Assembly: GCF_019249795.2 (NCBI RefSeq)
Contig: NZ_CP156891.1
Span: forward strand, 2,206,501-2,270,500
DNA length: 64,000 nt
Source: Segatella copri
Lineage (GTDB): Bacteria; Bacteroidota; Bacteroidia; Bacteroidales; Bacteroidaceae
Direction of reading: 5' to 3'
Position 1 is the stretch's first letter; each line of letters starts with the position of its first letter. Made by a program: the position numbers and the translations under genes. The notes beneath the pieces were generated by a model that was given only the letters and a program-made list of their open reading frames with translations, had not been told where the DNA came from and ran no database searches. Shown piece by piece: positions 1-64,000 of the stretch.

Positions 1-1136
1 TTCAGCTCCTCCAGGAAGTCGAAGGCGCGGTCGCAGTATTTCTCCTCGCCCCGGTGCCTTCCATAGGCAAAGAGGATGGGAACCACGGTGTTGATGATGA
101 GCAGATTGAGCGAGAAAGGGGAGAGGTGCTTCTCGTTCCGGATGCTCGTGCTGCCGAAGGTATAATGGGTTTCCCAATACTCCGTAACGCTGGTTGAGAG
201 CACCTGCTTCGCCTCCTTCACCGTGCTTGCCTCGAGCAGCTGGCTCAGCCCCGCACGGCGGTTATAATAAAGATTGGCTAACTGCGAGATGCGGATGTGA
301 GGGAAGTTCTGCGGACGCAGGCGCAGGAAGCGCCACTGCTTGTAATCCATCGGCTGCAGCGAGAATTTATGCGAGAGATAGAGATATTCGTTCCTCAATC
401 GGGAGAAATAGCCGTCGTTCAGCGCGTCTTTCTGATATCTTTCGGGAATGGTGTTCAGCTCCAGCAGTCCGGCTTGCCCCAGGAAGATGGCTTCTATCTG
501 GAAGAGGTCGTCGCGGTGATGGTCTACGGCCCTCAGTGGCAGATGGTAAGCCCACTGCTCGAAGGTGTCGCCGTTGATTCCGAACCCGTAGTTGCGCGCC
601 AGGGTCACGAAGTAGGCGTTTTCCCAATCGCCGTTACATTGCTTCACGCGCGCCTCTATCGCATCGGTTTTCTGCGATAAGCGCTCGGTTTGCAGGGCGC
701 TCATCCAACTGTGCACGGTGAGGCGGGTGAGCGATGGGATAATCTGGTAGCAGGGAGGATACTGGTCGATGCTCAGCAGCTCCTGATAATGCTTCGATAC
801 GTTTTCGGGAATGTCGAGCTGCAACTGCACGAGGGGCTCGCCTTTCGAGTTCTTGGCTTCTACATCGATGGTTCCGCAAACGTGCAGGATAACGTTGTCG
901 TAGCGTTCATCCTTATCATGTCCGTGCACATACCAGTCGCTTGCCTTGTCGTGAATCTCCACGTTTCCCACCCATAGGGTTCCGTTGAGTTTGATTTTGG
1001 CATTGAAGAAATCGGGCCCTGCATTGCGGTTGTGCAGTCCGGGGTCAATTACTTCCACAGCCTGGTGCCAGGTGGTGGTGAGTGGAGAGAGTGGGAAGAG
1101 CTTGTGCTTCCACACATAATGAAGAAGTTGCTCCAT
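1..1136 (-). CDS. DUF2851-like protein, C-terminus beyond window
   Basis: An open frame of about 378 codons runs on the minus strand from an ATG at 1136 to the window edge, so the C-terminus is missing. The start reads MEQLLHYVWKHKLFPLSPL, followed by a segment rich in WHQAVEVIDPGLHNRNAGPD and a WVGNVEIHDKASDW motif. These are hallmarks I associate with the DUF2851 family of Bacteroidota, whose function is unknown. There is no signal peptide or membrane segment, so a cytosolic protein is inferred. The thioesterase gene lies 105 bases upstream on the same strand, with a GTTAAC repeat between them. The family call is from memory of conserved motifs. Confidence 0.8.
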   Translation of the reverse strand, partial: MEQLLHYVWKHKLFPLSPLTTTWHQAVEVIDPGLHNRNAGPDFFNAKIKLNGTLWVGNVEIHDKASDWYVHGHDKDERYDNVILHVCGTIDVEAKNSKGEPLVQLQLDIPENVSKHYQELLSIDQYPPCYQIIPSLTRLTVHSWMSALQTERLSQKTDAIEARVKQCNGDWENAYFVTLARNYGFGINGDTFEQWAYHLPLRAVDHHRDDLFQIEAIFLGQAGLLELNTIPERYQKDALNDGYFSRLRNEYLYLSHKFSLQPMDYKQWRFLRLRPQNFPHIRISQLANLYYNRRAGLSQLLEASTVKEAKQVLSTSVTEYWETHYTFGSTSIRNEKHLSPFSLNLLIINTVVPILFAYGRHRGEEKYCDRAFDFLEEL

Positions 1137-1220
1137 ATTGTTTCGGCTTTTATGGTTTATAGGATTGCCTCTTTCGGAACGCAAGTTCTTCGCTCGTGTG
1201 CGGAAGGGGTATTGAAAAAT

Positions 1221-1250
1221 CAGCTGTTAACTGTTAACCTGTTAACCCTG
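1221..1250 (-). repeat. GTTAAC repeat copy overlapping a stop codon
   Basis: Three GTTAAC hexamers lie within 30 bases. On the minus strand the order matches the loop of the GTTAAC hairpins at 21.5, 23.6, 25.7 and 32.4 kb, but the outer GCGGAA/TTCCGC arms are missing. The TAA stop of the thioesterase gene (1244-1242) is supplied by one GTTAAC, so arrival of the repeat may have set the C-terminus of that protein. Confidence 0.7.
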
Positions 1251-1655
1251 AGGAGAGAAGTATTTCTCGAATGCCTTGTCGTAGTCCTCGCTGTTGCCCA
1301 GCTTTCCGTTGATGAGGCAGACGAGTTCTACGGTTGCCTTGAGGCAGAGTTTCTCGTCCTTGGCACGGAAGATGTCCTGATGGAAAACATATCTCACGCC
1401 CTGCTTCTCCAGCCACAGACGCGAGAAGAATTCATCATCGCATTGCAGCGGAACCTTGTACTGCAGGTTCATTCTCGCCACCACAGCATCCACGCCTTTG
1501 TTGTGCATTTCGGCAAAGCTGAGGCCGCATTCCTTCAGAAAGAGATGGCGGGTATGTTCCATGTAGTGCAGATAGTTGGCATTGTTCACGATGCCCTCAA
1601 TATCGCACTCATAATCTCTTACTTCCATCTTCGTCTCAAAAATATATCTGCTCAT
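1242..1655 (-). CDS. acyl-CoA thioesterase, hotdog fold (YbgC/FadM type)
   Basis: This 137-residue protein has the size of single-domain hotdog thioesterases, which hydrolyse acyl-CoA (or acyl-ACP) thioesters in the cytosol as tetramers. The diagnostic N-terminal motif is present: DYECDIEGIVNNANYLHYME, with Asp18 in the place of the catalytic aspartate of 4-hydroxybenzoyl-CoA thioesterase and YbgC, then an HTR turn. A TATTTTTG sequence on the minus strand (1712-1705) is a likely -7 element about 50 bases before the ATG. The true substrate cannot be told from sequence. The stop codon lies inside a GTTAAC repeat. Confidence 0.88.
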   Translation of the reverse strand: MSRYIFETKMEVRDYECDIEGIVNNANYLHYMEHTRHLFLKECGLSFAEMHNKGVDAVVARMNLQYKVPLQCDDEFFSRLWLEKQGVRYVFHQDIFRAKDEKLCLKATVELVCLINGKLGNSEDYDKAFEKYFSPQG

Positions 1656-1777
1656 AATTTTCTCTTTTTAGTTACTAAATGAGGCTAAAAGCCTTAAATC
1701 ACTGCAAAAATAACCAAAATTTTCTATTTATTATTATAATAACAAGGATTTTTCAAGGTTTTTCGAAGAAAAATGTG

Positions 1778-1785
1778 TATTTTTG
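1778..1785 (+). promoter_or_regulatory. -7 element of the dapB-lepB operon
   Basis: TATTTTTG fits the Bacteroidota -7 consensus TAnnTTTG. No good -33 TTTG is seen. The leader to the dapB ATG would be about 100 bases and A-rich near the start codon. Confidence 0.55.
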
Positions 1786-1893
1786 CATAAAAAAAGCAGC
1801 ACTCGGCAATTTGAAAGCAAGCTTTCATTGCGCTCATTTGCATTTTTTTGCCGAAAGGTTTAGAAATAAGAACAAAAATAAAAATAGATAAAG

Positions 1894-2655
1894 ATGAAAA
1901 TTGCTTTGATCGGCTACGGAAAGATGGGACACATGATCGAGGAGATCGCCCTGCAGCGTGGCCACGAAATCGTTTGTAAGATTGACGTGAATAACCCTCA
2001 AGACATCGACAGCCCGGAGTTCTGCTCTGCCGATGTTGCCATTGAGTTTACCAACCCTACTGCCGCCTACGGCAACTATCTGAAGGCTTTCTCTCACAAC
2101 GTGAAGGTGGTTTCAGGTTCTACAGGTTGGATGAAAGACCATAAGGAAGACGTGGAGAAACTCTGCGCCGATGGTAAGCAGACCCTCTTCTGGGCCTCTA
2201 ACTTCAGCATCGGTGTGGCCATTTTCTCTGCCGTAAACCGCTATCTGGCTAAAATCATGAATGGTTTCCCACAGTACTCTGTATGCATGCAGGAAACCCA
2301 CCACGTTCATAAGCTCGATGCGCCATCTGGAACAGCCATCACCCTTGCCGAGGAAATCATCGACAACATCGACAGAAAGAAGGACTGGAAGCGTGGCGTT
2401 ACTTATTGGACTGAGGATGGTCATCACGATGAGGGCGATGCAAACATTACTGATGAAGACCTGGTCATCAACTGCGTACGCGATGGCGAGGTTCCGGGAA
2501 TCCACGCCGTGATGTATGACAGCGATGCTGATATGATTACCATCGAGCACAGTGCCCATTCTCGCAAGGGTTTCGCCCTGGGAGCCGTTCTCGCAGCTGA
2601 GTTCACAGCCAACCATTCCGGCTTGCTCACCACATCAGATTTATTTAAGTTCTAA
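1894..2655 (+). CDS. dapB: 4-hydroxy-tetrahydrodipicolinate reductase
   Basis: DapB reduces the DapA product to tetrahydrodipicolinate with NAD(P)H in the lysine and diaminopimelate pathway, so it feeds both lysine and peptidoglycan synthesis. The 253-residue protein has the nucleotide-binding GYGKMG loop (residues 7-12) and the catalytic segment ETHHVHKLDAPSGTA (about 134-148), with the general-acid histidine pair, Lys140 and the substrate-binding SGT. The Bacteroidota form is shorter than the 273-residue E. coli enzyme. It heads a co-directional run: the signal peptidase gene starts 9 bases after its stop. No operator or riboswitch is recognisable upstream. Confidence 0.96.
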   Translation: MKIALIGYGKMGHMIEEIALQRGHEIVCKIDVNNPQDIDSPEFCSADVAIEFTNPTAAYGNYLKAFSHNVKVVSGSTGWMKDHKEDVEKLCADGKQTLFWASNFSIGVAIFSAVNRYLAKIMNGFPQYSVCMQETHHVHKLDAPSGTAITLAEEIIDNIDRKKDWKRGVTYWTEDGHHDEGDANITDEDLVINCVRDGEVPGIHAVMYDSDADMITIEHSAHSRKGFALGAVLAAEFTANHSGLLTTSDLFKF

Positions 2656-2664
2656 GCAGAAGTT

Positions 2665-4113
2665 ATGATAGACAAGCAGAAACAAAAACTCAATATGAAG
2701 GTACAGTGGGCGAAGTTCGCAGTGGTTCTCGCCCTCTATCTCCTCTTTCTGGTTTGGGTAGAAAGCTGGCTGGGACTCATTGTGGTTCCATTCATCTTCG
2801 ATGTTTACATCACCAAGAAGATTCACTGGCAGTGGTGGAAGGATGAAGAAGGCCCTGTGCGCTTCATCATGAGCTGGGTAGATGCGCTGGTGTTTGCTCT
2901 CGTAGCGGTTTATTTCATCAACCTCTTCTTCTTCCAGAACTACGTCATTCCGTCTTCCTCTCTCGAGAAGAGTCTCCTCACGGGCGATTATCTCTTCGTG
3001 AGCAAGGTAAGCTACGGCCCTCGCATCCCTGAAACTCCGCTCACCATGCCGCTCACCCAGCACACCATGCCGCTGGTCAACGTGAAGAGCTACATAGAGT
3101 GGCCTCACTGGGATTACCGCCGCGTAAAGGGTTTGGGCAACGTGAAACTCAATGACATCGTGGTGTTCAATTATCCTGCAGGCGATACGCTCGTCAATGA
3201 GGAGCGCTATCAGGCGAATGATTACTACCAGATGGTTTACAGCATCGGCGACCAGCTGATGCAGCAGAACGGACAGGAAAAGGATGTGCGTGCGATGAAC
3301 CCATTGCAGCAGCGCCACTATTTTGAGCAGGTTTATGCTACAGGCCGCAACTACATCAGCAGCATGCCGGGCGAATATGGCGACATCATCAGCCGTCCTA
3401 CCGACCGCCGCGAGAACTATGTAAAGCGATGTGTGGGCTTGCCTGGTCAGACCCTGCAGATCAAGAACCACATCGTTTATCTGAACGGAAAGGCAAACAA
3501 GGAGCCTGATAACGTGCAGTATACTTATAAGATGAAGCTCAAGGGCGAGTTCCCTATCGACCTTGCCGATGAACTGGGAATCACCAACGAAGACCTGCTG
3601 ATGTATAATCAGAGTGGCGTGATTCCGCTCACCAAGAAGGCTTATATGGCGCTGAAGGCGAACAGAAACCTCGTAGAGAGCATCTCTATCAATACGGATG
3701 CAACCTATGGCGACCTCTATCCGCTCAACGCCTATACCGGCTGGACAAGAGATAATTACGGTCCGGTATGGATTCCGAAGAAGGGCGAGAGCATCGCTCT
3801 GACGCTGAAGAATCTGCCTGTATACGAGCGCTGCATCAAGGTTTACGAGCGCAACGACCTGAAGGTAGACAACGCTGGCCGCATCTTCATCAATGGCAAG
3901 CAGGCGAAGAGCTACACCTTCAAGCTCGACTACTACTGGATGATGGGCGACAACCGCCACAACTCAGCCGACAGCCGCTACTGGGGTTTCGTGCCTGAGG
4001 ACCACATCGTGGGCAAGCCTATCTTCATCTGGTGGAGCCACAGCCCAGATCATCCGGGCTTCTCAGGCATCCGTTGGAACCGCCTCTTCACTTTTGTAGA
4101 CAATATTAAGTAA
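2665..4113 (+). CDS. lepB: signal peptidase I
   Basis: LepB is the inner-membrane S26 peptidase that removes signal peptides from exported proteins. At 482 residues it is long, as is usual in Bacteroidota. It has N-terminal membrane segments (about 17-50 and 72-90). The catalytic serine box is IPSSSLEKSLLTGD, with Ser99 and Leu in place of the usual Met. The lysine box is NYVKRCVGLPGQ with Lys254, and the MGDNRHNSADSRYWGFVP box lies near the C-terminus. A large insert of roughly 90 residues separates the serine and lysine boxes. It starts 9 bases after dapB and is followed after 16 bases by a degenerate paralogue. Confidence 0.95.
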   Translation: MIDKQKQKLNMKVQWAKFAVVLALYLLFLVWVESWLGLIVVPFIFDVYITKKIHWQWWKDEEGPVRFIMSWVDALVFALVAVYFINLFFFQNYVIPSSSLEKSLLTGDYLFVSKVSYGPRIPETPLTMPLTQHTMPLVNVKSYIEWPHWDYRRVKGLGNVKLNDIVVFNYPAGDTLVNEERYQANDYYQMVYSIGDQLMQQNGQEKDVRAMNPLQQRHYFEQVYATGRNYISSMPGEYGDIISRPTDRRENYVKRCVGLPGQTLQIKNHIVYLNGKANKEPDNVQYTYKMKLKGEFPIDLADELGITNEDLLMYNQSGVIPLTKKAYMALKANRNLVESISINTDATYGDLYPLNAYTGWTRDNYGPVWIPKKGESIALTLKNLPVYERCIKVYERNDLKVDNAGRIFINGKQAKSYTFKLDYYWMMGDNRHNSADSRYWGFVPEDHIVGKPIFIWWSHSPDHPGFSGIRWNRLFTFVDNIK

Positions 4114-4129
4114 GAAAAAAAAATAAGAA

Positions 4130-4570
4130 TTGAAGACTGCCGGCAAATTCCTAATAGCATTGGTGTTGTCGCTGCTCCTGGCTTGGGCAGTGCGCACCTA
4201 TGTCTTTACTATCTTCTCGGTGCCTCAGGGCGGGCTTCCGCCCCAGCTGAAGGCAGGCAACCGGGTGATAGTGAACAGGATTGACTACGAAAATTTCGGG
4301 CGTGGCGATGTGGTTGTTTTCACCGATACGGTGGTTTACCAGCCCAAGAACCAGCGCCGCAAGCGCGTCTTCGAGTCTCATTTCATAGGCAGGATAGAGA
4401 AGCTTCCGGGTGATACGCTGCGCATCGACACCATGCAGTTCGTCATTCCAACCATCTGCTGCAAGCGCTGCGGCTGCAAGGATTGCCGCTTCTATCTCTT
4501 GAAGACGCCAACCGGCCAGCAGCTCGTTCATAAGCATCAGATGATAGGCAAAGCCTTTAAGCTGTTCTAG
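4130..4570 (+). CDS. S26 signal-peptidase-like protein lacking the catalytic dyad
   Basis: This 146-residue protein starts at a TTG and has one N-terminal membrane segment (about residues 7-28) followed by a short S26-like domain. Alignment by eye with its neighbour LepB shows the serine box changed to SVPQGGLPPQLKAGN (Gly35 at the serine position) and the lysine box changed to GRIEKLPGDTL (Gly87 at the lysine position). PGD is kept. A five-cysteine cluster, CCKRCGCKDC (residues 110-119), replaces the usual C-terminal region. I infer a protein with no peptidase activity, perhaps a chaperone or partner of LepB. It lies 16 bases after lepB and is probably co-transcribed. No ATG in frame offers a better start. 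Confidence 0.75.
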   Translation: MKTAGKFLIALVLSLLLAWAVRTYVFTIFSVPQGGLPPQLKAGNRVIVNRIDYENFGRGDVVVFTDTVVYQPKNQRRKRVFESHFIGRIEKLPGDTLRIDTMQFVIPTICCKRCGCKDCRFYLLKTPTGQQLVHKHQMIGKAFKLF

Positions 4571-4674
4571 CTCCCTCGCGCTGCCGAAAGCTTGTCCCCC
4601 GTCTGCCCCCCGTTCCGAGCGATTCCATCGCTCGTCCCCCTCTTCATCATTAACCCTTCATAACAAAGCAGAAA

Positions 4675-5292
4675 TTGAAAGCCCTTCTTTCTTCCACATA
4701 TTTCGGCCCCATCCAGTGGTACCAGAAGCTGAACCGCTACGATGAATGCCTGATAGAGCGCCACGAGAGCTTTATCAAGCAAACCTATCGTAACCGTATG
4801 ATCATCCCTACCACCAACGGCCCCCTCTCGCTCACCATCCCCACCAATCACGACATCTCTCTGTCGATGAAGGACATCCGCATCTCCGACCACGCCAACT
4901 GGCGCCACGTGCACTGGAATGCGCTCCTTTCCGCTTATGGCGAGAGCCCTTTCTTCGAGTATTATCAGGACGACATCCGCCCTTTCTACGAGAAGAAATA
5001 CGAGTTCCTCTTCGATTTCAACATGGAGACTACAGAGAAGATGATAGAACTCCTCGACATCCGTCCCAGGATTTCGGTTACCGAAGAGTACATTCAGCGT
5101 GAAGAAATGGGAGCAGAGAATGAAATCAAGGATTTCCGCGATGCGATTCGTCCCAAGAAACCTCTTCCTGACCCCGAATTCGAGTCGAAGCGCTATTACC
5201 AGGTTTACGAGCAGAAATACGGTTTTCAGCCCAATATGAGCATCCTTGACCTCCTTTTTAATGAAGGCAACGAGGCGATATTCTTCCTATAA
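4675..5292 (+). CDS. WbqC-like family protein
   Basis: The 205-residue product starts at a TTG and reads MKALLSSTYFGPIQWYQKL, then YDECLIERHESFIKQTYRNR. This matches the opening of the WbqC-like family, often found in polysaccharide loci and thought to be related to glycosyl or amino-sugar modification, although the biochemistry is unsettled. The family signatures I see are the aromatic-rich first 20 residues and the NWRHVHWNALLSAYGESPFF segment. It closes the dapB-lepB run, with 104 bases after the previous stop. No signal peptide is seen. Confidence 0.8.
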   Translation: MKALLSSTYFGPIQWYQKLNRYDECLIERHESFIKQTYRNRMIIPTTNGPLSLTIPTNHDISLSMKDIRISDHANWRHVHWNALLSAYGESPFFEYYQDDIRPFYEKKYEFLFDFNMETTEKMIELLDIRPRISVTEEYIQREEMGAENEIKDFRDAIRPKKPLPDPEFESKRYYQVYEQKYGFQPNMSILDLLFNEGNEAIFFL

Positions 5293-5337
5293 GAGAAGAG
5301 TATCGCCTTGTTGTTTTCCCTCCCGTTAACAAAACTT

Positions 5338-5533
5338 ACTCATAGTTTTCTGTCCCGCAACTCATAGTTTTCCGCTCTAAAAAGCCCTTTTTTCTGCATC
5401 GCGATGCATTCCCCGTTCCGTCGCGACGCAACATTTCTTCCGTCGCGACGCATGATCCATCCCCCCTCGTGAGTCGTCATTTATGCCCCTTTTCAGCCAT
5501 CATTTATGCCTCTCTCTAGCCATCATATAAGCC
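5338..5533. repeat. degenerate tandem repeats, 22-23 base period
   Basis: Three sub-families follow one another, each built on a step of 22 or 23 bases: ACTCATAGTTTTC (two copies), the CGTCGCGACGCA/CATCGCGATGCA group (three copies), and TCATTTATGCC (three copies). The step equals two turns of the DNA helix. Confidence 0.75.
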
Positions 5534-5652
5534 CGTAAAACGGGCTGTAGCAGCGCGTTTGAGTTTTTTCCTGCCAAGGCTCAGCCAGCCATCTTTAACA
5601 GGCATCGGGAGAGAACGCATTTCTGATGGAAGAAGGGCGCTCTGAGAGCAAA

Positions 5653-5805
5653 AGGTTAACAGGTTAACAGTTAACACCCCAAAAATGCATACTTCCATCC
5701 ACACACTTATATAAAAATAAGTATATATATATTATTATATAATAAGGTACGCGAGGGGGGCCATGCAAAAAACGGCTGTTAACTGTTAACCCTGTTAACC
5801 CCCTC
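5653..5805. repeat. inverted pair of GTTAAC clusters
   Basis: GTTAAC triplets at 5653-5676 (forward) and 5774-5803 (reverse) face each other across about 95 AT-rich bases. Each matches the loop of the GTTAAC hairpin family but lacks its outer arms. Confidence 0.65.
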
Positions 5806-5923
5806 GGCTTCTCTGTCCTCTCTTTTAGGAAATTTAAACAAGAATGCTTGGTGGTTTCATCGAAAAACCTTACTTTTGTAACCTGACTGCAAACAAACGT
5901 AAAAACAATAATAACAACATAAA

Positions 5924-7516
5924 ATGAAGAATCTCACATTCCATATCGTAGGACTCACCCATAATGACGTGAAAGGCCATGAGGTAGAGTATGCTAAAGA
6001 AGCAGAGGGGAGAACCATCTGCCTCGTGCCCGATGACGCCAACACCTTCGACATGCTGGCGGTGAAAGCTTATGACAAACAGCAGCTCATAGGCTATGTT
6101 TCAGCCCTGGAAGGCGAGGACGTACGCGCCCTCATCATCGCCCGTAAGGAGCGGAACCTGCGCACCCGCTGCATAGGCTGCAACAGCAAGAACGAGGGCG
6201 ATAAGGCTGGATTGCAGCTCATGGTGAGGGCGCTCTCTGATGTTTCTGATGAGGAGATGGAGCAGGCGCGCCGCGAAATATATGATGATAAGATTTATGA
6301 TGACTGGCAATACTCCGGTCCTGTGCTGCCCATCGAACAGCTCACCCGCTTCAGCGACTGCACCATGATGCTCGAAGGCGTCATCAACAGCATCATCCGT
6401 CTCCAGAATACGCTCTCTGAAGGCGCTTCGGATGAGAGCTCTTCTGCATCCAATAACTCCTCTTCTGCATCCGATAAAACCTCTTCTGAGGCAGAGAACC
6501 GTTCTCTTGATGCGGAAACTGAAGCGATGCTGCGCGAGGAACTTTCTGATTGCCTTTCTGAGGCAAGAGAGCGGCTCAGCAGTTTCCTCGAAATCCAGCG
6601 CAGCGATTATTCCCGCGAAATGACGCAGGCCAGAAGCCGCATTCTTCATAAGCTGGAGCAGATAGACGATGAGGAACTGCAGCGCCTCCGGGCCGTTCTG
6701 CTTACCGAGATGGGATTCATCACCAGTTCGGCTTACCGCGAGCGTGCGGCCTATTCTTTCTTCGTAGAAGCCCCGAATGCCATCAAGAAGAAGCAGACGG
6801 GCACCTACGATTATAAAGACCAGCTGGACGCCATAGAACAGCAGCTGCACGCCTTCCCCCACAATCTCTACCCAACATTCAAGGCCGACCCTGTAGATTT
6901 CCTCCGTCAGGTGTTCTATAAGCGTGTGCCTAGAAAGAAGATGCTCCAGCTGCTCTCGGGCATCGTGCTGCTGATTATGAATGGCTGGGTGGACGATGTG
7001 AAGCAATGGGGCAAGCACGGCGATGAGGAGTCACTGATAGCGATGAAGACTGTGGGGAAGAAACCTGCGATTGGAGAGCATAAGAAGGAACTCATGGCAT
7101 TGGTGAAAAAGGCAGTCTTGAAGATTGCTGTTTATCAGAAGAGGGGATATTATGGCGTGTTTCTTTCAAAACAGGCCTATTGGTATCCTATTTTCCGCCT
7201 GATGGGCGATTGGGAATTACTCCCACCCAAATCTCCTCAATCGTTCTGTACATTCTTGGAAGAGCTATTTGAAGGCAAAAAAATATCCGGTCCGAAAGCT
7301 CGTCTCTGCGGTAGGGATGATTTGAGGCAAGCAGGAATCGCTCCCTTTTCCAACCATGAAGCTTTGAAATGGAAAGATCTGGAGCAGGAAGAATTGATTA
7401 ATACACAAGAGGCAAAATTCAACCGTTATTGTGAGATTGTTGATATTTTTATGAAAATCCTGGGAGAAGAAGCTTTTAAGAAGGGTATTATGTTAGATGA
7501 TTGGCTAAAAGAATAA
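5924..7516 (+). CDS. HIRAN-domain protein with long helical C-terminal region
   Basis: The first 75 residues (FHIVGLTHNDVKGHE, LVPDDANTFDMLAVKAYDKQ, IGYVSALEGED) have the layout of a HIRAN domain, a fold that binds DNA ends in HLTF/Rad5 helicases and in some bacterial DNA-repair proteins. Here it is not fused to a helicase. A Ser/Glu-rich linker (about 165-200) is followed by about 330 charged, mainly helical residues that I do not recognise. The protein has 530 residues. A -7 element TACTTTTG (5871-5878) precedes the ATG by 46 bases, with TTGG 19 bases before it, and a strong terminator follows the stop. The gene is therefore its own unit. A role at stalled or broken DNA is inferred only from the domain. 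Confidence 0.7.
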   Translation: MKNLTFHIVGLTHNDVKGHEVEYAKEAEGRTICLVPDDANTFDMLAVKAYDKQQLIGYVSALEGEDVRALIIARKERNLRTRCIGCNSKNEGDKAGLQLMVRALSDVSDEEMEQARREIYDDKIYDDWQYSGPVLPIEQLTRFSDCTMMLEGVINSIIRLQNTLSEGASDESSSASNNSSSASDKTSSEAENRSLDAETEAMLREELSDCLSEARERLSSFLEIQRSDYSREMTQARSRILHKLEQIDDEELQRLRAVLLTEMGFITSSAYRERAAYSFFVEAPNAIKKKQTGTYDYKDQLDAIEQQLHAFPHNLYPTFKADPVDFLRQVFYKRVPRKKMLQLLSGIVLLIMNGWVDDVKQWGKHGDEESLIAMKTVGKKPAIGEHKKELMALVKKAVLKIAVYQKRGYYGVFLSKQAYWYPIFRLMGDWELLPPKSPQSFCTFLEELFEGKKISGPKARLCGRDDLRQAGIAPFSNHEALKWKDLEQEELINTQEAKFNRYCEIVDIFMKILGEEAFKKGIMLDDWLKE

Positions 7517-7519
7517 TGG

Positions 7520-7560
7520 GCGTTGGCAGCGGATTTGTAATCTGTTGCCAACGCTTTTTT
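7520..7560 (+). terminator. intrinsic terminator after HIRAN gene
   Basis: Arms GCGTTGGCA (7520-7528) and TGCCAACGC (7546-7554) pair perfectly, with further partial pairing inside the loop, and six T follow. Confidence 0.9.
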
Positions 7561-7701
7561 CTTGTAGCCTGTTTCTTTTCTTCTCCCTTGTTTTATACCT
7601 CTCTTTATACCTGAATCTAAAAACTTTTACCCCTCTTGCCCGATATTTTTATACAGCTTTTACCGGCAGAGGTATAATAATGGAGTTACTTTCTTTTTCC
7701 T

Positions 7702-7709
7702 TATCTTTG
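7702..7709 (+). promoter_or_regulatory. -7 element for the P-loop protein gene
   Basis: TATCTTTG matches TAnnTTTG. Transcription would start near 7716, so the ATG at 7784 (leader about 68 bases) is a more natural start than the ATG at 7724. Confidence 0.6.
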
Positions 7710-7783
7710 CACCGCTTTTCAGAATGGAAGGCGGCAGGTTTCTGCAAAGAGCCTGTCTTTTACAACTAAAAAAATATAGATTT

Positions 7784-10324
7784 ATGACACAAAAATCATT
7801 AACCTTTGATGAATGCAAGCAGCTCAGCAGCCGCATCATCGCAATGAACCCTAACCGCAGAGCGAACATGGGACAGATTTCATCCCATCTCCTCGATTAC
7901 TACACCGAACTCACCAAGCAGCCTTGGCTCGCACAGCTTGTTGGTCAGATCCGTGACCTCACCGCCCAGCAGAACCAGATGATGCAGGAGGAGATGAAGG
8001 CGGGAGAGACTTACCAGCAGCTCGACCGCAAGATTACTGACCTCAAGAAGCAGCTGCCTTTCCGCTCACCTCACTACTTCCACTTCCTCGAAGACCATCG
8101 CGCCCAGAAGTTCATCGACCCAGAGGCTTTCACCTTCCAGACAACCGTAGACATTGATAATCCTGAGGAGGTTGAGCCAGCGGTGAAGAATGCCCTTCTG
8201 CTGAACGGAATTTTTGATGAGCCTACAGAGAAGCTCTTCAGAGAGAAAATCTTCTCAGCCGAAGACATTGAACTCTGGAAGGGAAAGGTGCTCCACATCG
8301 AGCGCTCAGCCCGCAACAAGGCCCACATCGACATCCGCATCCCGGTAGGAATGACCATCGCTGAGGCTCAGAGCGCCTTCTGCAAACTCATCCACGCCAC
8401 CGAAGACCCTAGCTGCGTAACCCCGGAGCGCATCATCTTCATCACCGATGCGGCAAGTCAGATCTATACTGCCGACGACTGGTACAAGCGCCTGGATAAG
8501 GAAGCTGTGGCTGAATATCGTGAGGCTTACCGCAAGAGAGGACTGGATATTGACGGCCGTCCGCTGGATGTAGATTCAGCCCGTTCAGGAGCCTCTCAGA
8601 GCCAGGCATTTCAGAATGCATCTTCTGCTCCAACCGTAGATTTCGAACCCATCGAGAGCGAGGAGGAGAAGGCGAGACGGGCTGCCAATGCCGTGCAGTA
8701 TGAGCAGACTTACGACGGCGTTCCTTACGGGGAGATTGTGAAGGCGCTGGTAGAGCTGATGGGCGGCGCTCCTGTCCACGGCAACCGCAACAACTTCATC
8801 TATCGTGAAGCCTGCCTGCTGAGATACATCTGTAATAGTGAGGCGGCTTGGATCAAGCAGGTAATAGAAACCTTTGGCGAAGACGAGGCGAAGGCGTTCG
8901 CCACCGTAGAGAATGCCTGCAAGGTGGCGCAATCTACCGCGATTCCAGATTTGGTAAAGCAGGCTGTAGAGACTGCTCGCAAGAATCATCTTGCCAAGCA
9001 GGCCACCGAGAAGGCGGGAATCTATGCCGATGTTCCTCCTCAGTTGCCAGCCAAGCTGCCTAAGCTCATCAAGCTGCTCACCAGCAAGGTGCCTGCCGAT
9101 TTCAAGGCGGCTGTGGCAATGGCGGTCTTCCCTGCGCTTGCCGCTCATCTTAAGGGCGTAACCTTCCGCTACACGGATAATCAGGTGCACGAGGCGGCGA
9201 TGATGAATCTGCTCATTGCAGCCATGTCGTCAGGCAAATCGCTCGTCAACGGACCCATCGACTGCATCATCGAAGACCTGGTTCAGATGGATAAGGTGAA
9301 CCGCCAGAAGGAGCAGGACTGGAAGGACGAGGTGAACACCATGGGCGACAACAAGAAGAAGCCTGTGCGCCCGGAAGACATCTGCATCCGCATCGTTTCG
9401 CCCGACCTTACCCGCGCTGCCTACATCCAGCGTCTCGACGATGTGCAGAAGGCTGGCGATGCTTATCTCTACTGCAAGATGGACGAGGTAGACATGCTCA
9501 GGAAGTTTAACGACCCTAGCCAGCTGATTCGCCTCTGCTGGGACAATTCAGAGGACGGCCAGGAGCGAGTAGGAACCAAGAGCGTTACAGCCCGCGTAAA
9601 GACCCGTTTCAACTGGAATGCTTCGAGCACCATTGCCGTTACGCAGAAGTTCTTCTCGGTTCGTGAGGTGGCTGATGGAGCCGTGAGCCGCCTGACGCTC
9701 GCCACCATCATCCGTCCCGATTTCGCTCCGCGTCCGGAGGTGGGCAGTTATGATGCGCAGTTCAAGTCGCAGCTTTCTCCTTACATCCAGCAGCTGAACG
9801 CAGCCAGCGGTTTCAAGGAGTGCCGTAAGGCTCGCCAGCTTATCGAGCGCCTGGAGAATGAGATTATGGAGATGGCTCAGCTGGCTTACAACAAGCCTTA
9901 CGCCGAGTTTGCCAAGCGTGGTCTGGCGAATGGTTTCCGCCGCGCGATGGTGCTTTATCTGGCGAATGGCGAGAAGTGGGAGAAGGCGATAGAGGATTTC
10001 ATCGTATGGAGCGTGAAGTATGATCTGTGGTGCAAGATGCGTTTCTTCGGCAATCAGATGCAGGAGGCGATAGATGCAGACAGCCGCTCTGTGTGTCATA
10101 CTCCCGGTGTGAGCAATCTTCTTCTCTACGTTCATGACACCTTTGACAAGACTGAGATTCAGAACATCTGTCAGGTTCATGGCACCAAGACGAAGCTTGC
10201 CATCCTGCTGTGCAACTGGAAGAAGCGTGGCTTCATCATGAAGAACGAGGACGGCACCTTCACCAAGACCGCCCGTTTCATAGCCAAGTACGGGCACTAC
10301 GGAACGCCAGGAGTGGCTGCGTAG
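7784..10324 (+). CDS. large P-loop protein, DUF3987/BT4734-like
   Basis: This 846-residue protein (start MTQKSLTFDECKQ) has a helical N-terminus with coiled-coil character (residues about 35-95). A middle part has a HIDIRIPVGMTIAEAQ segment that may be primase- or VirE-like. The C-terminal half carries a Walker A-like NLLIAAMSSGKSLV (near residue 484) and a Walker B-like YLYCKMDEVDML (near 565). The layout recalls the BT4734/DUF3987 proteins of Bacteroidota, which are thought to be helicase- or primase-related and are often tied to mobile DNA; I am not certain of that link. The Walker A starts with Ala where Gly is usual. It has its own promoter, and a long inverted repeat follows the stop. 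Confidence 0.65.
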   Translation: MTQKSLTFDECKQLSSRIIAMNPNRRANMGQISSHLLDYYTELTKQPWLAQLVGQIRDLTAQQNQMMQEEMKAGETYQQLDRKITDLKKQLPFRSPHYFHFLEDHRAQKFIDPEAFTFQTTVDIDNPEEVEPAVKNALLLNGIFDEPTEKLFREKIFSAEDIELWKGKVLHIERSARNKAHIDIRIPVGMTIAEAQSAFCKLIHATEDPSCVTPERIIFITDAASQIYTADDWYKRLDKEAVAEYREAYRKRGLDIDGRPLDVDSARSGASQSQAFQNASSAPTVDFEPIESEEEKARRAANAVQYEQTYDGVPYGEIVKALVELMGGAPVHGNRNNFIYREACLLRYICNSEAAWIKQVIETFGEDEAKAFATVENACKVAQSTAIPDLVKQAVETARKNHLAKQATEKAGIYADVPPQLPAKLPKLIKLLTSKVPADFKAAVAMAVFPALAAHLKGVTFRYTDNQVHEAAMMNLLIAAMSSGKSLVNGPIDCIIEDLVQMDKVNRQKEQDWKDEVNTMGDNKKKPVRPEDICIRIVSPDLTRAAYIQRLDDVQKAGDAYLYCKMDEVDMLRKFNDPSQLIRLCWDNSEDGQERVGTKSVTARVKTRFNWNASSTIAVTQKFFSVREVADGAVSRLTLATIIRPDFAPRPEVGSYDAQFKSQLSPYIQQLNAASGFKECRKARQLIERLENEIMEMAQLAYNKPYAEFAKRGLANGFRRAMVLYLANGEKWEKAIEDFIVWSVKYDLWCKMRFFGNQMQEAIDADSRSVCHTPGVSNLLLYVHDTFDKTEIQNICQVHGTKTKLAILLCNWKKRGFIMKNEDGTFTKTARFIAKYGHYGTPGVAA

Positions 10325-10332
10325 AATAGATT

Positions 10333-10434
10333 AGGCACGGATTATGCGGATTACACGGATGTTCTATGAGATTATGAATGTGTTTTAATTGATGTGAGAG
10401 ACTTAAATCCGTGTAATCCGAGTAATCCGTGCCT
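10333..10434. repeat. long inverted repeat, CACGGAT type
   Basis: Arms of 28 bases (10333-10360 and 10407-10434) match at 26 positions around a 46-base loop. Each arm is built of GGATTACACGGAT-like units. The repeat begins 8 bases after the stop of the P-loop gene and could end its transcript. The unit is related to the CACAGAT-type palindrome at 16711-16799. Confidence 0.85.
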
Positions 10435-10510
10435 GATTTGTAATGAGAATGTAAATGTTCTTGACCTTAATCAAGAAAAAAGGGCTTTTTGAAACTTTTC
10501 TCCTAAAATG

Positions 10511-10542
10511 TTTGTGTGCGCACACAAAAAGTTGTACCTTTG
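10511..10542 (+). promoter_or_regulatory. promoter of the tiny-peptide unit, with palindromic operator
   Basis: The -33 TTTG (10511-10514) and the -7 TACCTTTG (10535-10542) are 20 bases apart, a good Bacteroidota promoter. A perfect 18-base palindrome, TTTGTGTGCGCACACAAA (10511-10528), begins exactly at the -33 box and fills half of the spacer. A dimeric repressor bound there would block the promoter; this is inference. Confidence 0.8.
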
Positions 10543-10710
10543 CACCAGAAAAAGAAAAAAGGATAAAAGATTGATTCAGTAAGGATAACTTACGAAATCG
10601 ATTCGAGACAAGTTTGAGACCGGTTCGGAACCTGGTTCTGAGATTCGGTTGAAGACTTCTGGAAAATCTCGAAGAGATTGATTAAGAGGTTAAAAGAAAG
10701 GAAAAAGATT
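10543..10710 (+). other. long leader of the tiny-peptide transcript
   Basis: About 160 bases separate the predicted start of transcription from the first tiny gene. The leader has several short self-complementary runs around GACCGGTTCGGAACC (10619-10633) and ends in the purine-rich GAAAGGAAAAAGATT before the ATG. A structured leader is possible but not shown. Confidence 0.4.
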
Positions 10711-10803
10711 ATGGTAATGTTCGGGATAATGACAGTAGCAGTAGTAGCATTCGCAGTAGTTGCTTGCGCAGGTATGAACCTCGGAATGAACTGCGGTAAA
10801 TAA
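10711..10803 (+). CDS. tiny membrane peptide 1 (30 residues)
   Basis: The frame encodes a 30-residue peptide. MVMFGIMTVAVVAFAVVACA is a single hydrophobic helix and is followed by GMNLGMNCGK. An AAAGGAAAAAGATT purine-rich stretch lies directly before the ATG and is repeated almost exactly before the second tiny gene. I do not recognise the peptide. Its size and single helix resemble type I toxins or small membrane regulators. Reality is supported by the strong promoter upstream, the shared leader motif and the similarity between the two peptides (FGIM/LGMIF then AVV and AC). Confidence 0.6.
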   Translation: MVMFGIMTVAVVAFAVVACAGMNLGMNCGK

Positions 10804-10929
10804 GCTACGAAGCTAAGAGAGCATAGAAATCCTCCTCCGGGAGGTAAGAAATAAAGAGAGTTAAGATTTTGTTAGGTAAAACTACAAGATTGTATATTTA
10901 AGATAACAAATTTAAGAAAGGAAAAGATT

Positions 10930-11010
10930 ATGTTAGTATTAGGAATGATTTTCGCAGTAGTTGTTGCATGTGTAGCTGAAGTTGGTGCTATTAGCAACAA
11001 GTTGGCTTAA
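10930..11010 (+). CDS. tiny membrane peptide 2 (26 residues)
   Basis: The second peptide begins MLVLGMIFAVVVACVAEVGA and ends ISNKLA. It shares the order of hydrophobic block, AVVVAC and short polar tail with peptide 1, and AAGGAAAAGATT precedes its ATG as in peptide 1. A duplication of one small gene is the simplest reading. It lies 126 bases downstream, in what looks like the same transcript, which may end at the small hairpin at 11124-11146. Function is unknown. Confidence 0.55.
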   Translation: MLVLGMIFAVVVACVAEVGAISNKLA

Positions 11011-11123
11011 TCGGAGATTAGCCATGCGAAGGGCTCCAAAAGAGCCGAGATTAAAAATGGCTGGCAGCAATGCACAGCTGAGTAAAAAACAGTAGGGAGC
11101 CAAAAGGGCTTCCGAAATCAGAG

Positions 11124-11146
11124 AGGAGAGTAAAAACTCCTTTTCA
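11124..11146 (+). terminator. weak terminator of the tiny-peptide unit
   Basis: AGGAG (11124-11128) and CTCCT (11137-11141) pair around a short A-rich loop and TTTT follows. The stem is short, so this is tentative. Two similar GGCTC/GAGCC-type hairpins lie just upstream. Confidence 0.4.
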
Positions 11147-11576
11147 TTTGAAATTCATACTGTCCCCTGAGAGTTTTCGTGATAAATTCTGATTGGGGAT
11201 TTCATATATAGATTGTTAAGAATTCGTTTTAGGTTTTATAGATTTTCATTTTAGGTTTTTAGGTTTAAGTTTTTAGGTTAATTGTTAGTTGTTTTTAAGA
11301 AAAAAGAATGACTAAAAAAGCAAAAAATAGCAGATTTGAGCTTTTGTTTTGAGTTTCAAGTGGTTGTGGCAGTCGTTGGCTTTTTGTGGCATTCGTGAGG
11401 AAATGCGAAAATGGCGGATTTGAGAAGTAGAAACGCTTTCAAGTCATTACCTCAAAGAAACGCTCTAATAAGCATTTTTAACGGCTTCGGTTTTTACTTC
11501 TCAATTCTGCACAGGTTGTGAATTTGCCATGCAACTCTCATGATTTAATTTTGCACAGAACAAAAAGCAAGGAATT
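11147..11576 (+). other. region upstream of integrase with paired repeats
   Basis: No gene is seen. TTGAGAAGTA (11420-11429) and TACTTCTCAA (11495-11504) form perfect 10-base inverted repeats, and GAAACGCT occurs twice between them. This layout just before a tyrosine recombinase gene suggests integrase arm-binding sites or an element end. A run of TTTTAGGTTT repeats lies at 11228-11281. Confidence 0.5.
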
Positions 11577-12800
11577 ATGAGAAGTACATTCAAGACAGTC
11601 TTCTATGTAAACGGAAGCAAGGAGAGAAACGGAATTGTCCCTATCATGGGACGTGTGACAATCAACGGAACTATCGCACAGTTCAGTTGCAAGCTGAGCG
11701 TGACCAAGGCGATATGGGATGCCAAGGGCAACAGAGCCAAAGGCAGAAGCAAGGAAGCCAATGAGGTGAACTTTGCGCTTGATAACATCAAGGCTCAAAT
11801 CGCTAAGCATTACCAACGGCTTTCCGACCGTGAGGCGTTCGTTACCGCTGAAATGGTGAGAAACGCATATCAAGGCATAGGTACGGAGTATGAGACATTA
11901 CTCAGAGCTTTTGACAAGGAGAACGCAGCCTTTGCCCAACGCGTGGGAAAAGACCGAGCTGTCCGAACCTACCGCAAGTATCTGACGGTAAGAAAGTACG
12001 TTGCCGAGTTCATCAAATTTCAGTACAAGCGCAGCGATATGTCCATGAATGAGCTTACCGAGGAGTTCATCCGTGATTTTTGTCTGTATTTGAAGAATGT
12101 CATTGGACTCACGCAATCTACCATTTGGATATACTCCATACCATTGAAGCATATCGTCACGGCAGCACACTACAACGGCAAGATACAGAGAAATCCGTTT
12201 GCCATGTACCACGTTGACCCAGACCACAAGGAGCGTGAGTTCTTGACAGAGGAAGAATTGGACATATTTGCAGGAATAGAGTTGGAAAATCCCAACTTTG
12301 CTTTTGCGAGAGACTTGTTTATGTTTGGTTGTTGGACAGGTATCTCTTTCGTTGACATCAAGAATCTTACAGAGGACAATGTTGCCATTATAAGTGGGTC
12401 TCCATGGATAGTTTCTCAGCGTCAAAAGACAGGCGTACCATTCAAAATTAAACTGATAGATGCAGCCATACAGATAATTGAACGTTACAAGCCATTGAGA
12501 AAAGATATGCACTTGTTTAATATTGGCTCACTTGACATGGTAAACAAGCGTATAAAGAAAGTGGCAAAAATGTGTGGCATCAAGAAGCGAATTTCATTTC
12601 ATGTCTCCCGGCATTCGTTCGCAGTTTTGGCTTTAAACTACGGTATGCCGATAGAGAGTGTAAGCAAGATACTGGGACATACGGACATCGCCACAACACA
12701 AATTTACGCAAAGGTGACAAGTACTAAATTGGAGCATGACATATCAGCTTTTGAAAGTCGAATCAAGGGGCATATGCCGACAATGGGGGGAATGGCATGA
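11577..12800 (+). CDS. tyrosine recombinase, IntDOT-like
   Basis: This 407-residue integrase has an N-terminal arm-binding region, a core-binding SAM-like domain (about 105-205) and a C-terminal catalytic domain. I see the HVSRHSFAVLALNYG box (His and Arg), the ILGHTDIATTQIYAKV box (Gly-His and the nucleophile Tyr near residue 378) and a TGISFVDIKNL box. In most tyrosine recombinases the last box is TGLRxxD; here Ser replaces the first catalytic Arg. IntDOT of the Bacteroides element CTnDOT is known to lack that Arg too. The protein therefore probably integrates a conjugative or mobilisable element. Its stop overlaps the next start (ATGA). Confidence 0.92.
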   Translation: MRSTFKTVFYVNGSKERNGIVPIMGRVTINGTIAQFSCKLSVTKAIWDAKGNRAKGRSKEANEVNFALDNIKAQIAKHYQRLSDREAFVTAEMVRNAYQGIGTEYETLLRAFDKENAAFAQRVGKDRAVRTYRKYLTVRKYVAEFIKFQYKRSDMSMNELTEEFIRDFCLYLKNVIGLTQSTIWIYSIPLKHIVTAAHYNGKIQRNPFAMYHVDPDHKEREFLTEEELDIFAGIELENPNFAFARDLFMFGCWTGISFVDIKNLTEDNVAIISGSPWIVSQRQKTGVPFKIKLIDAAIQIIERYKPLRKDMHLFNIGSLDMVNKRIKKVAKMCGIKKRISFHVSRHSFAVLALNYGMPIESVSKILGHTDIATTQIYAKVTSTKLEHDISAFESRIKGHMPTMGGMA

Positions 12801-13171
12801 AAAGGACTGTAATCACCGTGGACGGAAATGGAATGTTATCCATTCCGTCCAACTTGCAAGACTTGTGGATGAGTGAGGGTGAATTGGTTGATATGCTTCA
12901 TGTCACCGCCATGAAACTCCATGCTGTGATAAGGTCAATATACAAGGATGGTTTATTGACGGTGTCGGAAGTCCAACAGAAACAGGAAACTTCCAATGGC
13001 ATTTGGCAAACGTTGTATGGCTTTCCGATGATTGTTGCCCTTTGCTTCCGTATAAACTCATACGGGGCAGCTCGGTTTCGTGCCACCATCTTCAAGAGAT
13101 TGTATGGGGCAAAAGAGAAAAGTAGTGTCATCATCCTACAACTCAATAGAAGAACAACCGCCTTTAGTTGA
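12797..13171 (+). CDS. RhuM-like protein
   Basis: The 124-residue product overlaps the integrase stop by 4 bases, so the two are translationally coupled. The segment LYGFPMIVALCFRINSYGAARFRATIFKRL strongly recalls the core of RhuM-family proteins (YNLDMIxxxGYRVNSxxGTQFRxWATxxL), which are common on Bacteroidota mobile elements and have no agreed function. This copy is short and covers only the N-terminal RhuM half. No catalytic residues are visible. Confidence 0.65.
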   Translation: MKRTVITVDGNGMLSIPSNLQDLWMSEGELVDMLHVTAMKLHAVIRSIYKDGLLTVSEVQQKQETSNGIWQTLYGFPMIVALCFRINSYGAARFRATIFKRLYGAKEKSSVIILQLNRRTTAFS

Positions 13172-14294
13172 ATGTCCTCTTGCTTGTTTGTTGGCTTGGC
13201 GCTGTCGTACTGTCGTGAATAAGTACTGAAGCATAAGCATGACATTCTTACTTGTAGGGGGATGAGTTCTGTTCATAAAAATGACGGACAAAACACCCCT
13301 TATTTTTGTTGAATTGTTGAATATGATGAAAGAAGTATTGAACATCAGGTATTTACGGCTCAACATATTCTCAACAAATCTCTCAACAAAAGAAAGATAA
13401 TGTTGAAAAGAGAAAACCATGAACACCATTCCTTTCTTTCTTTTTTGCCCAGTAATTTGTTGTGTAGAGCTATTTGTTGAGAGTTTGTTGAGGGTATAAG
13501 TGGTTGGTTCTCATAAAGATAACACCTATCTTCAACAATTCAACGTTTTACATGCCCTCACTTGGTACGCTGTAAAATGTGCTTGTGGATTAATTGGCAA
13601 CCGCTCTATTCTCCGAAATGGTTGCAGCAACGTTCCTTGGAGGCTTTGCGCCTCCAGCCACTTGGGCGAACCTCCGCAGTGTTTTAGCATGGCATTAGAT
13701 TTATGCAGACTATACCGAGGACCCACAGCACACATAACACACTCGGCATAGTTCACAAAGGAAATCAACAACACACAACTGAAACACTTGGCAAGTTTCA
13801 CACTGAAAATATCACCTGTTCCTTTGCAAACTCCATGTACAAAGTAGCTTGTGTCTGTGACCTTGTTCTTTCAATGTGGCAGCTTTGATGTTTGGCGCAA
13901 ATTGAGAGAATTAAGGTCTGCAACCTTGGGCATGGAAAGCCGAAAGGCAAATATCTCGTCTTTTGTTCTTAGAGGAGGGAGCGAGGTTATGTTTTGGGAA
14001 CCCCAAAACGCCTCGCTCCACCATGAGGGCGAAGAAATTTTGCTCCCAACGGTTGCAGAAAGTGAGTGTACCAACTGTAGGCAGTGCATAGAAATATGTA
14101 AATAGATTTGTCAGGTGTAGTTTATTCTTCCTTTATTTGCACAAAAGTATGTTTTGAGTGTTATAAAAAATAAAAAAATGCACTATTACGTTGATACTTT
14201 TGTATTTTTGCACTCAGTTATCTTGGACAGCAGAATTTGAAACACTGAAAATCCGTAATCTGTCTATATGTAAAATCTTTAAATTTGGATTATT
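13172..14294. other. 1.1 kb noncoding stretch of the integrated element
   Basis: Open frames here are short and have no recognisable domains. The region holds paired CTCAACAAA repeats (13370-13390) facing TTTGTTGAG repeats (13473-13494), a GGAGGC/GCCTCC hairpin near 13639-13656, and a long hairpin at 13978-14019. A -7 element (TATTTTTG, 14203-14210) at the right end fits the lipoprotein gene. It may be an attachment or replication region; that is inference. Confidence 0.55.
13978..14019. repeat. long two-part hairpin
   Basis: GGAGCGAGG (13978-13986) pairs with CCTCGCTCC (14011-14019), and inside them GTTTTGGG pairs with CCCAAAAC around AAC. No T-run follows. Confidence 0.75.
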
Positions 14295-15749
14295 ATGACT
14301 AAGAAGTTTTGGTTAATAGCACTCATCGTAGCTTGCACTGTTGTATTTGGCAGTTGCGATAAGTCTGAGGAATTGAGTGTTGAGCAATGTAAGTTGGATA
14401 TGAATCTATTCAACCAAACCTATACTGTTAATGATGAGGGGTGCTGTGTGCTAAAAGGGAGAAAGCCAATAGCAGCAGAAGAAATACAGAGTAAGGTCAA
14501 GGGCTATGGTTGGGAGAGTATTGCCACTTATGAGGTACAGGAAAACGGAAAGTTGAGCAAGGAGGAATTTTGGAAAGACAGATTTGGTGGCAGCCCTACA
14601 CACTTTTGGTTTGAGACATCACAGCAAGCTTTTAGTTATTTTTATAGTGATGCCTTGCCAGCCTTTTGTTTCAGTCGTGTATCATGGACTTATGACATGG
14701 ACAAAGGCTTCATACTGTTTGGCAGCAACAAGCAGACAACAGACAGCAGATACATGCAGATTCTTAAGCTTGACGAGTCGAATGGCAAGACCTTAATGTA
14801 CACCATACAAAAATTGGGAGCGACGAGTGATGGCAGCAATGGTTACAAGTCTATATATGGCATGATTGTATATAAACGCATGACCGAAACCGATTTGGAA
14901 ATGATGAAGAAAAGTTACACGTATGATACGGATATTGACCGTTCTGTTCCCGACAACTGCAAGTTTAAGATTAAGGCATACTATGCAGAAGACGACAAAG
15001 ACAACACAGACCCTGTGTTTCAGACCTTCTGCCTTGTAACATTTGAGCTTACCGATGAATATGGTTTCAACTCTTCAGATAATGCCTATTACAACTACTA
15101 CGATTCAATTACTTGGACGAGTGATTGTCGTGATATGCCAGATAGCTTTGGAATCATGGAACGTAAGACAAACTGTTTGAATACTTCCTATTGGTGGAGC
15201 ACATACTTCTTCACGCCTCATGACAATACTATTGTCTATGCCAATGGCTATAAAGATGGCCGTATTGTCTATCAAGCCCGAAAGAGGCTCTATTTGGTGA
15301 ATGATGGATTCTTTGGTTACGATTGGGATAACGTAAGGTATAATTCCAAGAACCCCGAACTAACAGAATATTGCTTGCTGGACAAGAGCCGTGAGTTTAT
15401 CCTAACTCCACCTACTGCCTACAAAGAAGACATTACAAAACCGTATGCAGAGTTACGTATTGTACTGAAAGGAGCAAAAGACAAAAACGACAAGGAATAT
15501 ATGTTAGGCGTGCTTGAACGTGAAAGAGAAGGTCTGTTGAAGATTATGGACCAGTACTATGAAGCACATAGTACTATAAAAGAAACAGAAAAGGCTTCGC
15601 TGTGTAAAACGTTTAAGGCACTACCCGAAGATGCTGATATTAAAGCATATTGGCGTACAAAACATTCTCGCATGGTACTGATACTTAAAACTGACGGGGA
15701 AGACCCTATAAACAGTGAATACTATGTGCATGCGGAACCAATTAAATGA
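14295..15749 (+). CDS. predicted lipoprotein, unknown function
   Basis: The 484-residue protein has a lipoprotein signal: a hydrophobic helix, then VVFGSC with the lipidated Cys21, followed by DKSEE. An acidic patch right after the cysteine is the known surface-export signal of Bacteroidota lipoproteins, so it may sit on the cell surface. The mature part is rich in Tyr, Trp and charged residues and has no domain I recognise. A -7 element (14203-14210) stands about 85 bases upstream. Composition is more AT-rich than the core genes to either side, which suggests it belongs to the integrated element. Confidence 0.65.
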   Translation: MTKKFWLIALIVACTVVFGSCDKSEELSVEQCKLDMNLFNQTYTVNDEGCCVLKGRKPIAAEEIQSKVKGYGWESIATYEVQENGKLSKEEFWKDRFGGSPTHFWFETSQQAFSYFYSDALPAFCFSRVSWTYDMDKGFILFGSNKQTTDSRYMQILKLDESNGKTLMYTIQKLGATSDGSNGYKSIYGMIVYKRMTETDLEMMKKSYTYDTDIDRSVPDNCKFKIKAYYAEDDKDNTDPVFQTFCLVTFELTDEYGFNSSDNAYYNYYDSITWTSDCRDMPDSFGIMERKTNCLNTSYWWSTYFFTPHDNTIVYANGYKDGRIVYQARKRLYLVNDGFFGYDWDNVRYNSKNPELTEYCLLDKSREFILTPPTAYKEDITKPYAELRIVLKGAKDKNDKEYMLGVLEREREGLLKIMDQYYEAHSTIKETEKASLCKTFKALPEDADIKAYWRTKHSRMVLILKTDGEDPINSEYYVHAEPIK

Positions 15750-15854
15750 TAAATAAGTTTAATGTGGACAACAATAGTCATAAGGCGAAGTTAATCTTTG
15801 TTTTATGACTATTGTTTTTTTGCACCAACATAGTGTGGTTTCATTTTTATTTTG

Positions 15855-16082
15855 TATTTTTGCAACTGTAAAGAGTTGTTAGGCAAAGCAAACATATGCA
15901 TATTGCAGAAGTTGTGACTATTGCCAAATCATTACCTCTATTGAGGTTGAACACTTATAAATCGCTCATTTTAAGCTATTCAGCAGATTATAAAGAATTT
16001 TTTGGAAAAAAGCAGTTTTTAATTCATTAAATTACGAAGGCAACAACGAGGGAAGTCGCATGACGCCCCAAGTTGTTGCCTT
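15855..16082 (+). other. short promoter-to-terminator unit
   Basis: A -7 element TATTTTTG (15855-15862) is followed after about 175 bases by a terminator-like hairpin with 11-base arms, AAGGCAACAAC (16037-16047) and GTTGTTGCCTT (16072-16082), then a T-rich run. The transcript would be about 210 bases. It could be a small RNA or carry the 44-codon frame listed separately. Confidence 0.45.
15896..16030 (+). CDS. possible 44-residue protein
   Basis: ATG at 15896 opens MHIAEVVTIAKSLPLLRLNT, ending KKQFLIH at a TAA. It lies wholly inside the short unit bounded by the -7 element and the hairpin. There is no clear ribosome site and no recognised family, so it may be chance. Confidence 0.3.
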   Translation: MHIAEVVTIAKSLPLLRLNTYKSLILSYSADYKEFFGKKQFLIH

Positions 16083-16125
16083 CTTTATTTTCTTATTACT
16101 TGAGCTATTTGTCTGAAAATCAACA

Positions 16126-17484
16126 TTATCTGAAAATCAGCGTGGTGAGCCTGTCTTTATCAAACAATTCTTGAGCCACGGCCTGTATCTGTTCGGCAGT
16201 AATCTCATCCACCTGCTCGTAGAGTCGGTCTACATTCTTCTCCCAGCCATAGTGAAGGAAGCTCTTGCCGAAGTCGAGGGCAAAGTTCTCGCGGTTGTCG
16301 CAAGCCACGCCTACCTGTCCCTTAATCTGCTTCTTGGCGGCCTTGAGCTGCGCCTCGCTCAGCGGTTTCTGCATGAACTTATCCAGTTCCTTGCGAACCA
16401 GTCTGAGGCAGCGCTTCACGTCGTGCTCATCGCAGCCGAAATAAATGCTCCAAATGCCCGTATCGCCATAAGCCACCATCGTGCTCTCTACGGTGTAAAC
16501 CAGTCCGTTGTGCTCGCGCAGGGCGAGATTCAGCTTGGCGTTCATTCCCGGTCCGCCCAGCATATTGTTGAGCAGATAGAGCGGCATTCTGCGGCTGTCG
16601 TTCACATCGTAGGCGCGGGTTCCAATCATCACATGAGCCTGATGCGTATTCTTCTGCATCACAATCGTCTGCCCGGCAATCTCTTTCCCCACAGATGGAT
16701 AATTTTCAGGTCCCACAGATTTCACAGATGACACAGATTTTTCTGTAGTAATAGAATTCTCATCCCCTGAAATCTGTGTAATCTGTGAAATCTGTGGGAG
16801 CTTTTCCTCAGCAAGCTTGCCCACTGAATTCGCTGCATTTTCAGCAACCTTGCCCGAATCATCATCTGCGAGCGCCTTCCTGATAAGCTTCACCAGCTTC
16901 TTGAAGTCAATGTCTCCGTAAGCGAAGAATATCGCATTATCCGGCCGGTAAAGTTTTCTTGTAAAGCGCAGCGCATCTTCTGTCTTGAACGAGCGAACCT
17001 GCTCAGCTGTGCCCAGAATATTGTGGCCCAGCGGCGAACCCTTGAAGATGATATTTTCGAATTCATCATAAATCAGTTCGGCAGGAGAATCGTTGTAACT
17101 CTCTATCTCATCGCAGATTACCTCTACCTCCTTGTCGATTTCCGCTTGCGGATAAACCGAATGGAAAACGATGTCGGTGAGCAGATCTACGGCTCTTGCG
17201 ATGTGCTCCTTGAGGATGGCGGAGTAATAAACCGTGCCCTCCTTGTTGGTGTAGGCATTCAGGTCGCCTCCCACGCTCTCCAGACAGTTGAGAATGTGCC
17301 ACGCCTTGCGGCGCTCTGTGCCCTTGAAAGTAACGTGCTCGCAGAAGTGGGCAAGTCCTTCTTCGCCCGGCTCCTCGTTTCGGGTGCCGGCGTTAATCTG
17401 GTAACCGCAATACACCACCTTGCTGTCTGAAGGCAGGTGGATGATGCGGAGGCCATTATCGAGTGTATAAGTATTGTATTTCAT
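16126..17484 (-). CDS. M16 family zinc peptidase with palindromic element in frame
   Basis: M16 peptidases are clamshell zinc proteases. This one has the inverted zinc motif HFCEH and a downstream VICDEIES glutamate 76 residues later, the canonical spacing, plus the C-terminal half-domain. I start it at MKYNTYTLDNG because the upstream ATG (17496) falls inside the -7 element TAACTTTG (17501-17494). Counted from that start it has 452 residues. About 30 of them (KLPQISQITQISG to YPSV) are encoded by a palindromic repeat at 16711-16799 in the linker between the two halves. It is divergent from the kinase gene. No signal peptide is seen. Confidence 0.92.
   Translation of the reverse strand: MKYNTYTLDNGLRIIHLPSDSKVVYCGYQINAGTRNEEPGEEGLAHFCEHVTFKGTERRKAWHILNCLESVGGDLNAYTNKEGTVYYSAILKEHIARAVDLLTDIVFHSVYPQAEIDKEVEVICDEIESYNDSPAELIYDEFENIIFKGSPLGHNILGTAEQVRSFKTEDALRFTRKLYRPDNAIFFAYGDIDFKKLVKLIRKALADDDSGKVAENAANSVGKLAEEKLPQISQITQISGDENSITTEKSVSSVKSVGPENYPSVGKEIAGQTIVMQKNTHQAHVMIGTRAYDVNDSRRMPLYLLNNMLGGPGMNAKLNLALREHNGLVYTVESTMVAYGDTGIWSIYFGCDEHDVKRCLRLVRKELDKFMQKPLSEAQLKAAKKQIKGQVGVACDNRENFALDFGKSFLHYGWEKNVDRLYEQVDEITAEQIQAVAQELFDKDRLTTLIFR
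16711..16799. repeat. CACAGAT-type palindromic element inside a coding region
   Basis: Arms of 30 bases (16711-16740 and 16770-16799) match at 29 positions around a 29-base loop. The frame of the M16 gene is kept open through the whole element. A related half-copy lies at 38173-38202 and a related palindrome at 10333-10434. Confidence 0.9.
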
Positions 17485-17493
17485 TTCAAGGTG

Positions 17494-17526
17494 CAAAGTT
17501 ACACTGAAAATGTAATTTATCCCAAA
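17494..17526 (-). promoter_or_regulatory. promoter of the M16 peptidase gene
   Basis: On the minus strand, TTTG (17526-17523) and TAACTTTG (17501-17494) are 21 bases apart. The predicted start of transcription falls only a few bases before the chosen ATG, so the message is nearly leaderless. Confidence 0.65.
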
Positions 17527-17540
17527 AAAAAGTCATTTAT

Positions 17541-17571
17541 TTTGCATTATCGCCAAAAAGACTTATCTTTG
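17541..17571 (+). promoter_or_regulatory. promoter of the sugar kinase gene
   Basis: TTTG (17541-17544) and TATCTTTG (17564-17571) have a 19-base spacer, a near-ideal Bacteroidota promoter, with the ATG 32 bases downstream. Confidence 0.8.
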
Positions 17572-17603
17572 CCACCAAAAATAAAATATAGACAACAAAA
17601 ACA

Positions 17604-18539
17604 ATGCGCAAAGTAATAGGAATAGGAGAAACCGTGCTTGACATCATCTTCAAGGGCGGCAAGCCGATAGAGGCAGTACCGGGTGGCTCATCATTCAATG
17701 CAGTCATCTCGTTGGGCCGTGCGGGCGTAAATGCTTCGTTTATCAGCGAGGCGGGCAACGACCGCATAGGAGAGTATGTGATTCAGTTTTTGAGAGATAA
17801 TGGGGTGAATGCTGACAATGTGAGCATCTTCCCGGAATCCAAGTCGCCGCTCTCGCTGGCTTTCCTCGACGAGAACAACAATGCTGACTACATCTTCTAC
17901 AAGGATCATCCTCACGACCAGCTGGAGTTTGCCACACCGGAAATCAATCCTGGCGACATCGTGCTCTTCGGTTCGTTCTTCGCTCTGAATCCTGTGGTCC
18001 GTCCTCAGGTTGCCGGCTTCCTGGAGTATGCGAAGGAGCACGGCGCCATTCTTTATTACGACATCAACTTCCGTGCTTCTCATCAGAACGAAATCATGAA
18101 GATTACGCCTAATCTGATAGAGAACCTGGAGATGGCTGATTTCGTACGCGGAAGCCACGAGGACTTTGGAATCCTCTACAAGAAACCGGAGGCGGATAAG
18201 GTTTATAATGCCGAAATCAGTTTCTACTGCAAGAAGTTTATCTGCACCCAGGGCGCTGAGCCTGTAGAGGTTCGTGCCGAGAACGGCTTTGCCAAGAGTT
18301 ATCCTTCGGAGAAGATGAAACCGGTGAGCACTATCGGAGCCGGCGATAATTTCAATGCCGGTTTCGTTTTCGGACTGATCAAGGATGGAATCACCCGCGA
18401 GGACATTGACCGCGGCTTATCTGAGGCGCAATGGGACAGTCTCCTTGTTTCGGCTCAAGAATTCTCCACCGAATGCTGCAAGGACATCTACAATTATGTT
18501 TCCAAGGAATTTGGAGAAGAAAAGAAGAAGGAATTATAA
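17604..18539 (+). CDS. PfkB-family sugar kinase
   Basis: The 311-residue product is a ribokinase/fructokinase-type enzyme that phosphorylates a sugar with ATP. It has the N-terminal PGGSSFNAVISLGRAG substrate motif and the C-terminal anion-hole motif STIGAGDNFNAGF, where Asp is the catalytic base. Fructokinase is a fair guess for this lineage, but the sugar is not readable from sequence. The flavodiiron gene follows after 13 bases and may be co-transcribed. Confidence 0.9.
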   Translation: MRKVIGIGETVLDIIFKGGKPIEAVPGGSSFNAVISLGRAGVNASFISEAGNDRIGEYVIQFLRDNGVNADNVSIFPESKSPLSLAFLDENNNADYIFYKDHPHDQLEFATPEINPGDIVLFGSFFALNPVVRPQVAGFLEYAKEHGAILYYDINFRASHQNEIMKITPNLIENLEMADFVRGSHEDFGILYKKPEADKVYNAEISFYCKKFICTQGAEPVEVRAENGFAKSYPSEKMKPVSTIGAGDNFNAGFVFGLIKDGITREDIDRGLSEAQWDSLLVSAQEFSTECCKDIYNYVSKEFGEEKKKEL

Positions 18540-18552
18540 AAATATAAAAGAT

Positions 18553-19740
18553 ATGACAGAAATTATAAACAAAATTTATTACGTAGGCGTAAACGACCGC
18601 AATAAGCATCGTTTTGAGGGCCTCTGGCCTTTGCCTAACGGAGTGAGCTACAACTCTTATATCATTGACGATGAGAAGGTAGCGCTGGTAGATACTGTAG
18701 AGGTTGATTTCTTCACCCAGTTCCTCGAGAACATTCACGAGGTGATTGGCGACCGAGAAATCGATTATCTTATCATCAACCACATGGAACCTGACCACAG
18801 CGGGTCTATCGCCCTCATCAAGAAATATTACCCTAACATCAAGATTGTGGGCAACAAGAAGACGCTGGGAATGCTGGAAGGCTTCTACGGCGTAACAGAT
18901 GACGTGGTAGAGGTGAAGAATGGCGAAACCCTCTCTCTGGGCAACCACGAGCTGAGCTTTGTTCTCATCCCTATGGTTCACTGGCCAGAGACCATGGTAA
19001 CCCTCGATGCGAAGAACAAGGTGCTCTTCTCAGGAGATGCGTTCGGTTGCTTCGGTGCGCTGAACGGCGGAATCATCGATACGGAAATCAACTGCGAGAC
19101 TTTCTGGCTGGAGATGGTTCGCTACTACTCAAACATTGTGGGTAAGTATGGAATCCCTGTTCAGAATGCCTTGAAGAAGTTGGCTGGCGTGGAGCTGGAT
19201 TACATCTGCTCAACCCATGGTCCGGTTTGGCACGAGCATATTGAGAAGGTAATCGGCATGTATGATAAGATGTCGAAGTACGAGACGGAGCCGGGCCTCG
19301 TTATCTGCTACGGCACCATGTACGGCAATACTGAGCGCATGGCTGAAATCATCGCCCGTGCGGCAAGCAAGGCTGGCGTGAAGAACATCGTAATGTACAA
19401 CATCTCGAAGACTCACCACAGCTACATCCTGCGCGACATCTTCCGCTACAGGGGCCTTATCGTAGGTGCTCCAACCTACAATGCCGGTCTTTATCACGAA
19501 ATGGAGGTTCTCCTCTCCGAGCTTGCCAATAAGGACGTCAAGAACCACCTTCTTGGCTGGTACGGTTCTCATTGCTGGGCAAGCAAGGCAGTAGCAAAGA
19601 TTCAGGAGTGGAACGAAACCAAGCTCCACTACGAGCCAGTGGGCGAGCCGGTGGATATGAAGCAGGCGATTACTCCAGAGGTAAAGGCGCAGTGCGAGGC
19701 TCTGGGTAAGGCGATGGCTGAGAAGCTGCTGGCGGAATAG
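18553..19740 (+). CDS. flavodiiron protein (A-type flavoprotein)
   Basis: Flavodiiron proteins reduce oxygen to water, or nitric oxide to nitrous oxide, and protect anaerobes. The 395-residue protein has a metallo-beta-lactamase-like half with the diiron ligands NHMEPDHSGS (His77, Glu79, Asp81, His82), a VHWPETM histidine, SGDAFG and STHGPVWH. These are followed by a flavodoxin half with the FMN loop CYGTMYGNTERMA. I start at MTEIINKIYY, 13 bases after the kinase stop; an upstream in-frame ATG would overlap the kinase. There is no rubredoxin extension. Cytosolic. Confidence 0.95.
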   Translation: MTEIINKIYYVGVNDRNKHRFEGLWPLPNGVSYNSYIIDDEKVALVDTVEVDFFTQFLENIHEVIGDREIDYLIINHMEPDHSGSIALIKKYYPNIKIVGNKKTLGMLEGFYGVTDDVVEVKNGETLSLGNHELSFVLIPMVHWPETMVTLDAKNKVLFSGDAFGCFGALNGGIIDTEINCETFWLEMVRYYSNIVGKYGIPVQNALKKLAGVELDYICSTHGPVWHEHIEKVIGMYDKMSKYETEPGLVICYGTMYGNTERMAEIIARAASKAGVKNIVMYNISKTHHSYILRDIFRYRGLIVGAPTYNAGLYHEMEVLLSELANKDVKNHLLGWYGSHCWASKAVAKIQEWNETKLHYEPVGEPVDMKQAITPEVKAQCEALGKAMAEKLLAE

Positions 19741-19764
19741 GCAAAACATCATTCATCATTCATC

Positions 19765-21489
19765 ATGGATTACAAGAGATTACCATACGGAATATCATCC
19801 TTTACCCAGTTGCGCAACCAGAATTGCTATTGGGCAGATAAGAGTATGTTCATACCACAGATAGAGGAGGCGGGAAACTTCCTCTATCTCATCCGTCCCC
19901 GACGCTTCGGAAAGAGCATCTTCCTGGGAATGCTTTCTGCCTATTACGATGTGGAGGGAAAGGAGGATTTCCCATCTCTCTTTAAGGATACTTGGATAGA
20001 GCAGCATCCCACTTCGTTGCAGAGTCGCTATCAGGTACTGTTTTTTGATTATTCGCTTGCTGCATCGGGCACGGGTTCGCTCGATGATAACTTCAATGCC
20101 TACTCCGGTATTGTGCTCGATGAGTTTATCAAGAAATATGCGAAGTATTATGATGAAGATACGGTTGCGAAGGTGAAGAGCTGCCAGGATGCTGCCTCTA
20201 AACTCAATACGATAACGATGGCGGCAAAAGCCAGGAAGATTCCTCTTTATCTGATAGTTGATGAATACGACAACTTCACCAATAATGTGTTGAGCGAACA
20301 GGGTGAGAAGGTGTATCATGCCTTGACCCATGCGCAGGGTTTCTATCGTGATTACTTCAAACTGTTTAAGGGTACTTTCGAGCGTATTCTGATGATGGGA
20401 GTAAGTCCTGTTACGGTGAATGACCTTTCGAGCGGCTATAATATCGCCACGAATATCTCTATGGATTCTACCTTTAATATGATGCTGGGATTCAGCGAAT
20501 TGGAATTGCGTGAGATGATAGCGTATTATAGTGAGTTGGGATTGATCAAGCTGCCTGCCGATCAAATCGTGGCAGACATGAAGCCATGGTACGATAACTA
20601 TTGCTTTGCCGAGCAGAGTTTTGGTGTGGATTCTTCGATGTTCAACAATGATATGGTTATCTATTATCTCCGCAGCATCATCCGAACCGGTAAGCCTCCT
20701 GTAGAGATGATAGATCCGAATACGATGACTGATACGGGTAAGTTGAAGAAAATCATCTATCTGGATAAGTTGAAGGGCGACAGGCATAGTTTGCTTCGCG
20801 AGATTACCAACCAGGGTTATATTTATGCCGAACTGCACGAGAGTTTCCCTGCGCAAGACTTGGTAGATCCGGAGTTGTTCCCGAGTTTGCTCTATTATTA
20901 TGGTTTGCTGACGATTGTGGGCAGAAAGGGTCGCCGGGTGAAATTGGGGATTCCTAATGAAAACGTGCGCCGCCAATATTATGCTTATCTGATAGAGGAG
21001 TATGGGAAGGAAGCTGACATCAAGGCTTCTGTTATTGGTGACTATTATGACGAGATGGCTTTTGAGGGGAGTTTTGTGTCGGTTTTCGAGTATATTACCC
21101 AAGGTTATCAAAACTGCACCAGTATTCATTCGAGCATTCAGCAGGAGCGTAATATACAGGGCTTTATTGCGGCTTATCTGAATCAGGCAAACTATTATAT
21201 GGTAGTGCAGGAAATGGAATTGAACGGTGGTTATTGCGACATGGCGTTGATTCCTGACAAGATTCATTATCCGGAGATAGCACACAGCTATCTTCTGGAA
21301 TTGAAATATCTGAAACCAAGTGCTTCTGATGGAGATGTGGAAGAAGCATATAAGCAAGCTGCCAAGCAACTTGCCCAATATGCCAAGGATGCCCGTTTGC
21401 CGCAGATGATGAATGGAACTCAAATTCACCAAGTGGCTGTTGTGTATCGGGGTAGTGATTTGGTAAGGATAAGGGAAGTAACAGTATAA
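19765..21489 (+). CDS. AAA-ATPase-like protein with PD-(D/E)xK domain
   Basis: The 574-residue protein opens MDYKRLPYGISSFTQLRNQN and has an unusual P-loop, RPRRFGKS (44-51). This is typical of the AAA-ATPase_like plus PDDEXK_9 proteins that abound in Bacteroidota. A nuclease-like C-terminus carries CDMALIPD and then LLELKYL, the Asp and ExK of a PD-(D/E)xK fold. Their role is unknown. Many genomes hold dozens of copies, and defence or mobile-element functions have been suggested. It begins 24 bases after the flavodiiron gene, and a GTTAAC hairpin follows its stop. Confidence 0.88.
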   Translation: MDYKRLPYGISSFTQLRNQNCYWADKSMFIPQIEEAGNFLYLIRPRRFGKSIFLGMLSAYYDVEGKEDFPSLFKDTWIEQHPTSLQSRYQVLFFDYSLAASGTGSLDDNFNAYSGIVLDEFIKKYAKYYDEDTVAKVKSCQDAASKLNTITMAAKARKIPLYLIVDEYDNFTNNVLSEQGEKVYHALTHAQGFYRDYFKLFKGTFERILMMGVSPVTVNDLSSGYNIATNISMDSTFNMMLGFSELELREMIAYYSELGLIKLPADQIVADMKPWYDNYCFAEQSFGVDSSMFNNDMVIYYLRSIIRTGKPPVEMIDPNTMTDTGKLKKIIYLDKLKGDRHSLLREITNQGYIYAELHESFPAQDLVDPELFPSLLYYYGLLTIVGRKGRRVKLGIPNENVRRQYYAYLIEEYGKEADIKASVIGDYYDEMAFEGSFVSVFEYITQGYQNCTSIHSSIQQERNIQGFIAAYLNQANYYMVVQEMELNGGYCDMALIPDKIHYPEIAHSYLLELKYLKPSASDGDVEEAYKQAAKQLAQYAKDARLPQMMNGTQIHQVAVVYRGSDLVRIREVTV

Positions 21490-21494
21490 AGTTT

Positions 21495-21555
21495 AAGGGC
21501 GGAAGAACAACTGGGGTTAACAGAGTTAACAGTTAACAGTTGTTTTTCCGCTCTT
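21495..21555. terminator. GTTAAC hairpin, copy 1
   Basis: Outer arms AAGGGCGGAA (21495-21504) and TTCCGCTCTT (21546-21555) pair, continued by AACAACTG with CAGTTGTT. Three GTTAAC units lie in the loop and a T-rich tail follows. It begins 6 bases after a stop codon and works as a likely terminator. Confidence 0.85.
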
Positions 21556-21625
21556 TCTTTGTTTAAATACCTTTAAATATTCCGTGTAATTCCCGATAAA
21601 ACTTGGTGAAGTCGAGTAAAAAACG

Positions 21626-21633
21626 TATATTTG
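21626..21633 (+). promoter_or_regulatory. -7 element of the SH3-like protein gene
   Basis: TATATTTG fits the consensus, with TTGG 19 bases upstream. It rules out the upstream in-frame ATG at 21603 and supports a start at 21678. Confidence 0.6.
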
Positions 21634-21677
21634 CTCCCAAAAATGAGTCTTTAGTATCTTATTTAAATATGATAGGT

Positions 21678-22676
21678 ATGAAACATCTGATAGCTCTCTT
21701 TGCGGCTTTAGCCATGAACGCATACGCAGGTAATGCCAAACAAACCGGTGATACGTTGTATTATCTCTGCGATAATAACGAGAAGGGAAAACTGGATTTC
21801 GAAGACGAGATTCTGGTGATTGCCCGAACCCCGGAGGGTGAGTATAAGGGGAAGTTCTACGGAACGAGCGATGAGTTTATGAAGGCTAGAAAAGGCTTTC
21901 TGCCAGGCTTTTATGCGCTGCCGTTTGCCTTCAGAAAGGGTGAAAGTAAAGAGATAAGTTTCACGTTGAGTGCAAAGGACAGACGATTTCTCAACATGCC
22001 TATCAGTATCAATTTTAAGAATCATTTTGATGCGATCGATGCCTTAGGCGATGTGCAGTATTTGGGGTGGAAGCAGAGTCAGGATATCCTTGATAAGGAG
22101 GTGGTGACTTTTTGTGGAGAGCTGAATGCTGATGGGATTGTACTGGAAAACAGGGATGTGGCTTATCCCGAGAAAAAGCGTCTCTTCAAACGTGTGAAGG
22201 CAGCTGAACTTGCCGCTTATGGTGCTCAGCTCATGACCCGAAAGCAAAGCAAGGAAAACTGCGGTAGGCTTTATCCGGTGCAAGGCAGAAGCGGCAAGGT
22301 GGTGGAGCTATCAGATGGTAATTTCTATCCGCTCATAGAGAAGGATGAGGAGCAAGGCTGTTATGTTCTTGACGGTCAGGAGTTTTCTAAGGCTTCTATG
22401 GATAGGGGAACCGTAAGGGAATACAGGGCAGAGGATGGTAAGGGGTTCATTTATCTTACCAAGAACATCACCATCCATGTTTATGATGCTCCATCCACAG
22501 ATGCCAAGAGAATTGGCACCCTCAGAGGCTGTAGCCATGAGATTCCTGAGTGCTATCAGGTGTTGAACTATCAGAACGGCTGGTATAAGATTAGAATTGA
22601 AGGCGCAGCCGGGAATAAGGGTTCTGAAGGCTATGTGTCGGAAAAGCATTTCAGCTGGAATCCTAAGGGCATTTAA
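21678..22676 (+). CDS. secreted protein with SH3-like C-terminal domain
   Basis: I start it at MKHLIALFAALAMNAYAG, a clean Sec signal peptide, giving 332 residues. The mature N-terminal part (DTLYYLCDNNEKGKLDFEDE, repeated Lys-rich strands) is not recognised. The last 75 residues (YLTKNITIHVYDAPSTDAKR then VLNYQNGWYKIRI and GYVSEKHFSW) have the shape of a bacterial SH3 domain, which often binds cell wall or protein ligands. A periplasmic or surface role is inferred. A promoter precedes it. Confidence 0.7.
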   Translation: MKHLIALFAALAMNAYAGNAKQTGDTLYYLCDNNEKGKLDFEDEILVIARTPEGEYKGKFYGTSDEFMKARKGFLPGFYALPFAFRKGESKEISFTLSAKDRRFLNMPISINFKNHFDAIDALGDVQYLGWKQSQDILDKEVVTFCGELNADGIVLENRDVAYPEKKRLFKRVKAAELAAYGAQLMTRKQSKENCGRLYPVQGRSGKVVELSDGNFYPLIEKDEEQGCYVLDGQEFSKASMDRGTVREYRAEDGKGFIYLTKNITIHVYDAPSTDAKRIGTLRGCSHEIPECYQVLNYQNGWYKIRIEGAAGNKGSEGYVSEKHFSWNPKGI

Positions 22677-22687
22677 TTAGGAATCTA

Positions 22688-22767
22688 TTCATTCAGAATG
22701 AAAGGTTTTGGGCGAAAGTATTCATTCAGAATGAAAGATTTTTGAGAAATTGTTCATTCTGAATGAA
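22688..22767. promoter_or_regulatory. three evenly spaced 15-base palindromes
   Basis: TTCATTCAGAATGAA occurs at 22688-22702 and 22721-22735, and TTCATTCTGAATGAA at 22753-22767. All are near-perfect palindromes spaced 33 and 32 bases apart, three helical turns. They lie upstream of a -7 element (TAAATTTG, 22819-22826). They look like operator sites for one dimeric regulator. Confidence 0.7.
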
Positions 22768-22869
22768 AGATTTTCGGGTTTTCTCTTGCTGCTTTCAGAT
22801 ATTTTTCTCCACGAATCATAAATTTGCGACTGAAAACCGTGTCTTGACACAAAAAAACGTCATAAAACT

Positions 22870-23546
22870 ATGTATTTTGAACGTAAAGCATACTTGAAAG
22901 AACTCATCTCGGCAGAAGGCAATGGGATGATAAAGATTATCACCGGCATTCGCCGATGTGGTAAATCCTTCCTTCTGTGCAGAGAATTTCTAATACGTTC
23001 AAATCTGTTGGAGGAGTGGAAATCGGTACAAAAACCATTGGCAGGTATTTGGAATACCTGCAGGATTCCTTCATCATCAGCGAGGCTTTGCGTTATGATG
23101 TGAAGGGACGCAAATACATTGGTGCTGGTACCAAGTATTATTTCGAGGACATCGGTATTAGAAATGCCGTGGTAGATTTCTGACAGATAGAATTTACCCA
23201 TATCATGGAAAACGTGGTTTATAACGAATTGCGGAAGCAGGGTTATACTGTGGATGTGGGGTCAGTGGAGAGCTTCAAGCGGGATGAGAATGGCAAGCTG
23301 CAGCGTAGGAATCTTGAGATAGATTTCGTGGTGAACCGTCATGATGAACGCCTCTATATCCAGTCGGCTTATGCTTTGCCTGATAAGGAGAAGGTAGATC
23401 AGGAGCAGGCTTCTCTTTTGAATGTAAACGATGGATTTCGCAAGCTGATAATCGTAGGGGATAGGTATCGTTCGGGTTATAATGAAGAAGGCATTCTGAT
23501 GATGAGCCTCTCCGATTTCCTTTTGGGGAAAGAAAATAAGGGATAG
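22870..23546 (+). pseudogene. broken AAA_14/DUF4143-type ATPase
   Basis: The N-terminus (MYFERKAYLKELISAEGNG, then IITGIRRCGKSFLL with a Walker A) is in one frame up to about 22985. The rest is in another frame and begins directly with the DUF4143-like C-terminal part (IGRYLEYLQDSFIISEALRY). The central ATPase region is therefore deleted. A TGA at 23181-23183 then interrupts VVDF*QIEFTHIMENVVYNEL; restoring CGA would reopen it. The nuclease-like tail ends LSDFLLGKENKG. The gene thus carries a large deletion, a frame change and a nonsense codon. The promoter and operators upstream appear intact. Confidence 0.88.
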
Positions 23547-23566
23547 ATGGTCTTGAAGAAAATATC

Positions 23567-23622
23567 AAGGGCGGAAGAACAACTGGGGGTTAACAGAGTT
23601 AACAGTTGTTTTTCCGCTCTTT
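23567..23622. terminator. GTTAAC hairpin, copy 2
   Basis: AAGGGCGGAA (23567-23576) pairs with TTCCGCTCTT, with AACAACTG/CAGTTGTT inside. The loop has two GTTAAC units instead of three and a T-rich tail follows. It lies 20 bases after the pseudogene's last stop. Confidence 0.85.
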
Positions 23623-23735
23623 CTTTTGTTTCTGAGTATTTCGTTTATAGGTTTCTATTCCTTCCTTTATATCAAAAATGTGCAAGTTTGCCACTTTTTG
23701 ATATGAGAAATGTGCAAGTTTGCCGAAAAATCATA

Positions 23736-24275
23736 TTAATGGGAATTTTCAACTATCGCCTTTAACTCTTCCAGGTTATCCGCTACTTCTATCACATCCC
23801 GCCAATCGCCACGAATCATGCTTTTCTCTGCCATGTCATCCAATAGGGCGATGGTGGAGTTCCAGAAGCCTTTCATGTTGTAGAGAATCACCATTTTGTG
23901 ATGGTATCCGATGGTGTGGGCGGCGGCGATGGTGAAGATTTCATCCAGGGTGCCGACGCCGCCAGGAAGGGCTACGAAGATGTCGCTCTGGGCAAGCATC
24001 AGGTCCTTGCGGTCGCTGAGATTATCACACGGAATCTCGATGTCGAGGTCTGGGAAGGTTCTGCCTCCTCGCTCTACAAGCGTAGGAACCACACCGATGG
24101 TTCTGCCGCCATTCGCCTTTACTGCCTTGCCGATGCAATCCATCAGACCGGAGTTGCAGCCGCCGAAAACCAGGTCGTGGCCGTTCTCAGCCATCCACTT
24201 TCCCATCTCTTCAGTCAATGTGAAGAAGTCGGGGTCGATATTCTTATTTGCTGAACAAAAAACTGCTATTTTCAT
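23736..24275 (-). CDS. LOG family protein (TIGR00730 Rossmann fold)
   Basis: The 179-residue protein has the signature PGGVGTLDE and an upstream FGGCNSGLMDCIGKA nucleotide-binding motif. LOG proteins cleave the base from nucleotide 5-monophosphates, classically cytokinin riboside monophosphate; in most bacteria the physiological role is unclear. A TACCTTTG -7 element (minus strand, 24359-24352) lies about 77 bases upstream, and the leader contains a 22-base tandem repeat (24297-24350). Cytosolic and monocistronic. Confidence 0.93.
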   Translation of the reverse strand: MKIAVFCSANKNIDPDFFTLTEEMGKWMAENGHDLVFGGCNSGLMDCIGKAVKANGGRTIGVVPTLVERGGRTFPDLDIEIPCDNLSDRKDLMLAQSDIFVALPGGVGTLDEIFTIAAAHTIGYHHKMVILYNMKGFWNSTIALLDDMAEKSMIRGDWRDVIEVADNLEELKAIVENSH

Positions 24276-24296
24276 GTCTTTATTTTCTATTTGATG

Positions 24297-24350
24297 ATGT
24301 TTTATCTGTTGTTTATGAATGTTTTATCCGTTATTTATAAATGTTTTAGG
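24297..24350 (-). repeat. 22-base tandem repeat in a 5-prime leader
   Basis: Two and a half units of ATGTTTTATCYGTTRTTTATRA follow each other between the promoter and the start codon of the LOG gene. Confidence 0.75.
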
Positions 24351-24470
24351 CAAAGGTACGCAAAAATATCGAGATTATTGGGCTCTTTTTGCGGATAATT
24401 TCTTAATTTTGCAAACAATAACTAATCTTATAAACAGGAAGATAGATTTCTAACAAAACAAGACAAGAGA

Positions 24471-25700
24471 ATGAAAAGGATTATCACATATAGTATCATC
24501 GCTTTGTTGCAGGCATCGGTGGCGCTTGCACAGACCTCTGTGCCGTTTGCAAAAACCTCTCCGAAGCCGAAGTTTCAGAAGCGGGAGAAGTATGAATGGC
24601 AGGGAGAGATTCCTACCTATGTAGAAACGCTGAAGAAGGAACTGACCTATCCGATGGCTTGGGGAAACAGTCCGATTAAGAACTTCAAGAAGTGGAAGAA
24701 GGCGGCAAGGGCGAAGGTTCTCGAATGCATGATGACGCCTCCGAAAGCGGCTGCGGCTTGGGATATGGAAGTGCTCGGTGAGGAACAGAGAGACGGATAT
24801 AAGGCGCAGAAAATCGCCTTCAATATCAACGCCTATTCCCGTATTACGGCTTATCTCCTGATTCCGGATGGCAAGGGACCATTCCCAACAGTCAATGCGC
24901 TTCATGATCATGGTGCTCATCTCTTTATCGGAAAGGAGAAGATGATTCGCCCTTTCTTTACTCCGGAAGAAAAAGATTCCCCTACGAAGCAGGCACTCTG
25001 TCAGGAGATCTTGGATGATGCGGATGCGTGGGCAAGGCAGCTTTATGATAATCAGTACGTGGGCGATTATCTGGCGAAACATGGCTACGTAGTCTTTTCG
25101 GCAGATGCTCCGATGTGGGGAGAACGAGGCCGAAAGGAGGGCGTAGATAGAAACAAATACGACCTGATAGCCGGCAACATGATGATGCTGGGTAGAGACC
25201 TCTCTGCCTTCATGACTTACGATGATATTTCCAGTACCGAGTTCCTGGCTTCGCTGCCGATGGTGGATGCGAAGCGTATCGGATGCGTGGGGTGTTCGAT
25301 GGGAGCCTATCGCTCGTGGATGCTCTCTGCCTTATCGGATAGAATCAAGGCGGGTGCTTCCATCTGCTGGATGATTACCACCGATGCGCAGCTTACCCGG
25401 AGATTCGGAAGAAAGGAGAATGGCGGTTTTGCGAATTGCATCCCGGGGTTGAGGCAATATCTCGATTATCCCCACATTGCTTCCCTCGCCTGCCCGAAAC
25501 CGATGCTTTTCATCAATGGCACAAAAGATAAGCTCTTCCCCGTATCTGGTGTAAAGGATGCTTTCGCCGAAATGCATCAGGTTTGGAAGAGTCAAGGAGT
25601 TGATAATCTGCTGGATACGGAGCTTTGGGAAATCCCTCATTCCTGCGGACTGAAGGCACAGGAGAAAATGCTGGAGTTTCTGGATAAGAATTTGAAATAA
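24471..25700 (+). CDS. secreted alpha/beta hydrolase (acetylxylan-esterase-like)
   Basis: A signal peptide (MKRIITYSIIALLQASVALA) opens this 409-residue protein. The body has an alpha/beta-hydrolase core: GCVGCSMGAYRSW with the nucleophile Ser (near 275), NGTKDKLFP with the acid Asp (near 353) and IPHSCGLKAQ with the His (near 389). ALHDHGAH supplies the oxyanion region. The type resembles dienelactone-hydrolase and carbohydrate-esterase proteins found beside glycan-degradation genes, so removal of acetyl or other esters from plant glycans is plausible. The substrate is unknown. A GTTAAC hairpin follows the stop. Confidence 0.82.
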   Translation: MKRIITYSIIALLQASVALAQTSVPFAKTSPKPKFQKREKYEWQGEIPTYVETLKKELTYPMAWGNSPIKNFKKWKKAARAKVLECMMTPPKAAAAWDMEVLGEEQRDGYKAQKIAFNINAYSRITAYLLIPDGKGPFPTVNALHDHGAHLFIGKEKMIRPFFTPEEKDSPTKQALCQEILDDADAWARQLYDNQYVGDYLAKHGYVVFSADAPMWGERGRKEGVDRNKYDLIAGNMMMLGRDLSAFMTYDDISSTEFLASLPMVDAKRIGCVGCSMGAYRSWMLSALSDRIKAGASICWMITTDAQLTRRFGRKENGGFANCIPGLRQYLDYPHIASLACPKPMLFINGTKDKLFPVSGVKDAFAEMHQVWKSQGVDNLLDTELWEIPHSCGLKAQEKMLEFLDKNLK

Positions 25701-25709
25701 GAAATAAAT

Positions 25710-25773
25710 AAAGAGCGGAAGAACAGCTTGGGGTTAACAGAGTTAACAGTTAACAGCTGATTTTCCGCTCTTT
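25710..25773. terminator. GTTAAC hairpin, copy 3
   Basis: AAAGAGCGGAA (25710-25720) and TTCCGCTCTTT (25763-25773) are perfect arms; the loop has three GTTAAC units. It starts 10 bases after a stop and ends in a T-rich tail. Confidence 0.88.
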
Positions 25774-25861
25774 CTTCTATAAATCAGTAAAAGTCTACTA
25801 CGCTAACGCCTTAAAAAATGGAGTTAGCGTAGTGAACTTTTTGAGTATGCTGAATGCATCT

Positions 25862-27238
25862 TTACCACAACTCCTTAGGCGACAGGTCTTTGTCCTTTCT
25901 GCCCATCAAGTAGTAATCGGCAAGGAACTGGAGGTTTGCCTGCGTAATCTTCAAGCCTTCTTCCTTTACATACTGGCTCGTAAAGATGTTTGCGTCAGGA
26001 ATCAGGTTGTTTTCTATCAGTTTGCAGACAATTTCGTAAGGGAATGGGAGACCATTGCCGCTGATAATGCCAAAGCTGTCGGTCTCTGCACGCTCCTGTA
26101 CATAGTATGGGTTCTCAGGCGATGCGATGCAATGAGCCAGACCGAAACTGATGTTGATGCCTGTGTATGGACTTCCGCTTAAGATGATGCCTTTCTCGTA
26201 TTTCTGAGGGAATCGGATGTCCTTTGGCAACTCGAATTCAATCTCCTTGAGGAATTCCTTCAGCGTCTTCACATCTTCTAGGAAGATGAACTTGTCTTCA
26301 TATCCCTTCGCCTTGAGCAGATTGTAGTCGTGAATCGCCTTCTCATGATCTGCCTTTTCATGTGGCTCTATAGCCTTCTTCCTGAACTCCTCATCCTCCC
26401 AGATCTTGTGGGTAGGCATGTTCCTGCAAATCTTGCGGAGCCATTCGTAAGAAGTGAGCGCCAGGAGATTGTTTCTGCCGACGATGGTCATTTCCATCTG
26501 CACAGAATAAGCGAGCGGTTCGGTGAGTCCCTGAGGCGAGTTTGCCATCTGCTGGAGGGTAAACTGCAGGCGCTTCTGGTTGCCCACGTTGAAATAGCAG
26601 CCATAATGGAACCACGCCAGGGTGTCGCGACGGTGAATCTCATCCAACTCCTTGTTCTTCTCGATGTCCTCTTCGGTCGTTTCAGCGTTGCCCTCTATCT
26701 CAGGCATTTCGCTGAGATAAGTCAGAAGACGCTCGTTTTCCGGAGCCGTTTCATACTCTCTGTCGAGAATGTTGTAGGCAAGTTTGGCAGCCAGTTCCAG
26801 GGTTCCGAAGAGGAAAGGAACGGCTTCCTGTACGAAACTGCTCTGCTGGTAATGGTGCCAGAGCAGGAACTTGACATCAGCGATGTTGATTTCCTCAGGG
26901 TCGTAAGCCGGGTCATCTTCGTTGAGTGTACTCTTGATGAATTCGCTTTCTTTCTCATAGAAAGGAATGTAGGTGCCGTAGCGCTGCTTGCATTCTTCCG
27001 TGAAAGTCTTCCAAATGCCTGTGCCCGAAATCACATCTTCGAAATAACCGGCAATGCTGAGTGCCAGCTGCTTGGCTTCATCCATATTCTTGAAGTTATG
27101 GGTGTAGCACGCCTCGTCAAGAGCGTGGTATATTTCGTTGGCGAGTTCTGTATAATACAGATCTGTTTCGTCTGCTTTTTCATATGGATGCAAAGCAATC
27201 CATTCTTGAGTGAAAATAACTTTTTTCATATATTTCAA
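25862..27238 (-). CDS. unknown protein, DUF3843-like
   Basis: The 458-residue protein begins MKYMKKVIFTQEWIALHPYE and then DETDLYYTELANEIYHAL. I link this opening to the DUF3843 family of Bacteroidota, from memory. It is acidic, soluble and largely helical, with an Asn/Glu-rich middle and no catalytic motif I can see. A TACCTTTG -7 element (minus strand, 27281-27274) gives a leader of about 30 bases. It converges on the esterase gene. Confidence 0.65.
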   Translation of the reverse strand: MKYMKKVIFTQEWIALHPYEKADETDLYYTELANEIYHALDEACYTHNFKNMDEAKQLALSIAGYFEDVISGTGIWKTFTEECKQRYGTYIPFYEKESEFIKSTLNEDDPAYDPEEINIADVKFLLWHHYQQSSFVQEAVPFLFGTLELAAKLAYNILDREYETAPENERLLTYLSEMPEIEGNAETTEEDIEKNKELDEIHRRDTLAWFHYGCYFNVGNQKRLQFTLQQMANSPQGLTEPLAYSVQMEMTIVGRNNLLALTSYEWLRKICRNMPTHKIWEDEEFRKKAIEPHEKADHEKAIHDYNLLKAKGYEDKFIFLEDVKTLKEFLKEIEFELPKDIRFPQKYEKGIILSGSPYTGINISFGLAHCIASPENPYYVQERAETDSFGIISGNGLPFPYEIVCKLIENNLIPDANIFTSQYVKEEGLKITQANLQFLADYYLMGRKDKDLSPKELW

Positions 27239-27324
27239 GTTTTCTTGGTTATCTGTTTGTTGTAACTTTCATGCAAAGGTAATAAAATATTGCAGAAATC
27301 TGCAAGAAACTCACATTTTTTTCG

Positions 27325-27332
27325 TATCTTTG
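27325..27332 (+). promoter_or_regulatory. -7 element of the DEAD-box helicase gene
   Basis: TATCTTTG is followed by a leader of about 130 bases. Long leaders are common for cold-shock-type helicase genes, but no specific element is recognised here. Confidence 0.55.
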
Positions 27333-27468
27333 CACCCGAATTTAGGCAATCTTAATAAATGCGTAGGATTGCCGCAAGCGTTTCGGAAGGATTTTGCACC
27401 CTAATTCATGGCTGGGAGGGTGAATTCGGCCTTCCATTTTGATTATTATGAATTAAGGTTAAAAAGAT

Positions 27469-29415
27469 TTGAAGACATTTGAAGAATTGGGCGTGAGCGA
27501 GGAGATTCGCCGTGCCATCGAAGAGCTTGGATTTGAGAATCCAATGCCAGTTCAGGAAGAAGTAATCCCATATTTGCTTGGTAATAAGAACGACGTGATT
27601 GCGTTGGCGCAGACCGGTACGGGTAAGACTGCATCTTACGGTATTCCGGTTATCCAGAAAACTGATGCCAGCAGCAAGCAGACACAGGCTATCATCCTCA
27701 GTCCTACACGTGAGCTCTGCCTTCAGATAGCAGACGATTTGAACAGCTTTGCCAAGTACATCGACGGTTTGCATATTGCCGCAGTTTATGGCGGTACCGA
27801 CATCGGAAGCCAGATTCGCACCCTGAAGCATGGTGTGCAGATTATCGTGGCTACCCCTGGCCGTCTGCTCGATTTGATTAATCGTGGCGTGGCTCAGTTG
27901 GAGAACGTGAACAACGTGGTGCTTGATGAGGCTGACGAGATGCTGAACATGGGCTTCTCTGAGAGCATCAATGCCATCTTCGAGAACGTGCCTGAGGATA
28001 GAAACACCCTGCTCTTCTCGGCTACCATGAGCAAGGACATCGAGAAGATTGCCCTCAACTACCTGCACGACCACAAGGAAATCGTAGTGGGTTCGCGCAA
28101 CGAGGGTGCTGAGCATGTAAACCACATCTACTATCTGGTAAATGCCAAGGACAAGTATCTCGCCCTGAAGCGCGTGGTGGATTTCTATCCACGCATCTTT
28201 GCAATTATCTTCTGCCGCACCAAGCTGGAGACTCAGGATATTGCAGATAAGCTGATTAAGGACGGTTATAATGCAGAGGCACTGCACGGCGACTTGAGTC
28301 AGCAGCAGCGTGACCTCACCATGCAGAAGTTCCGCAATCATACCGTTCAGTTCCTGGTGGCTACCGATGTGGCTGCCCGTGGTCTAGACGTAGATGATCT
28401 GACTCACGTTATCAACTATGGTTTGCCTGATGATGTGGCAAGTTACACCCACCGAAGCGGTCGTACCGGTCGTGCCGGAAAGAAGGGAACATCCATCTCT
28501 ATCATCCATACTAGAGAGAAGTTCAAGGTTCGCCAGATAGAGAAGCAGATTGGCAAGGACTTCGTGGATGGCGTATTGCCAACCCCAGAGGAAATCTGCA
28601 AGAAGCAGCTCTTCAAGACCATGGACGACATTATGAAGACCGATGTGGATGAGGATCAGATTGAACCATACATGGCTGAAATCAACCGCCAGTTTGAGTA
28701 CATCGACAAGGAGGACATCATCAAGAAGATGGTGACCATCACCTTCGGTAAGTTCCTCGATTACTATAAGAATGCTCCTGAGATTATCAAGCCTGAGACC
28801 GGCAAGGGTTCCCGTGGCGGCGAAGGTCGTGGAAGTCGTGGCGAAGGCCGTGGCAAGGTTTCCAATGGTCGCAGAAAGCATGAGACTGAGGTTGGTTTCA
28901 AGAGACTGTTCATCAACCTGGGTAAGGCAGATGGTTTCTATCCGGGCGAAATCATGCAGTATCTGAACAAGCACGTGAAGGGTCGCCAGGAGGTGGGTCA
29001 CATCGACCTGCTGAGTAAGTTTGCCTACATCGAGGTGCCTGAGGAGGATGCGAAGCGCGTGATGAAGGCTTTGAACGGTACTGAGTATAAGGGCAGAACC
29101 GTGAGATGTAACGATGCTGATGAGGAAGGTCATGGCAGAGCAGCCCGCGGAGGACGCAGTTCTGAGGGCAGAGGCGGTCGTTCTTCAGAAAGAGGCGGAC
29201 GCAGCCGCAGAGGTTCTGCTGATGATGCTAGAGACTCTCGAGATGCTCGTGGAAAGGGAGGACGTGGAAGCCGTGGCGGCAGAAAGTCTCGCCCTCAGGA
29301 GGATACAGGCGATTGGCGCCAGTTCTTCCAGAACAACGACAACGTGAAGTTCAAGGGTGAGGAGCCAAACTTCGAGGAAGAAGGCTGGGCTCGTCGCAGA
29401 CCTAAGAAGAAGTAA
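27469..29415 (+). CDS. DEAD-box RNA helicase with RGG-rich tail
   Basis: The start is a TTG (MKTFEELGVSEEIRRAIEEL); no nearby ATG keeps the Q motif. All helicase motifs are present: AQTGTGKT, PTRELCLQ, TPGRLLDL, VLDEADEMLNMGF, FSATMS, ATDVAARGLD and HRSGRTGRAG. A DbpA-like RNA-binding domain (about 480-560) follows. Two Arg/Gly-rich stretches (about 440-460 and 560-630) resemble RGG boxes and should bind RNA. At 648 residues it fits the CsdA/DeaD group that unwinds structured RNA in ribosome assembly and in the cold. Confidence 0.95.
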   Translation: MKTFEELGVSEEIRRAIEELGFENPMPVQEEVIPYLLGNKNDVIALAQTGTGKTASYGIPVIQKTDASSKQTQAIILSPTRELCLQIADDLNSFAKYIDGLHIAAVYGGTDIGSQIRTLKHGVQIIVATPGRLLDLINRGVAQLENVNNVVLDEADEMLNMGFSESINAIFENVPEDRNTLLFSATMSKDIEKIALNYLHDHKEIVVGSRNEGAEHVNHIYYLVNAKDKYLALKRVVDFYPRIFAIIFCRTKLETQDIADKLIKDGYNAEALHGDLSQQQRDLTMQKFRNHTVQFLVATDVAARGLDVDDLTHVINYGLPDDVASYTHRSGRTGRAGKKGTSISIIHTREKFKVRQIEKQIGKDFVDGVLPTPEEICKKQLFKTMDDIMKTDVDEDQIEPYMAEINRQFEYIDKEDIIKKMVTITFGKFLDYYKNAPEIIKPETGKGSRGGEGRGSRGEGRGKVSNGRRKHETEVGFKRLFINLGKADGFYPGEIMQYLNKHVKGRQEVGHIDLLSKFAYIEVPEEDAKRVMKALNGTEYKGRTVRCNDADEEGHGRAARGGRSSEGRGGRSSERGGRSRRGSADDARDSRDARGKGGRGSRGGRKSRPQEDTGDWRQFFQNNDNVKFKGEEPNFEEEGWARRRPKKK

Positions 29416-29483
29416 TTTAGGCAGCGATTTATAATAAGATGAAAGTCTGCATCAAAGGGATGTTTTGATGCAATATCCATATT

Positions 29484-29536
29484 TTGCGGTAAAAACACAG
29501 CAATTTCTTTGGTAAATTGCGGTGTTTTTACCGCAA
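29484..29536. terminator. long near-perfect hairpin terminator
   Basis: Arms of 23 bases (29484-29506 and 29514-29536) match at 22 positions around a 7-base loop, followed by TTTTTG. It ends the helicase message. Its right arm lies just upstream of the GH2 gene's -7 element (TATATTTG, 29543-29550). Confidence 0.9.
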
Positions 29537-29622
29537 TTTTTGTATATTTGCAGCCGTAAACATCAAATTTATTATATCTTTATACGCAATTTTAACCCTA
29601 AAAGATATTCTGTAATAAGTTA

Positions 29623-32391
29623 ATGAAGAAAACTATTCTTATCGCTTGTCTGGGACTGGTAAGTCTGGGCTTGCAAGCACAGAGCATTTCGCTCGCTGGT
29701 GAATGGAATGTGGAGTTGGGAAAGAGCGGTAGCGCTTTCGCCAAGAGTAAGCGTGCCTCGCAGGGTGAGGTGAAGCGTGCCATTCTTCCCGGTACCATCG
29801 ATACGAACCATCTGGGATTCGCTCCGAAAGATACGATGGAAACAACGCATCTTACGAGGCTCTATGCCTATAAAGGAGCTGCAAGATATTCCAGAACAAT
29901 CAATATCCCGAAGGACTGGAAGAAGCCGGTAGAACTCTTCCTGGAGCGTACCCGACCGACATGGGTGTATGTGGATGGAGAACTGGTGGATTCCTGTAAC
30001 TTCATCTCTACTCCCCAGCGCTATCTTCTGCCAAAGAAGGTGAAGCCGGGCAAGCATTTCTTGGAAATCGTAGTGGATAATGGAAGAGGTGTGCCTGATC
30101 AGGTTTACGGCTCCAGCCATGCTTATACGGAAGATACGCAGACCAACTGGAATGGAATTATCGGAAGGATAGAACTCCAGCTAGCCTCTTCTATAGAAAT
30201 GCAAGCAGGAGCAATCCCTAGCCGTTCTGTAGCTTCTTCTACAGCCCTTCAGATGCCTGATTTCGCCAAGGATTTTCATATCAAGGGCGCCCACTTCTAC
30301 GCCAATGGTCATAGGATATTCCTCCGTGGCAAGCACGATGCGGCTGTATGGTCGCTGACGGGACATGTGGAAATGGGCGTGGAAGGCTGGATGAAGTATC
30401 TCGGAACCTGCAAGGAGTATGGAATCAATCATGTGCGCTTTCATTCCTGGTGCCCACCGGAGGCGGCTTTCGTGGCTGCGGACAGTCTGGGAATCTATCT
30501 CCAGCCGGAACTTCCTTTCTGGGGGTCTTTTGATAAGAAGGATGAAAGGCTGATGGCGTTCCTGCATCAGGAAGGCGAGAACATCCTCAGAGAATACGGT
30601 CACCATCCTTCTTTCCGAATGATGGCGCTGGGTAATGAACTCTGGGGAGATATCGACAAGATGAAGGAGTTTGTGGATGATTTCCGCAAGATTGCGCCAG
30701 ATAAATACTATACTTTTGGAAGCAATTACTATCTCGGTTATCAGGGAATAAAAGAAGGAATGGATTACTTCACCACTTGCCGCATCGGAGGCGAGGGATG
30801 GGGCAAATACAATACTCATACCCGTGGTTCCTTCTCGTTTGCCGATGCCTACGATGGAGGAATGATCAATCATTTCCATCCTAATTCTACGATGAATTTT
30901 GATGAGGCTTGCGATAAGGCCGGAATCCCAATCATCTCTCACGAAACAGGACAGTTTCAGACCTATCCTGATTATCGGGAAATGAAGAAATATACCGGAG
31001 TACTTCATCCTTATAACTTTGGAGTGTTCCGCCGTCGTCTGGCTGCAGCCGGAATGCTCTCGCAGGCTGATGATTTCCACAAGGCTTCGGGCTTATGGAG
31101 CGTGAAACTCTATAAAGCCGATATAGAGATGGATTTGAGAACCCGGAATATGGCGGGCTTCCAACTGCTCGATATTCAGGATTATCCCGGTCAGGGAAGT
31201 GCTTTCGTAGGCATCCTCGATGCGTTTATGGAGAGTAAGGGAATCACTACGCCCGAGGAATGGCGCCAGTGGTGCTCGCCTGTGGTGCCTTTGTTGGTGA
31301 CAGACAGATTCTGCTATGAGGAGAATGACACGATGAAGGCGAAGATTCAAATCGCCAATTATGGGGGAGAGTCTTTGAAGGGCAAGAAAGTGGAATGGAA
31401 GTTGGATTATGCCAAAGACGAACGTTATCCAAACGAGTCCAGTGTAGCCGAAACTCTTACTCATTTGAATCAGCCTTCTCCTTTGGCACAAGGCGAGATA
31501 ACTATCCATACCGACGAGGAGGGATGGATAGATGTTGGCGAGATCGTTCATAAGATGAAAGTGAAAGCCAACGGAATTGACGATGGGGATGGTAAGTGCT
31601 TGGACGTGTATGTGGGTTCTCGCAAACTGACCCTCTCCTTGTATATATATGAAGGTGAACTTGATGCGACAAGATATTCCAATACTTACGACCTTTGGGT
31701 TTATACGACCCCAAAGAATATCGACTATCTGAAAAAGCAAGTCGTTATTGCCAAGGATTTGACTTCCGATGTCGTCAAGAAACTAGAAAAGGGAGCAAAG
31801 GTGCTTTGGCTTCCTACGACTTCCAGCCATTTCGTGGCTGCAGATGATACGCTTTCTCAGTCAGATAATGCCACACCTTATACCGTGGGTGGACTCTTCC
31901 AGACCGATTACTGGAACTATCGCATGTTCAAGACCATCTGCGAGAACAACAAGAAGAAGGTTTCTCCAGGAACCCTGGGCATTCTTACGAATCCGGAACA
32001 TCCGATATTCAAGGGATTCCCTACGGAAATGCACACCAACTGGCAATGGTTCCCGATAATCAAGGAATCGCATCCGCTGGTGCTTGACAACTTCGCCAAG
32101 GATTATCGCCCGGTAGTTCAGGTGATCGATAATATCGAGCGGAATCATAAGTTGGGTTTGGTGATGGAATGGAAGGTGGGAGCCGGAAAGCTCCTCATCT
32201 GCATGAGCGATTTGGAGAAGGCTGCCAAATATCCAGAGGGTAGGGCTTTCTACGAGAGCGTGTTGGGTTATATGCAATCAGATGAGTTCAATCCAGCTGC
32301 AGAAATAACGATGGATGAATTGAAGAAGAAACTCGCCGAGAAGCCTCGTCAGGTTTCATTGAAGGAACTGAATAATATCTCGCAATATTAG
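29623..32391 (+). CDS. glycoside hydrolase family 2 enzyme
   Basis: The 922-residue protein has a signal peptide ending LGLQAQ, so it is periplasmic or on the surface. The layout is that of GH2: an N-terminal sugar-binding jelly roll (about 25-190), an Ig-like domain, then a TIM barrel. The barrel carries ALGNELWGD (acid/base Glu near 338) and ISHETGQF (candidate nucleophile near 440). A long C-terminal part follows. GH2 includes beta-galactosidase, beta-mannosidase and beta-glucuronidase, and I cannot choose between them. A TATATTTG -7 element lies about 75 bases upstream, and a GTTAAC hairpin follows. Confidence 0.85.
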   Translation: MKKTILIACLGLVSLGLQAQSISLAGEWNVELGKSGSAFAKSKRASQGEVKRAILPGTIDTNHLGFAPKDTMETTHLTRLYAYKGAARYSRTINIPKDWKKPVELFLERTRPTWVYVDGELVDSCNFISTPQRYLLPKKVKPGKHFLEIVVDNGRGVPDQVYGSSHAYTEDTQTNWNGIIGRIELQLASSIEMQAGAIPSRSVASSTALQMPDFAKDFHIKGAHFYANGHRIFLRGKHDAAVWSLTGHVEMGVEGWMKYLGTCKEYGINHVRFHSWCPPEAAFVAADSLGIYLQPELPFWGSFDKKDERLMAFLHQEGENILREYGHHPSFRMMALGNELWGDIDKMKEFVDDFRKIAPDKYYTFGSNYYLGYQGIKEGMDYFTTCRIGGEGWGKYNTHTRGSFSFADAYDGGMINHFHPNSTMNFDEACDKAGIPIISHETGQFQTYPDYREMKKYTGVLHPYNFGVFRRRLAAAGMLSQADDFHKASGLWSVKLYKADIEMDLRTRNMAGFQLLDIQDYPGQGSAFVGILDAFMESKGITTPEEWRQWCSPVVPLLVTDRFCYEENDTMKAKIQIANYGGESLKGKKVEWKLDYAKDERYPNESSVAETLTHLNQPSPLAQGEITIHTDEEGWIDVGEIVHKMKVKANGIDDGDGKCLDVYVGSRKLTLSLYIYEGELDATRYSNTYDLWVYTTPKNIDYLKKQVVIAKDLTSDVVKKLEKGAKVLWLPTTSSHFVAADDTLSQSDNATPYTVGGLFQTDYWNYRMFKTICENNKKKVSPGTLGILTNPEHPIFKGFPTEMHTNWQWFPIIKESHPLVLDNFAKDYRPVVQVIDNIERNHKLGLVMEWKVGAGKLLICMSDLEKAAKYPEGRAFYESVLGYMQSDEFNPAAEITMDELKKKLAEKPRQVSLKELNNISQY

Positions 32392-32413
32392 TTGAGAACC
32401 TATAAGAAAAAAC

Positions 32414-32470
32414 AAGAGCGGAAAGCCAGAAGTTAACAGGTTAACAGTTAACAGCTGATTTTCCGCTCTT
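32414..32470. terminator. GTTAAC hairpin, copy 4
   Basis: AAGAGCGGAAA (32414-32424) and TTTCCGCTCTT (32460-32470) are perfect arms; three GTTAAC units lie in the loop and a T-run follows. It lies between the convergent GH2 and S46 genes and could stop transcription both ways. Confidence 0.88.
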
Positions 32471-32544
32471 TTTATATCATCCTGAGACTAATCTTTATTC
32501 CAGGATAAACCTTTATATCATCTCTGTTGATTCAGAGATAGAAT

Positions 32545-34686
32545 TTACTTTGCATTGATCTCCTTCAAGAGGCGGTCTGCGTGTCCCCACTTATCCATCA
32601 GGTAGAGCACGTAGCGAATATCCACACCGATGCAGCGAGCCAGGCGCTTGTCGAAGTTGATGTCAGAACTGAGGCTGTCCCAGTTGCCATCGAAAGCAAG
32701 ACCAATCAACTCACCCTTGCCGTTGAACATAGGGCTACCAGAGTTACCGCCGGTAATATCGTTGTTGGTAAGGAAGCAGAGCTGCATCTTGCCAGTCGTC
32801 TTATCCTGATACTTGCCGAAATCCTTCTCAGAGAGAAGCTCGTGCATGATAGGCTCAGCGTAGTAATCGATTACCTTATCGCCCTGCTTCATCTTCTCAA
32901 CGAGGCTCTCGGCTGTGGTATAATAGCCTGATGGCTTGCCACCGAGGTCGAAACCGCCTACCTGACCGTAGCTCAATCGCATGGTGAAGTTGGCGTCGCT
33001 GTAGTGAGGCATGTCTTCCTCCATACGGAGCTTGGCAGCACAGAGATACTTCTCCTGCTCAGCGATGCTGTCGTTGATGCTGCCCATCTGAGCAGCGAAA
33101 TCTGCAAATACATCGTTCAGATCCATACCGAAGCTTACGCCTGGATCCTTCTCATATCCCTTCTTGTTGAAATAGAGCTTGGCGCCCTTCTTCATGATGA
33201 GCGACTTCTCCCAGAGATAATCCACATACTTGGCGTAGTTGCCGCCAAACTCAGTGTCGATGGTCTTGTAGAACTTAGGCAACCACTTGGCATCTACGTG
33301 CTCCTTGTAGTTCTTCAGAAGGGTAGCGAGCACTTCCTTATCGAGCGCCATATCCCATTCTGCAGAGTTATCTTCAAACTCATGATACTGCTTCTTCTTG
33401 TTCTTCTCAGGACCCTTCACCTCCATGTCGGTCTGGAGCTTGATGGCACGGGTAGAGAACTCGATGTTGCTTCTTCTTGTGAAAGATTCAGCGAAGTTGG
33501 TCCAGGCGTATTTCACGTCAGCGCTCTCCTTGTAGAGCTTGGCGAGCTTGTCGAAATCTACCTTGTGGGCGAGGTCGTTGGCAGCCTTGGCTGTATCCTG
33601 CCAAGCACGGAGACGGGTTTCGTACTCACGCTTTAGATTCACGATGCCGATAGAGTCGATACACTTGTTCATACCGATGGCATTCTTCCAGTAGTTGGAA
33701 GAGCTGGCGTACTTGCTGTCGTACTTAATGCGGACAGCCTCGTCGGCACGCATGTGCTTCTGCATCACCTCCTGCTTTACGCCACGAACCTGGGCACGAG
33801 GCGCATTCTCAGCATCGCGCATGGTCTGGATTCCGTAGCTTGAAAGATAGCGCTCTGTGCTGCCTGGGTAACCCATGGTCATCGCATAGTCGCCATCCTT
33901 ATAACCCTGGAGAGAAACCTGAGCCCAACGCTTTGGCTTGTAAGGCACATTATCCTTGCTGTAGGCAGCAGGACCATTGGTCTTAGGGTCGGCATAGATG
34001 CGGAATACAGAGAAGTCGCAGGTCTGGCGAGGCCACATCCAGTTGTCTGTATCGCCACCAAACTTACCCATAGACTTTGGTACGGTGAAAACCAGACGCA
34101 GGTCGGTGAAGTCGCGGTAAGTAGTAGCGTACCACTTGTTGCCCTCGTAGAAAGGCTGAACGGTGATATGGAGGGTAGAATCGTTCTTCTTCGCCTCTTT
34201 AGTCATCTCGTTCTCCAGAGAATCGATGAGTTCATCGCGCTTCTTGTTGTCGAGTTTCTCGTATCCGAGGCTCATCACCTTATCGGTTACATCCTTCTGT
34301 TCAACCATAAAGCTGACGAACATATTCTCGTTAGGCAATTCCTCTGCGTAAGATTTAGCAAAGAAACCGTTGAGCATATAGTCGTGCTCCACGGTAGAGT
34401 GGCTTCTGATAGCCTCGAAACCGCAATGGTGGTTGGTAAATACCAAACCGTCTGGAGAAACGACTACGCCTGAGCAATAGCCCGAGAAGTTAACCACAGC
34501 ATTCTTCAAGGCGTTCTCGCCGTTGTAGAGCTGGTCGTAAGTCATACTGAAGCCTTCGCGCTGCATCATCTCATACGCAGCGTTAGGCAAGTTGTAAATT
34601 GTCCACATTCCCTCGTCAGCGTGAGCGGTGTTGATTCCGCAGAACGCCATGATAGAGGCGATAAGGACCGTTGCTTTTTTCTTCAT
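32545..34686 (-). CDS. S46 dipeptidyl peptidase, DPP7-like
   Basis: S46 peptidases remove dipeptides from the N-terminus of oligopeptides in the periplasm of asaccharolytic and gut Bacteroidota. The 713-residue protein has a signal peptide (ending TAHA), the catalytic His in FTNHHCGF (86-87) and the catalytic Ser in TGGNSGSP (Ser649). The S1-pocket residue 18 positions after the Ser is Gly667 (LAFDGNW). In Porphyromonas this position is Gly in DPP7 (hydrophobic P1) and Arg in DPP11 (Asp/Glu P1), so DPP7-type specificity is inferred. Its start lies 33 bases after a fragment of a Fic-like gene. Confidence 0.94.
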   Translation of the reverse strand: MKKKATVLIASIMAFCGINTAHADEGMWTIYNLPNAAYEMMQREGFSMTYDQLYNGENALKNAVVNFSGYCSGVVVSPDGLVFTNHHCGFEAIRSHSTVEHDYMLNGFFAKSYAEELPNENMFVSFMVEQKDVTDKVMSLGYEKLDNKKRDELIDSLENEMTKEAKKNDSTLHITVQPFYEGNKWYATTYRDFTDLRLVFTVPKSMGKFGGDTDNWMWPRQTCDFSVFRIYADPKTNGPAAYSKDNVPYKPKRWAQVSLQGYKDGDYAMTMGYPGSTERYLSSYGIQTMRDAENAPRAQVRGVKQEVMQKHMRADEAVRIKYDSKYASSSNYWKNAIGMNKCIDSIGIVNLKREYETRLRAWQDTAKAANDLAHKVDFDKLAKLYKESADVKYAWTNFAESFTRRSNIEFSTRAIKLQTDMEVKGPEKNKKKQYHEFEDNSAEWDMALDKEVLATLLKNYKEHVDAKWLPKFYKTIDTEFGGNYAKYVDYLWEKSLIMKKGAKLYFNKKGYEKDPGVSFGMDLNDVFADFAAQMGSINDSIAEQEKYLCAAKLRMEEDMPHYSDANFTMRLSYGQVGGFDLGGKPSGYYTTAESLVEKMKQGDKVIDYYAEPIMHELLSEKDFGKYQDKTTGKMQLCFLTNNDITGGNSGSPMFNGKGELIGLAFDGNWDSLSSDINFDKRLARCIGVDIRYVLYLMDKWGHADRLLKEINAK

Positions 34687-34719
34687 TACTTGTTTTTGTT
34701 TTCTATTTATATTATGATG

Positions 34720-35384
34720 TTATTTATTCTTTTTCTCATACCATTCTTTCCAAGTCTTTGCCTGTTCTGTCATTCGATATTGCTGGCGTGGATGTCTTGG
34801 GGTGTTTGGATATTTCATCTCCAAGGCTCCTTCGGCTAGGGCTGGGGTAATGTATTCTTTTCTAAATCTGGTTCTGTTCTTTAATCCAAACAGGTTCATT
34901 ATATCGCCGATGGATAGATAATCTTTATTTATACGTATTATGAGTTCTTCTACTTGGGACGAACTTGGGACGAACTTGGGACAAGCTTGGGACATTTTCT
35001 TCTCCTTCTTTATTTATGAAGTTGTTTTTCTGTCCACTTCCTGTTTGAGAATTTAAGTTCGGCTGCTCTTTCCAATCATCAGTCGGCCGGATATGCAAAT
35101 ACCTGTTCTTGAGAACCCAACTATCTTTTAGGAGTAAGTTCCTGAAGAAACGAACCAGGTAGATAGGAGAATAATCTAAGCCTTTCTGAATGTTTCGATA
35201 GTTGGCACGAACCAGGGCATTGCGGAAATACCAGGAATGCTTGGCAAACATTTCGTTGTTCCCGCAAGCGCTTGAATTGAGCTAAGCACTCCTCCAGCGA
35301 AAGCGGATGCTCTCGCCAATAAGCCATGCTCTTTTGCATCTGGGCATTGACTTTCTTGTGATAATCGTTCAGTTGTATCTCCAT
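34720..35384 (-). pseudogene. fragmented Fic-like gene with 11-base repeat
   Basis: Three minus-strand pieces belong together. 35384 to about 35265 encodes MEIQLNDYHKKVNAQ and ends near EECLAQF. About 35265 to 34950, in another frame, encodes EMFAKHSWYFRNALVRANYR and LVRFFRNLLLKDSWVLKNRY, typical of the C-terminal part of Bacteroidota Fic proteins. 34995-34720, in a third register, encodes a winged helix (IINRINKDYLSIGD-like, FRKEYITPALAEGALEM). The HxFxxGNGR AMP-transfer motif is not visible. The second break lies at four tandem 11-base units (34950-34993). A TAACTTTG promoter (minus, 35428-35421) remains upstream. I read it as a decaying or phase-variable gene. Confidence 0.72.
34950..34993 (-). 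repeat. four 11-base tandem repeats in coding sequence
   Basis: The units on the minus strand are GTCCCAAGCTT, GTCCCAAGTTC, GTCCCAAGTTC and GTCCCAAGTAG. A change of one unit shifts the frame. Confidence 0.92.
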
Positions 35385-35431
35385 CCATTTATGTATTATA
35401 TTGTTAGAATATTACGTTTGCAAAGTTACGA

Positions 35432-35971
35432 CTATTTCCCGAATTTTCCAAGGCTTCGCTTGATTTTCTTCATAATTTGCTTTTTTGCCGATAACATTCC
35501 TGGTGATAGAACCTCCTGCTCCAGCATATCCAGGGCCATTCTTAACTCTTCGAGGAGTTCGGGATAGTACTTCATCTGCTCGTAGGCGAGCTTCATGCAG
35601 TAGCAGCGGATGGCGTAGGGCTGGGAACAGGCTGTAATCTTGGCGATGCAGAAATCGATGAAATCAGAACGGAGTGATTCTTCCTCGAAAGGCTGACGGA
35701 GAAGGAGTTGAAGCATCAGGCGGCGCCTGGTCTCATTCTTCTCTACGAGAACCCTATCAATCAGGTCATCGTGCTTCTGAAAGAGCCAAGGGTTGTTGGT
35801 TTCATCGAAATGGGTTAAAGCCCAAAGCGCATTGAACGATACGCGGTCGTTTTCATCGAAGGTGAGTTGGTAAAGCTCTTCCTTCCGGTGGTCGTTCTCC
35901 TTACCTTGTGTCATGATGCATATCTTGTTGATATCGTTCATATTGATCTTGTCCTGTAGTATCTTTCTCAT
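35432..35971 (-). CDS. HEAT/ARM-like helical protein, unknown function
   Basis: The 179-residue protein is almost all alpha-helical, with repeated pairs such as DENDRVSFNALWALTHFDET and NETRRRLMLQLLLRQPF, suggesting HEAT-type repeats. No catalytic motif or signal peptide is present. The -7 element TATCTTTG (minus, 36011-36004) puts the ATG 26 bases after the start of transcription. A 16-base direct repeat flanks that promoter. Confidence 0.6.
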   Translation of the reverse strand: MRKILQDKINMNDINKICIMTQGKENDHRKEELYQLTFDENDRVSFNALWALTHFDETNNPWLFQKHDDLIDRVLVEKNETRRRLMLQLLLRQPFEEESLRSDFIDFCIAKITACSQPYAIRCYCMKLAYEQMKYYPELLEELRMALDMLEQEVLSPGMLSAKKQIMKKIKRSLGKFGK

Positions 35972-35981
35972 GCTCTTTATT

Positions 35982-36030
35982 TTTTATGAGGGAATAATCG
36001 TTGCAAAGATATACTTTTATGAGGGAATAA
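35982..36030 (-). promoter_or_regulatory. promoter flanked by 16-base direct repeats
   Basis: TTTTATGAGGGAATAA occurs at 35982-35997 and 36015-36030, 33 bases apart, on either side of the minus-strand -7 element (36011-36004). The two copies would cover roughly -33 to -18 and +1 to +15. Confidence 0.7.
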
Positions 36031-36130
36031 CGAAAAGGAAGATTACTTTTTTGAGAATTCTCGGACTATTTCTTGTTTTTGATGTATAAAATGGGAGAAA
36101 AAGTCAAGTTGAACAATCGATGGATTCATT

Positions 36131-36221
36131 GTTGTACGTCTAAAGGTTTATAGTTGTACAACTGAAGGGTGTGTAGTCGTACAACTATAGGGGGTATTGT
36201 TGTACGATTAAAAGGTGTTGT
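36131..36221. repeat. four degenerate 23-base tandem units
   Basis: Each unit has the form WGTYGTACRAYTRWARGG plus 4-5 bases, at a step of 22-23 bases. The core GTAC is self-complementary. Confidence 0.75.
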
Positions 36222-36297
36222 CACTAGGCTCGGCAGACCTGCTGACTGCAGTGAGCAGACCTGCTGACTAGGCTCAGCAGAGCTGCTGAGCCTAGTG
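36222..36297. repeat. nested palindromes of CTGCTGAG type
   Basis: Outer arms CACTAGGCTCGGCAG (36222-36236) and CTGCTGAGCCTAGTG (36283-36297) match at 14 of 15 positions. Inside lie two copies of GCAGACCTGCTGACT 22 bases apart (36233, 36255) and a perfect 22-base palindrome at 36271-36292. Confidence 0.8.
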
Positions 36298-36575
36298 GCA
36301 ACTTTCTAGAAGCAGTCTCCTTGAACTCCATATTCTATCTCTTTGAACCTGATCAGACGTCTTCTTTCACTTACGGAGCCGTATCCTTCAGCTTGCTCAG
36401 TCATATTCTTCAGCTCATTCAGTCGTCTCGTTTCGTTCACTCAGCCGTTTGCTTTAGCTCTTACAGGGCGCCTTGCTGGCTGCTATTATATTCTGGGTAT
36501 TGCTCGGGACCAGGAACATTGGGTCCTTTTGTCTATTCTTGAACCGCATGCGAAGGTTCTGTATAATATAAACAA

Positions 36576-36614
36576 AAGAAGTCCGTGGACTTACACATTG
36601 TCCACGGACTTCTT
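36576..36614 (-). terminator. terminator of the flippase gene
   Basis: AAGAAGTCCGTGGAC (36576-36590) and GTCCACGGACTTCTT (36600-36614) are perfect 15-base arms with a 9-base loop, directly after the flippase stop. Confidence 0.88.
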
Positions 36615-36642
36615 GGAATATAATCTCAATGATTGGAATCTC

Positions 36643-38106
36643 TTACTTTCTAAAGTACTTTCCCACCACTGGCAGACTCTTCAATGGGAAATCCTTCTTC
36701 ACGAGATAAGCGGCGAAGATGAGGATGAGCACCGTGTTGATGAGGCAGGCAATTCCACTGGAGAAGTATCTGTTAGCCTCGGTCATTCCTGCGAAGAGGA
36801 TGAGGGCGAGAACCACATAAATCATAATCTCCTTCACCGGATAGTTGATAGGATACTTCTTCTGACCCACAAAGTAGGAGAGCAGCATGGCTGTTCCATA
36901 TCCAGCGAAGCCAGCCCAGGCACAGGCGATGTAACCATAAACTGGTACGAAGATAACGTTGATGGCTATCAATACCGCACAACCGATGCCTGAGAAGTAA
37001 GCACCCCAGATGGTCTTGTCGATGAGCTTGTACCAGAAACTGAGGTTGAAATATACTCCCATCATGATTTCGGCAGCCATTACGATAGGCACTACCTTCA
37101 AACCATCCCAGTAGTCGCGACCGATGATATGGCGCAATACATCCAGATAACCTACTACCACCAGGAAGGCGAGCAGGGTGAAGATGACGAAATATTTCAT
37201 CGCCGAAGCGTAAGTCTGTCGGTTGTCCTTATCCTTTGCCTTGCCGAATACGAATGGCTCGTAAGCATAGCGGAAAGCCTGTGTAATCATCGCCATGATC
37301 ATCGCAATCTTGCTGGCTGCTCCGTAGATTCCGAGCTGCGCATGCGCATCGCCCTTCTCATAGATGTAAGGGAAGAGAATCTTGTCGGCTGTCTGGTTCA
37401 GAATACCGGCAATACCGAGCACGAGGATTGGCCAGCTGTAGCCCAGCATCTTCCTGACGAGCACCTTACATTCGCTCCAGGAGCATTTCTCGCCCATGAA
37501 TCCTTCCTTCAGTTCCTTGTAGAAACAGAAGGTGATGGAGGCGGTACAAACCAGGTTGATGTAGAAAGCATAACCCACATCGTGACCATCCATGATGACG
37601 TAGTAAACCAGGTTGAGCGCAATGTTCAGACCGATGAAGAGCAACTTGAAGGCAGCAAACTTCAATGGGCGCTTCTTGTATCTGAGGTAAGCGAACGGGA
37701 TGCACTGGAAGGCATCAATAGCCACGGTTACGAACATGGTCCATACATAAGCCGGATGGTCGGCGTAGCCCATCGCATCGCTCAAAGGCGTGATGAAGAG
37801 GAATACCAGGGCGATGAAGAGTAGGGAAGTGAAGCCCACCATGCTCAATACCGTGTGATAAACCTTTTCTGAGTTTTCTCCTTCCTTGTTGACAAAACGG
37901 AAGAAGGTGGTCTCCATTCCGTAGGTCAGGATAACGAGGAGTAACGCCGTATAGGCGTACATGTTGGTGATGACACCATAACCACCACTTGCGGCGCTGA
38001 TCTTTGCCGTATAGAGTGGTACAAGCAGATAGTTGAGGAATCTGCCGATGATACTGCTCAAACCATAGATGGCGGTATCCTTTGCGAGTGATTTTAAACT
38101 TGCCAT
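36643..38106 (-). CDS. oligosaccharide flippase family protein (Wzx-like)
   Basis: The 487-residue protein has about 12-14 membrane helices and opens MASLKSLAKDTAIYGLSSII followed by GRFLNYLLVPLYT, the usual start of MOP-superfamily polysaccharide flippases, which move lipid-linked sugar units across the inner membrane. PYLRYKKRP-like basic loops fit that role. No glycosyltransferase genes lie beside it, so it may be a stand-alone flippase. It lies 101 bases after the SpmAB-like gene; a CACAGAT half-repeat is in the gap. Confidence 0.88.
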   Translation of the reverse strand: MASLKSLAKDTAIYGLSSIIGRFLNYLLVPLYTAKISAASGGYGVITNMYAYTALLLVILTYGMETTFFRFVNKEGENSEKVYHTVLSMVGFTSLLFIALVFLFITPLSDAMGYADHPAYVWTMFVTVAIDAFQCIPFAYLRYKKRPLKFAAFKLLFIGLNIALNLVYYVIMDGHDVGYAFYINLVCTASITFCFYKELKEGFMGEKCSWSECKVLVRKMLGYSWPILVLGIAGILNQTADKILFPYIYEKGDAHAQLGIYGAASKIAMIMAMITQAFRYAYEPFVFGKAKDKDNRQTYASAMKYFVIFTLLAFLVVVGYLDVLRHIIGRDYWDGLKVVPIVMAAEIMMGVYFNLSFWYKLIDKTIWGAYFSGIGCAVLIAINVIFVPVYGYIACAWAGFAGYGTAMLLSYFVGQKKYPINYPVKEIMIYVVLALILFAGMTEANRYFSSGIACLINTVLILIFAAYLVKKDFPLKSLPVVGKYFRK

Positions 38107-38172
38107 TATCTTTCTTAATGTTGAATGTTAAGTGTTAAATGTTAAATTGGGCTTGCGCTGTCATTCAAAGAT

Positions 38173-38202
38173 TATCTGTGTAAATCTGTGAAATCTGTGG
38201 GA
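38173..38202. repeat. single arm of the CACAGAT-type palindrome
   Basis: This 29-30 base stretch (ATCTGTG, AAATCTGTG, AAATCTGTGGGA units) matches one arm of the element found inside the M16 gene, with one extra base. No partner arm is present. Confidence 0.75.
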
Positions 38203-38207
38203 GACTC

Positions 38208-39437
38208 TTATCCGAAGAATAAATATGCTATAGCGATAGCTGCGATGACTCCTGCCAAATCGGCGAGCAAGCCGCAAGCCACGGCGTGGCGGGTATTCCT
38301 GATGCTTATGCTTCCGAAATATACTGCCAATATATAGAAGGTGGTATCGGTGGAACCCTGGAAGATGCAGCTCAATCTGCCCACAAACGAATCAGGACCA
38401 TAGTTCTTCATCGCCTCCAGCATCATGCCTCGTGCACCACTTCCCGACAGCGGTTTCATGATGGCGGTAGGCAGGGCGCCTACGAAATCGGCATTCAAGC
38501 CGCATTGTTCTACCGACCACGAAATGCCTTGAATCACCATATCCATCGCTCCCGAAGCACGGAACACGCCGATGCCCACAAGGATAGCTACGAGATAAGG
38601 GATAATCTTCACCGCAGTAGTAAAACCTTCCTTCGCTCCCTCGATAAATGCATCATAAACATTCACTTTCTTCCAGAAACCAGCCAGGATGAAGCAGAGG
38701 ATGATGCTCAGGAGAATCATGTTAGAAGCCAAGGTGGTAACCGTGTTCATCGTATCCTTGTTCATCTGTCCGAATCCCCAGATGATGATGCCTACGAAGG
38801 CGCACATTCCCAACAGAGTTGCGAGCAATACCGGCTGCAGGATGTTGATGCGCTGCCAGAGCGAAGTGATGATGATTCCGGCAAGCGTAGCCACGAGCGT
38901 AGCCATCAGAATAGGGATGAAGACATCCGTAGGCTGGGCTGCTCCATAGGAGGCACGGAAGGCGAGGATGGTGGTAGGGATGATGGTGAGTCCAGAGGTG
39001 TTCAGAACCAGGAACATAATCATCGGGTTCGTTGCCGTATCCTTCTTCGTGTTGAGCTCCTGCATCTGTTGCATCGCTTTCAATCCGGTAGGCGTTGCCG
39101 CATTATCGAGTCCCAGCATATTCGAAGCGATATTCATGAAGATGCTTCCCATCACCGGATGGTTCTTCGGAATATCGGGGAAGAGACGGGTGAAGACCGG
39201 GCTGAGCGCTCTTGCCAACACATTCACAACTCCCGCCTTCTCTCCAATCTTCATGATGCCAAGCCAGAGGGCGAGCACGCCCGTAAGTCCGAGAGAAATC
39301 TCGAAGGCATTCTTGGATGAGTCGAAGGTGGAATCTACAATCTTCTGGAAGATAGTCGTATCTCCCATTGCCAATCCGATGAGTGCGAAGATGAACGCAA
39401 TCACGAAAAATGCTATCCAAATGTAATTTAAAACCAT
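38208..39437 (-). CDS. fused spore-maturation-type (SpmA-SpmB) membrane protein
   Basis: The 409-residue protein has about 10 membrane helices in two homologous halves, each with a nucleoside-recognition Gate domain. The first has NIASNMLGLDNAATPTGLKA, the SpmA signature; the second has GALPTAIMKPLSGSGARGMM, the SpmB signature. Bacillus uses SpmA and SpmB for spore core dehydration. Non-sporing Bacteroidota keep a fused form whose substrate is unknown, with transport of a small solute the usual guess. The YhcG gene ends 18 bases upstream. Confidence 0.92.
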   Translation of the reverse strand: MVLNYIWIAFFVIAFIFALIGLAMGDTTIFQKIVDSTFDSSKNAFEISLGLTGVLALWLGIMKIGEKAGVVNVLARALSPVFTRLFPDIPKNHPVMGSIFMNIASNMLGLDNAATPTGLKAMQQMQELNTKKDTATNPMIMFLVLNTSGLTIIPTTILAFRASYGAAQPTDVFIPILMATLVATLAGIIITSLWQRINILQPVLLATLLGMCAFVGIIIWGFGQMNKDTMNTVTTLASNMILLSIILCFILAGFWKKVNVYDAFIEGAKEGFTTAVKIIPYLVAILVGIGVFRASGAMDMVIQGISWSVEQCGLNADFVGALPTAIMKPLSGSGARGMMLEAMKNYGPDSFVGRLSCIFQGSTDTTFYILAVYFGSISIRNTRHAVACGLLADLAGVIAAIAIAYLFFG

Positions 39438-39454
39438 ATTCTGTTTATGCTTTC

Positions 39455-40567
39455 TTAATCGTTGTTATTGCTAGTGGAATTCTTTGTGGATTGCTCTTTC
39501 ATTTCGAGTAAAGTTCGCTCATATACCTCTTGTAGCTGGTAACTTGCAACACCTAATGGAGTGGTAATGCCTCTTAAAGCCCACTCAACAACAGATGAAT
39601 CTTTGTCTTTGCATAGCAGAATACCAATGCTAGGGTTATCTCCTTCGTCTTTTAAAAGTTCGTCGGCTGCTGCAACATAAAAGTTAAGTTTGCCAACAAA
39701 CTCTGGCATGAAATCAACCACTTTTAGCTCAATCACAACATAACATTTGAGTTTGGTATGATAGAATACCATGTCGGGGAAGTATGATTTTCCACTTGGT
39801 GTGGTAAGTTCCATTTGTCGCCCAACATAAGCAAAACCTTTGCCCAGTTCGAGTAAAAAACGAGTAATGTTTTGAGCCAGCTTATCCTCTAGGTCCTTTT
39901 CCGAGAAGTCGCCAGCCATGGATAAGAAATCTAATTTATAAGGGTCTTTGAGCATCTCGTTAGCCAAGGCTTTCTGTGGCGCAGGGAGTGTGGACTCAAA
40001 GTTATTCAAGGCTTTTCCCTTTTGCTCATAAAGATGGGCTTCGATAATATGTTCTAACTCATTACGACTCAAATTGCCTTCAATCACTTGGTTGAGATAG
40101 AATATTGCCTCCAATATGGTCTTGCATTTTGAGACAATGACAGTCTGATGCCTCCAGGGTACACGAAGCAAAATCGCAGGCATAGGAACGCTAGTACTTT
40201 CTAAGGTTTCTAATTTTGTACCAGCTTGGTACAAAAAATCATTTTGCGAAGAATAGAAGAGATACCACTTGCGTATTTTATAAAGATTTGACCAAGAAAA
40301 ACCTTCTACATTTGGAAATGCAGAACGCAAGTCCAAACTAAGCTGTTTTATAAAATTAGTGCCCCACTTATATAGCTTTTGCTTGTTACAAATGTCTTCT
40401 CCCAAGCTCCAATAAAGCTTGTGCAACTCTTCATTGACTTTGATAGCCGCTTTGAGTTGGGCGATGCGAATACGACCTTTCAAATCGGAGAGCCACTTCA
40501 CATAGTTGCTATCCGACATAATAGATTCGCTATTCACGAATTGGGGTATGCTATTCTTTTCTGCCAT
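39455..40567 (-). CDS. YhcG-type PD-(D/E)xK nuclease-domain protein (DUF1016)
   Basis: The 370-residue protein has the YhcG N-terminal helical domain (SLGEDICNKQKLYKWGTNFI, GFSWSNLYKIRKWY) and the C-terminal nuclease domain with YFPDMVFYHTKLKCYVVIELK, giving the Asp and ExK active site. YhcG proteins are widespread, are often found on mobile DNA or near restriction systems, and are presumed nucleases of unknown target. It is followed closely by the SpmAB gene. A divergent structured RNA candidate lies upstream. Confidence 0.92.
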   Translation of the reverse strand: MAEKNSIPQFVNSESIMSDSNYVKWLSDLKGRIRIAQLKAAIKVNEELHKLYWSLGEDICNKQKLYKWGTNFIKQLSLDLRSAFPNVEGFSWSNLYKIRKWYLFYSSQNDFLYQAGTKLETLESTSVPMPAILLRVPWRHQTVIVSKCKTILEAIFYLNQVIEGNLSRNELEHIIEAHLYEQKGKALNNFESTLPAPQKALANEMLKDPYKLDFLSMAGDFSEKDLEDKLAQNITRFLLELGKGFAYVGRQMELTTPSGKSYFPDMVFYHTKLKCYVVIELKVVDFMPEFVGKLNFYVAAADELLKDEGDNPSIGILLCKDKDSSVVEWALRGITTPLGVASYQLQEVYERTLLEMKEQSTKNSTSNNND

Positions 40568-40723
40568 ATCGTTTACTCTTCTGTTTTATTTGTTGCTTTT
40601 CCAAGCACGGGTGCAAAAGTACAATAAAAATTTCGCATAGCGTGGTTAAATACAGAAAAATCCCTCAGAGAGGGAGGAATTTGATGATTTTTATCCCTCA
40701 ATGAAGATTTTTTGCTTAAAACT

Positions 40724-40754
40724 TTTGCTCTTTCAAACATTATTCGTATATTTG
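40724..40754 (+). promoter_or_regulatory. promoter of the structured RNA candidate
   Basis: TTTG (40724-40727) and TATATTTG (40747-40754) are 19 bases apart, a consensus Bacteroidota promoter, with no coding sequence downstream until 41273. Confidence 0.78.
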
Positions 40755-40760
40755 CCGATG

Positions 40761-41066
40761 ATTCTGAGTAAGGATCACGACATAATGGAAAAGGCGCATA
40801 CTTAGCGCTTTGTTCTTGACTTTCTGAAACTTCGCAAACTTCATGCACTGTCAATGAACATAGCAACGGTAGGTGCTCTCGGGATGTGTTAATTCACATT
40901 CCTTTACTGGTATGGCTTATTGCGTCAAAGCGATAGGTCTTATATCCGTATAGGGAAAAGTGTATACATATCGGCGTGGGCTTCGACGTTGCTCGTTCAA
41001 CAGTGCAGGGCAATGCGAAGGCCTCAGAGAGTGGGACGAGTGACGGGTAAGTTCCCACGCTTTTTT
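40761..41066 (+). ncRNA. candidate structured RNA, about 300 bases
   Basis: A good promoter upstream and a clear terminator at the right end bound about 300 bases without a convincing frame. At the 3-prime end GCGTGGG (40974-40980) pairs with CCCACGC (41054-41060), followed by TTTTTT. Inside, GGGCTTCGACGTTGC (40978-40992) can pair with GCAATGCGAAGGCC (41010-41023). GCTCGT (40991-40996) and ACGAG (41036-41040) offer an alternative pairing. Rod-like pairing with alternatives is reminiscent of 6S-type RNAs, but I cannot assign a family. The 5-prime part (40761-40960) is less structured. Confidence 0.6.
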
Positions 41067-41272
41067 ATTTTGCCGAAACCGAAATCTTAACCCGCCAAGT
41101 CTCGGGAACACCTGGCAAAATGATAATATACCAATGAAACAGAACGATTTTTACTACTTTTGTTAAGCCGAAATCAAGAAATTTCGCTTATGAACCATTA
41201 TGGACTTGATAGTTTCAAATAGAACCACTATCTTTGTCCCCGACATTTAATAACTTTAAAATAGAATAGCGT

Positions 41273-41878
41273 ATGAAACATGTAAATGCTTATCCTTTTG
41301 TTGGTAAGGATTACGAGAAAGGATTCTTGAATAGTGGCAAGAAAGTGTTGTTGTTAGGACTAAGCCATTATAATGAAGAAAATGCTGGTGCTCCTTGTCA
41401 CCATACATTTACTCAAGAAATTGTGGACGGTTTTGTAAGTGGTGAAGATGCCTCTTTCTATAGAGGCTATACTAGCCAAACAAAGGCTTTGTTGAACAGG
41501 GAAATATCTGTAGATGATAGAGAATGCGTTTGGAATCAACTTGCTTTTTACAATTTTATTCAGTTCAATATAGCAAGACCAGGTGTAAAGGATATTTCTG
41601 ACGAGTTTAATAGCTCTGTTTCGGCATTCAAGGAAATTCTTGAAGAGTTGAAACCTGATGTTATCATAACTTGGGGTTATGGTCTCTTCAATAGACTTTA
41701 TCCTCTTGGCGAGAAAGATGGTGAGAAACTGTTTCTGGCTAATGGTGATGAGGTTAATACTCGTTGGTTTAGCACTGGCGGCGAAGATAAGGCTCTTATG
41801 ATTCGCCAGCGTCATCCTTCTCGTGGATATTCTTGGCGAGAATGGGCTAAGGTTTATCAAGATTTGTTTGACAAATAG
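41273..41878 (+). CDS. unknown protein, possibly uracil-DNA-glycosylase fold
   Basis: The 201-residue protein has KKVLLLGLSHYNEE near its start, FYNFIQFNIARPG in the middle, PDVIITWGYGLFNRL and a C-terminal IRQRHPSRGYSWREWAKVY. The order of a GxSHY-type loop, an aromatic NF motif and a late HPS motif is like the UDG superfamily, where similar loops hold the base and catalytic His. I consider this a weak structural guess. It begins a three-gene run with gaps of 6 and 12 bases. Confidence 0.5.
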   Translation: MKHVNAYPFVGKDYEKGFLNSGKKVLLLGLSHYNEENAGAPCHHTFTQEIVDGFVSGEDASFYRGYTSQTKALLNREISVDDRECVWNQLAFYNFIQFNIARPGVKDISDEFNSSVSAFKEILEELKPDVIITWGYGLFNRLYPLGEKDGEKLFLANGDEVNTRWFSTGGEDKALMIRQRHPSRGYSWREWAKVYQDLFDK

Positions 41879-41884
41879 AAATGT

Positions 41885-42715
41885 ATGGATACAAAGCATA
41901 AACGTTGCCCCTATTGTGGGGAGGAAATCCTTGCCGTGGCAAAAAAATGTAGATATTGCGGTGAATGGCTTGATGCTGACACAGAAAAGTCTATGACTCA
42001 AAAAGTAGATAGTATAGAGCCTGAAGAGGCAAGCACCACAGTTGATCGTGAGGAGAAAACATCTTTCTGGCGAAAGTCTTGGAAGGTGCTTTCTGCTATA
42101 CTTGTGGTAATTCTGTTTGTTGGGATAAAAGTAGGACTGAAAGAAGGGGGCAGAGAGCTTGTGAAAGAAGCAGCAAAAGCACAAACTACAAAAGGTGATA
42201 CTTTATCTGACGAAGCACAAGAAGTATATGCATTTAAAATGCTGAAAGAGGGTGATGACTATTTCTGGTATTTGACGGATGGAGGTGATAATGTGTACGT
42301 TTATGACGATGAAACATCATACGAGGATTTTGTCTTTCCTGCAATTGTATCAGGCGAGTTGAAAAGAAGATTGCTTCTGATAATGGAGATGAAGTATCCT
42401 AGTAAAACGTTTTGGCATTCTGCAGAGTGTGAACGTCATACCGTTGATGCTTTTAACCAATATGGAAGCTGCGTGATGGAACTTCCGATGAAAGAACGGA
42501 AGGAATTGGATGGCGTGGATATAACAGAAGTGATAAACAAAGCATATTACGATTGGAATCCTTTTCTGGTAAGAATCGTAGATAAGGGATATGGCTTCCA
42601 AACTTATTGCGTCAGAAAATCTCAAGAGTGGGATGGACAAAGGTTCGTAAGATTTTCGCGAGGAGAAAATGATGGGATAAAGATGGAAATAAATAGTACT
42701 AATGCTTTTCTATAA
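41885..42715 (+). CDS. zinc-ribbon membrane protein, unknown
   Basis: The 276-residue protein opens with a zinc ribbon, KRCPYCGEEILAVAKKCRYC (CxxC-x12-CxxC, residues 8-26). A Ser/Glu-rich linker and one membrane helix (about 70-85: WKVLSAILVVILFVGIKVGL) follow. The remaining 190 residues are not recognised and would lie on the far side of the membrane. It is 6 bases after the previous gene, so the two are likely expressed together. A sensor or regulator role is possible but unsupported. Confidence 0.6.
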   Translation: MDTKHKRCPYCGEEILAVAKKCRYCGEWLDADTEKSMTQKVDSIEPEEASTTVDREEKTSFWRKSWKVLSAILVVILFVGIKVGLKEGGRELVKEAAKAQTTKGDTLSDEAQEVYAFKMLKEGDDYFWYLTDGGDNVYVYDDETSYEDFVFPAIVSGELKRRLLLIMEMKYPSKTFWHSAECERHTVDAFNQYGSCVMELPMKERKELDGVDITEVINKAYYDWNPFLVRIVDKGYGFQTYCVRKSQEWDGQRFVRFSRGENDGIKMEINSTNAFL

Positions 42716-42727
42716 AAAAGGAAAATT

Positions 42728-43933
42728 ATGAAACATATTATTTTACTTATAGTAGCTTTGCTATGTATGGTTGGTAGCAATGCTCAAACGAGAAAGCCTC
42801 AAATGAGAAAAATGGGGCAAACGTCTCAAACGGTTAAGGGTAAGACCACTTCTATGGGTAAGAACAATAGAGGTGCAAGAAATAAAAAGTCGGTGGATTC
42901 AAATACACTGTTTTGGCAAAGACTTATTGAGAATGCAGCAAAAAATTCAGAACGGGAACGATATGAAATGACCGACAGAGGACGAGTCATGAAAAGTGTG
43001 AAGGAAAAATTTAGTGCATGGAATGAGATAAGAGAATTCGAGAAGACTACAGCTTACGAACTGCGTTTACAGCAATCTTCAAAGTTTGTGTTTGACTCCA
43101 TTTGCTATGACGCAATTAAGGATAGAATGGGGGAAAATTGGAGCTTGGATTTGGAAAAGTATAATGCCGACAAAGAATATTTTCCTATTACATGTAATTT
43201 TAATGAAATAAGAGCTACCATATATGTATCTGTGCCTATAGCGGAAGCTCCACAATTTCAAGAGGATTTTAATAGGGGATTTCAGACTGCAGAGCGACTA
43301 CGTCGTTTTGGCAAGTTCGTTTATGTTCAGAATATGATTTGTCCGACTTCGATACTCGTAAATCGAAAGCCTTATTGGATTATGCGTGGTCATCGTCTGG
43401 GGGAAGGGTATTATGGTGAGATAAATGAGGATTTCTTCATAGATGCAGATACAGCAAAGGTAACGTATAAAGATGCAAAGCCTTTGGTCGTAAAATTTAA
43501 TGATTTGGGGATAAAAAACAAGTACCTTGCAAATTATGTTTATGTTTTTAAAAAAGAGGAACCTGTCAAGCCGATCATGATGTCAATAGATGGCAATTCG
43601 GAATTGGTTGATACAGATAAAATTTACGAGCAAGTAGAAGAAATGCCTTCGTTCCCTGGTGGCTCTAATGCCTTATCATCCTTCATTGCGGCTAATCTCA
43701 AATATCCTGTAGTTGCACAAGAAAATGGAATCCAAGGTAGGGTGATAGTAAAATTTGTTGTCGATAAAGATGGAAGAATTACAGATGTTGAGATTACAAG
43801 AAGTGTTGATCCTTCTTTGGATAAAGAGGCTATGCGAATAGTCAAGGCTATGCCTAAATGGAAACCAGGGAAGCTTAAGGGAAACTGTGTTAGGGTGAAA
43901 TATACTATCCCGATAGTCTTTGGGCTTTCATAA
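42728..43933 (+). CDS. secreted protein with TonB C-terminal domain
   Basis: The 401-residue protein has a signal peptide (ending MVGSNAQ) rather than the TonB membrane anchor and Pro-rich arm. A basic low-complexity stretch is followed by about 200 unknown residues. The last 90 residues form a TonB C-terminal domain: MPSFPGGSNALSSFIAANLK, IQGRVIVKFVVDKDGRITD, then MPKWKPGKLKG and YTIPIVFGL. Such domains bind TonB boxes; here the soluble form may act as a periplasmic adaptor. It closes the three-gene run and a strong terminator follows. Confidence 0.78.
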   Translation: MKHIILLIVALLCMVGSNAQTRKPQMRKMGQTSQTVKGKTTSMGKNNRGARNKKSVDSNTLFWQRLIENAAKNSERERYEMTDRGRVMKSVKEKFSAWNEIREFEKTTAYELRLQQSSKFVFDSICYDAIKDRMGENWSLDLEKYNADKEYFPITCNFNEIRATIYVSVPIAEAPQFQEDFNRGFQTAERLRRFGKFVYVQNMICPTSILVNRKPYWIMRGHRLGEGYYGEINEDFFIDADTAKVTYKDAKPLVVKFNDLGIKNKYLANYVYVFKKEEPVKPIMMSIDGNSELVDTDKIYEQVEEMPSFPGGSNALSSFIAANLKYPVVAQENGIQGRVIVKFVVDKDGRITDVEITRSVDPSLDKEAMRIVKAMPKWKPGKLKGNCVRVKYTIPIVFGLS

Positions 43934-43971
43934 AATATTCGAGTTTATAACTCTCGATTTACTTAGGGATA

Positions 43972-44020
43972 AATGGCAATCTTGGAGGGGAAATATCCAA
44001 GATTGCCATTAGCCTTTTCC
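43972..44020 (+). terminator. terminator of the three-gene run
   Basis: AATGGCAATCTTGGA (43972-43986) and TCCAAGATTGCCATT (43996-44010) are perfect 15-base arms with a 9-base loop; a T-rich stretch follows. Confidence 0.9.
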
Positions 44021-44030
44021 TTATAAATTA

Positions 44031-44170
44031 TCATATAGACTCCTTATCCAACAAGAAATCAAATACGTCCATAAATACGATGCCGTCATCGTTTTGGTAT
44101 TTCTTGATGAGGTCGCCTGTTATCACATACTTTATAAAACTATCGTCTATACGTAGCAAAGGTAGATATT
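44031..44170 (-). pseudogene. C-terminal remnant of a DUF4143-type ATPase
   Basis: Read on the minus strand this short stretch encodes LLRIDDSFIKYVITGDLIKK followed by YQNDDGIVFMDVFDFLLDKESI and a stop. That is the usual tail of AAA_14/DUF4143 ATPases (VITGD, DDGI, DFLLD). Nothing upstream continues it, because the complete ATPase gene 44224-45564 ends in between. It is the leftover of a second, lost ATPase gene at the same spot. Confidence 0.65.
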
Positions 44171-44223
44171 AGTCTCTATATTTACAATCATAACAGGAAA
44201 GATTTTTGCGGATTTCCGCATTT

Positions 44224-45564
44224 CTATCTTTCTCTTCTCACAAATCGTTTGAGCAGGAAGGTGAGGAAGTAGGGGAAGGTGTAAAACTTACCATTGAAAC
44301 CGATGTTCTTATTGCAGAGCTTGATGCCGTATCTGATGTCGGGATATTTACCATCTTGTGCTGTTAGCTTGGCGAGCGACTTGGTGGCATTATCCGTGGC
44401 TTTTACTTCAACGGGGATGAGCGACTGGGCATCACGAATGAAGAAATCCATCTCTAGGGTAGATTTCTCGTTGCGATAGAAGTAAAGATTATAGCCTTGC
44501 TTTACCAGTATGTCTCCAACGATGTTTTCGTAGATGGCGCCCTTGTAGGTACCATAGTTCTTGTTCACTCTGATGTCTTCTTGCGATTCCTCATCTAGCG
44601 AGGCAACCAGCAAGCCCGTGTCCTTATAATAGAGTTTGTACGATTTCGGGTCGTAGTTGCCTTTCAGAGGTAAGGATACTTGGGCGAGACAATAGCAAAC
44701 GTTGATGATACCTGCATCACGAAGCCATTCGATGGTGCCAACGTATTCTCTGTTTCTTGCTCCATGGGCAATCTTGCTTATCTGAAATTTCTTGTTGTCT
44801 TGTCCCAGGAAGACAGAAATATGGTCGTACACGTTCTTGATTTTTCCTTTGTCGAGTCCTTGCGCATATTTCGTAATGTCTTCCTCATAGTCAAGAAGAA
44901 GCTGGCGCTGTATCTTGAGCGTGCCGCTGAAGTTTCCGTTGCTCACGTACATATTGACTACGGCAGGCATTCCTCCGATAGTCATGTATTCACGGAATAG
45001 CCTCTCTAAAATATCCATTTCCATATTAGAAAGTGGTGTGATGGAGACCATCTTTTCGTAAAGGCGTTCTATAAAGGCAGAATCATAACCTTTTGCCCAT
45101 AGGAATTCCTCGAAATCCATTGAGTGCATCGTGTAGTCTTCCTTATATCCCACGCTGTTCGATTCTATCTCGCGATAATTGATACCCATAAGCGAACCAG
45201 AGCAGATAACATCGTACCTGCCATCTATCTTGAAGGCTTTCAGACTGGTGGCGCAGGCAGGACAATCCTGCATCTCGTCGAAGAAGATGAGTGTGTTACC
45301 TGCTTCTATCTTGAGAGAAGGATTGATGAGGGTGAGGTTCCGGATAATGCTGTCTACCTCGTAACCTTCTTCGAAGATTGCCTTGTATTTTTGTTGCAAT
45401 ACGAAGTTGATGGCAACCACATTTTGATAGTTGTCATGGGCGAATTGTAGGATGGAAGCGGTCTTTCCTACTTGTCGGGCTCCCTTCACGATGAGGGGCA
45501 TTCTCTCCTTATCGCTTTTCCATTCCTTGAGATAATTATCAATCTTTCTGCGCAAAAGCTTCAT
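44224..45564 (-). CDS. AAA_14/DUF4143-type ATPase
   Basis: Starting at MKLLRRKIDNYLKEWKSDKE, the product is 446 residues. It has Walker A GARQVGKTASI, Walker B TLIFFDEMQDCP, a CSGSLMGI sensor and a C-terminal nuclease-like part with EMDFFIRDAQSLIPVEVKA (Asp, ExK). These proteins are very common in Bacteroidota and have no settled role; a defence or toxin-like function has been suggested. An upstream ATG at 45615 is possible but adds an unrelated 17 residues. A remnant of a similar gene sits downstream. Confidence 0.9.
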   Translation of the reverse strand: MKLLRRKIDNYLKEWKSDKERMPLIVKGARQVGKTASILQFAHDNYQNVVAINFVLQQKYKAIFEEGYEVDSIIRNLTLINPSLKIEAGNTLIFFDEMQDCPACATSLKAFKIDGRYDVICSGSLMGINYREIESNSVGYKEDYTMHSMDFEEFLWAKGYDSAFIERLYEKMVSITPLSNMEMDILERLFREYMTIGGMPAVVNMYVSNGNFSGTLKIQRQLLLDYEEDITKYAQGLDKGKIKNVYDHISVFLGQDNKKFQISKIAHGARNREYVGTIEWLRDAGIINVCYCLAQVSLPLKGNYDPKSYKLYYKDTGLLVASLDEESQEDIRVNKNYGTYKGAIYENIVGDILVKQGYNLYFYRNEKSTLEMDFFIRDAQSLIPVEVKATDNATKSLAKLTAQDGKYPDIRYGIKLCNKNIGFNGKFYTFPYFLTFLLKRFVRRER

Positions 45565-45773
45565 AATCAATATGTTTATAGTTCTTATTCGAGTGCAAAG
45601 ATACAACTTTATCACAAAATTCCAAAGGAATTCGGACTGAAAATCACAAAATTCCTATTGTTTTAAGGCGTTTTATCACAAAATTCCATGCTTTTCTCTC
45701 TTCGCTATCACATTATTCCCTATTCGTTATACTTTTTTAATCTCTCTTTTTATCCGATTTCAGAAAAAAGATG

Positions 45774-45781
45774 TACTTTTG
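45774..45781 (+). promoter_or_regulatory. -7 element of the CDF transporter gene
   Basis: TACTTTTG places the start of transcription near 45788, so the in-frame ATG at 45771 cannot be used from this promoter and the ATG at 45864 is favoured. Confidence 0.6.
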
Positions 45782-45863
45782 CCGCTCAATTCATGAAAGA
45801 CAGGAATTTGGTTATACAAAAACATTATTAAGGAAGCAAAGGACTTCTGTTATATTTTATAGT

Positions 45864-46847
45864 ATGGACAAGAATGAGAGAATATATAACGAGCAAGAGA
45901 TGCCCGCAGAAACGAAAAAGAATCATTCCGCTGATGCGGATAGAGTAAAGGAAGTATATAAGGTGACGATAGCGGGAAGCATCATCAATGTGGTGCTGCT
46001 CGTGCTGAAGTTTGCTGCAGGTATTCTCGGACATTCGGCAGCTATGATAGCGGATGCCATCCATTCGCTTACCGATTTCGCCACCGATGTGGTGGTACTG
46101 GTATTCGTAAAACTGGGCAATAAGCCGATGGATAAGGACCATGATTATGGTCATGGCAAATACGAGACGCTTGCCACAGCCATCATCGGTATTTCGCTCT
46201 TCGTGGTGGGTGTGATGATCTGTTATTCTGGCGTAACCAAGACTTATCGTGCCATCTGCGGCGAGACATTGCAGCAGCCGGGCGTTGTAGCCTTGATTGC
46301 TGCCATCGTAAGTATCGTGATGAAGGAATGGGCTTATCAGTTTACGGTTAAAGCCGGAAAGAAATATCATTCCGAGGCTGTAGTGGCGAATGCCTGGCAT
46401 CATCGCAGCGATGCTTTATCGAGTATCGGAACGATGTTCGGTATTGGTGGCGCCATCATCCTGGGAGAAAAATGGGCGGTGCTCGATCCGCTTGCAGCCA
46501 TCATCGTGAGTGCCTTTATCATCAAGGCCGCCTGGGGACTGGTGATGCAGTCTGTAAAAGAACTGACGGATGCCAGTCTTCCAGAAACTGAGGAAGATGA
46601 AATCCTGAAGATTGCAAATGAAGAAGAGGGAGTGGGAGAGATTCATAACCTGCGTACCCGTCGCATCGGAAACAAGATTGCGATAGAAATGCACGTCCGT
46701 ATGCCGGGTTCTCTTTCGCTTTATGAGGCGCATGAGCATGCTACTCATATAGAAATAAAACTGAAGCAGCACTTCGGTGCAGATACCCATGTGGGAATCC
46801 ATCTCGAACCGATAAAAGTGAACGGAAAATATCAGAAACCGGAATAA
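45864..46847 (+). CDS. cation diffusion facilitator (divalent metal exporter)
   Basis: CDF proteins export Zn, Fe, Cd or Mn from the cytosol in exchange for protons as dimers. The 327-residue protein has about six membrane helices, the HSLTDFATD metal site in helix 2 and HHRSDALSS in helix 5 (a HxxxD pair typical of Zn/Fe transport), and a cytosolic ferredoxin-like C-terminal domain with metal-binding HVRMPG and HVGIHLEP. The His/Asp pattern suggests zinc or iron. A terminator hairpin follows at 46881-46928. Confidence 0.93.
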   Translation: MDKNERIYNEQEMPAETKKNHSADADRVKEVYKVTIAGSIINVVLLVLKFAAGILGHSAAMIADAIHSLTDFATDVVVLVFVKLGNKPMDKDHDYGHGKYETLATAIIGISLFVVGVMICYSGVTKTYRAICGETLQQPGVVALIAAIVSIVMKEWAYQFTVKAGKKYHSEAVVANAWHHRSDALSSIGTMFGIGGAIILGEKWAVLDPLAAIIVSAFIIKAAWGLVMQSVKELTDASLPETEEDEILKIANEEEGVGEIHNLRTRRIGNKIAIEMHVRMPGSLSLYEAHEHATHIEIKLKQHFGADTHVGIHLEPIKVNGKYQKPE

Positions 46848-46880
46848 CTGAAATAAAAGGAAATAGCCGGAATAAAAGGA

Positions 46881-46928
46881 AACGAGCCTTGACGGAAGGA
46901 AGAAACCTCCATCAAGGCTCGTTTTTTT
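46881..46928 (+). terminator. terminator between CDF and receptor genes
   Basis: AACGAGCCTTGA (46881-46892) pairs with TCAAGGCTCGTT (46911-46922), followed by TTTTT. It can serve both convergent genes. Confidence 0.88.
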
Positions 46929-46992
46929 ATTTGATATCCGAATCGTGTTTCGGATATTTATCATCTTTTGGGATGATTATTGTCAGATTATA

Positions 46993-49050
46993 TTATCGGC
47001 CGAGATTTACGCTGGCTCCTGCCATAATCCACAAACCTGGCTGCTTAACAGCTGTGAGGTCGTAGTAGCGGTGGCAAGTGATGTTGTCGGCTTTCACGAA
47101 GATATTGTATTTCTTCTCGTCCCACATCAGTTTGCAATCTACCTTGGTATATGGATGATAGCCATTCATTCTCTGCTGCCATCTTACGCTCCACGAAGCT
47201 GAAAGCTTGTTCCAAATCTGATGATCCAGACCGAATACAGCCTTGTGCTTCAGATACTCCAATGCATAGAGTGATTTCAGAATGTTTGTTTCGGTCTTAT
47301 GATCCTGATAGATGTAAGCATAACCCAACTTGATGCGGGTGATGAAACTGTTTGGTACCAATTCTCTCATGTAGATAGTAGCGTCTACGTTGTAGCCCAT
47401 GTTGTTGAGCTTTCCGATGTTCATCACGTGATACTTGCTGTCATTCTGCTCGGTCACGGATGTCTGAACCCAGTCAATCATGTTGGTGCCGTGTGCGTAG
47501 AATCCGCTTACGGTTGCGGCAAAACCAGTCTGGCGATATTGAGTTCCCACCTTGAGGGTTGAGTTCTTCTCCGGGTTTAGGTTGATGTCGCCCTGCTGCA
47601 CCGCATTACTCATGTATAAATCGGTGTAGGTAGGCATTCTCAATGCCTTGTTCCAGGAAGCGTAGAACTTCCAGTTGTCGTTAGGACGATAACTCATATC
47701 TACACCAGGATAGAAACGGAAGTCGTTGTCAAGACCTGTATTCTTGTTAGCCAAGACACCAGCCGACAAGGTGAAGCCGCCGAAGATGAAGTTGTGCTCC
47801 AGCATGATGTTGGTATTAGTGCGCTCGCCCTTTCGGGTATATTGACGGTCAGAACCCGAGATATCCTTATAGTCTTTCTCTGCGAGTTCCTCGCCCAATG
47901 CAGTAGAGTAGATGCACTCCTTGCTGATGTCGAAACCCACTGCGGTCTTACCCAAAGCCCAAGCCACGTTGGCATTCAGTCCACCACCATAAACATCTAG
48001 GTCGTGATAGTTCTCGCCTGCTGCAGCTCCAGCCTTTCCACGAATCATCTGATAGTGATCCTTGAATTTGTTATAATAGAATTGAGGCGCAATCTCCCAG
48101 GTCTTCTCCTGGTTGTGCAGACTCAGATTGAGCGAAGCCAGACCGTGGTCTGTCTTCTCATATTGATTGTTATATTTGGCGCTGTAGAAAGTATTGGCAC
48201 CATAGCTCTGGCTAGCAATACCCAACTGGGCGATGATGTCGAAACGCTGGTCGTAAGAGAAAGAGAGATTGCCGTAGCCCTGTCCCTTCTCGAAGTCGCT
48301 GTTGTCCGTGCCGCCATCCGAGTGCTTGTAGCCTCCGCTTACAGAATAAGCCTGGGTCCACTTGCCCGTTTCAAAAGCTGTTTGAATGCGTCCCTGTGCT
48401 CCGAAGCTTCCAAAGCTTCCGCCTTCTACACTTGCAGATACCCACTCACTCTTAGCCTTCTTGGTTACGATGTTGATGGCACCATTGAAGGCTGAAGTTC
48501 CGAATAAGCGCGATGCTGCCCCCTCGAGCACTTCGATGTGGTCGATGTCAGCAAGAGCTACAGGAAAATCAGAAGCATTGTGACCAGTCTGAGGATTGGA
48601 AATGTTGACACCATTCAGGAGAATGGTAATCTGGTCGAAGGTTCCACCATTGATGGAGATATCCGTCTGAACACCAAAGCCACCACGCTGACGGACATCC
48701 ACGCCGGTAGCTAATTTCAATACATCGTTGATAGTCTGCGCAGCCGCACGATGAATATCGTCGCGGGTAATGACAGACACAATCTTAGGTGACTGTTCTA
48801 CAGTCATCGGCGCACGAGATCCGGTAACGCTCACCGCATCCAGCTCGTAAGCCTTTCCGCCCTTGTAGAGGGTAGAATCAACCTTGGCTCCCTCTGTGCT
48901 TACGCCTGCTGCCTTAGCATGGCTCAGGGTAGCAACGCTGAGTGCACCAACAAGTACCTCTCGTCCCAAAACTGCGAAGAGTGAGTAGCTCTTGTTAGAG
49001 AATCGGTTGAACTTCAAGCTGTTGCGCTTGTTGAAAATTGTTTTGTACAT
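46993..49050 (-). CDS. TonB-dependent outer-membrane receptor
   Basis: The 685-residue protein has a plug domain (AVSVTGSRAPMTVEQSPKIV, NDVLKLATGVDVRQRGGFGV, LEGAASRLFGTSAFNGAINI) and a 22-strand barrel ending SVNLGR, the usual aromatic-poor closing strand. The plug is of the BtuB/colicin-receptor kind, with no SusC extension, so a small ligand such as a cobamide or siderophore is likelier than an oligosaccharide. No cobalamin riboswitch is recognisable in the short leader. A consensus promoter (49151-49121) lies upstream. Confidence 0.93.
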   Translation of the reverse strand: MYKTIFNKRNSLKFNRFSNKSYSLFAVLGREVLVGALSVATLSHAKAAGVSTEGAKVDSTLYKGGKAYELDAVSVTGSRAPMTVEQSPKIVSVITRDDIHRAAAQTINDVLKLATGVDVRQRGGFGVQTDISINGGTFDQITILLNGVNISNPQTGHNASDFPVALADIDHIEVLEGAASRLFGTSAFNGAINIVTKKAKSEWVSASVEGGSFGSFGAQGRIQTAFETGKWTQAYSVSGGYKHSDGGTDNSDFEKGQGYGNLSFSYDQRFDIIAQLGIASQSYGANTFYSAKYNNQYEKTDHGLASLNLSLHNQEKTWEIAPQFYYNKFKDHYQMIRGKAGAAAGENYHDLDVYGGGLNANVAWALGKTAVGFDISKECIYSTALGEELAEKDYKDISGSDRQYTRKGERTNTNIMLEHNFIFGGFTLSAGVLANKNTGLDNDFRFYPGVDMSYRPNDNWKFYASWNKALRMPTYTDLYMSNAVQQGDINLNPEKNSTLKVGTQYRQTGFAATVSGFYAHGTNMIDWVQTSVTEQNDSKYHVMNIGKLNNMGYNVDATIYMRELVPNSFITRIKLGYAYIYQDHKTETNILKSLYALEYLKHKAVFGLDHQIWNKLSASWSVRWQQRMNGYHPYTKVDCKLMWDEKKYNIFVKADNITCHRYYDLTAVKQPGLWIMAGASVNLGR

Positions 49051-49120
49051 TAAATTAAATGTTTATAAATGAATAAAAAATGGAAGCCTTCCGCCTTCCC
49101 GGCTTTCGGCATTCGGGGTG

Positions 49121-49151
49121 CAAAGGTACTGCCTTTTAGGCAACTGACAAA
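49121..49151 (-). promoter_or_regulatory. promoter of the TonB-dependent receptor
   Basis: On the minus strand TTTG (49151-49148) and TACCTTTG (49128-49121) have a 19-base spacer. The leader (about 65 bases) can form a GGAAGGC/GCCTTCC-type hairpin. Confidence 0.75.
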
Positions 49152-49336
49152 ATAAAATGTGAATTATTTTTTCAACAGCTGATGCAAAGTTAATGTAAAT
49201 CAAGGTCGGTTTCCTACCTCACAAATCGTATTCAATTCAGCCTTCTTGTGGCATAAAAAAGTATTAATTAGGCATAATCCTCAATAGGGTGATGCGATTT
49301 TCTTAAAGAAACATTCGCTTTTTCAGATTATTCTTG

Positions 49337-49344
49337 TATCTTTG
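49337..49344 (+). promoter_or_regulatory. -7 element of the clpS-clpA-aat operon
   Basis: TATCTTTG, with TTCG 19 bases upstream as a weak -33. It precedes the flavin reductase gene by about 88 bases and is the only clear promoter before aat. Confidence 0.6.
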
Positions 49345-49431
49345 CAGTTGATATGGGCAGCATTCAGCAATCAGAATACTGCTGTCGCAATTTTATGGTA
49401 ATTAGAACTTAAAAAGAAAGGAACAGATAAG

Positions 49432-49938
49432 ATGGAAAAGATCAACGTAAAAGAACTGAATGACAACGTCTTCGAGACTATTGGTAAGGAGTGGATGCTG
49501 GTATGTGCCGGCAACAAGGATCATTTCAATATGATGACCGCCTCTTGGGGCTGTTTGGGATGGCTTTGGAACAAGCCGGTGGCTGTGGTCTTTATCCGTC
49601 CGGAGCGTTTCACCCACGGCATCATCGAAGAGAATGAATTCATGACTCTCTCTTTCCTCGGCAACAGCGAGGAGGCTCGGAAGATTTATAACTTCTGCGG
49701 CTCTAAGAGCGGACGCGATTTGGATAAGGTGAAGGAAACAGGACTGGTTCCTGTAGAAACTGATAACGGCAGCATCGCCTTCGATCTGTCACGACTCACC
49801 CTGGAATGCCGCAAACTTTATAAGGACAGTATGACCGCCGAGAAGTTCCTTGACAAGGACCTGCTCCAGTGGTATGGTGCCAAGGGTGGATTCCACGATG
49901 TTTATGTTGTGGAGATTACCAATGCTTATAAAAAGTAA
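49432..49938 (+). CDS. flavin reductase-like protein
   Basis: The 168-residue protein has the split-barrel FMN-binding fold: NMMTASWGCLGWLWNKPVAV, VFIRPERFTHGIIEENEFMT and SFLG. Such proteins bind FMN and use NAD(P)H, but partners vary. It is the first gene of a tight run with clpS (11 bases), clpA (59 bases) and aat (42 bases). Its link to protein turnover is unknown. Confidence 0.87.
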   Translation: MEKINVKELNDNVFETIGKEWMLVCAGNKDHFNMMTASWGCLGWLWNKPVAVVFIRPERFTHGIIEENEFMTLSFLGNSEEARKIYNFCGSKSGRDLDKVKETGLVPVETDNGSIAFDLSRLTLECRKLYKDSMTAEKFLDKDLLQWYGAKGGFHDVYVVEITNAYKK

Positions 49939-49948
49939 GAATTAAAAT

Positions 49949-50251
49949 ATGGCTCAAGAACAAACAGCAATTCGTGAACGCCAGAAAACCAGGCTCAAGG
50001 AGCCGGGGCGTTACGTGGTAATGATGTTCAACGACGACTTCACACCGATGGACTTCGTGGTAGAAATCCTCGAATCCATCTTCTTCAAGTCGCAGGCTGA
50101 GGCTGAAGCAATCATGCTCAAGGTTCATCACGAAGAGAAAGCCGTGGTGGGCACCTACAGCTATGACATCGCCAAGAGTAAAGTGGAGAAAGCGATGGAG
50201 AAAGCCCGTACGCAGAAGTTTCCGCTTAAACTCACTTATATGCCGGAATAG
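49949..50251 (+). CDS. clpS: ClpS adaptor
   Basis: ClpS hands proteins with destabilising N-terminal residues (Leu, Phe, Tyr, Trp) to ClpAP. The 100-residue protein has the core YVVMMFNDDFTPMDFVVEIL, where the Asn-Asp pair and the Met gate hold the N-degron, and the later KVHHEEKAVVGTYSYDIA with the His that contacts the alpha-amino group. A flexible 20-residue N-terminal tail precedes the core, as needed to engage ClpA. clpA follows directly. Confidence 0.96.
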   Translation: MAQEQTAIRERQKTRLKEPGRYVVMMFNDDFTPMDFVVEILESIFFKSQAEAEAIMLKVHHEEKAVVGTYSYDIAKSKVEKAMEKARTQKFPLKLTYMPE

Positions 50252-50310
50252 GCGTTGATTTCGGGGAAATATCCCCAATATATGCTAAGAAAAAGAAAGG
50301 AAAAAATAGA

Positions 50311-52596
50311 ATGGACAGTATGGGATTGACCCGATATATGAGTGTTCTGATGGACGATGCCATGAAGCAAGCCCGGTTCTTCGACCACGAGTTCGTGATG
50401 CCCGAGCACATGCTGCTGGCGTTGCTCAGGCAGTATGCATTCTGTCAGGCGCTGCAGGAAGAAGGCGTAGACAGCCTCAAGATGCACGAAGACTTGGTGG
50501 GATGGCTCGCCAAGCAGGAGCGTGTGCCTGAAACCATCAAGTATCTGCCAGAGCCGTCATCGCTCTTCAAAACTATGTTTGGAACGGCGTGCGCCCTGGC
50601 TGCTGCTGCCGACAGACAGCTGGTGAATGTACCCCATTTTGTGCAGGCGATGTTTGGCTTGCAGAATTCAGAAGCCGCCTTCCTGCTGTGTAAGAATGTG
50701 GGCGACCGGCAGGGCGAGTTCCTGGCGAGCGTTGACAGTTATTATCCTATTGGAGAAGATACTGGAGAGGCTGGCATGGGCATGGGAGCAGACTTTGATG
50801 ATGACGATTATGCCAACGAGTATGACGACGACGAGGAAGAAGGCAGAAGACAGGTTGTACAGGATTGGCATCAGCTGGTTACCTGTATTTCTGACAAGGT
50901 AGAAGAGCACAATCCGCTCATCGGAAGAGAACAGGAACTGGACAGAACCATCCAGGTGCTCTGCCGTGCCGAGAAGAACAATCCGCTCCACATCGGAGAA
51001 GCCGGAGTCGGCAAAACAGCTCTGGTCTATGGTCTCGCCAAACTCATCAACGAAAACCAGGTTCCTGAACGCCTCAAGGGGGCTCGCATCTACGGCATGG
51101 ATATGGGACAGATGCTTGCCGGTGCCCAATATCGTGGCGACTTCGAGAAACGCATCAAGATGGTGATGGAAGGAGCCGTGAAGGAAGGCAACACCATTAT
51201 CTACATCGATGAGATTCATAATATGATAGGTGCCGGTCGTGGCTCAGATGGCGGACCTGATGCATCCAATATGCTGAAGCAATATCTGGAGGCAGGCGAT
51301 ATCCGTTTCATCGGCTCTACCACCTACGAGGAATATAACCGTTACATGGCTCAGAGCAAGGGCATCGTGCGCCGGTTCCAGCAGATTGACATCAAGGAAC
51401 CTACCGAGGAGGAGGCTATCAAGATATTGGAGGGCTTGCAGTATAAATACAACAAGTTCCACAATGTAACCTATCGCAAGGACGCCCTGGAATATGCCGT
51501 CCGTGCCAGCGCCAAATATATCAGCAACCGCTGTCTGCCAGACAAGGCCATCGACCTGATGGATGAGGCGGGTGCTTATCTGGAAGTGCATCCGGTAGAA
51601 TCTCGCCAGCGCTCTTATGTTACCAAGGCTATCATCCAGCAGATTCTGATTAAAGTCTGCAAGATTGATGCGGCTGCGATGAAAGATGAGAATAACGATG
51701 CTTTGGCTACGCTCCGCCAGCGCATACTCGACAAGATTTACGGTCAGGACAAGGCTGTAGACAAGGTGGTTGAGGCTGTGATGATGGCAAAGGCGGGATT
51801 GACAGATGATGACAAACCATTGGCTTCGCTCCTCTTCGTGGGACCTACCGGAGTAGGAAAAACCGAGGTGGCACGGCAGTTGGCCAAGGAACTCGGCATC
51901 GAACTGGTACGCTTCGATATGAGTGAATATACCGAGAAGCATACCGTGGCAAAACTCATCGGTTCGCCAGCCGGATACGTGGGTTATGAGGATGGAGGAC
52001 TTCTGACCGATGCCATCCGCAAGACGCCAAACTGTGTACTCCTGCTCGATGAGATAGAGAAGGCGCATAGCGATATCTACAACATCCTGCTCCAGGTAAT
52101 GGACTGTGCCCGTCTGACTGATAACAAGGGTCAGAAGGCTGATTTCCGTAACGTGATTCTCATCATGACCTCAAATGCCGGAGCACAATATGCTTCACGG
52201 GCTAGCGTTGGTTTCAATGGAAACGTAAGCCGTGGCGAAGCGATGCTGGCACAGGTGAAGAAGACTTTCAAGCCTGAGTTTATCAACCGACTTTCCGACA
52301 TGGTGGTGTTCAACGATATGGATAAGCACATGGCAGAGCTGATTCTTGCCAAGAAACTTCGTCAACTCGATGCGAAACTGGCAGCAAAGGGAGTTACCGT
52401 AACGTTAACCGATGCTGCGCGTGAACAGTTGCTGAAATGGGGCTTTACCAAGGAATATGGTGCCCGCGAGATGGACCGTGTCATCGGTAACCGCCTGAAA
52501 CCGATCCTGATGAAGGCGCTGCTCTTCGGCAAACTCAAGAAGAGTGGCAAGGCGCATGTCGATTTTGACGGAAGGGAACTGGTGATTAATTATTAG
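50311..52596 (+). CDS. clpA: ATP-dependent Clp protease ATP-binding subunit ClpA
   Basis: ClpA is the AAA+ unfoldase that feeds ClpP. The 761-residue protein has an N-terminal double Clp domain (1-140) with an acidic linker (DFDDDDYANEYDDDEEE). The first ATPase has GEAGVGKT and IIYIDEIHN; the second has GPTGVGKTE and VLLLDEIEKAH. The ClpP-docking loop reads RASVGFNGN, with VGF where E. coli ClpA has IGL. The pore loops are GAQYRGDFEKR and GYVGYEDGG. clpP is not in the window. Neighbouring clpS and aat complete the N-degron branch. Confidence 0.95.
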   Translation: MDSMGLTRYMSVLMDDAMKQARFFDHEFVMPEHMLLALLRQYAFCQALQEEGVDSLKMHEDLVGWLAKQERVPETIKYLPEPSSLFKTMFGTACALAAAADRQLVNVPHFVQAMFGLQNSEAAFLLCKNVGDRQGEFLASVDSYYPIGEDTGEAGMGMGADFDDDDYANEYDDDEEEGRRQVVQDWHQLVTCISDKVEEHNPLIGREQELDRTIQVLCRAEKNNPLHIGEAGVGKTALVYGLAKLINENQVPERLKGARIYGMDMGQMLAGAQYRGDFEKRIKMVMEGAVKEGNTIIYIDEIHNMIGAGRGSDGGPDASNMLKQYLEAGDIRFIGSTTYEEYNRYMAQSKGIVRRFQQIDIKEPTEEEAIKILEGLQYKYNKFHNVTYRKDALEYAVRASAKYISNRCLPDKAIDLMDEAGAYLEVHPVESRQRSYVTKAIIQQILIKVCKIDAAAMKDENNDALATLRQRILDKIYGQDKAVDKVVEAVMMAKAGLTDDDKPLASLLFVGPTGVGKTEVARQLAKELGIELVRFDMSEYTEKHTVAKLIGSPAGYVGYEDGGLLTDAIRKTPNCVLLLDEIEKAHSDIYNILLQVMDCARLTDNKGQKADFRNVILIMTSNAGAQYASRASVGFNGNVSRGEAMLAQVKKTFKPEFINRLSDMVVFNDMDKHMAELILAKKLRQLDAKLAAKGVTVTLTDAAREQLLKWGFTKEYGAREMDRVIGNRLKPILMKALLFGKLKKSGKAHVDFDGRELVINY

Positions 52597-52638
52597 AATG
52601 AAAGTCTAGTCAAGAAATTCTTGATAAAAGATAAGCGT

Positions 52639-53304
52639 ATGATATTACAGATAGATGATACTGCGGACGAGATTTACTTTCCCGATCCGCATTATGGCGA
52701 TGAGGATGGATGCTTTGCGATTGGTGGCGATTTGAGTATTGACCGCCTGTTGCTGGCTTATAGCAATGGCATCTTTCCCTGGTATAGTTTCCGTGACCAG
52801 CCTGAAATACTCTGGTTCTGTCCGATGAAACGTTTCGTCATCTTCCCTGATGAAATCCACATCAGTCATTCCATGCGTACTCTGATGAGAAAGGGCAGAT
52901 ACAGCATAGGAATCAACGAAGATTTCGATGGCGTGATACGGGGATGCAGCAAGACCAACGGACGGTATTGGGAAGATGGCGCATGGTTGGGCGAGAACAT
53001 CATCCAAGCATTTACTGCCCTCCATAAGCAGGGCTTTGCGGCGAGCGTAGAGGTATGGGATAATGAAACCGATGAACTGGTGGGTGGACTTTATGGTGTC
53101 ACCATCGGCAAGGTTTTTATAGGAGAAAGCATGTTCTCCAGGGTTCCGTCAGCTTCTAAGATTGCCCTCATCTTCCTTGCCAGATACTTGCAGGAGCACG
53201 GTGGCAAGATGATAGATTGTCAGTTGGAGACTCCTCATCTCAAATCGATGGGTGGCAGATATATTTCTTACGAGGAATATATGAAGATTATGAACGAAGA
53301 ATAA
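52639..53304 (+). CDS. aat: leucyl/phenylalanyl-tRNA-protein transferase
   Basis: Aat adds Leu or Phe from aminoacyl-tRNA to proteins starting with Lys or Arg, making N-degrons for ClpS. I choose the ATG at 52639 (MILQIDDTADEIYFPDP); a TTG 18 bases upstream is possible. The 221-residue protein has FAIGGDLSIDRLLLAYSNGI, FPWYS, WFCPMKRFVIFPDE, DGAWLGENIIQAF and GGLYGVTIGKVFIGESMFS, all hallmarks of the family. Two hairpin terminators follow (53306 and 53353). Confidence 0.95.
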   Translation: MILQIDDTADEIYFPDPHYGDEDGCFAIGGDLSIDRLLLAYSNGIFPWYSFRDQPEILWFCPMKRFVIFPDEIHISHSMRTLMRKGRYSIGINEDFDGVIRGCSKTNGRYWEDGAWLGENIIQAFTALHKQGFAASVEVWDNETDELVGGLYGVTIGKVFIGESMFSRVPSASKIALIFLARYLQEHGGKMIDCQLETPHLKSMGGRYISYEEYMKIMNEE

Positions 53305-53305
53305 G

Positions 53306-53388
53306 AGATGTTCTTCTCGGAATAGAAGAACATCTTCTTTTGAATAAAAAATAAAGGCTAGGTTCCCAGAATCGTGAACCTAGCCTTT
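53306..53388. terminator. two successive hairpin terminators
   Basis: AGATGTTCTTCT (53306-53317) pairs with AGAAGAACATCT (53324-53335). Then AAAGGCTAGGTTC (53353-53365) pairs with GAACCTAGCCTTT (53376-53388). They separate the convergent aat and phosphatase genes. Confidence 0.88.
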
Positions 53389-53414
53389 GTTATTATCTGG
53401 CTTTTTGCTTTTTA

Positions 53415-55025
53415 TTAGAATATCGGTGTGCCGATGCAGCCGTTAGGTGCCTGAATATGCAGCATAGCACAAACGGTAGCGGCAATATCTGTCATATAGT
53501 GAGGCTGGGCACTCTCGCCGTGCTGGATGCCCCAACCCATAAACAGGCAAGGAATATGGATATCGTATGGATTCCATGCTCCGTGGGTAGTTCCCTTGCT
53601 GCTGTAATAATCGTAGTGACCTGGTTTCAGTACAATCTGAACACCTCCGCTGCGCTCGCGGTTATAACCGTTAATGGCGCGAAACTTCAGCTCTTCAGGG
53701 ATGCTCTCGATAGAGGTCTTCTCCATGTCGAAGGCATAGTGCACGTCCTTGTCTTTCTTCAGTCTGTCTACTCCCACCTGCTTGATGGCTGCGTAATCCA
53801 GACCGAGTTCCTCGATGATGTCTGTATTGAAGAATACCTGATAGTTCATAATGGTCTTTACTAGGTCCTTGTCGGTGTTGAACTTTGTCTTCAGACTCTT
53901 GTTCAATTCATCTACCAGTCCCTTCTTGTTCCAGATGCCGGCAGGGATTCGCTGGTCTTGCAGGAAGGTGGCGTTGTTTACGCCTCCATGGTCGGCGGTG
54001 AGGAAGGTGAGATAATTTCCCTTGCCCACGGTCTGGTCGAGATAAGCGAAGAAATCTGCCAATGCCTTATCTAATCTGAGATAGCAATCTTCTGTTTCGA
54101 TGGCGTTCACGCCCACCTGATGTCCGATGTAGTCGGTGCTGGAGCAGCTGATGGTCAGCAAATCAGTATCTGTGTTTCTACCCAGATTTTCTCCCTCAAT
54201 GGCAGCCTTGGCAATATCGAAAGTCAGGTTGCAGCCGAATGGGGTACTGCGGAGAATCTTGTAACCATGCTTTTTATATAAGGTAGGCAGATCGAGTGGC
54301 AATACAGCCTTTTCGCCTTCAACAATTCCATTCTCGTAGTTGTTGTCATCGTTGGTGCTCTCCTTGTAGGAATCGATAGGGTAGAGTGTCTCCCATTTCT
54401 GTGAAAGATACTTGTTTGGGAGTTTCTGCTTGTTGAACTTGTTCACCCACTCAGGCAACTTATCCATATAGAAAGTACTGGTGATGAACTTGCCCGACTT
54501 GTCATCAAACCAGAAAGCGCCATTGGCGTGATGGCCTGCAGGGAGGATGGATGCTCTGTCTTTCAAGGCTACACCAATCACCTTAGAGCGGTTGTTGGTA
54601 GCCAGACGGAGTTCATCGCCGATGGTGGTTACCCACAGATTGCGAGGCGACATCTTGCCAGCCTTGCTGTCAGAACCTACTGGGTTGACGGTATCGTCGG
54701 CAGTACAATTCACTACCTTTCCATCCTTCACGAAGTTATTTCCTGCAATTCCGTGGATGGAAGGAACGGAACCGGTCCAGATAGAAGAGTGACCGATGGC
54801 TGTAACCGAAGGGATGTAAGGAATCTTGCAGTTTTCTACGCTGAATCCTTCTCCGAGCATTCTCTTGAATCCGCCTTCGCCGTAGCGGGCGTAGTAGCGA
54901 TAGAGATAATCCCATCGCATCTGGTCGATAACAATGCCTACAACGAGCTTAGGGCGTTGAGGCTGAGCCTGTGCAATGCCGCAGAAGCAGCAGAGCACGA
55001 AGATGAGTTTGATAATCTTATTCAT
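53415..55025 (-). CDS. PafA-type alkaline phosphatase
   Basis: PafA enzymes are periplasmic, phosphate-independent phosphomonoesterases of Bacteroidota. The 536-residue product (start MNKIIKLIFVLCCFCGIAQA, a signal peptide) has a metal-binding Asp34 (IVIDQMRWDY), the nucleophile Thr75 (IPSVTAIGHSS), Asn96/97 and a KDR motif at 155-157. These match Thr79, Asn100 and Lys162/Arg164 of Elizabethkingia PafA, the phosphate-clamp residues of monoesterases. STDYIGH, TADHGG and THGAWNP give the other zinc ligands. The -7 element is TATCTTTG (minus, 55090-55083). Confidence 0.9.
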   Translation of the reverse strand: MNKIIKLIFVLCCFCGIAQAQPQRPKLVVGIVIDQMRWDYLYRYYARYGEGGFKRMLGEGFSVENCKIPYIPSVTAIGHSSIWTGSVPSIHGIAGNNFVKDGKVVNCTADDTVNPVGSDSKAGKMSPRNLWVTTIGDELRLATNNRSKVIGVALKDRASILPAGHHANGAFWFDDKSGKFITSTFYMDKLPEWVNKFNKQKLPNKYLSQKWETLYPIDSYKESTNDDNNYENGIVEGEKAVLPLDLPTLYKKHGYKILRSTPFGCNLTFDIAKAAIEGENLGRNTDTDLLTISCSSTDYIGHQVGVNAIETEDCYLRLDKALADFFAYLDQTVGKGNYLTFLTADHGGVNNATFLQDQRIPAGIWNKKGLVDELNKSLKTKFNTDKDLVKTIMNYQVFFNTDIIEELGLDYAAIKQVGVDRLKKDKDVHYAFDMEKTSIESIPEELKFRAINGYNRERSGGVQIVLKPGHYDYYSSKGTTHGAWNPYDIHIPCLFMGWGIQHGESAQPHYMTDIAATVCAMLHIQAPNGCIGTPIF

Positions 55026-55106
55026 AGTCAAAATGTCTTTTTTATACATAACCATTCAGTATTGTATATTAAAATTCGGTTGCAAAGATACAACTTATTT
55101 TGGTAT

Positions 55107-57191
55107 TTAACGATAAAAAAGACGATTTTTACCCAAACTTCTCATGGCGTTCAATACAGCCAGTACCGTAACACCTACATCGGCAAAGACAGCCATCCAC
55201 ATGGTGCCGAGACCAATGGTGGCGAGAATCAGTACGGCAACCTTCACTCCGATGGCAAATACCACGTTCTCGTGAGCGATATGAATGGTTCTTCTGGCTA
55301 TCTTCACGGCAAGGGCAATCTTTCTAGGGTCATCATCCATCAGTACTACATCGGCAGCTTCGATGGCTGCATCGCTACCCAGTCCACCCATGGCAATGCC
55401 CACATCGGCACGCTTCAATACAGGGGCATCGTTGATGCCATCGCCTACATAAGCGAGTGTCTTGCCTGCCGGTTTTGTCTTCAGCAGTTGTTCTACATGC
55501 AAAACCTTGTCGGTTGGCAGCAGTTCGGTACGACACTCGTCCAGTCCCAGTTTGTGGGCAACATCTTCTCCTACTTCTCTGCGGTCACCCGTCAGCATTA
55601 CCGTTTTCTCTACTCCAAGTTCTTTCAGCTCTCTGATGGCATGGGCGCTTCCTCCCTTAAGGGTGTCGTTGATCACAATATGTCCCGCATACTTGCCATC
55701 AATGGCGACGTGGATGATGGTTCCCACCTGGTTGCAGTCGTGCCATTGGGCACCGATGCTTTCCATCATCTTCTTGTTGCCCACGCAAACCACCTTGCCG
55801 TTCACTTTTGCACGGATACCCTGTCCTGCAATCTCCTCTACATCGGTCACCTCGCAGCCATCTGTTGCTTCTTGCGGAAAGGCAGTACGCAGGGCTGCGC
55901 CGATAGGATGAGTGGTGAAATGCTCGGCATGAGCCGCCAAATGCAGCAGAATCTTCTCCTTGTCAGAATATTCGCCAATATGCACATTATCTGCATCGTG
56001 GGATGAATGGTCTAGGCAGAAATCATCAGCATGAACAGCTGCCACGGCAAACTCTCCGTGGGTCAGAGTTCCGGTTTTGTCGAACACAACGGTTCCCACC
56101 TTGGCTAAAGCATCCATATAGTTGCTGCCCTTGATGAGAATACCGTTCCGGGATGCTCCGCCGATGCCGCCAAAGAAGGTGAGGGGCACGCTGATGACCA
56201 GGGCGCAAGGACAGGAAACTACCAGGAATATCAAGGCGCGGTTGAGCCATAATGGGAAGTTCTCGCCAAAGGTTCCTGCACCTACGATTCCTGTAGCTGC
56301 CAGGAATGGAGGAATAACCGCCAGGGCAATGGCTGCGAAAACAACGATAGGAGTATAGACTCGGGCGAAACGGGTGATGAAAGCCTCGCTCTTCGACTTG
56401 TTCTTGTCTGCACTCTCTACCAGAGAGATAATCTTGGATACGGTACTTTCGCCAAAACTCTTGGTGGTGCGTACACGAACTACTCCTGAAAGGTTGATAC
56501 AACCGGACATGATAGTATCGCCTTCATTCAAATCCCGTGGCATACTCTCACCTGTCAGGGCAATGGTATTCAAGGCTGAGCTTCCCTCAACAACAATACC
56601 ATCCAATGGAACTTTCTCTCCCGGACGGATTACGATAGTTTCTCCTATCTTGACGTCTTCCGGCGAAACCGACTCTACTTTTCCGTTTCTTTCAACATTC
56701 GCTACATCCGGTCGGATATTCATCAGATGCGAAATACTGTCGCGGCTCTTTCCTTCCGCATATCCTTCGAAGAGTTCGCCCACCTGAAAGAAGAGCATCA
56801 CAAAGACTGCCTCCGGGAATTCTGTATCTGATCCTGGGAAGAATCCGATGCAAAGTGCTCCGATGGTTGCAATAGCCATCAGAAAGTTTTCGTTAAACAT
56901 ATCGCCCTTGGCAATACCTTCTGCAGCTTCGCCCAGCGTCTCATGTCCTATCAATAAATAAGGAATGAGATAGACGAGGAGTAACTGCCAGGTAGCCAGA
57001 CTGTATTCCTTTTCGATGAAAACAGCGATAATCAGGAGGATGATGGTTGCTCCTATCAGAAAGAGTTTGGATTTCAAACCGCCTTCTTCATGGTGATGAT
57101 GGTGGTGGCAACCGCACCCCTGGTGCTCATGTCCTTCTGTGCCGCATGAGCAGTCATGATGATGTTCGTGAGAATGTTTCATTTCTTCCAT
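55107..57191 (-). CDS. P1B-type heavy-metal ATPase (Zn/Cd type)
   Basis: The 694-residue protein pumps metal out of the cytosol using ATP. The first 35 residues are extremely rich in His and Cys (HSHEHHHDCSCG, CGCHHHHHH), a likely metal-binding tail in place of the usual ferredoxin-like domain. It has the transport motif SCPCALVIS, the TGES actuator loop (ALTGESMP), the phosphorylation site DKTGTLT, the HP motif (THPIG) and GDGINDAP. A conserved Asp in the last helices (VFADVGVTV) supports Zn/Cd specificity. The -7 element is TAATTTTG (minus, 57263-57256). Confidence 0.93.
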   Translation of the reverse strand: MEEMKHSHEHHHDCSCGTEGHEHQGCGCHHHHHHEEGGLKSKLFLIGATIILLIIAVFIEKEYSLATWQLLLVYLIPYLLIGHETLGEAAEGIAKGDMFNENFLMAIATIGALCIGFFPGSDTEFPEAVFVMLFFQVGELFEGYAEGKSRDSISHLMNIRPDVANVERNGKVESVSPEDVKIGETIVIRPGEKVPLDGIVVEGSSALNTIALTGESMPRDLNEGDTIMSGCINLSGVVRVRTTKSFGESTVSKIISLVESADKNKSKSEAFITRFARVYTPIVVFAAIALAVIPPFLAATGIVGAGTFGENFPLWLNRALIFLVVSCPCALVISVPLTFFGGIGGASRNGILIKGSNYMDALAKVGTVVFDKTGTLTHGEFAVAAVHADDFCLDHSSHDADNVHIGEYSDKEKILLHLAAHAEHFTTHPIGAALRTAFPQEATDGCEVTDVEEIAGQGIRAKVNGKVVCVGNKKMMESIGAQWHDCNQVGTIIHVAIDGKYAGHIVINDTLKGGSAHAIRELKELGVEKTVMLTGDRREVGEDVAHKLGLDECRTELLPTDKVLHVEQLLKTKPAGKTLAYVGDGINDAPVLKRADVGIAMGGLGSDAAIEAADVVLMDDDPRKIALAVKIARRTIHIAHENVVFAIGVKVAVLILATIGLGTMWMAVFADVGVTVLAVLNAMRSLGKNRLFYR

Positions 57192-57386
57192 AATTTTGCA
57201 ATACTTTTAGTTCTATATAACCAGGAACATTCAGTTCCTTTTTCTATTTCGGTTGCAAAATTACGAAAAGGTTTCTGCAACTTGGTTGCAAAAGCTCCAG
57301 TTGCCCTCTTTTTCTTGCCGGATAAGTTCTGTGCAAAAAGAAAAACAGCGGCCCACGATTGCTCGTAAGTCGCTGTAATAGAAGCG

Positions 57387-57492
57387 TGGACCAGCTAGGG
57401 CTTGAACCTAGGACCTCCAGATTATGAGTCTGTGCCGAGCCTTACTAACTCCTGCGGATTTAGCAAGGTGTAACCAACTGAGCTACAAGTCT
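57387..57492 (-). tRNA. tRNA-Met(CAT)-like gene disrupted by a hairpin insert
   Basis: On the minus strand the sequence has a D-loop (GCTCAGTTGGTTA), an anticodon arm CAGACTCATAATCTG with anticodon CAT, a T-arm (CTAGGTTCAAGCCCTAG) and the 3-prime end CTGGTCCA. About 36 bases (57470-57435) stand where the 3-prime half of the D-stem (GAGC) should be, and these fold into a 9-pair hairpin, CCTTGCTAA with TTAGTAAGG. The acceptor stem AGACTTG/CTGGTCC has two mismatches. I read it as a tRNA pseudogene or integration scar; an intron is unlikely at this place. No normal copy is in the window. Confidence 0.6.
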
Positions 57493-57929
57493 TTTTATGC
57501 TATTTGTCAACCTGTTAATGAACACTGATAGAATGAAATTAGTCAACAATGAGTCAACAATCATCCTTTTTGCTTGGGTACAATAGTTATGTACTTTGCA
57601 AATAATATTGGGATTCATTTTATAGAGAGAACCCCATCTCTCTTATAATTCTTCAAGAAGACTATCTAAGGATTGAAGTAGCTTCTTACCCTCGATATGC
57701 TCTTTCACTTCTTGAAGTGCTCCACGAAGTTCTGTTGTGATGTCTTGTCTCTTGTATTCTGTCATATTGATATATGTTGGTGTATGGCTGCAAAGATAAT
57801 GCTTTTCTTTGGTTTAACAACAGTTTGGGTAACCAAATCTTTTCTATTTATGCATTATTAGCAAAAAAGCCAACCTCCACATAAAAGAAGAAGTTGGCTT
57901 GTAACAATATATAGGAGTGTTACATGGAA
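57493..57929. other. island edge beside the tRNA
   Basis: Next to the tRNA 5-prime end lies a direct repeat AGTCAACAAT (57541 and 57552). The rest holds the 40-residue gene (57643-57765), its -7 element TATCTTTG (minus, 57798-57791) and a terminator hairpin AAGCCAAC/GTTGGCTT (57867-57900) that ends the operon to its right. Confidence 0.55.
57643..57765 (-). CDS. small 40-residue protein
   Basis: The frame encodes MTEYKRQDITTELRGALQEV followed by KEHIEGKKLLQSLDSLLEEL. It is amphipathic and helical, with a Leu-rich C-terminus, like the short antitoxin-type or accessory proteins seen on Bacteroidota genomic islands. A -7 element TATCTTTG (minus, 57798-57791) sits about 26 bases before the ATG, which supports expression. 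No toxin gene is adjacent. Family unknown. Confidence 0.55.
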   Translation of the reverse strand: MTEYKRQDITTELRGALQEVKEHIEGKKLLQSLDSLLEEL

Positions 57930-58580
57930 TCAGAAATTCTCATGTATATCTTTTGGCGAGTTGTCTTCTGGAGTAATCGTAGGGGATATTGATTCCTTTT
58001 CGATTGCTTCTGACCATTTCTTTAGATTCTTGCCAATTTCATCTTTTGAATATTCATAATCCTTATAGCTGTATTCTGTAGTATTCTTTTCTGTATTTAA
58101 ACAGAGAAGTTCTATTCGTGCTTTTGTAACTCCTGTTGTAAGTTCTTCAAGTTGTTTTTTACTTATGGGAAAAATAGATGATGTGTATGAAAGATTCCAT
58201 GCTTCATTAATGGTTGCTTCTGTAAAGCATGAAGTAAGTTCAATATTGTTGCCTTTTGCAGTTTTCAATAGCAGTTTACCATTTGAATTAAGTATAGAGG
58301 GCATTTTCTTATTTGGACTTACCCAAACTTTTAAAGCATATTGCTGTTTGTTATTTGATGTGTATTGCTCTAAACTATAGATTAAAGGAGCTTTCTTTGA
58401 ATTGGCAATAGCGATTATCATGCCTCTTTTCATAGCACCTGCGTTTATAATGCTGCCTATGTTTGTATTGCTTCCAATTAGTGTTACATTATTGGCTGAC
58501 TTAACATAGTCAATTTCTCCCTTTGCGAATGATGGCAAAGAAAAAACAATAGTTGTGATGAGAATAAGAAGTATCTTCAT
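57930..58580 (-). CDS. secreted protein, unknown
   Basis: The 216-residue protein has a signal peptide (MKILLILITTIVFSLPSFA). The mature part has a beta-rich pattern (NNVTLIGSNTNIGSIINAGA, KRGMIIAIANSKKAPLIYSL) and a charged, Pro-containing tail. No domain is recognised. It lies 5 bases after the IS-split gene and is the last gene of a four-gene minus-strand operon. The IS element upstream probably separates it from its promoter. Confidence 0.65.
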   Translation of the reverse strand: MKILLILITTIVFSLPSFAKGEIDYVKSANNVTLIGSNTNIGSIINAGAMKRGMIIAIANSKKAPLIYSLEQYTSNNKQQYALKVWVSPNKKMPSILNSNGKLLLKTAKGNNIELTSCFTEATINEAWNLSYTSSIFPISKKQLEELTTGVTKARIELLCLNTEKNTTEYSYKDYEYSKDEIGKNLKKWSEAIEKESISPTITPEDNSPKDIHENF

Positions 58581-59452
58581 AATTGTTACAGATTAAAGTA
58601 AATTCGTGTGCCACCTACGTTTGCAGTATAGGCGAACTCTCGGTTTTGGAATGTTTTTGTATAGCTGACATTAGGAACAAAAGTCCAATCGTGCTTGCCA
58701 AGTTGGTTTAAGCCTCTACTGTAACCTATAATATAACCAACTTTAATTTTAATATATAGTTGGGTTCGGCTTTCTGTGACAGCAGTGATAACTTTTTCGT
58801 ATTCTATCGGTTTATTTATGTCAGTACTATTTTTACTTTGTGCGATAGCATTGTTTCTTCGTTCTTTTACCTTTTGTCTAGCATAAGCTTCGCCATGGAT
58901 TTGTGCTTCCATCTGTAAGGCTGCATTATAATCGCCGTCTGCTGTATATAAATCCGAAATGTTTATAGGCTTATGATTATATATATCTGGTGTAGAAGTA
59001 CTTTTAACAGACCCATTTTTTGTCATGTTTTCAAACTCTATTGCTTTTTGATGGTTTTCAGCTTTAGCTTTTTCCATAAAAGCCTTTCGCTCAGCCTGCT
59101 TTTGTGCTTCAATAGCTTTTTCTTCAGTTCTAGCTTTTTGATATGTTGCTACACCTTGATTTATTGCTTGGGTAACTAATTTAGTTCCCATAGCTAGTGA
59201 TTTTTGTTGAAATTGAACTCTTTCAGCTAAAGCCCCTAAAATCTTTTCAAACAGCATTTCATCATAGCCTGCTCTTATATATTTTTGATTGTTGTCAAAA
59301 ATGTCAGAAAGGAAAGCGACATCTTTTATTGAATCATTTGATTGAAGAGCTAGGGTTATAAACATATCTTTACTAGGCTCAAAGGAAACTCCTTTGAACT
59401 TATAGATAAGATTGTCATCTTGTGCAAATAATGAAGTTGCTCCCCATAATAG

Positions 59453-61059
59453 GGTAACCTTAATTCCGCAACACTATAATTTAACTTTATTTATAAGTTC
59501 CTGAGCAACAAAAAGTTGCCCAGGATTTTGCCATGTCAGAATTTTCACTTATCTTAGTGTTGCAAAAAGAAAACAAGCAAAACTCTAATATGACATGGCA
59601 AAAATACAAATTAAATCTGAGAAACTCACACCTTTTGGAGGAATTTTTTCAATCATGGAGAAATTTGACTCCATGCTTTCACCCGTTATCGACTCAACAC
59701 TGGGTCAGAGATGCAGCAGTATCTTCGGATATCAGTTCAGCGAGATAGTCCGTTCGCTGATGAGCGTTTATTTCTGTGGCGGCTCATGCGTGGAAGATGT
59801 AACGTCACAACTGATGCGCCATCTCTCGTATCATCCTACCCTTCGTACATGCAGCTCTGATACCATCCTCAGAGCCATCAAGGAACTGACACAGGAAAAC
59901 ATCTCCTATACTTCCGACCAAGGCAAGACCTATGATTTCAATACTGCAGACAAACTCAACACATTGCTTATAAACGCTTTGGTTTCTACAGGCGAGTTGA
60001 AGGAAATTGAGGAATACGATGTTGACTTTGACCATCAGTTCCTTGAAACGGAGAAGTATGATGCAAAACCGACCTACAAAAAGTTCCTCGGCTACAGGCC
60101 TGGCGTATATGTTATCGGTGACAAGATAGTCTATATCGAGAACAGCGATGGTAACACGAATGTGCGTTTTCATCAGGCAGACACCCATAAGAGATTCTTC
60201 GCTCTTCTGGAATCCCAGAACATCCGTGTAAATCGCTTCAGGGCAGACTGCGGTTCCTGCTCGAAGGAAATCGTCAGTGAGATAGAGAAGCATTGCAAAC
60301 ATTTCTACATCCGTGCCAACCGATGCAGTTCGCTCTACAATGACATCTTTGCTCTGAGAGGATGGAAGACGGAGGAGATTAACGGCATCCAGTTCGAACT
60401 CAATTCCATTCTCGTTGAGAAATGGGAAGGCAAGTGCTATCGTCTTGTCATCCAGAGACAAAGACGCAACAGTGGCGACCTTGACCTGTGGGAAAGCGAA
60501 TACACTTACCGTTGTATTCTGACCAACGATTACAAGTCATCGACAAGGGACATTGTTGAATTCTACAATCTGCGTGGCGGCAAGGAACGTATCTTTGACG
60601 ACATGAACAACGGATTCGGTTGGAGCAGGCTCCCCAAGTCATTCATGGCGGAGAATACTGTCTTTCTTCTGCTTACTGCATTGATACACAATTTCTACAA
60701 GACCATCATGAGCAGGCTTGACACCAAGGCTTTTGGGCTCAAGAAAACGAGTCGCATAAAGGCTTTTGTCTTCAGATTCATCTCCGTACCTGCCAAGTGG
60801 ATCATGACTGCAAGGCAATACGTGCTGAATATCTACACAGAGAACCGAGCTTATGCAAAACCCTTCAAAACAGAATTCGGATAAGAATCCTTTCTTTCCG
60901 GTTTGAATCTGCGTATTACCTCAAGTCGCATCGTGGGGTAAGGGGATGGTGGCTACATATTGATGTTGTGCTGTTGCTTTTTACTGAAAGCTGCTACTAA
61001 CGACTCATAAATCTACCCTTAATCGTGTATTGGATGATAGTTGCGGATTTTAGGGGTAA
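59453..61059 (+). mobile_element. IS1380-family insertion sequence with target duplication
   Basis: The element spans 59458-61054 (1597 bases). Its ends are CCTTAATTCCGCAAC (59458-59472) and, at the right, GTTGCGGATTTTAGG (61040-61054); as inverted repeats they match at 13 of 15 positions. A 5-base duplication, GGTAA, flanks it (59453-59457 and 61055-61059). It carries one transposase gene. The perfect duplication points to a recent insertion. Confidence 0.92.
59595..60884 (+). CDS. IS1380-family DDE transposase
   Basis: The 429-residue protein opens MAKIQIKSEKLTPFGGIFSI, followed by EIVRSLMSVYFCGGSCVEDV. It has the DDE-type features EYDVDFDHQFLETEKYDAKP (first Asp), NRFRADCGSCSKEI (second Asp) and LRGGKERIFDDMNNGFGWSR (Glu), with GFGWSRLP as in IS1380 and IS942 relatives. 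The gene is complete, with no frameshift, so the element may still be active. It lies opposite to the operon it interrupts. Confidence 0.93.
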   Translation: MAKIQIKSEKLTPFGGIFSIMEKFDSMLSPVIDSTLGQRCSSIFGYQFSEIVRSLMSVYFCGGSCVEDVTSQLMRHLSYHPTLRTCSSDTILRAIKELTQENISYTSDQGKTYDFNTADKLNTLLINALVSTGELKEIEEYDVDFDHQFLETEKYDAKPTYKKFLGYRPGVYVIGDKIVYIENSDGNTNVRFHQADTHKRFFALLESQNIRVNRFRADCGSCSKEIVSEIEKHCKHFYIRANRCSSLYNDIFALRGWKTEEINGIQFELNSILVEKWEGKCYRLVIQRQRRNSGDLDLWESEYTYRCILTNDYKSSTRDIVEFYNLRGGKERIFDDMNNGFGWSRLPKSFMAENTVFLLLTALIHNFYKTIMSRLDTKAFGLKKTSRIKAFVFRFISVPAKWIMTARQYVLNIYTENRAYAKPFKTEFG

Positions 61060-61093
61060 TAAAAAATATCAAACGTTTCATCTTATTTAAATT

Positions 61094-61489
61094 TTAATCA
61101 ATATCATTGTCATTATAAGCGAAAAATGTCATGGTCATAATTCCAATATTTCCCAAATTATAAATTAAACCTAGGATAAAAAGTACAGCATCCCATACAG
61201 TGTTCCAATAATTCACTCCAATCGCAATCGCTAGATTTATTCCTAATGCAACATAGAAATAGGTCATAGCTTCTTCACGATTTTTCGTGCAATCATCCTC
61301 GATTATTTGTGTAATTAACATAACTACTCCTGTTAAACCAGAGTAAGTGAATAATCTGTATTTTTCTAATGTTGTTATGGGCAAGTTGGGTACATCAATA
61401 GCAAATGAGCAAACTAAGTTCCACACAATCATTCCACCTAATATATATATTAGAATGGATACTACTAATGAGATAAAAAACGTTTTCAT
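61094..61489 (-). CDS. membrane protein, four helices, unknown
   Basis: The 131-residue protein has about four hydrophobic helices (residues 4-24, 48-62, 78-95, 100-123), with NREEAMTYFYVALGINLAIA in the middle. No family is recognised. It is the second gene of the minus-strand operon; the split gene starts 12 bases after its stop and the 64-residue gene ends 5 bases before its start. Confidence 0.6.
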   Translation of the reverse strand: MKTFFISLVVSILIYILGGMIVWNLVCSFAIDVPNLPITTLEKYRLFTYSGLTGVVMLITQIIEDDCTKNREEAMTYFYVALGINLAIAIGVNYWNTVWDAVLFILGLIYNLGNIGIMTMTFFAYNDNDID

Positions 61490-61494
61490 GTTCT

Positions 61495-61689
61495 TTATGA
61501 AAATAAAAGATTAAACAACCAGAGAATCAATATGATTCCTAATGCTGCTATAGCAATTCTTCCAATGCACCCTGCTGCCATGCACCCACCTGCCATAGCT
61601 CCACCCACGGCATCTTCTGATTTTCCAGAATTAGCATAACCAATGAAAGCTCCGATGGCAATAGCAATTATGATAACCCAAATCCACAT
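61495..61689 (-). CDS. small Gly/Ala-rich membrane protein
   Basis: The 64-residue protein has two hydrophobic helices with GGAMAGGCMAAGCIGRIAIA between them and opens MWIWVIIIAIAIGAFIGYAN. Glycine-zipper-like spacing suggests close helix packing or oligomers. It is the first gene of the operon. No TAnnTTTG promoter is evident just upstream. Confidence 0.6.
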   Translation of the reverse strand: MWIWVIIIAIAIGAFIGYANSGKSEDAVGGAMAGGCMAAGCIGRIAIAALGIILILWLFNLLFS

Positions 61690-62174
61690 AAATATAATAA
61701 AGTTGCCTTTATATCCCCACTAGATAGGCTTTTATTGATAGTTGCTTTCTACACATAAAGAAAGGAGCATGGGGACTATTGATGTTTACTAACATAAAGC
61801 TCTGGACTGCTTGCGACATATAAACAGACAATAGCCCATGCTCCATGTGTTATATATATGAGTATATATATGCAACATGAAAGCATGAGCACCTTGACCT
61901 GTTACCTATGTCGTTAGAATTGTCCAGATTCTATGTTAAGATAACTTCAAACGCTCATTCTAAATATGTACTTCTACTCCTTGTAGAATTGGTGCAAATT
62001 TAGCAATAATTGTTTGATTGACCAAGGATTTGTCTGTCTTTCTTCTAATATATGTTGAGATTTAACATTTCAGCTTAGTTTCTCTCATAGCTACATATAT
62101 CAATGAAGCGTCTTTTGCTTATTAGTTAGTAACTAAAGGACACCTACCATTTCTGATAGATGTCCTGTCTGTGG
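61690..62174. other. noncoding region with two hairpins
   Basis: No gene is seen. GGAGCATGGG plus ACTATTG (61764-61781) can pair with CAATAGCCCATGCTCC (61829-61844) with a 2-base bulge. AGGACACCTA (62137-62146) and TAGATGTCCT (62157-62166) form a hairpin just after the DUF3871-like stop, a likely terminator. An alternating AT run lies at about 61851-61872. Confidence 0.6.
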
Positions 62175-63167
62175 TTAGTCGATAAACCATTTATATCGCT
62201 CGTCACCATGCAAAGCTGCATTGATGCCAAGTGCAAGTTGGGTGGTGTTGAGGCTCCTATCCAAGAATGAGTCTATGTAGCTAGACTTGTTAGCTCCTGT
62301 TAACAGGTTGTAGAACTTCCACATGTTGATGTCCTCTCCAAAACTACTAAAGTTCTCATCATTGATGTATGCTTTGGCTACGCTGTTAATCTGTGTATCA
62401 GTTAGCAACATCTTAGGGATGCTTCTCTGGTAATAGTTGGGTAAGCACTGATAGAGTCTCATCTTACCAAGAATTTGGCAAAATTGATGCTCGCTCATGG
62501 TAGTGTTCCCTAACGAATGAAGAAGTTGAAGCTGTCTGGCAGGATTGAAACTATTGAATAGCTCCAAGGCTGCACGATAGAGTCCATTGGTAGATGTCAC
62601 TCTCAAATCCTCTTTGTAGCCATCTGTAAAGATGCACATGTTACAACAGACTTGATTTTTGAAACCAATAGCTAGCCTGAATAGCTCTGGCGACTTCTTG
62701 GAATATAAGTTCATCTGATTGTATGCTCTGACTCCTACGATGGACAGGTTCAGCTTGTTACCCATTACAGTCTCGAAGACCGTAGGAATGTCAATGCTGA
62801 ATGCTGCACGCTCATAGTAGATGGTCTTGTCTGAATCCAAGAGTTGATTAGCAGGCTTTCTAACTGCCTCTGGTATTCTACCCTTGATTACGTGGGAAAC
62901 TCTAATGTTGGGAGTTCCAACCTTTTGACCATGGAAGAAAGTTCTGGTTGCATCCTCAATGGTCTCGATAAAGTCAGCGTGGTTGATGGTCAACTCGTTG
63001 TCTTTAGCAAAAACAGGAGTGATGCAATCGTTCTTCAAGTGCTCGAAAGTTACTTCTTGCGTGTTAGCCTCGATAAAGTGATTCTCTGCTTTAAACTCGT
63101 CTAAGATAACTGCATCCTCGATGCGATTTGTTCTCTGTGCCTGTGGCAATAAAATAATGTTGTTCAT
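62175..63167 (-). CDS. DUF3871-like protein of mobile elements
   Basis: The 330-residue protein has NHFIEANTQEVTFEHLKNDC near the start, then IRVSHVIKGRIPEAVRKPA and, later, LYRAALELFNSFNPARQLQL. I associate these with DUF3871, a family found on Bacteroidota conjugative elements and phages, with a DUF932-like general plan. The function is unknown. Its presence marks the tract as accessory. A 23-base direct repeat covers the start codon region (63153-63211). Confidence 0.75.
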   Translation of the reverse strand: MNNIILLPQAQRTNRIEDAVILDEFKAENHFIEANTQEVTFEHLKNDCITPVFAKDNELTINHADFIETIEDATRTFFHGQKVGTPNIRVSHVIKGRIPEAVRKPANQLLDSDKTIYYERAAFSIDIPTVFETVMGNKLNLSIVGVRAYNQMNLYSKKSPELFRLAIGFKNQVCCNMCIFTDGYKEDLRVTSTNGLYRAALELFNSFNPARQLQLLHSLGNTTMSEHQFCQILGKMRLYQCLPNYYQRSIPKMLLTDTQINSVAKAYINDENFSSFGEDINMWKFYNLLTGANKSSYIDSFLDRSLNTTQLALGINAALHGDERYKWFID

Positions 63168-63915
63168 AATCTCAATAAATTAGAAGTGAATAATGTTGTT
63201 TATAATCTCAAAATAAATATAGTTGCTATTACATGACTATTTTCTATATCTATTTTTCTTTCTAAGTGTGAGGAGGGGACTAAAGTATATGTCCCCCCGC
63301 CTTTCGTAGAACACATGGGGGATAAAAGTAGGGGCTTATATAATTTATGTGTAAAACTCTTATTTTTAGTCTTTCTCTCTTTTCTCTTGTCTTCTGAATT
63401 TTTGAGATATGATGTTTCCTAACTAAATATGCAGGTGAAAAAGTTGAGGCTGTTTATGGGTGCTGTAGGATGGTTTTGGAATGGATTGGTCTATGTGGGC
63501 AAATAAGTGTGTCTTGTCCTGTGCTCTCTTGTCTATGGATAGTATAAAAACGAAAAAAGCCGCAAGCGTTGAGGCTCACGGCTTAGTTTGATTAATCAGA
63601 TAACTATTAAATATTTTATGCCAAAAAGTGAAAACTAGTTCCATCTTCTTAGACAATGATATGTGTATTCTGAAAAAATCCAAGAGATTTCTGATATTTT
63701 TCTGCATAAGATTTTGATTTGTTTGTTGCTATAAAGTTCTGGTCATAGTATGAAATATAGAAGAAAATGATGCCTAATGAAATAAAAAAACAGGGGACAC
63801 CATAGAATGGCATCCCCGTATGATGAAGATTAAGTGTTCTTTGTTACTGAGACAGGTCTGGCGACATTTTTTGAATAGGGTCTATAAAAGGCTTATTCTG
63901 AAATTTTTGTCGCCA
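63168..63915. other. AT-rich noncoding region
   Basis: No gene is supported. AAGCCG/CGGCTT (63557-63584) and GGGGACACCAT/ATGGCATCCCC (63793-63817, two mismatches) are hairpins that may end transcripts from the right. The region near 63150-63230 holds the duplicated start segment of the DUF3871-like gene. Confidence 0.5.
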
Positions 63916-64000
63916 TTAAATAAATTTTTTGCGGATAATTAAATATCCTCGTTTCTTGCCTCGTTGCTGAGGCTTTGCTTCAAAGAAATCTAAAATAGTA
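63916..64000 (-). CDS. possible C-terminus of a gene entering from the right
   Basis: On the minus strand a 28-residue frame runs from the window edge to a TAA at 63918-63916, reading TILDFFEAKPQQRGKKRGYL and ending IIRKKFI. The basic tail and lack of stops fit a real C-terminus, but the stretch is too short to be sure. Confidence 0.3.
   Translation of the reverse strand, partial: TILDFFEAKPQQRGKKRGYLIIRKKFI

Follow-up and report, generated by a model that had tools for sequence, protein, structure and literature searches.

Introduction

Small single-pass membrane proteins have been recognized in other bacteria, AcrZ, KdpF, CydX, MgtS and YnhF among them. These proteins have about 25-50 residues, one hydrophobic helix and either a promoter of their own or no large partner gene adjoining, and in this they resemble two peptides encoded side by side in the 64-kb stretch of Segatella copri DNA analysed here (the window). 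The window peptides differ from them in that neither has a Pfam, NCBIfam or PHROGs match and in that they are tied to a promoter class of the Bacteroidaceae. Also comparable are the transmembrane small-protein families 333520 and 357465 found by MetaRibo-Seq, which are reported to be Prevotella-exclusive and translated in vivo (PMC7324362); to judge by that description only, the likeness is that of tiny, predicted transmembrane, Prevotella-exclusive products.

On the side of regulation, the nearest described system is the Cur (BT4338) regulon of Bacteroides, with the motif wwwTATGTTnTAnAACATAwww (PMC6989115, PMC3878776). The box upstream of the window promoter is, like this motif, a CRP-family palindrome of equal geometry with an nTAn core, and Cur-like sites lie in box promoters of other genera; the half-site, however, is TTGAY in the window box and ATGTT in Cur, and reading the window promoter for the Cur motif did not reveal one. 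The FopS sRNAs (RF04319; PMC11697453) are alike in that some fopS genes of the genus use the same box promoter, and unlike in that they are noncoding and that 26 of the 30 fopS loci examined are without the box. No description of either the promoter class or the peptide family was found in the open-licence PMC literature.

In human gut and mouth communities Prevotella and its relatives rank among the major members, yet the map of their regulators is poor. A promoter signature this strict, accompanying membrane peptides of 25-31 residues, gives access to genes passed over in annotation; it makes regulators findable from one known DNA and predicts which genes respond together. The reading preferred here, with a probability of roughly 0.6, is that the locus is a dedicated transcription unit for two single-pass inner-membrane peptides, activated through the box and modulated through a second palindrome.

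Results and discussion

The promoter carries two palindromes

The features of the locus are collected in Table 1. The initial annotation described a consensus promoter with a perfect 18-base palindrome starting at its -33 box, and both are there to be read in the sequence: TTTG, a 20-base spacer and TACCTTTG, the -33 and -7 elements of the Bacteroides primary sigma factor consensus. That consensus (PMC7366714) is the basis of the core-promoter call. The centre of the palindrome lies 15 bases from the -7 box, over the -33 region, which is a repressor-like place. The window has a single copy of its 14-base core, against 0.12 occurrences expected when up to two mismatches are allowed, and what takes the palindrome beyond chance is its link to one promoter class.

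Table 1. Positions of the features of the peptide locus within the window
Feature	Position	Strand	Remarks
CRP/FNR-type palindromic box TTGACCTTAATCAA	10461..10474	+	centre about -82 from the inferred start
18-base palindrome TTTGTGTGCGCACACAAA	10511..10528	.	second operator-like site, overlaps the -33 box
Core promoter: TTTG (-33) 10511-10514, spacer 20, TACCTTTG (-7) 10535-10542	10511..10542	+	
Leader, about 161 bases	10550..10710	+	transcript start inferred from the promoter
Purine-rich stretch AAGAAAGG ahead of peptide 1	10694..10701	+	
Peptide 1, 30 aa, hydrophobic	10711..10803, with stop	+	separate family
Purine-rich stretch AAGAAAGG ahead of peptide 2	10914..10921	+	
Peptide 2, 26 aa, single predicted membrane helix	10930..11010, with stop	+	member of the genus-level tiny-peptide family
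Weak terminator-like hairpin with T run	11120..11145	+	about 130 bases past the stop, -13.5 kcal/mol

The box, overlooked in the initial annotation, lies exactly 60 bases before the -7 box and emerged when homologous loci were compared, in which it stands at an equal distance in otherwise unlike promoters. Given that a box at about -82 has the spacing of a class I activator, the claim that the promoter is probably repressed by a dimer covers at most half of the control, and what stands of it is the recurring operator-like palindrome. Inverted near-repeats (GGCACGGATTATGCGGATTACACGG and its partner) occupy 10335-10436, between the upstream 866-aa gene and the promoter, where the nearest genome compared (G001) has other sequence.

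The box defines a promoter class

The pattern TTGAYNNNNRTCAA, gap, TANNTTTGCA is present in 36 of 36 genus genomes and in two of 24 order-level relatives, with one match in each of the two; a reversed control pattern gave a single match in the same genus and order search. When the gap was narrowed to 58-62, matches were found in 93 of 151 family genomes, belonging to 19 of 30 genera, and the control gave none. Among 38 promoters, which are every listed match in five genomes with gaps of 46-76 allowed, the distance from box to TANNTTTGCA is 60/61 in 34, 70/71 in three and 56 in one, and some members of the peptide family have a box at 79-80, either alone or together with a second box at 60. By this spacing the distances of 60/61, 70/71 and 79/80 are helical steps. 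Class I activators of the CRP/FNR type characteristically have sites that shift by roughly one turn of the helix, and the arrangement found, a palindromic box at a fixed and helically phased distance upstream of the core, has that form. The core of the box is often nTAn in 155 promoters, a histogram biased by the fetching of loci partly with the box pattern itself.

One CRP-type protein accompanies the box, being found in 32 of 36 genus genomes and in all 22 of those that are at least 90% complete (three of the genus copies read with an internal stop or in pieces), whereas the order-level outgroups have weaker matches only, in eight of 24 genomes at E 4e-25 or worse. Among solved structures it is nearest to 1zyb, a regulator of the CRP family. 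The FNR recognition helix E..SR is absent, by eye, from the 14 CRP-type proteins of the genus that could be read, five further genus hits giving no clear reading. This protein is a candidate for the regulator of the box by correlation only.

The second palindrome recurs within the class. TGTKTGCGMAMACA is rare: across nine genus genomes it stands at 20 places, with none in G076. At 19 of the 20 the site is either within a box promoter or some 4-5 bases upstream of its box, the box being mismatched in one case (L159). The sole place away from a box promoter is G001:1624371 (L194), and the three places found in two order-level genomes have no box. This association of 19 in 20 makes TGTKTGCGMAMACA a second site of the box-promoter class, and the palindrome of the window a real, recurring operator-like site. 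The distance from its centre to the -7 box is 9-19, 31, 43-48 or 85-87 bases in box-promoter loci that were partly fetched by the box pattern. In other genera a number of box promoters, such as those of G211, G234 and G253, have instead a Cur-like ATGTTATAAAACAT near the core.

These positions suggest how the promoter may be controlled. A CRP/FNR-family dimer bound at the -82 box would touch RNA polymerase while both sit on one helix face, as in class I activation, and a second dimer at the palindrome, which in the window covers the -33 box, may block or tune the promoter.

The two peptides are not detectably related

Against the family profile peptide 2 scores 41.7 bits, and 23.6 bits when its three nearest relatives are excluded from the model; none of 500 composition-matched shuffles does as well in either case. 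By these scores peptide 2 is a member of a family of 25-31-aa single-helix peptides of the genus. Peptide 1, scored against a profile built without it, gives -5.8 bits, a score equalled or bettered by 421 of 500 composition-matched shuffles. It is conserved, with 46 protein relatives, yet by this measure not detectably related to the family of peptide 2. The initial annotation had called these two related hydrophobic peptides of 30 and 26 residues, of which the sizes and the hydrophobicity hold and the kinship, given the profile scores, is not confirmed. What they have in common is their hydrophobicity and the purine-rich stretch, which is the same before each frame as had been claimed, AAGAAAGGAAAA(A)GATT.

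With a profile from 16 tiny peptides and a limit of E 0.1, at least 31 of the 120 genus genomes gave a match. Once three genomes in which the match is a long protein and one that was left unexamined are taken away, tiny family members are present in at least 27 of the 120, a lower bound that is no measure of absence and does not amount to universality in the genus. Examined here were 37 of the 48 listed places; nine of the other 11 had been seen earlier and two (G017:1654084 and G041:102090) were left out. Three long proteins (L144, L147 and L148), unrelated to the peptide family, were set aside, and the remaining 34 places are frames of 25-31 codons, all with the box, exact in 32 and degenerate in two (L159 and L160), where it sits at exactly 60. 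Nine of these frames carry a peptide used in training, and the other 25 are the fairer test: every one has the box (23 exact, two degenerate), at 24 promoters. In the same loci none of 72 ordinary frames of at least 150 codons has a box within 250 bases.

A search with the start-region pattern found seven loci in named records (Hoylesella buccalis, H. oralis, two of H. timonensis, two of Prevotella and one Prevotellaceae record), all with palindrome and box, one box being mismatched; two of the seven (L379 and L380) are probably from the same genomes as G046 and G030. The gene adjoins ksgA and/or an LPG_synthase_TM gene in 11 of 39 loci, a neighbourhood that looks inherited. Other copies of the family lie elsewhere, including one pair on a Segatella copri plasmid, and tiny-peptide genes may stand in tandem, two in the window, three in L033 and two in L034.

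The frames are under coding constraint. Over 17 pairs of the tiny-peptide family, not all of them independent, the pooled pN/pS is 0.24, which indicates purifying selection on a short frame, as in small single-pass membrane proteins. The initial annotation would have given up its reading had substitutions in relatives broken the frames; they do not, and both peptides are conserved and coding. It might nevertheless be argued that the locus is a noncoding RNA in which the frames arose by chance, given that the leader (z -3.6) and the 3' region (z -4.3) fold better than shuffles. This is hardly credible, for three reasons: first, the pN/pS of 0.24; second, the length variants remain in frame; and third, some members have short, unrelated leaders. 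For peptide 1 these variants are of 29-35 aa with in-frame repeats. Its length varies by whole codons in a V/A repeat (P0031, P0033, P0036, P0038-P0041 and P0045), changes of the kind expected from slippage where the frame is translated.

The highest 17-residue Kyte-Doolittle mean is 1.96-2.88 in 47 of 47 genes, which is that of a membrane-spanning stretch. From this hydropathy the peptides would lie in the inner membrane, with a short polar or basic tail probably inside, and may act on a partner in the membrane and modulate it, in the manner of known small accessory membrane proteins. That they are secreted instead, as signals or antimicrobial peptides, would suit their small size, their fast-changing tails and the lack of an adjoining partner gene. 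Such a role is very improbable, since the hydrophobic stretch is single and uninterrupted in all 47 genes and no exporter or processing gene was seen as a steady neighbour, the recurrent neighbours being ksgA and the LPG_synthase_TM gene named above.

Transcript and surroundings

The leader had been put at about 160 bases, and from the inferred start it measures about 161. Most family members have short leaders, and in some variants the leader is reduced or absent, the promoter region almost directly abutting the peptide in P0018 and P0020. The hairpin at 11120-11145 is the likely end of the transcript, although a plain terminator scan lists that site on the minus strand only. In agreement with the initial annotation, no large gene is seen to use the promoter: the plus strand has no frame of at least 100 codons from 10324 to the integrase at 11577.

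The folded leader, together with the small size, the hydrophobicity and the tandem copies, is also what a type I toxin would present, the hydrophobic peptides damaging the membrane unless silenced by an antisense RNA, and a small-protein toxin was among the functions first proposed. An antisense promoter is found in one of 37 family loci, where 0.9 are expected by shuffling (a search with the known promoter consensus only), -7-like sites alone stand opposite three of 37 loci against 1.2 expected, and a single lone -7-like site lies under the window transcript. Given also that most members have short leaders, and that a product put to use accords better with the strong purifying selection and with a promoter of activator type, the toxin proposal is not upheld and is regarded as improbable. 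The reading of the locus as a transcription unit for two membrane peptides is preferred.

G001 has the peptide pair at the corresponding position, flanked by the 866-aa gene and an M16-type peptidase named by eye; the 866-aa gene of the window (7724-10324) has no Pfam match at E 0.01. A stretch at about 11307-15998 that holds a phage-type integrase has no match in the syntenic stretch of G001. As the pair is shared and this stretch is not, the peptide unit is shared chromosomal DNA and not cargo. The stretch measures about 4.7 kb and has the integrase at 11577-12800 and a lipoprotein-like gene at 14295-15749. Within it, 38 bases (11463-11500) are identical to the end of the phage record MT837469 and are perhaps an attachment site.

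The box promoters drive a wider set of small genes

In the five genomes, the first frame has at most 46 codons after 11 of the 38 box promoters (by reading, nine hydrophobic and two of 39 codons). One of the two 39-codon frames (L106) belongs to a 39-aa YGEAL-type family found in six of 119 genomes, which stands just after a tiny membrane peptide in G001, G025 and G043. Members of that family are basic and end in ..YGEAL..G..Y.CA (L084, L099, L106 and L158). Other targets are a secreted protein of about 120 aa, MATE, M48, LysO, DUF2582, CrcB, a FUR-family protein and outer-membrane barrels; FopS sRNA genes stand behind box promoters in L100, L103, L107, L115 and L222, and, at contig ends, what are probably leaders of rRNA operons have the box at a gap of 70 (L030 and L119, by eye). 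Behind many box promoters stands a conserved, AT-rich leader or RNA (AAAGGTTAATAGATTGTTTAGGTTAGTAGTAATAG...; L087, L090, L098, L104, L105, L112-L114, L116 and L196), and six of these (L090, L098, L104, L113, L116 and L196) have no Rfam match at gathering score.

That many box promoters drive other things counts against the preferred reading. The peptides would be one among the outputs of a broader regulon in which small envelope products abound. In its fullest form this is a tentative proposal, held at somewhat less than even odds: TTGAYNNNNRTCAA at about -82, -92 or -102 would mark a regulon of the family under a CRP/FNR-type activator and, in the genus, a second regulator would read TGTKTGCGMAMACA; the hallmark products would be tiny membrane or amphipathic peptides, small secreted proteins and some FopS sRNAs, together a membrane-homeostasis programme of genes that are mostly too small to annotate.

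The same targets raise the possibility of an envelope- or bile-stress unit, in which the box regulon would be a membrane-damage programme and the peptides would protect the membrane or signal its state. The FopS sRNA genes at the five loci above point that way, as FopS is reported to be bile-induced in B. thetaiotaomicron (PMC11697453), and so do MATE, M48, an outer-membrane barrel and a secreted protein that is weakly LTXXQ/CpxP-like. The bile link through FopS is, however, weak: the box stands at only four of the 30 FopS loci examined (of 40 hits), three of them exact and one mismatched, and at none of nine FopS loci in two genomes of the family genus g62. Furthermore, the LTXXQ and CpxP matches of the secreted target are below cut-off and fold searches gave it no convincing relative, and LysO, CrcB, DUF2582 and the probable rRNA promoters are targets as well. 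A membrane-stress role of the peptides is possible, and the stress unit as a whole is doubtful; a dedicated, box-activated unit for two membrane peptides is the reading retained.

Beyond the genus, in 20 regions of 11 genomes of other family genera, the products behind box promoters are further tiny peptides as well as secreted proteins of small size. The tiny peptides of those genera include a MKKVKSIFKQISKADPMIWGYVMLSENTRTK type (L207, L217-L219 and L221).
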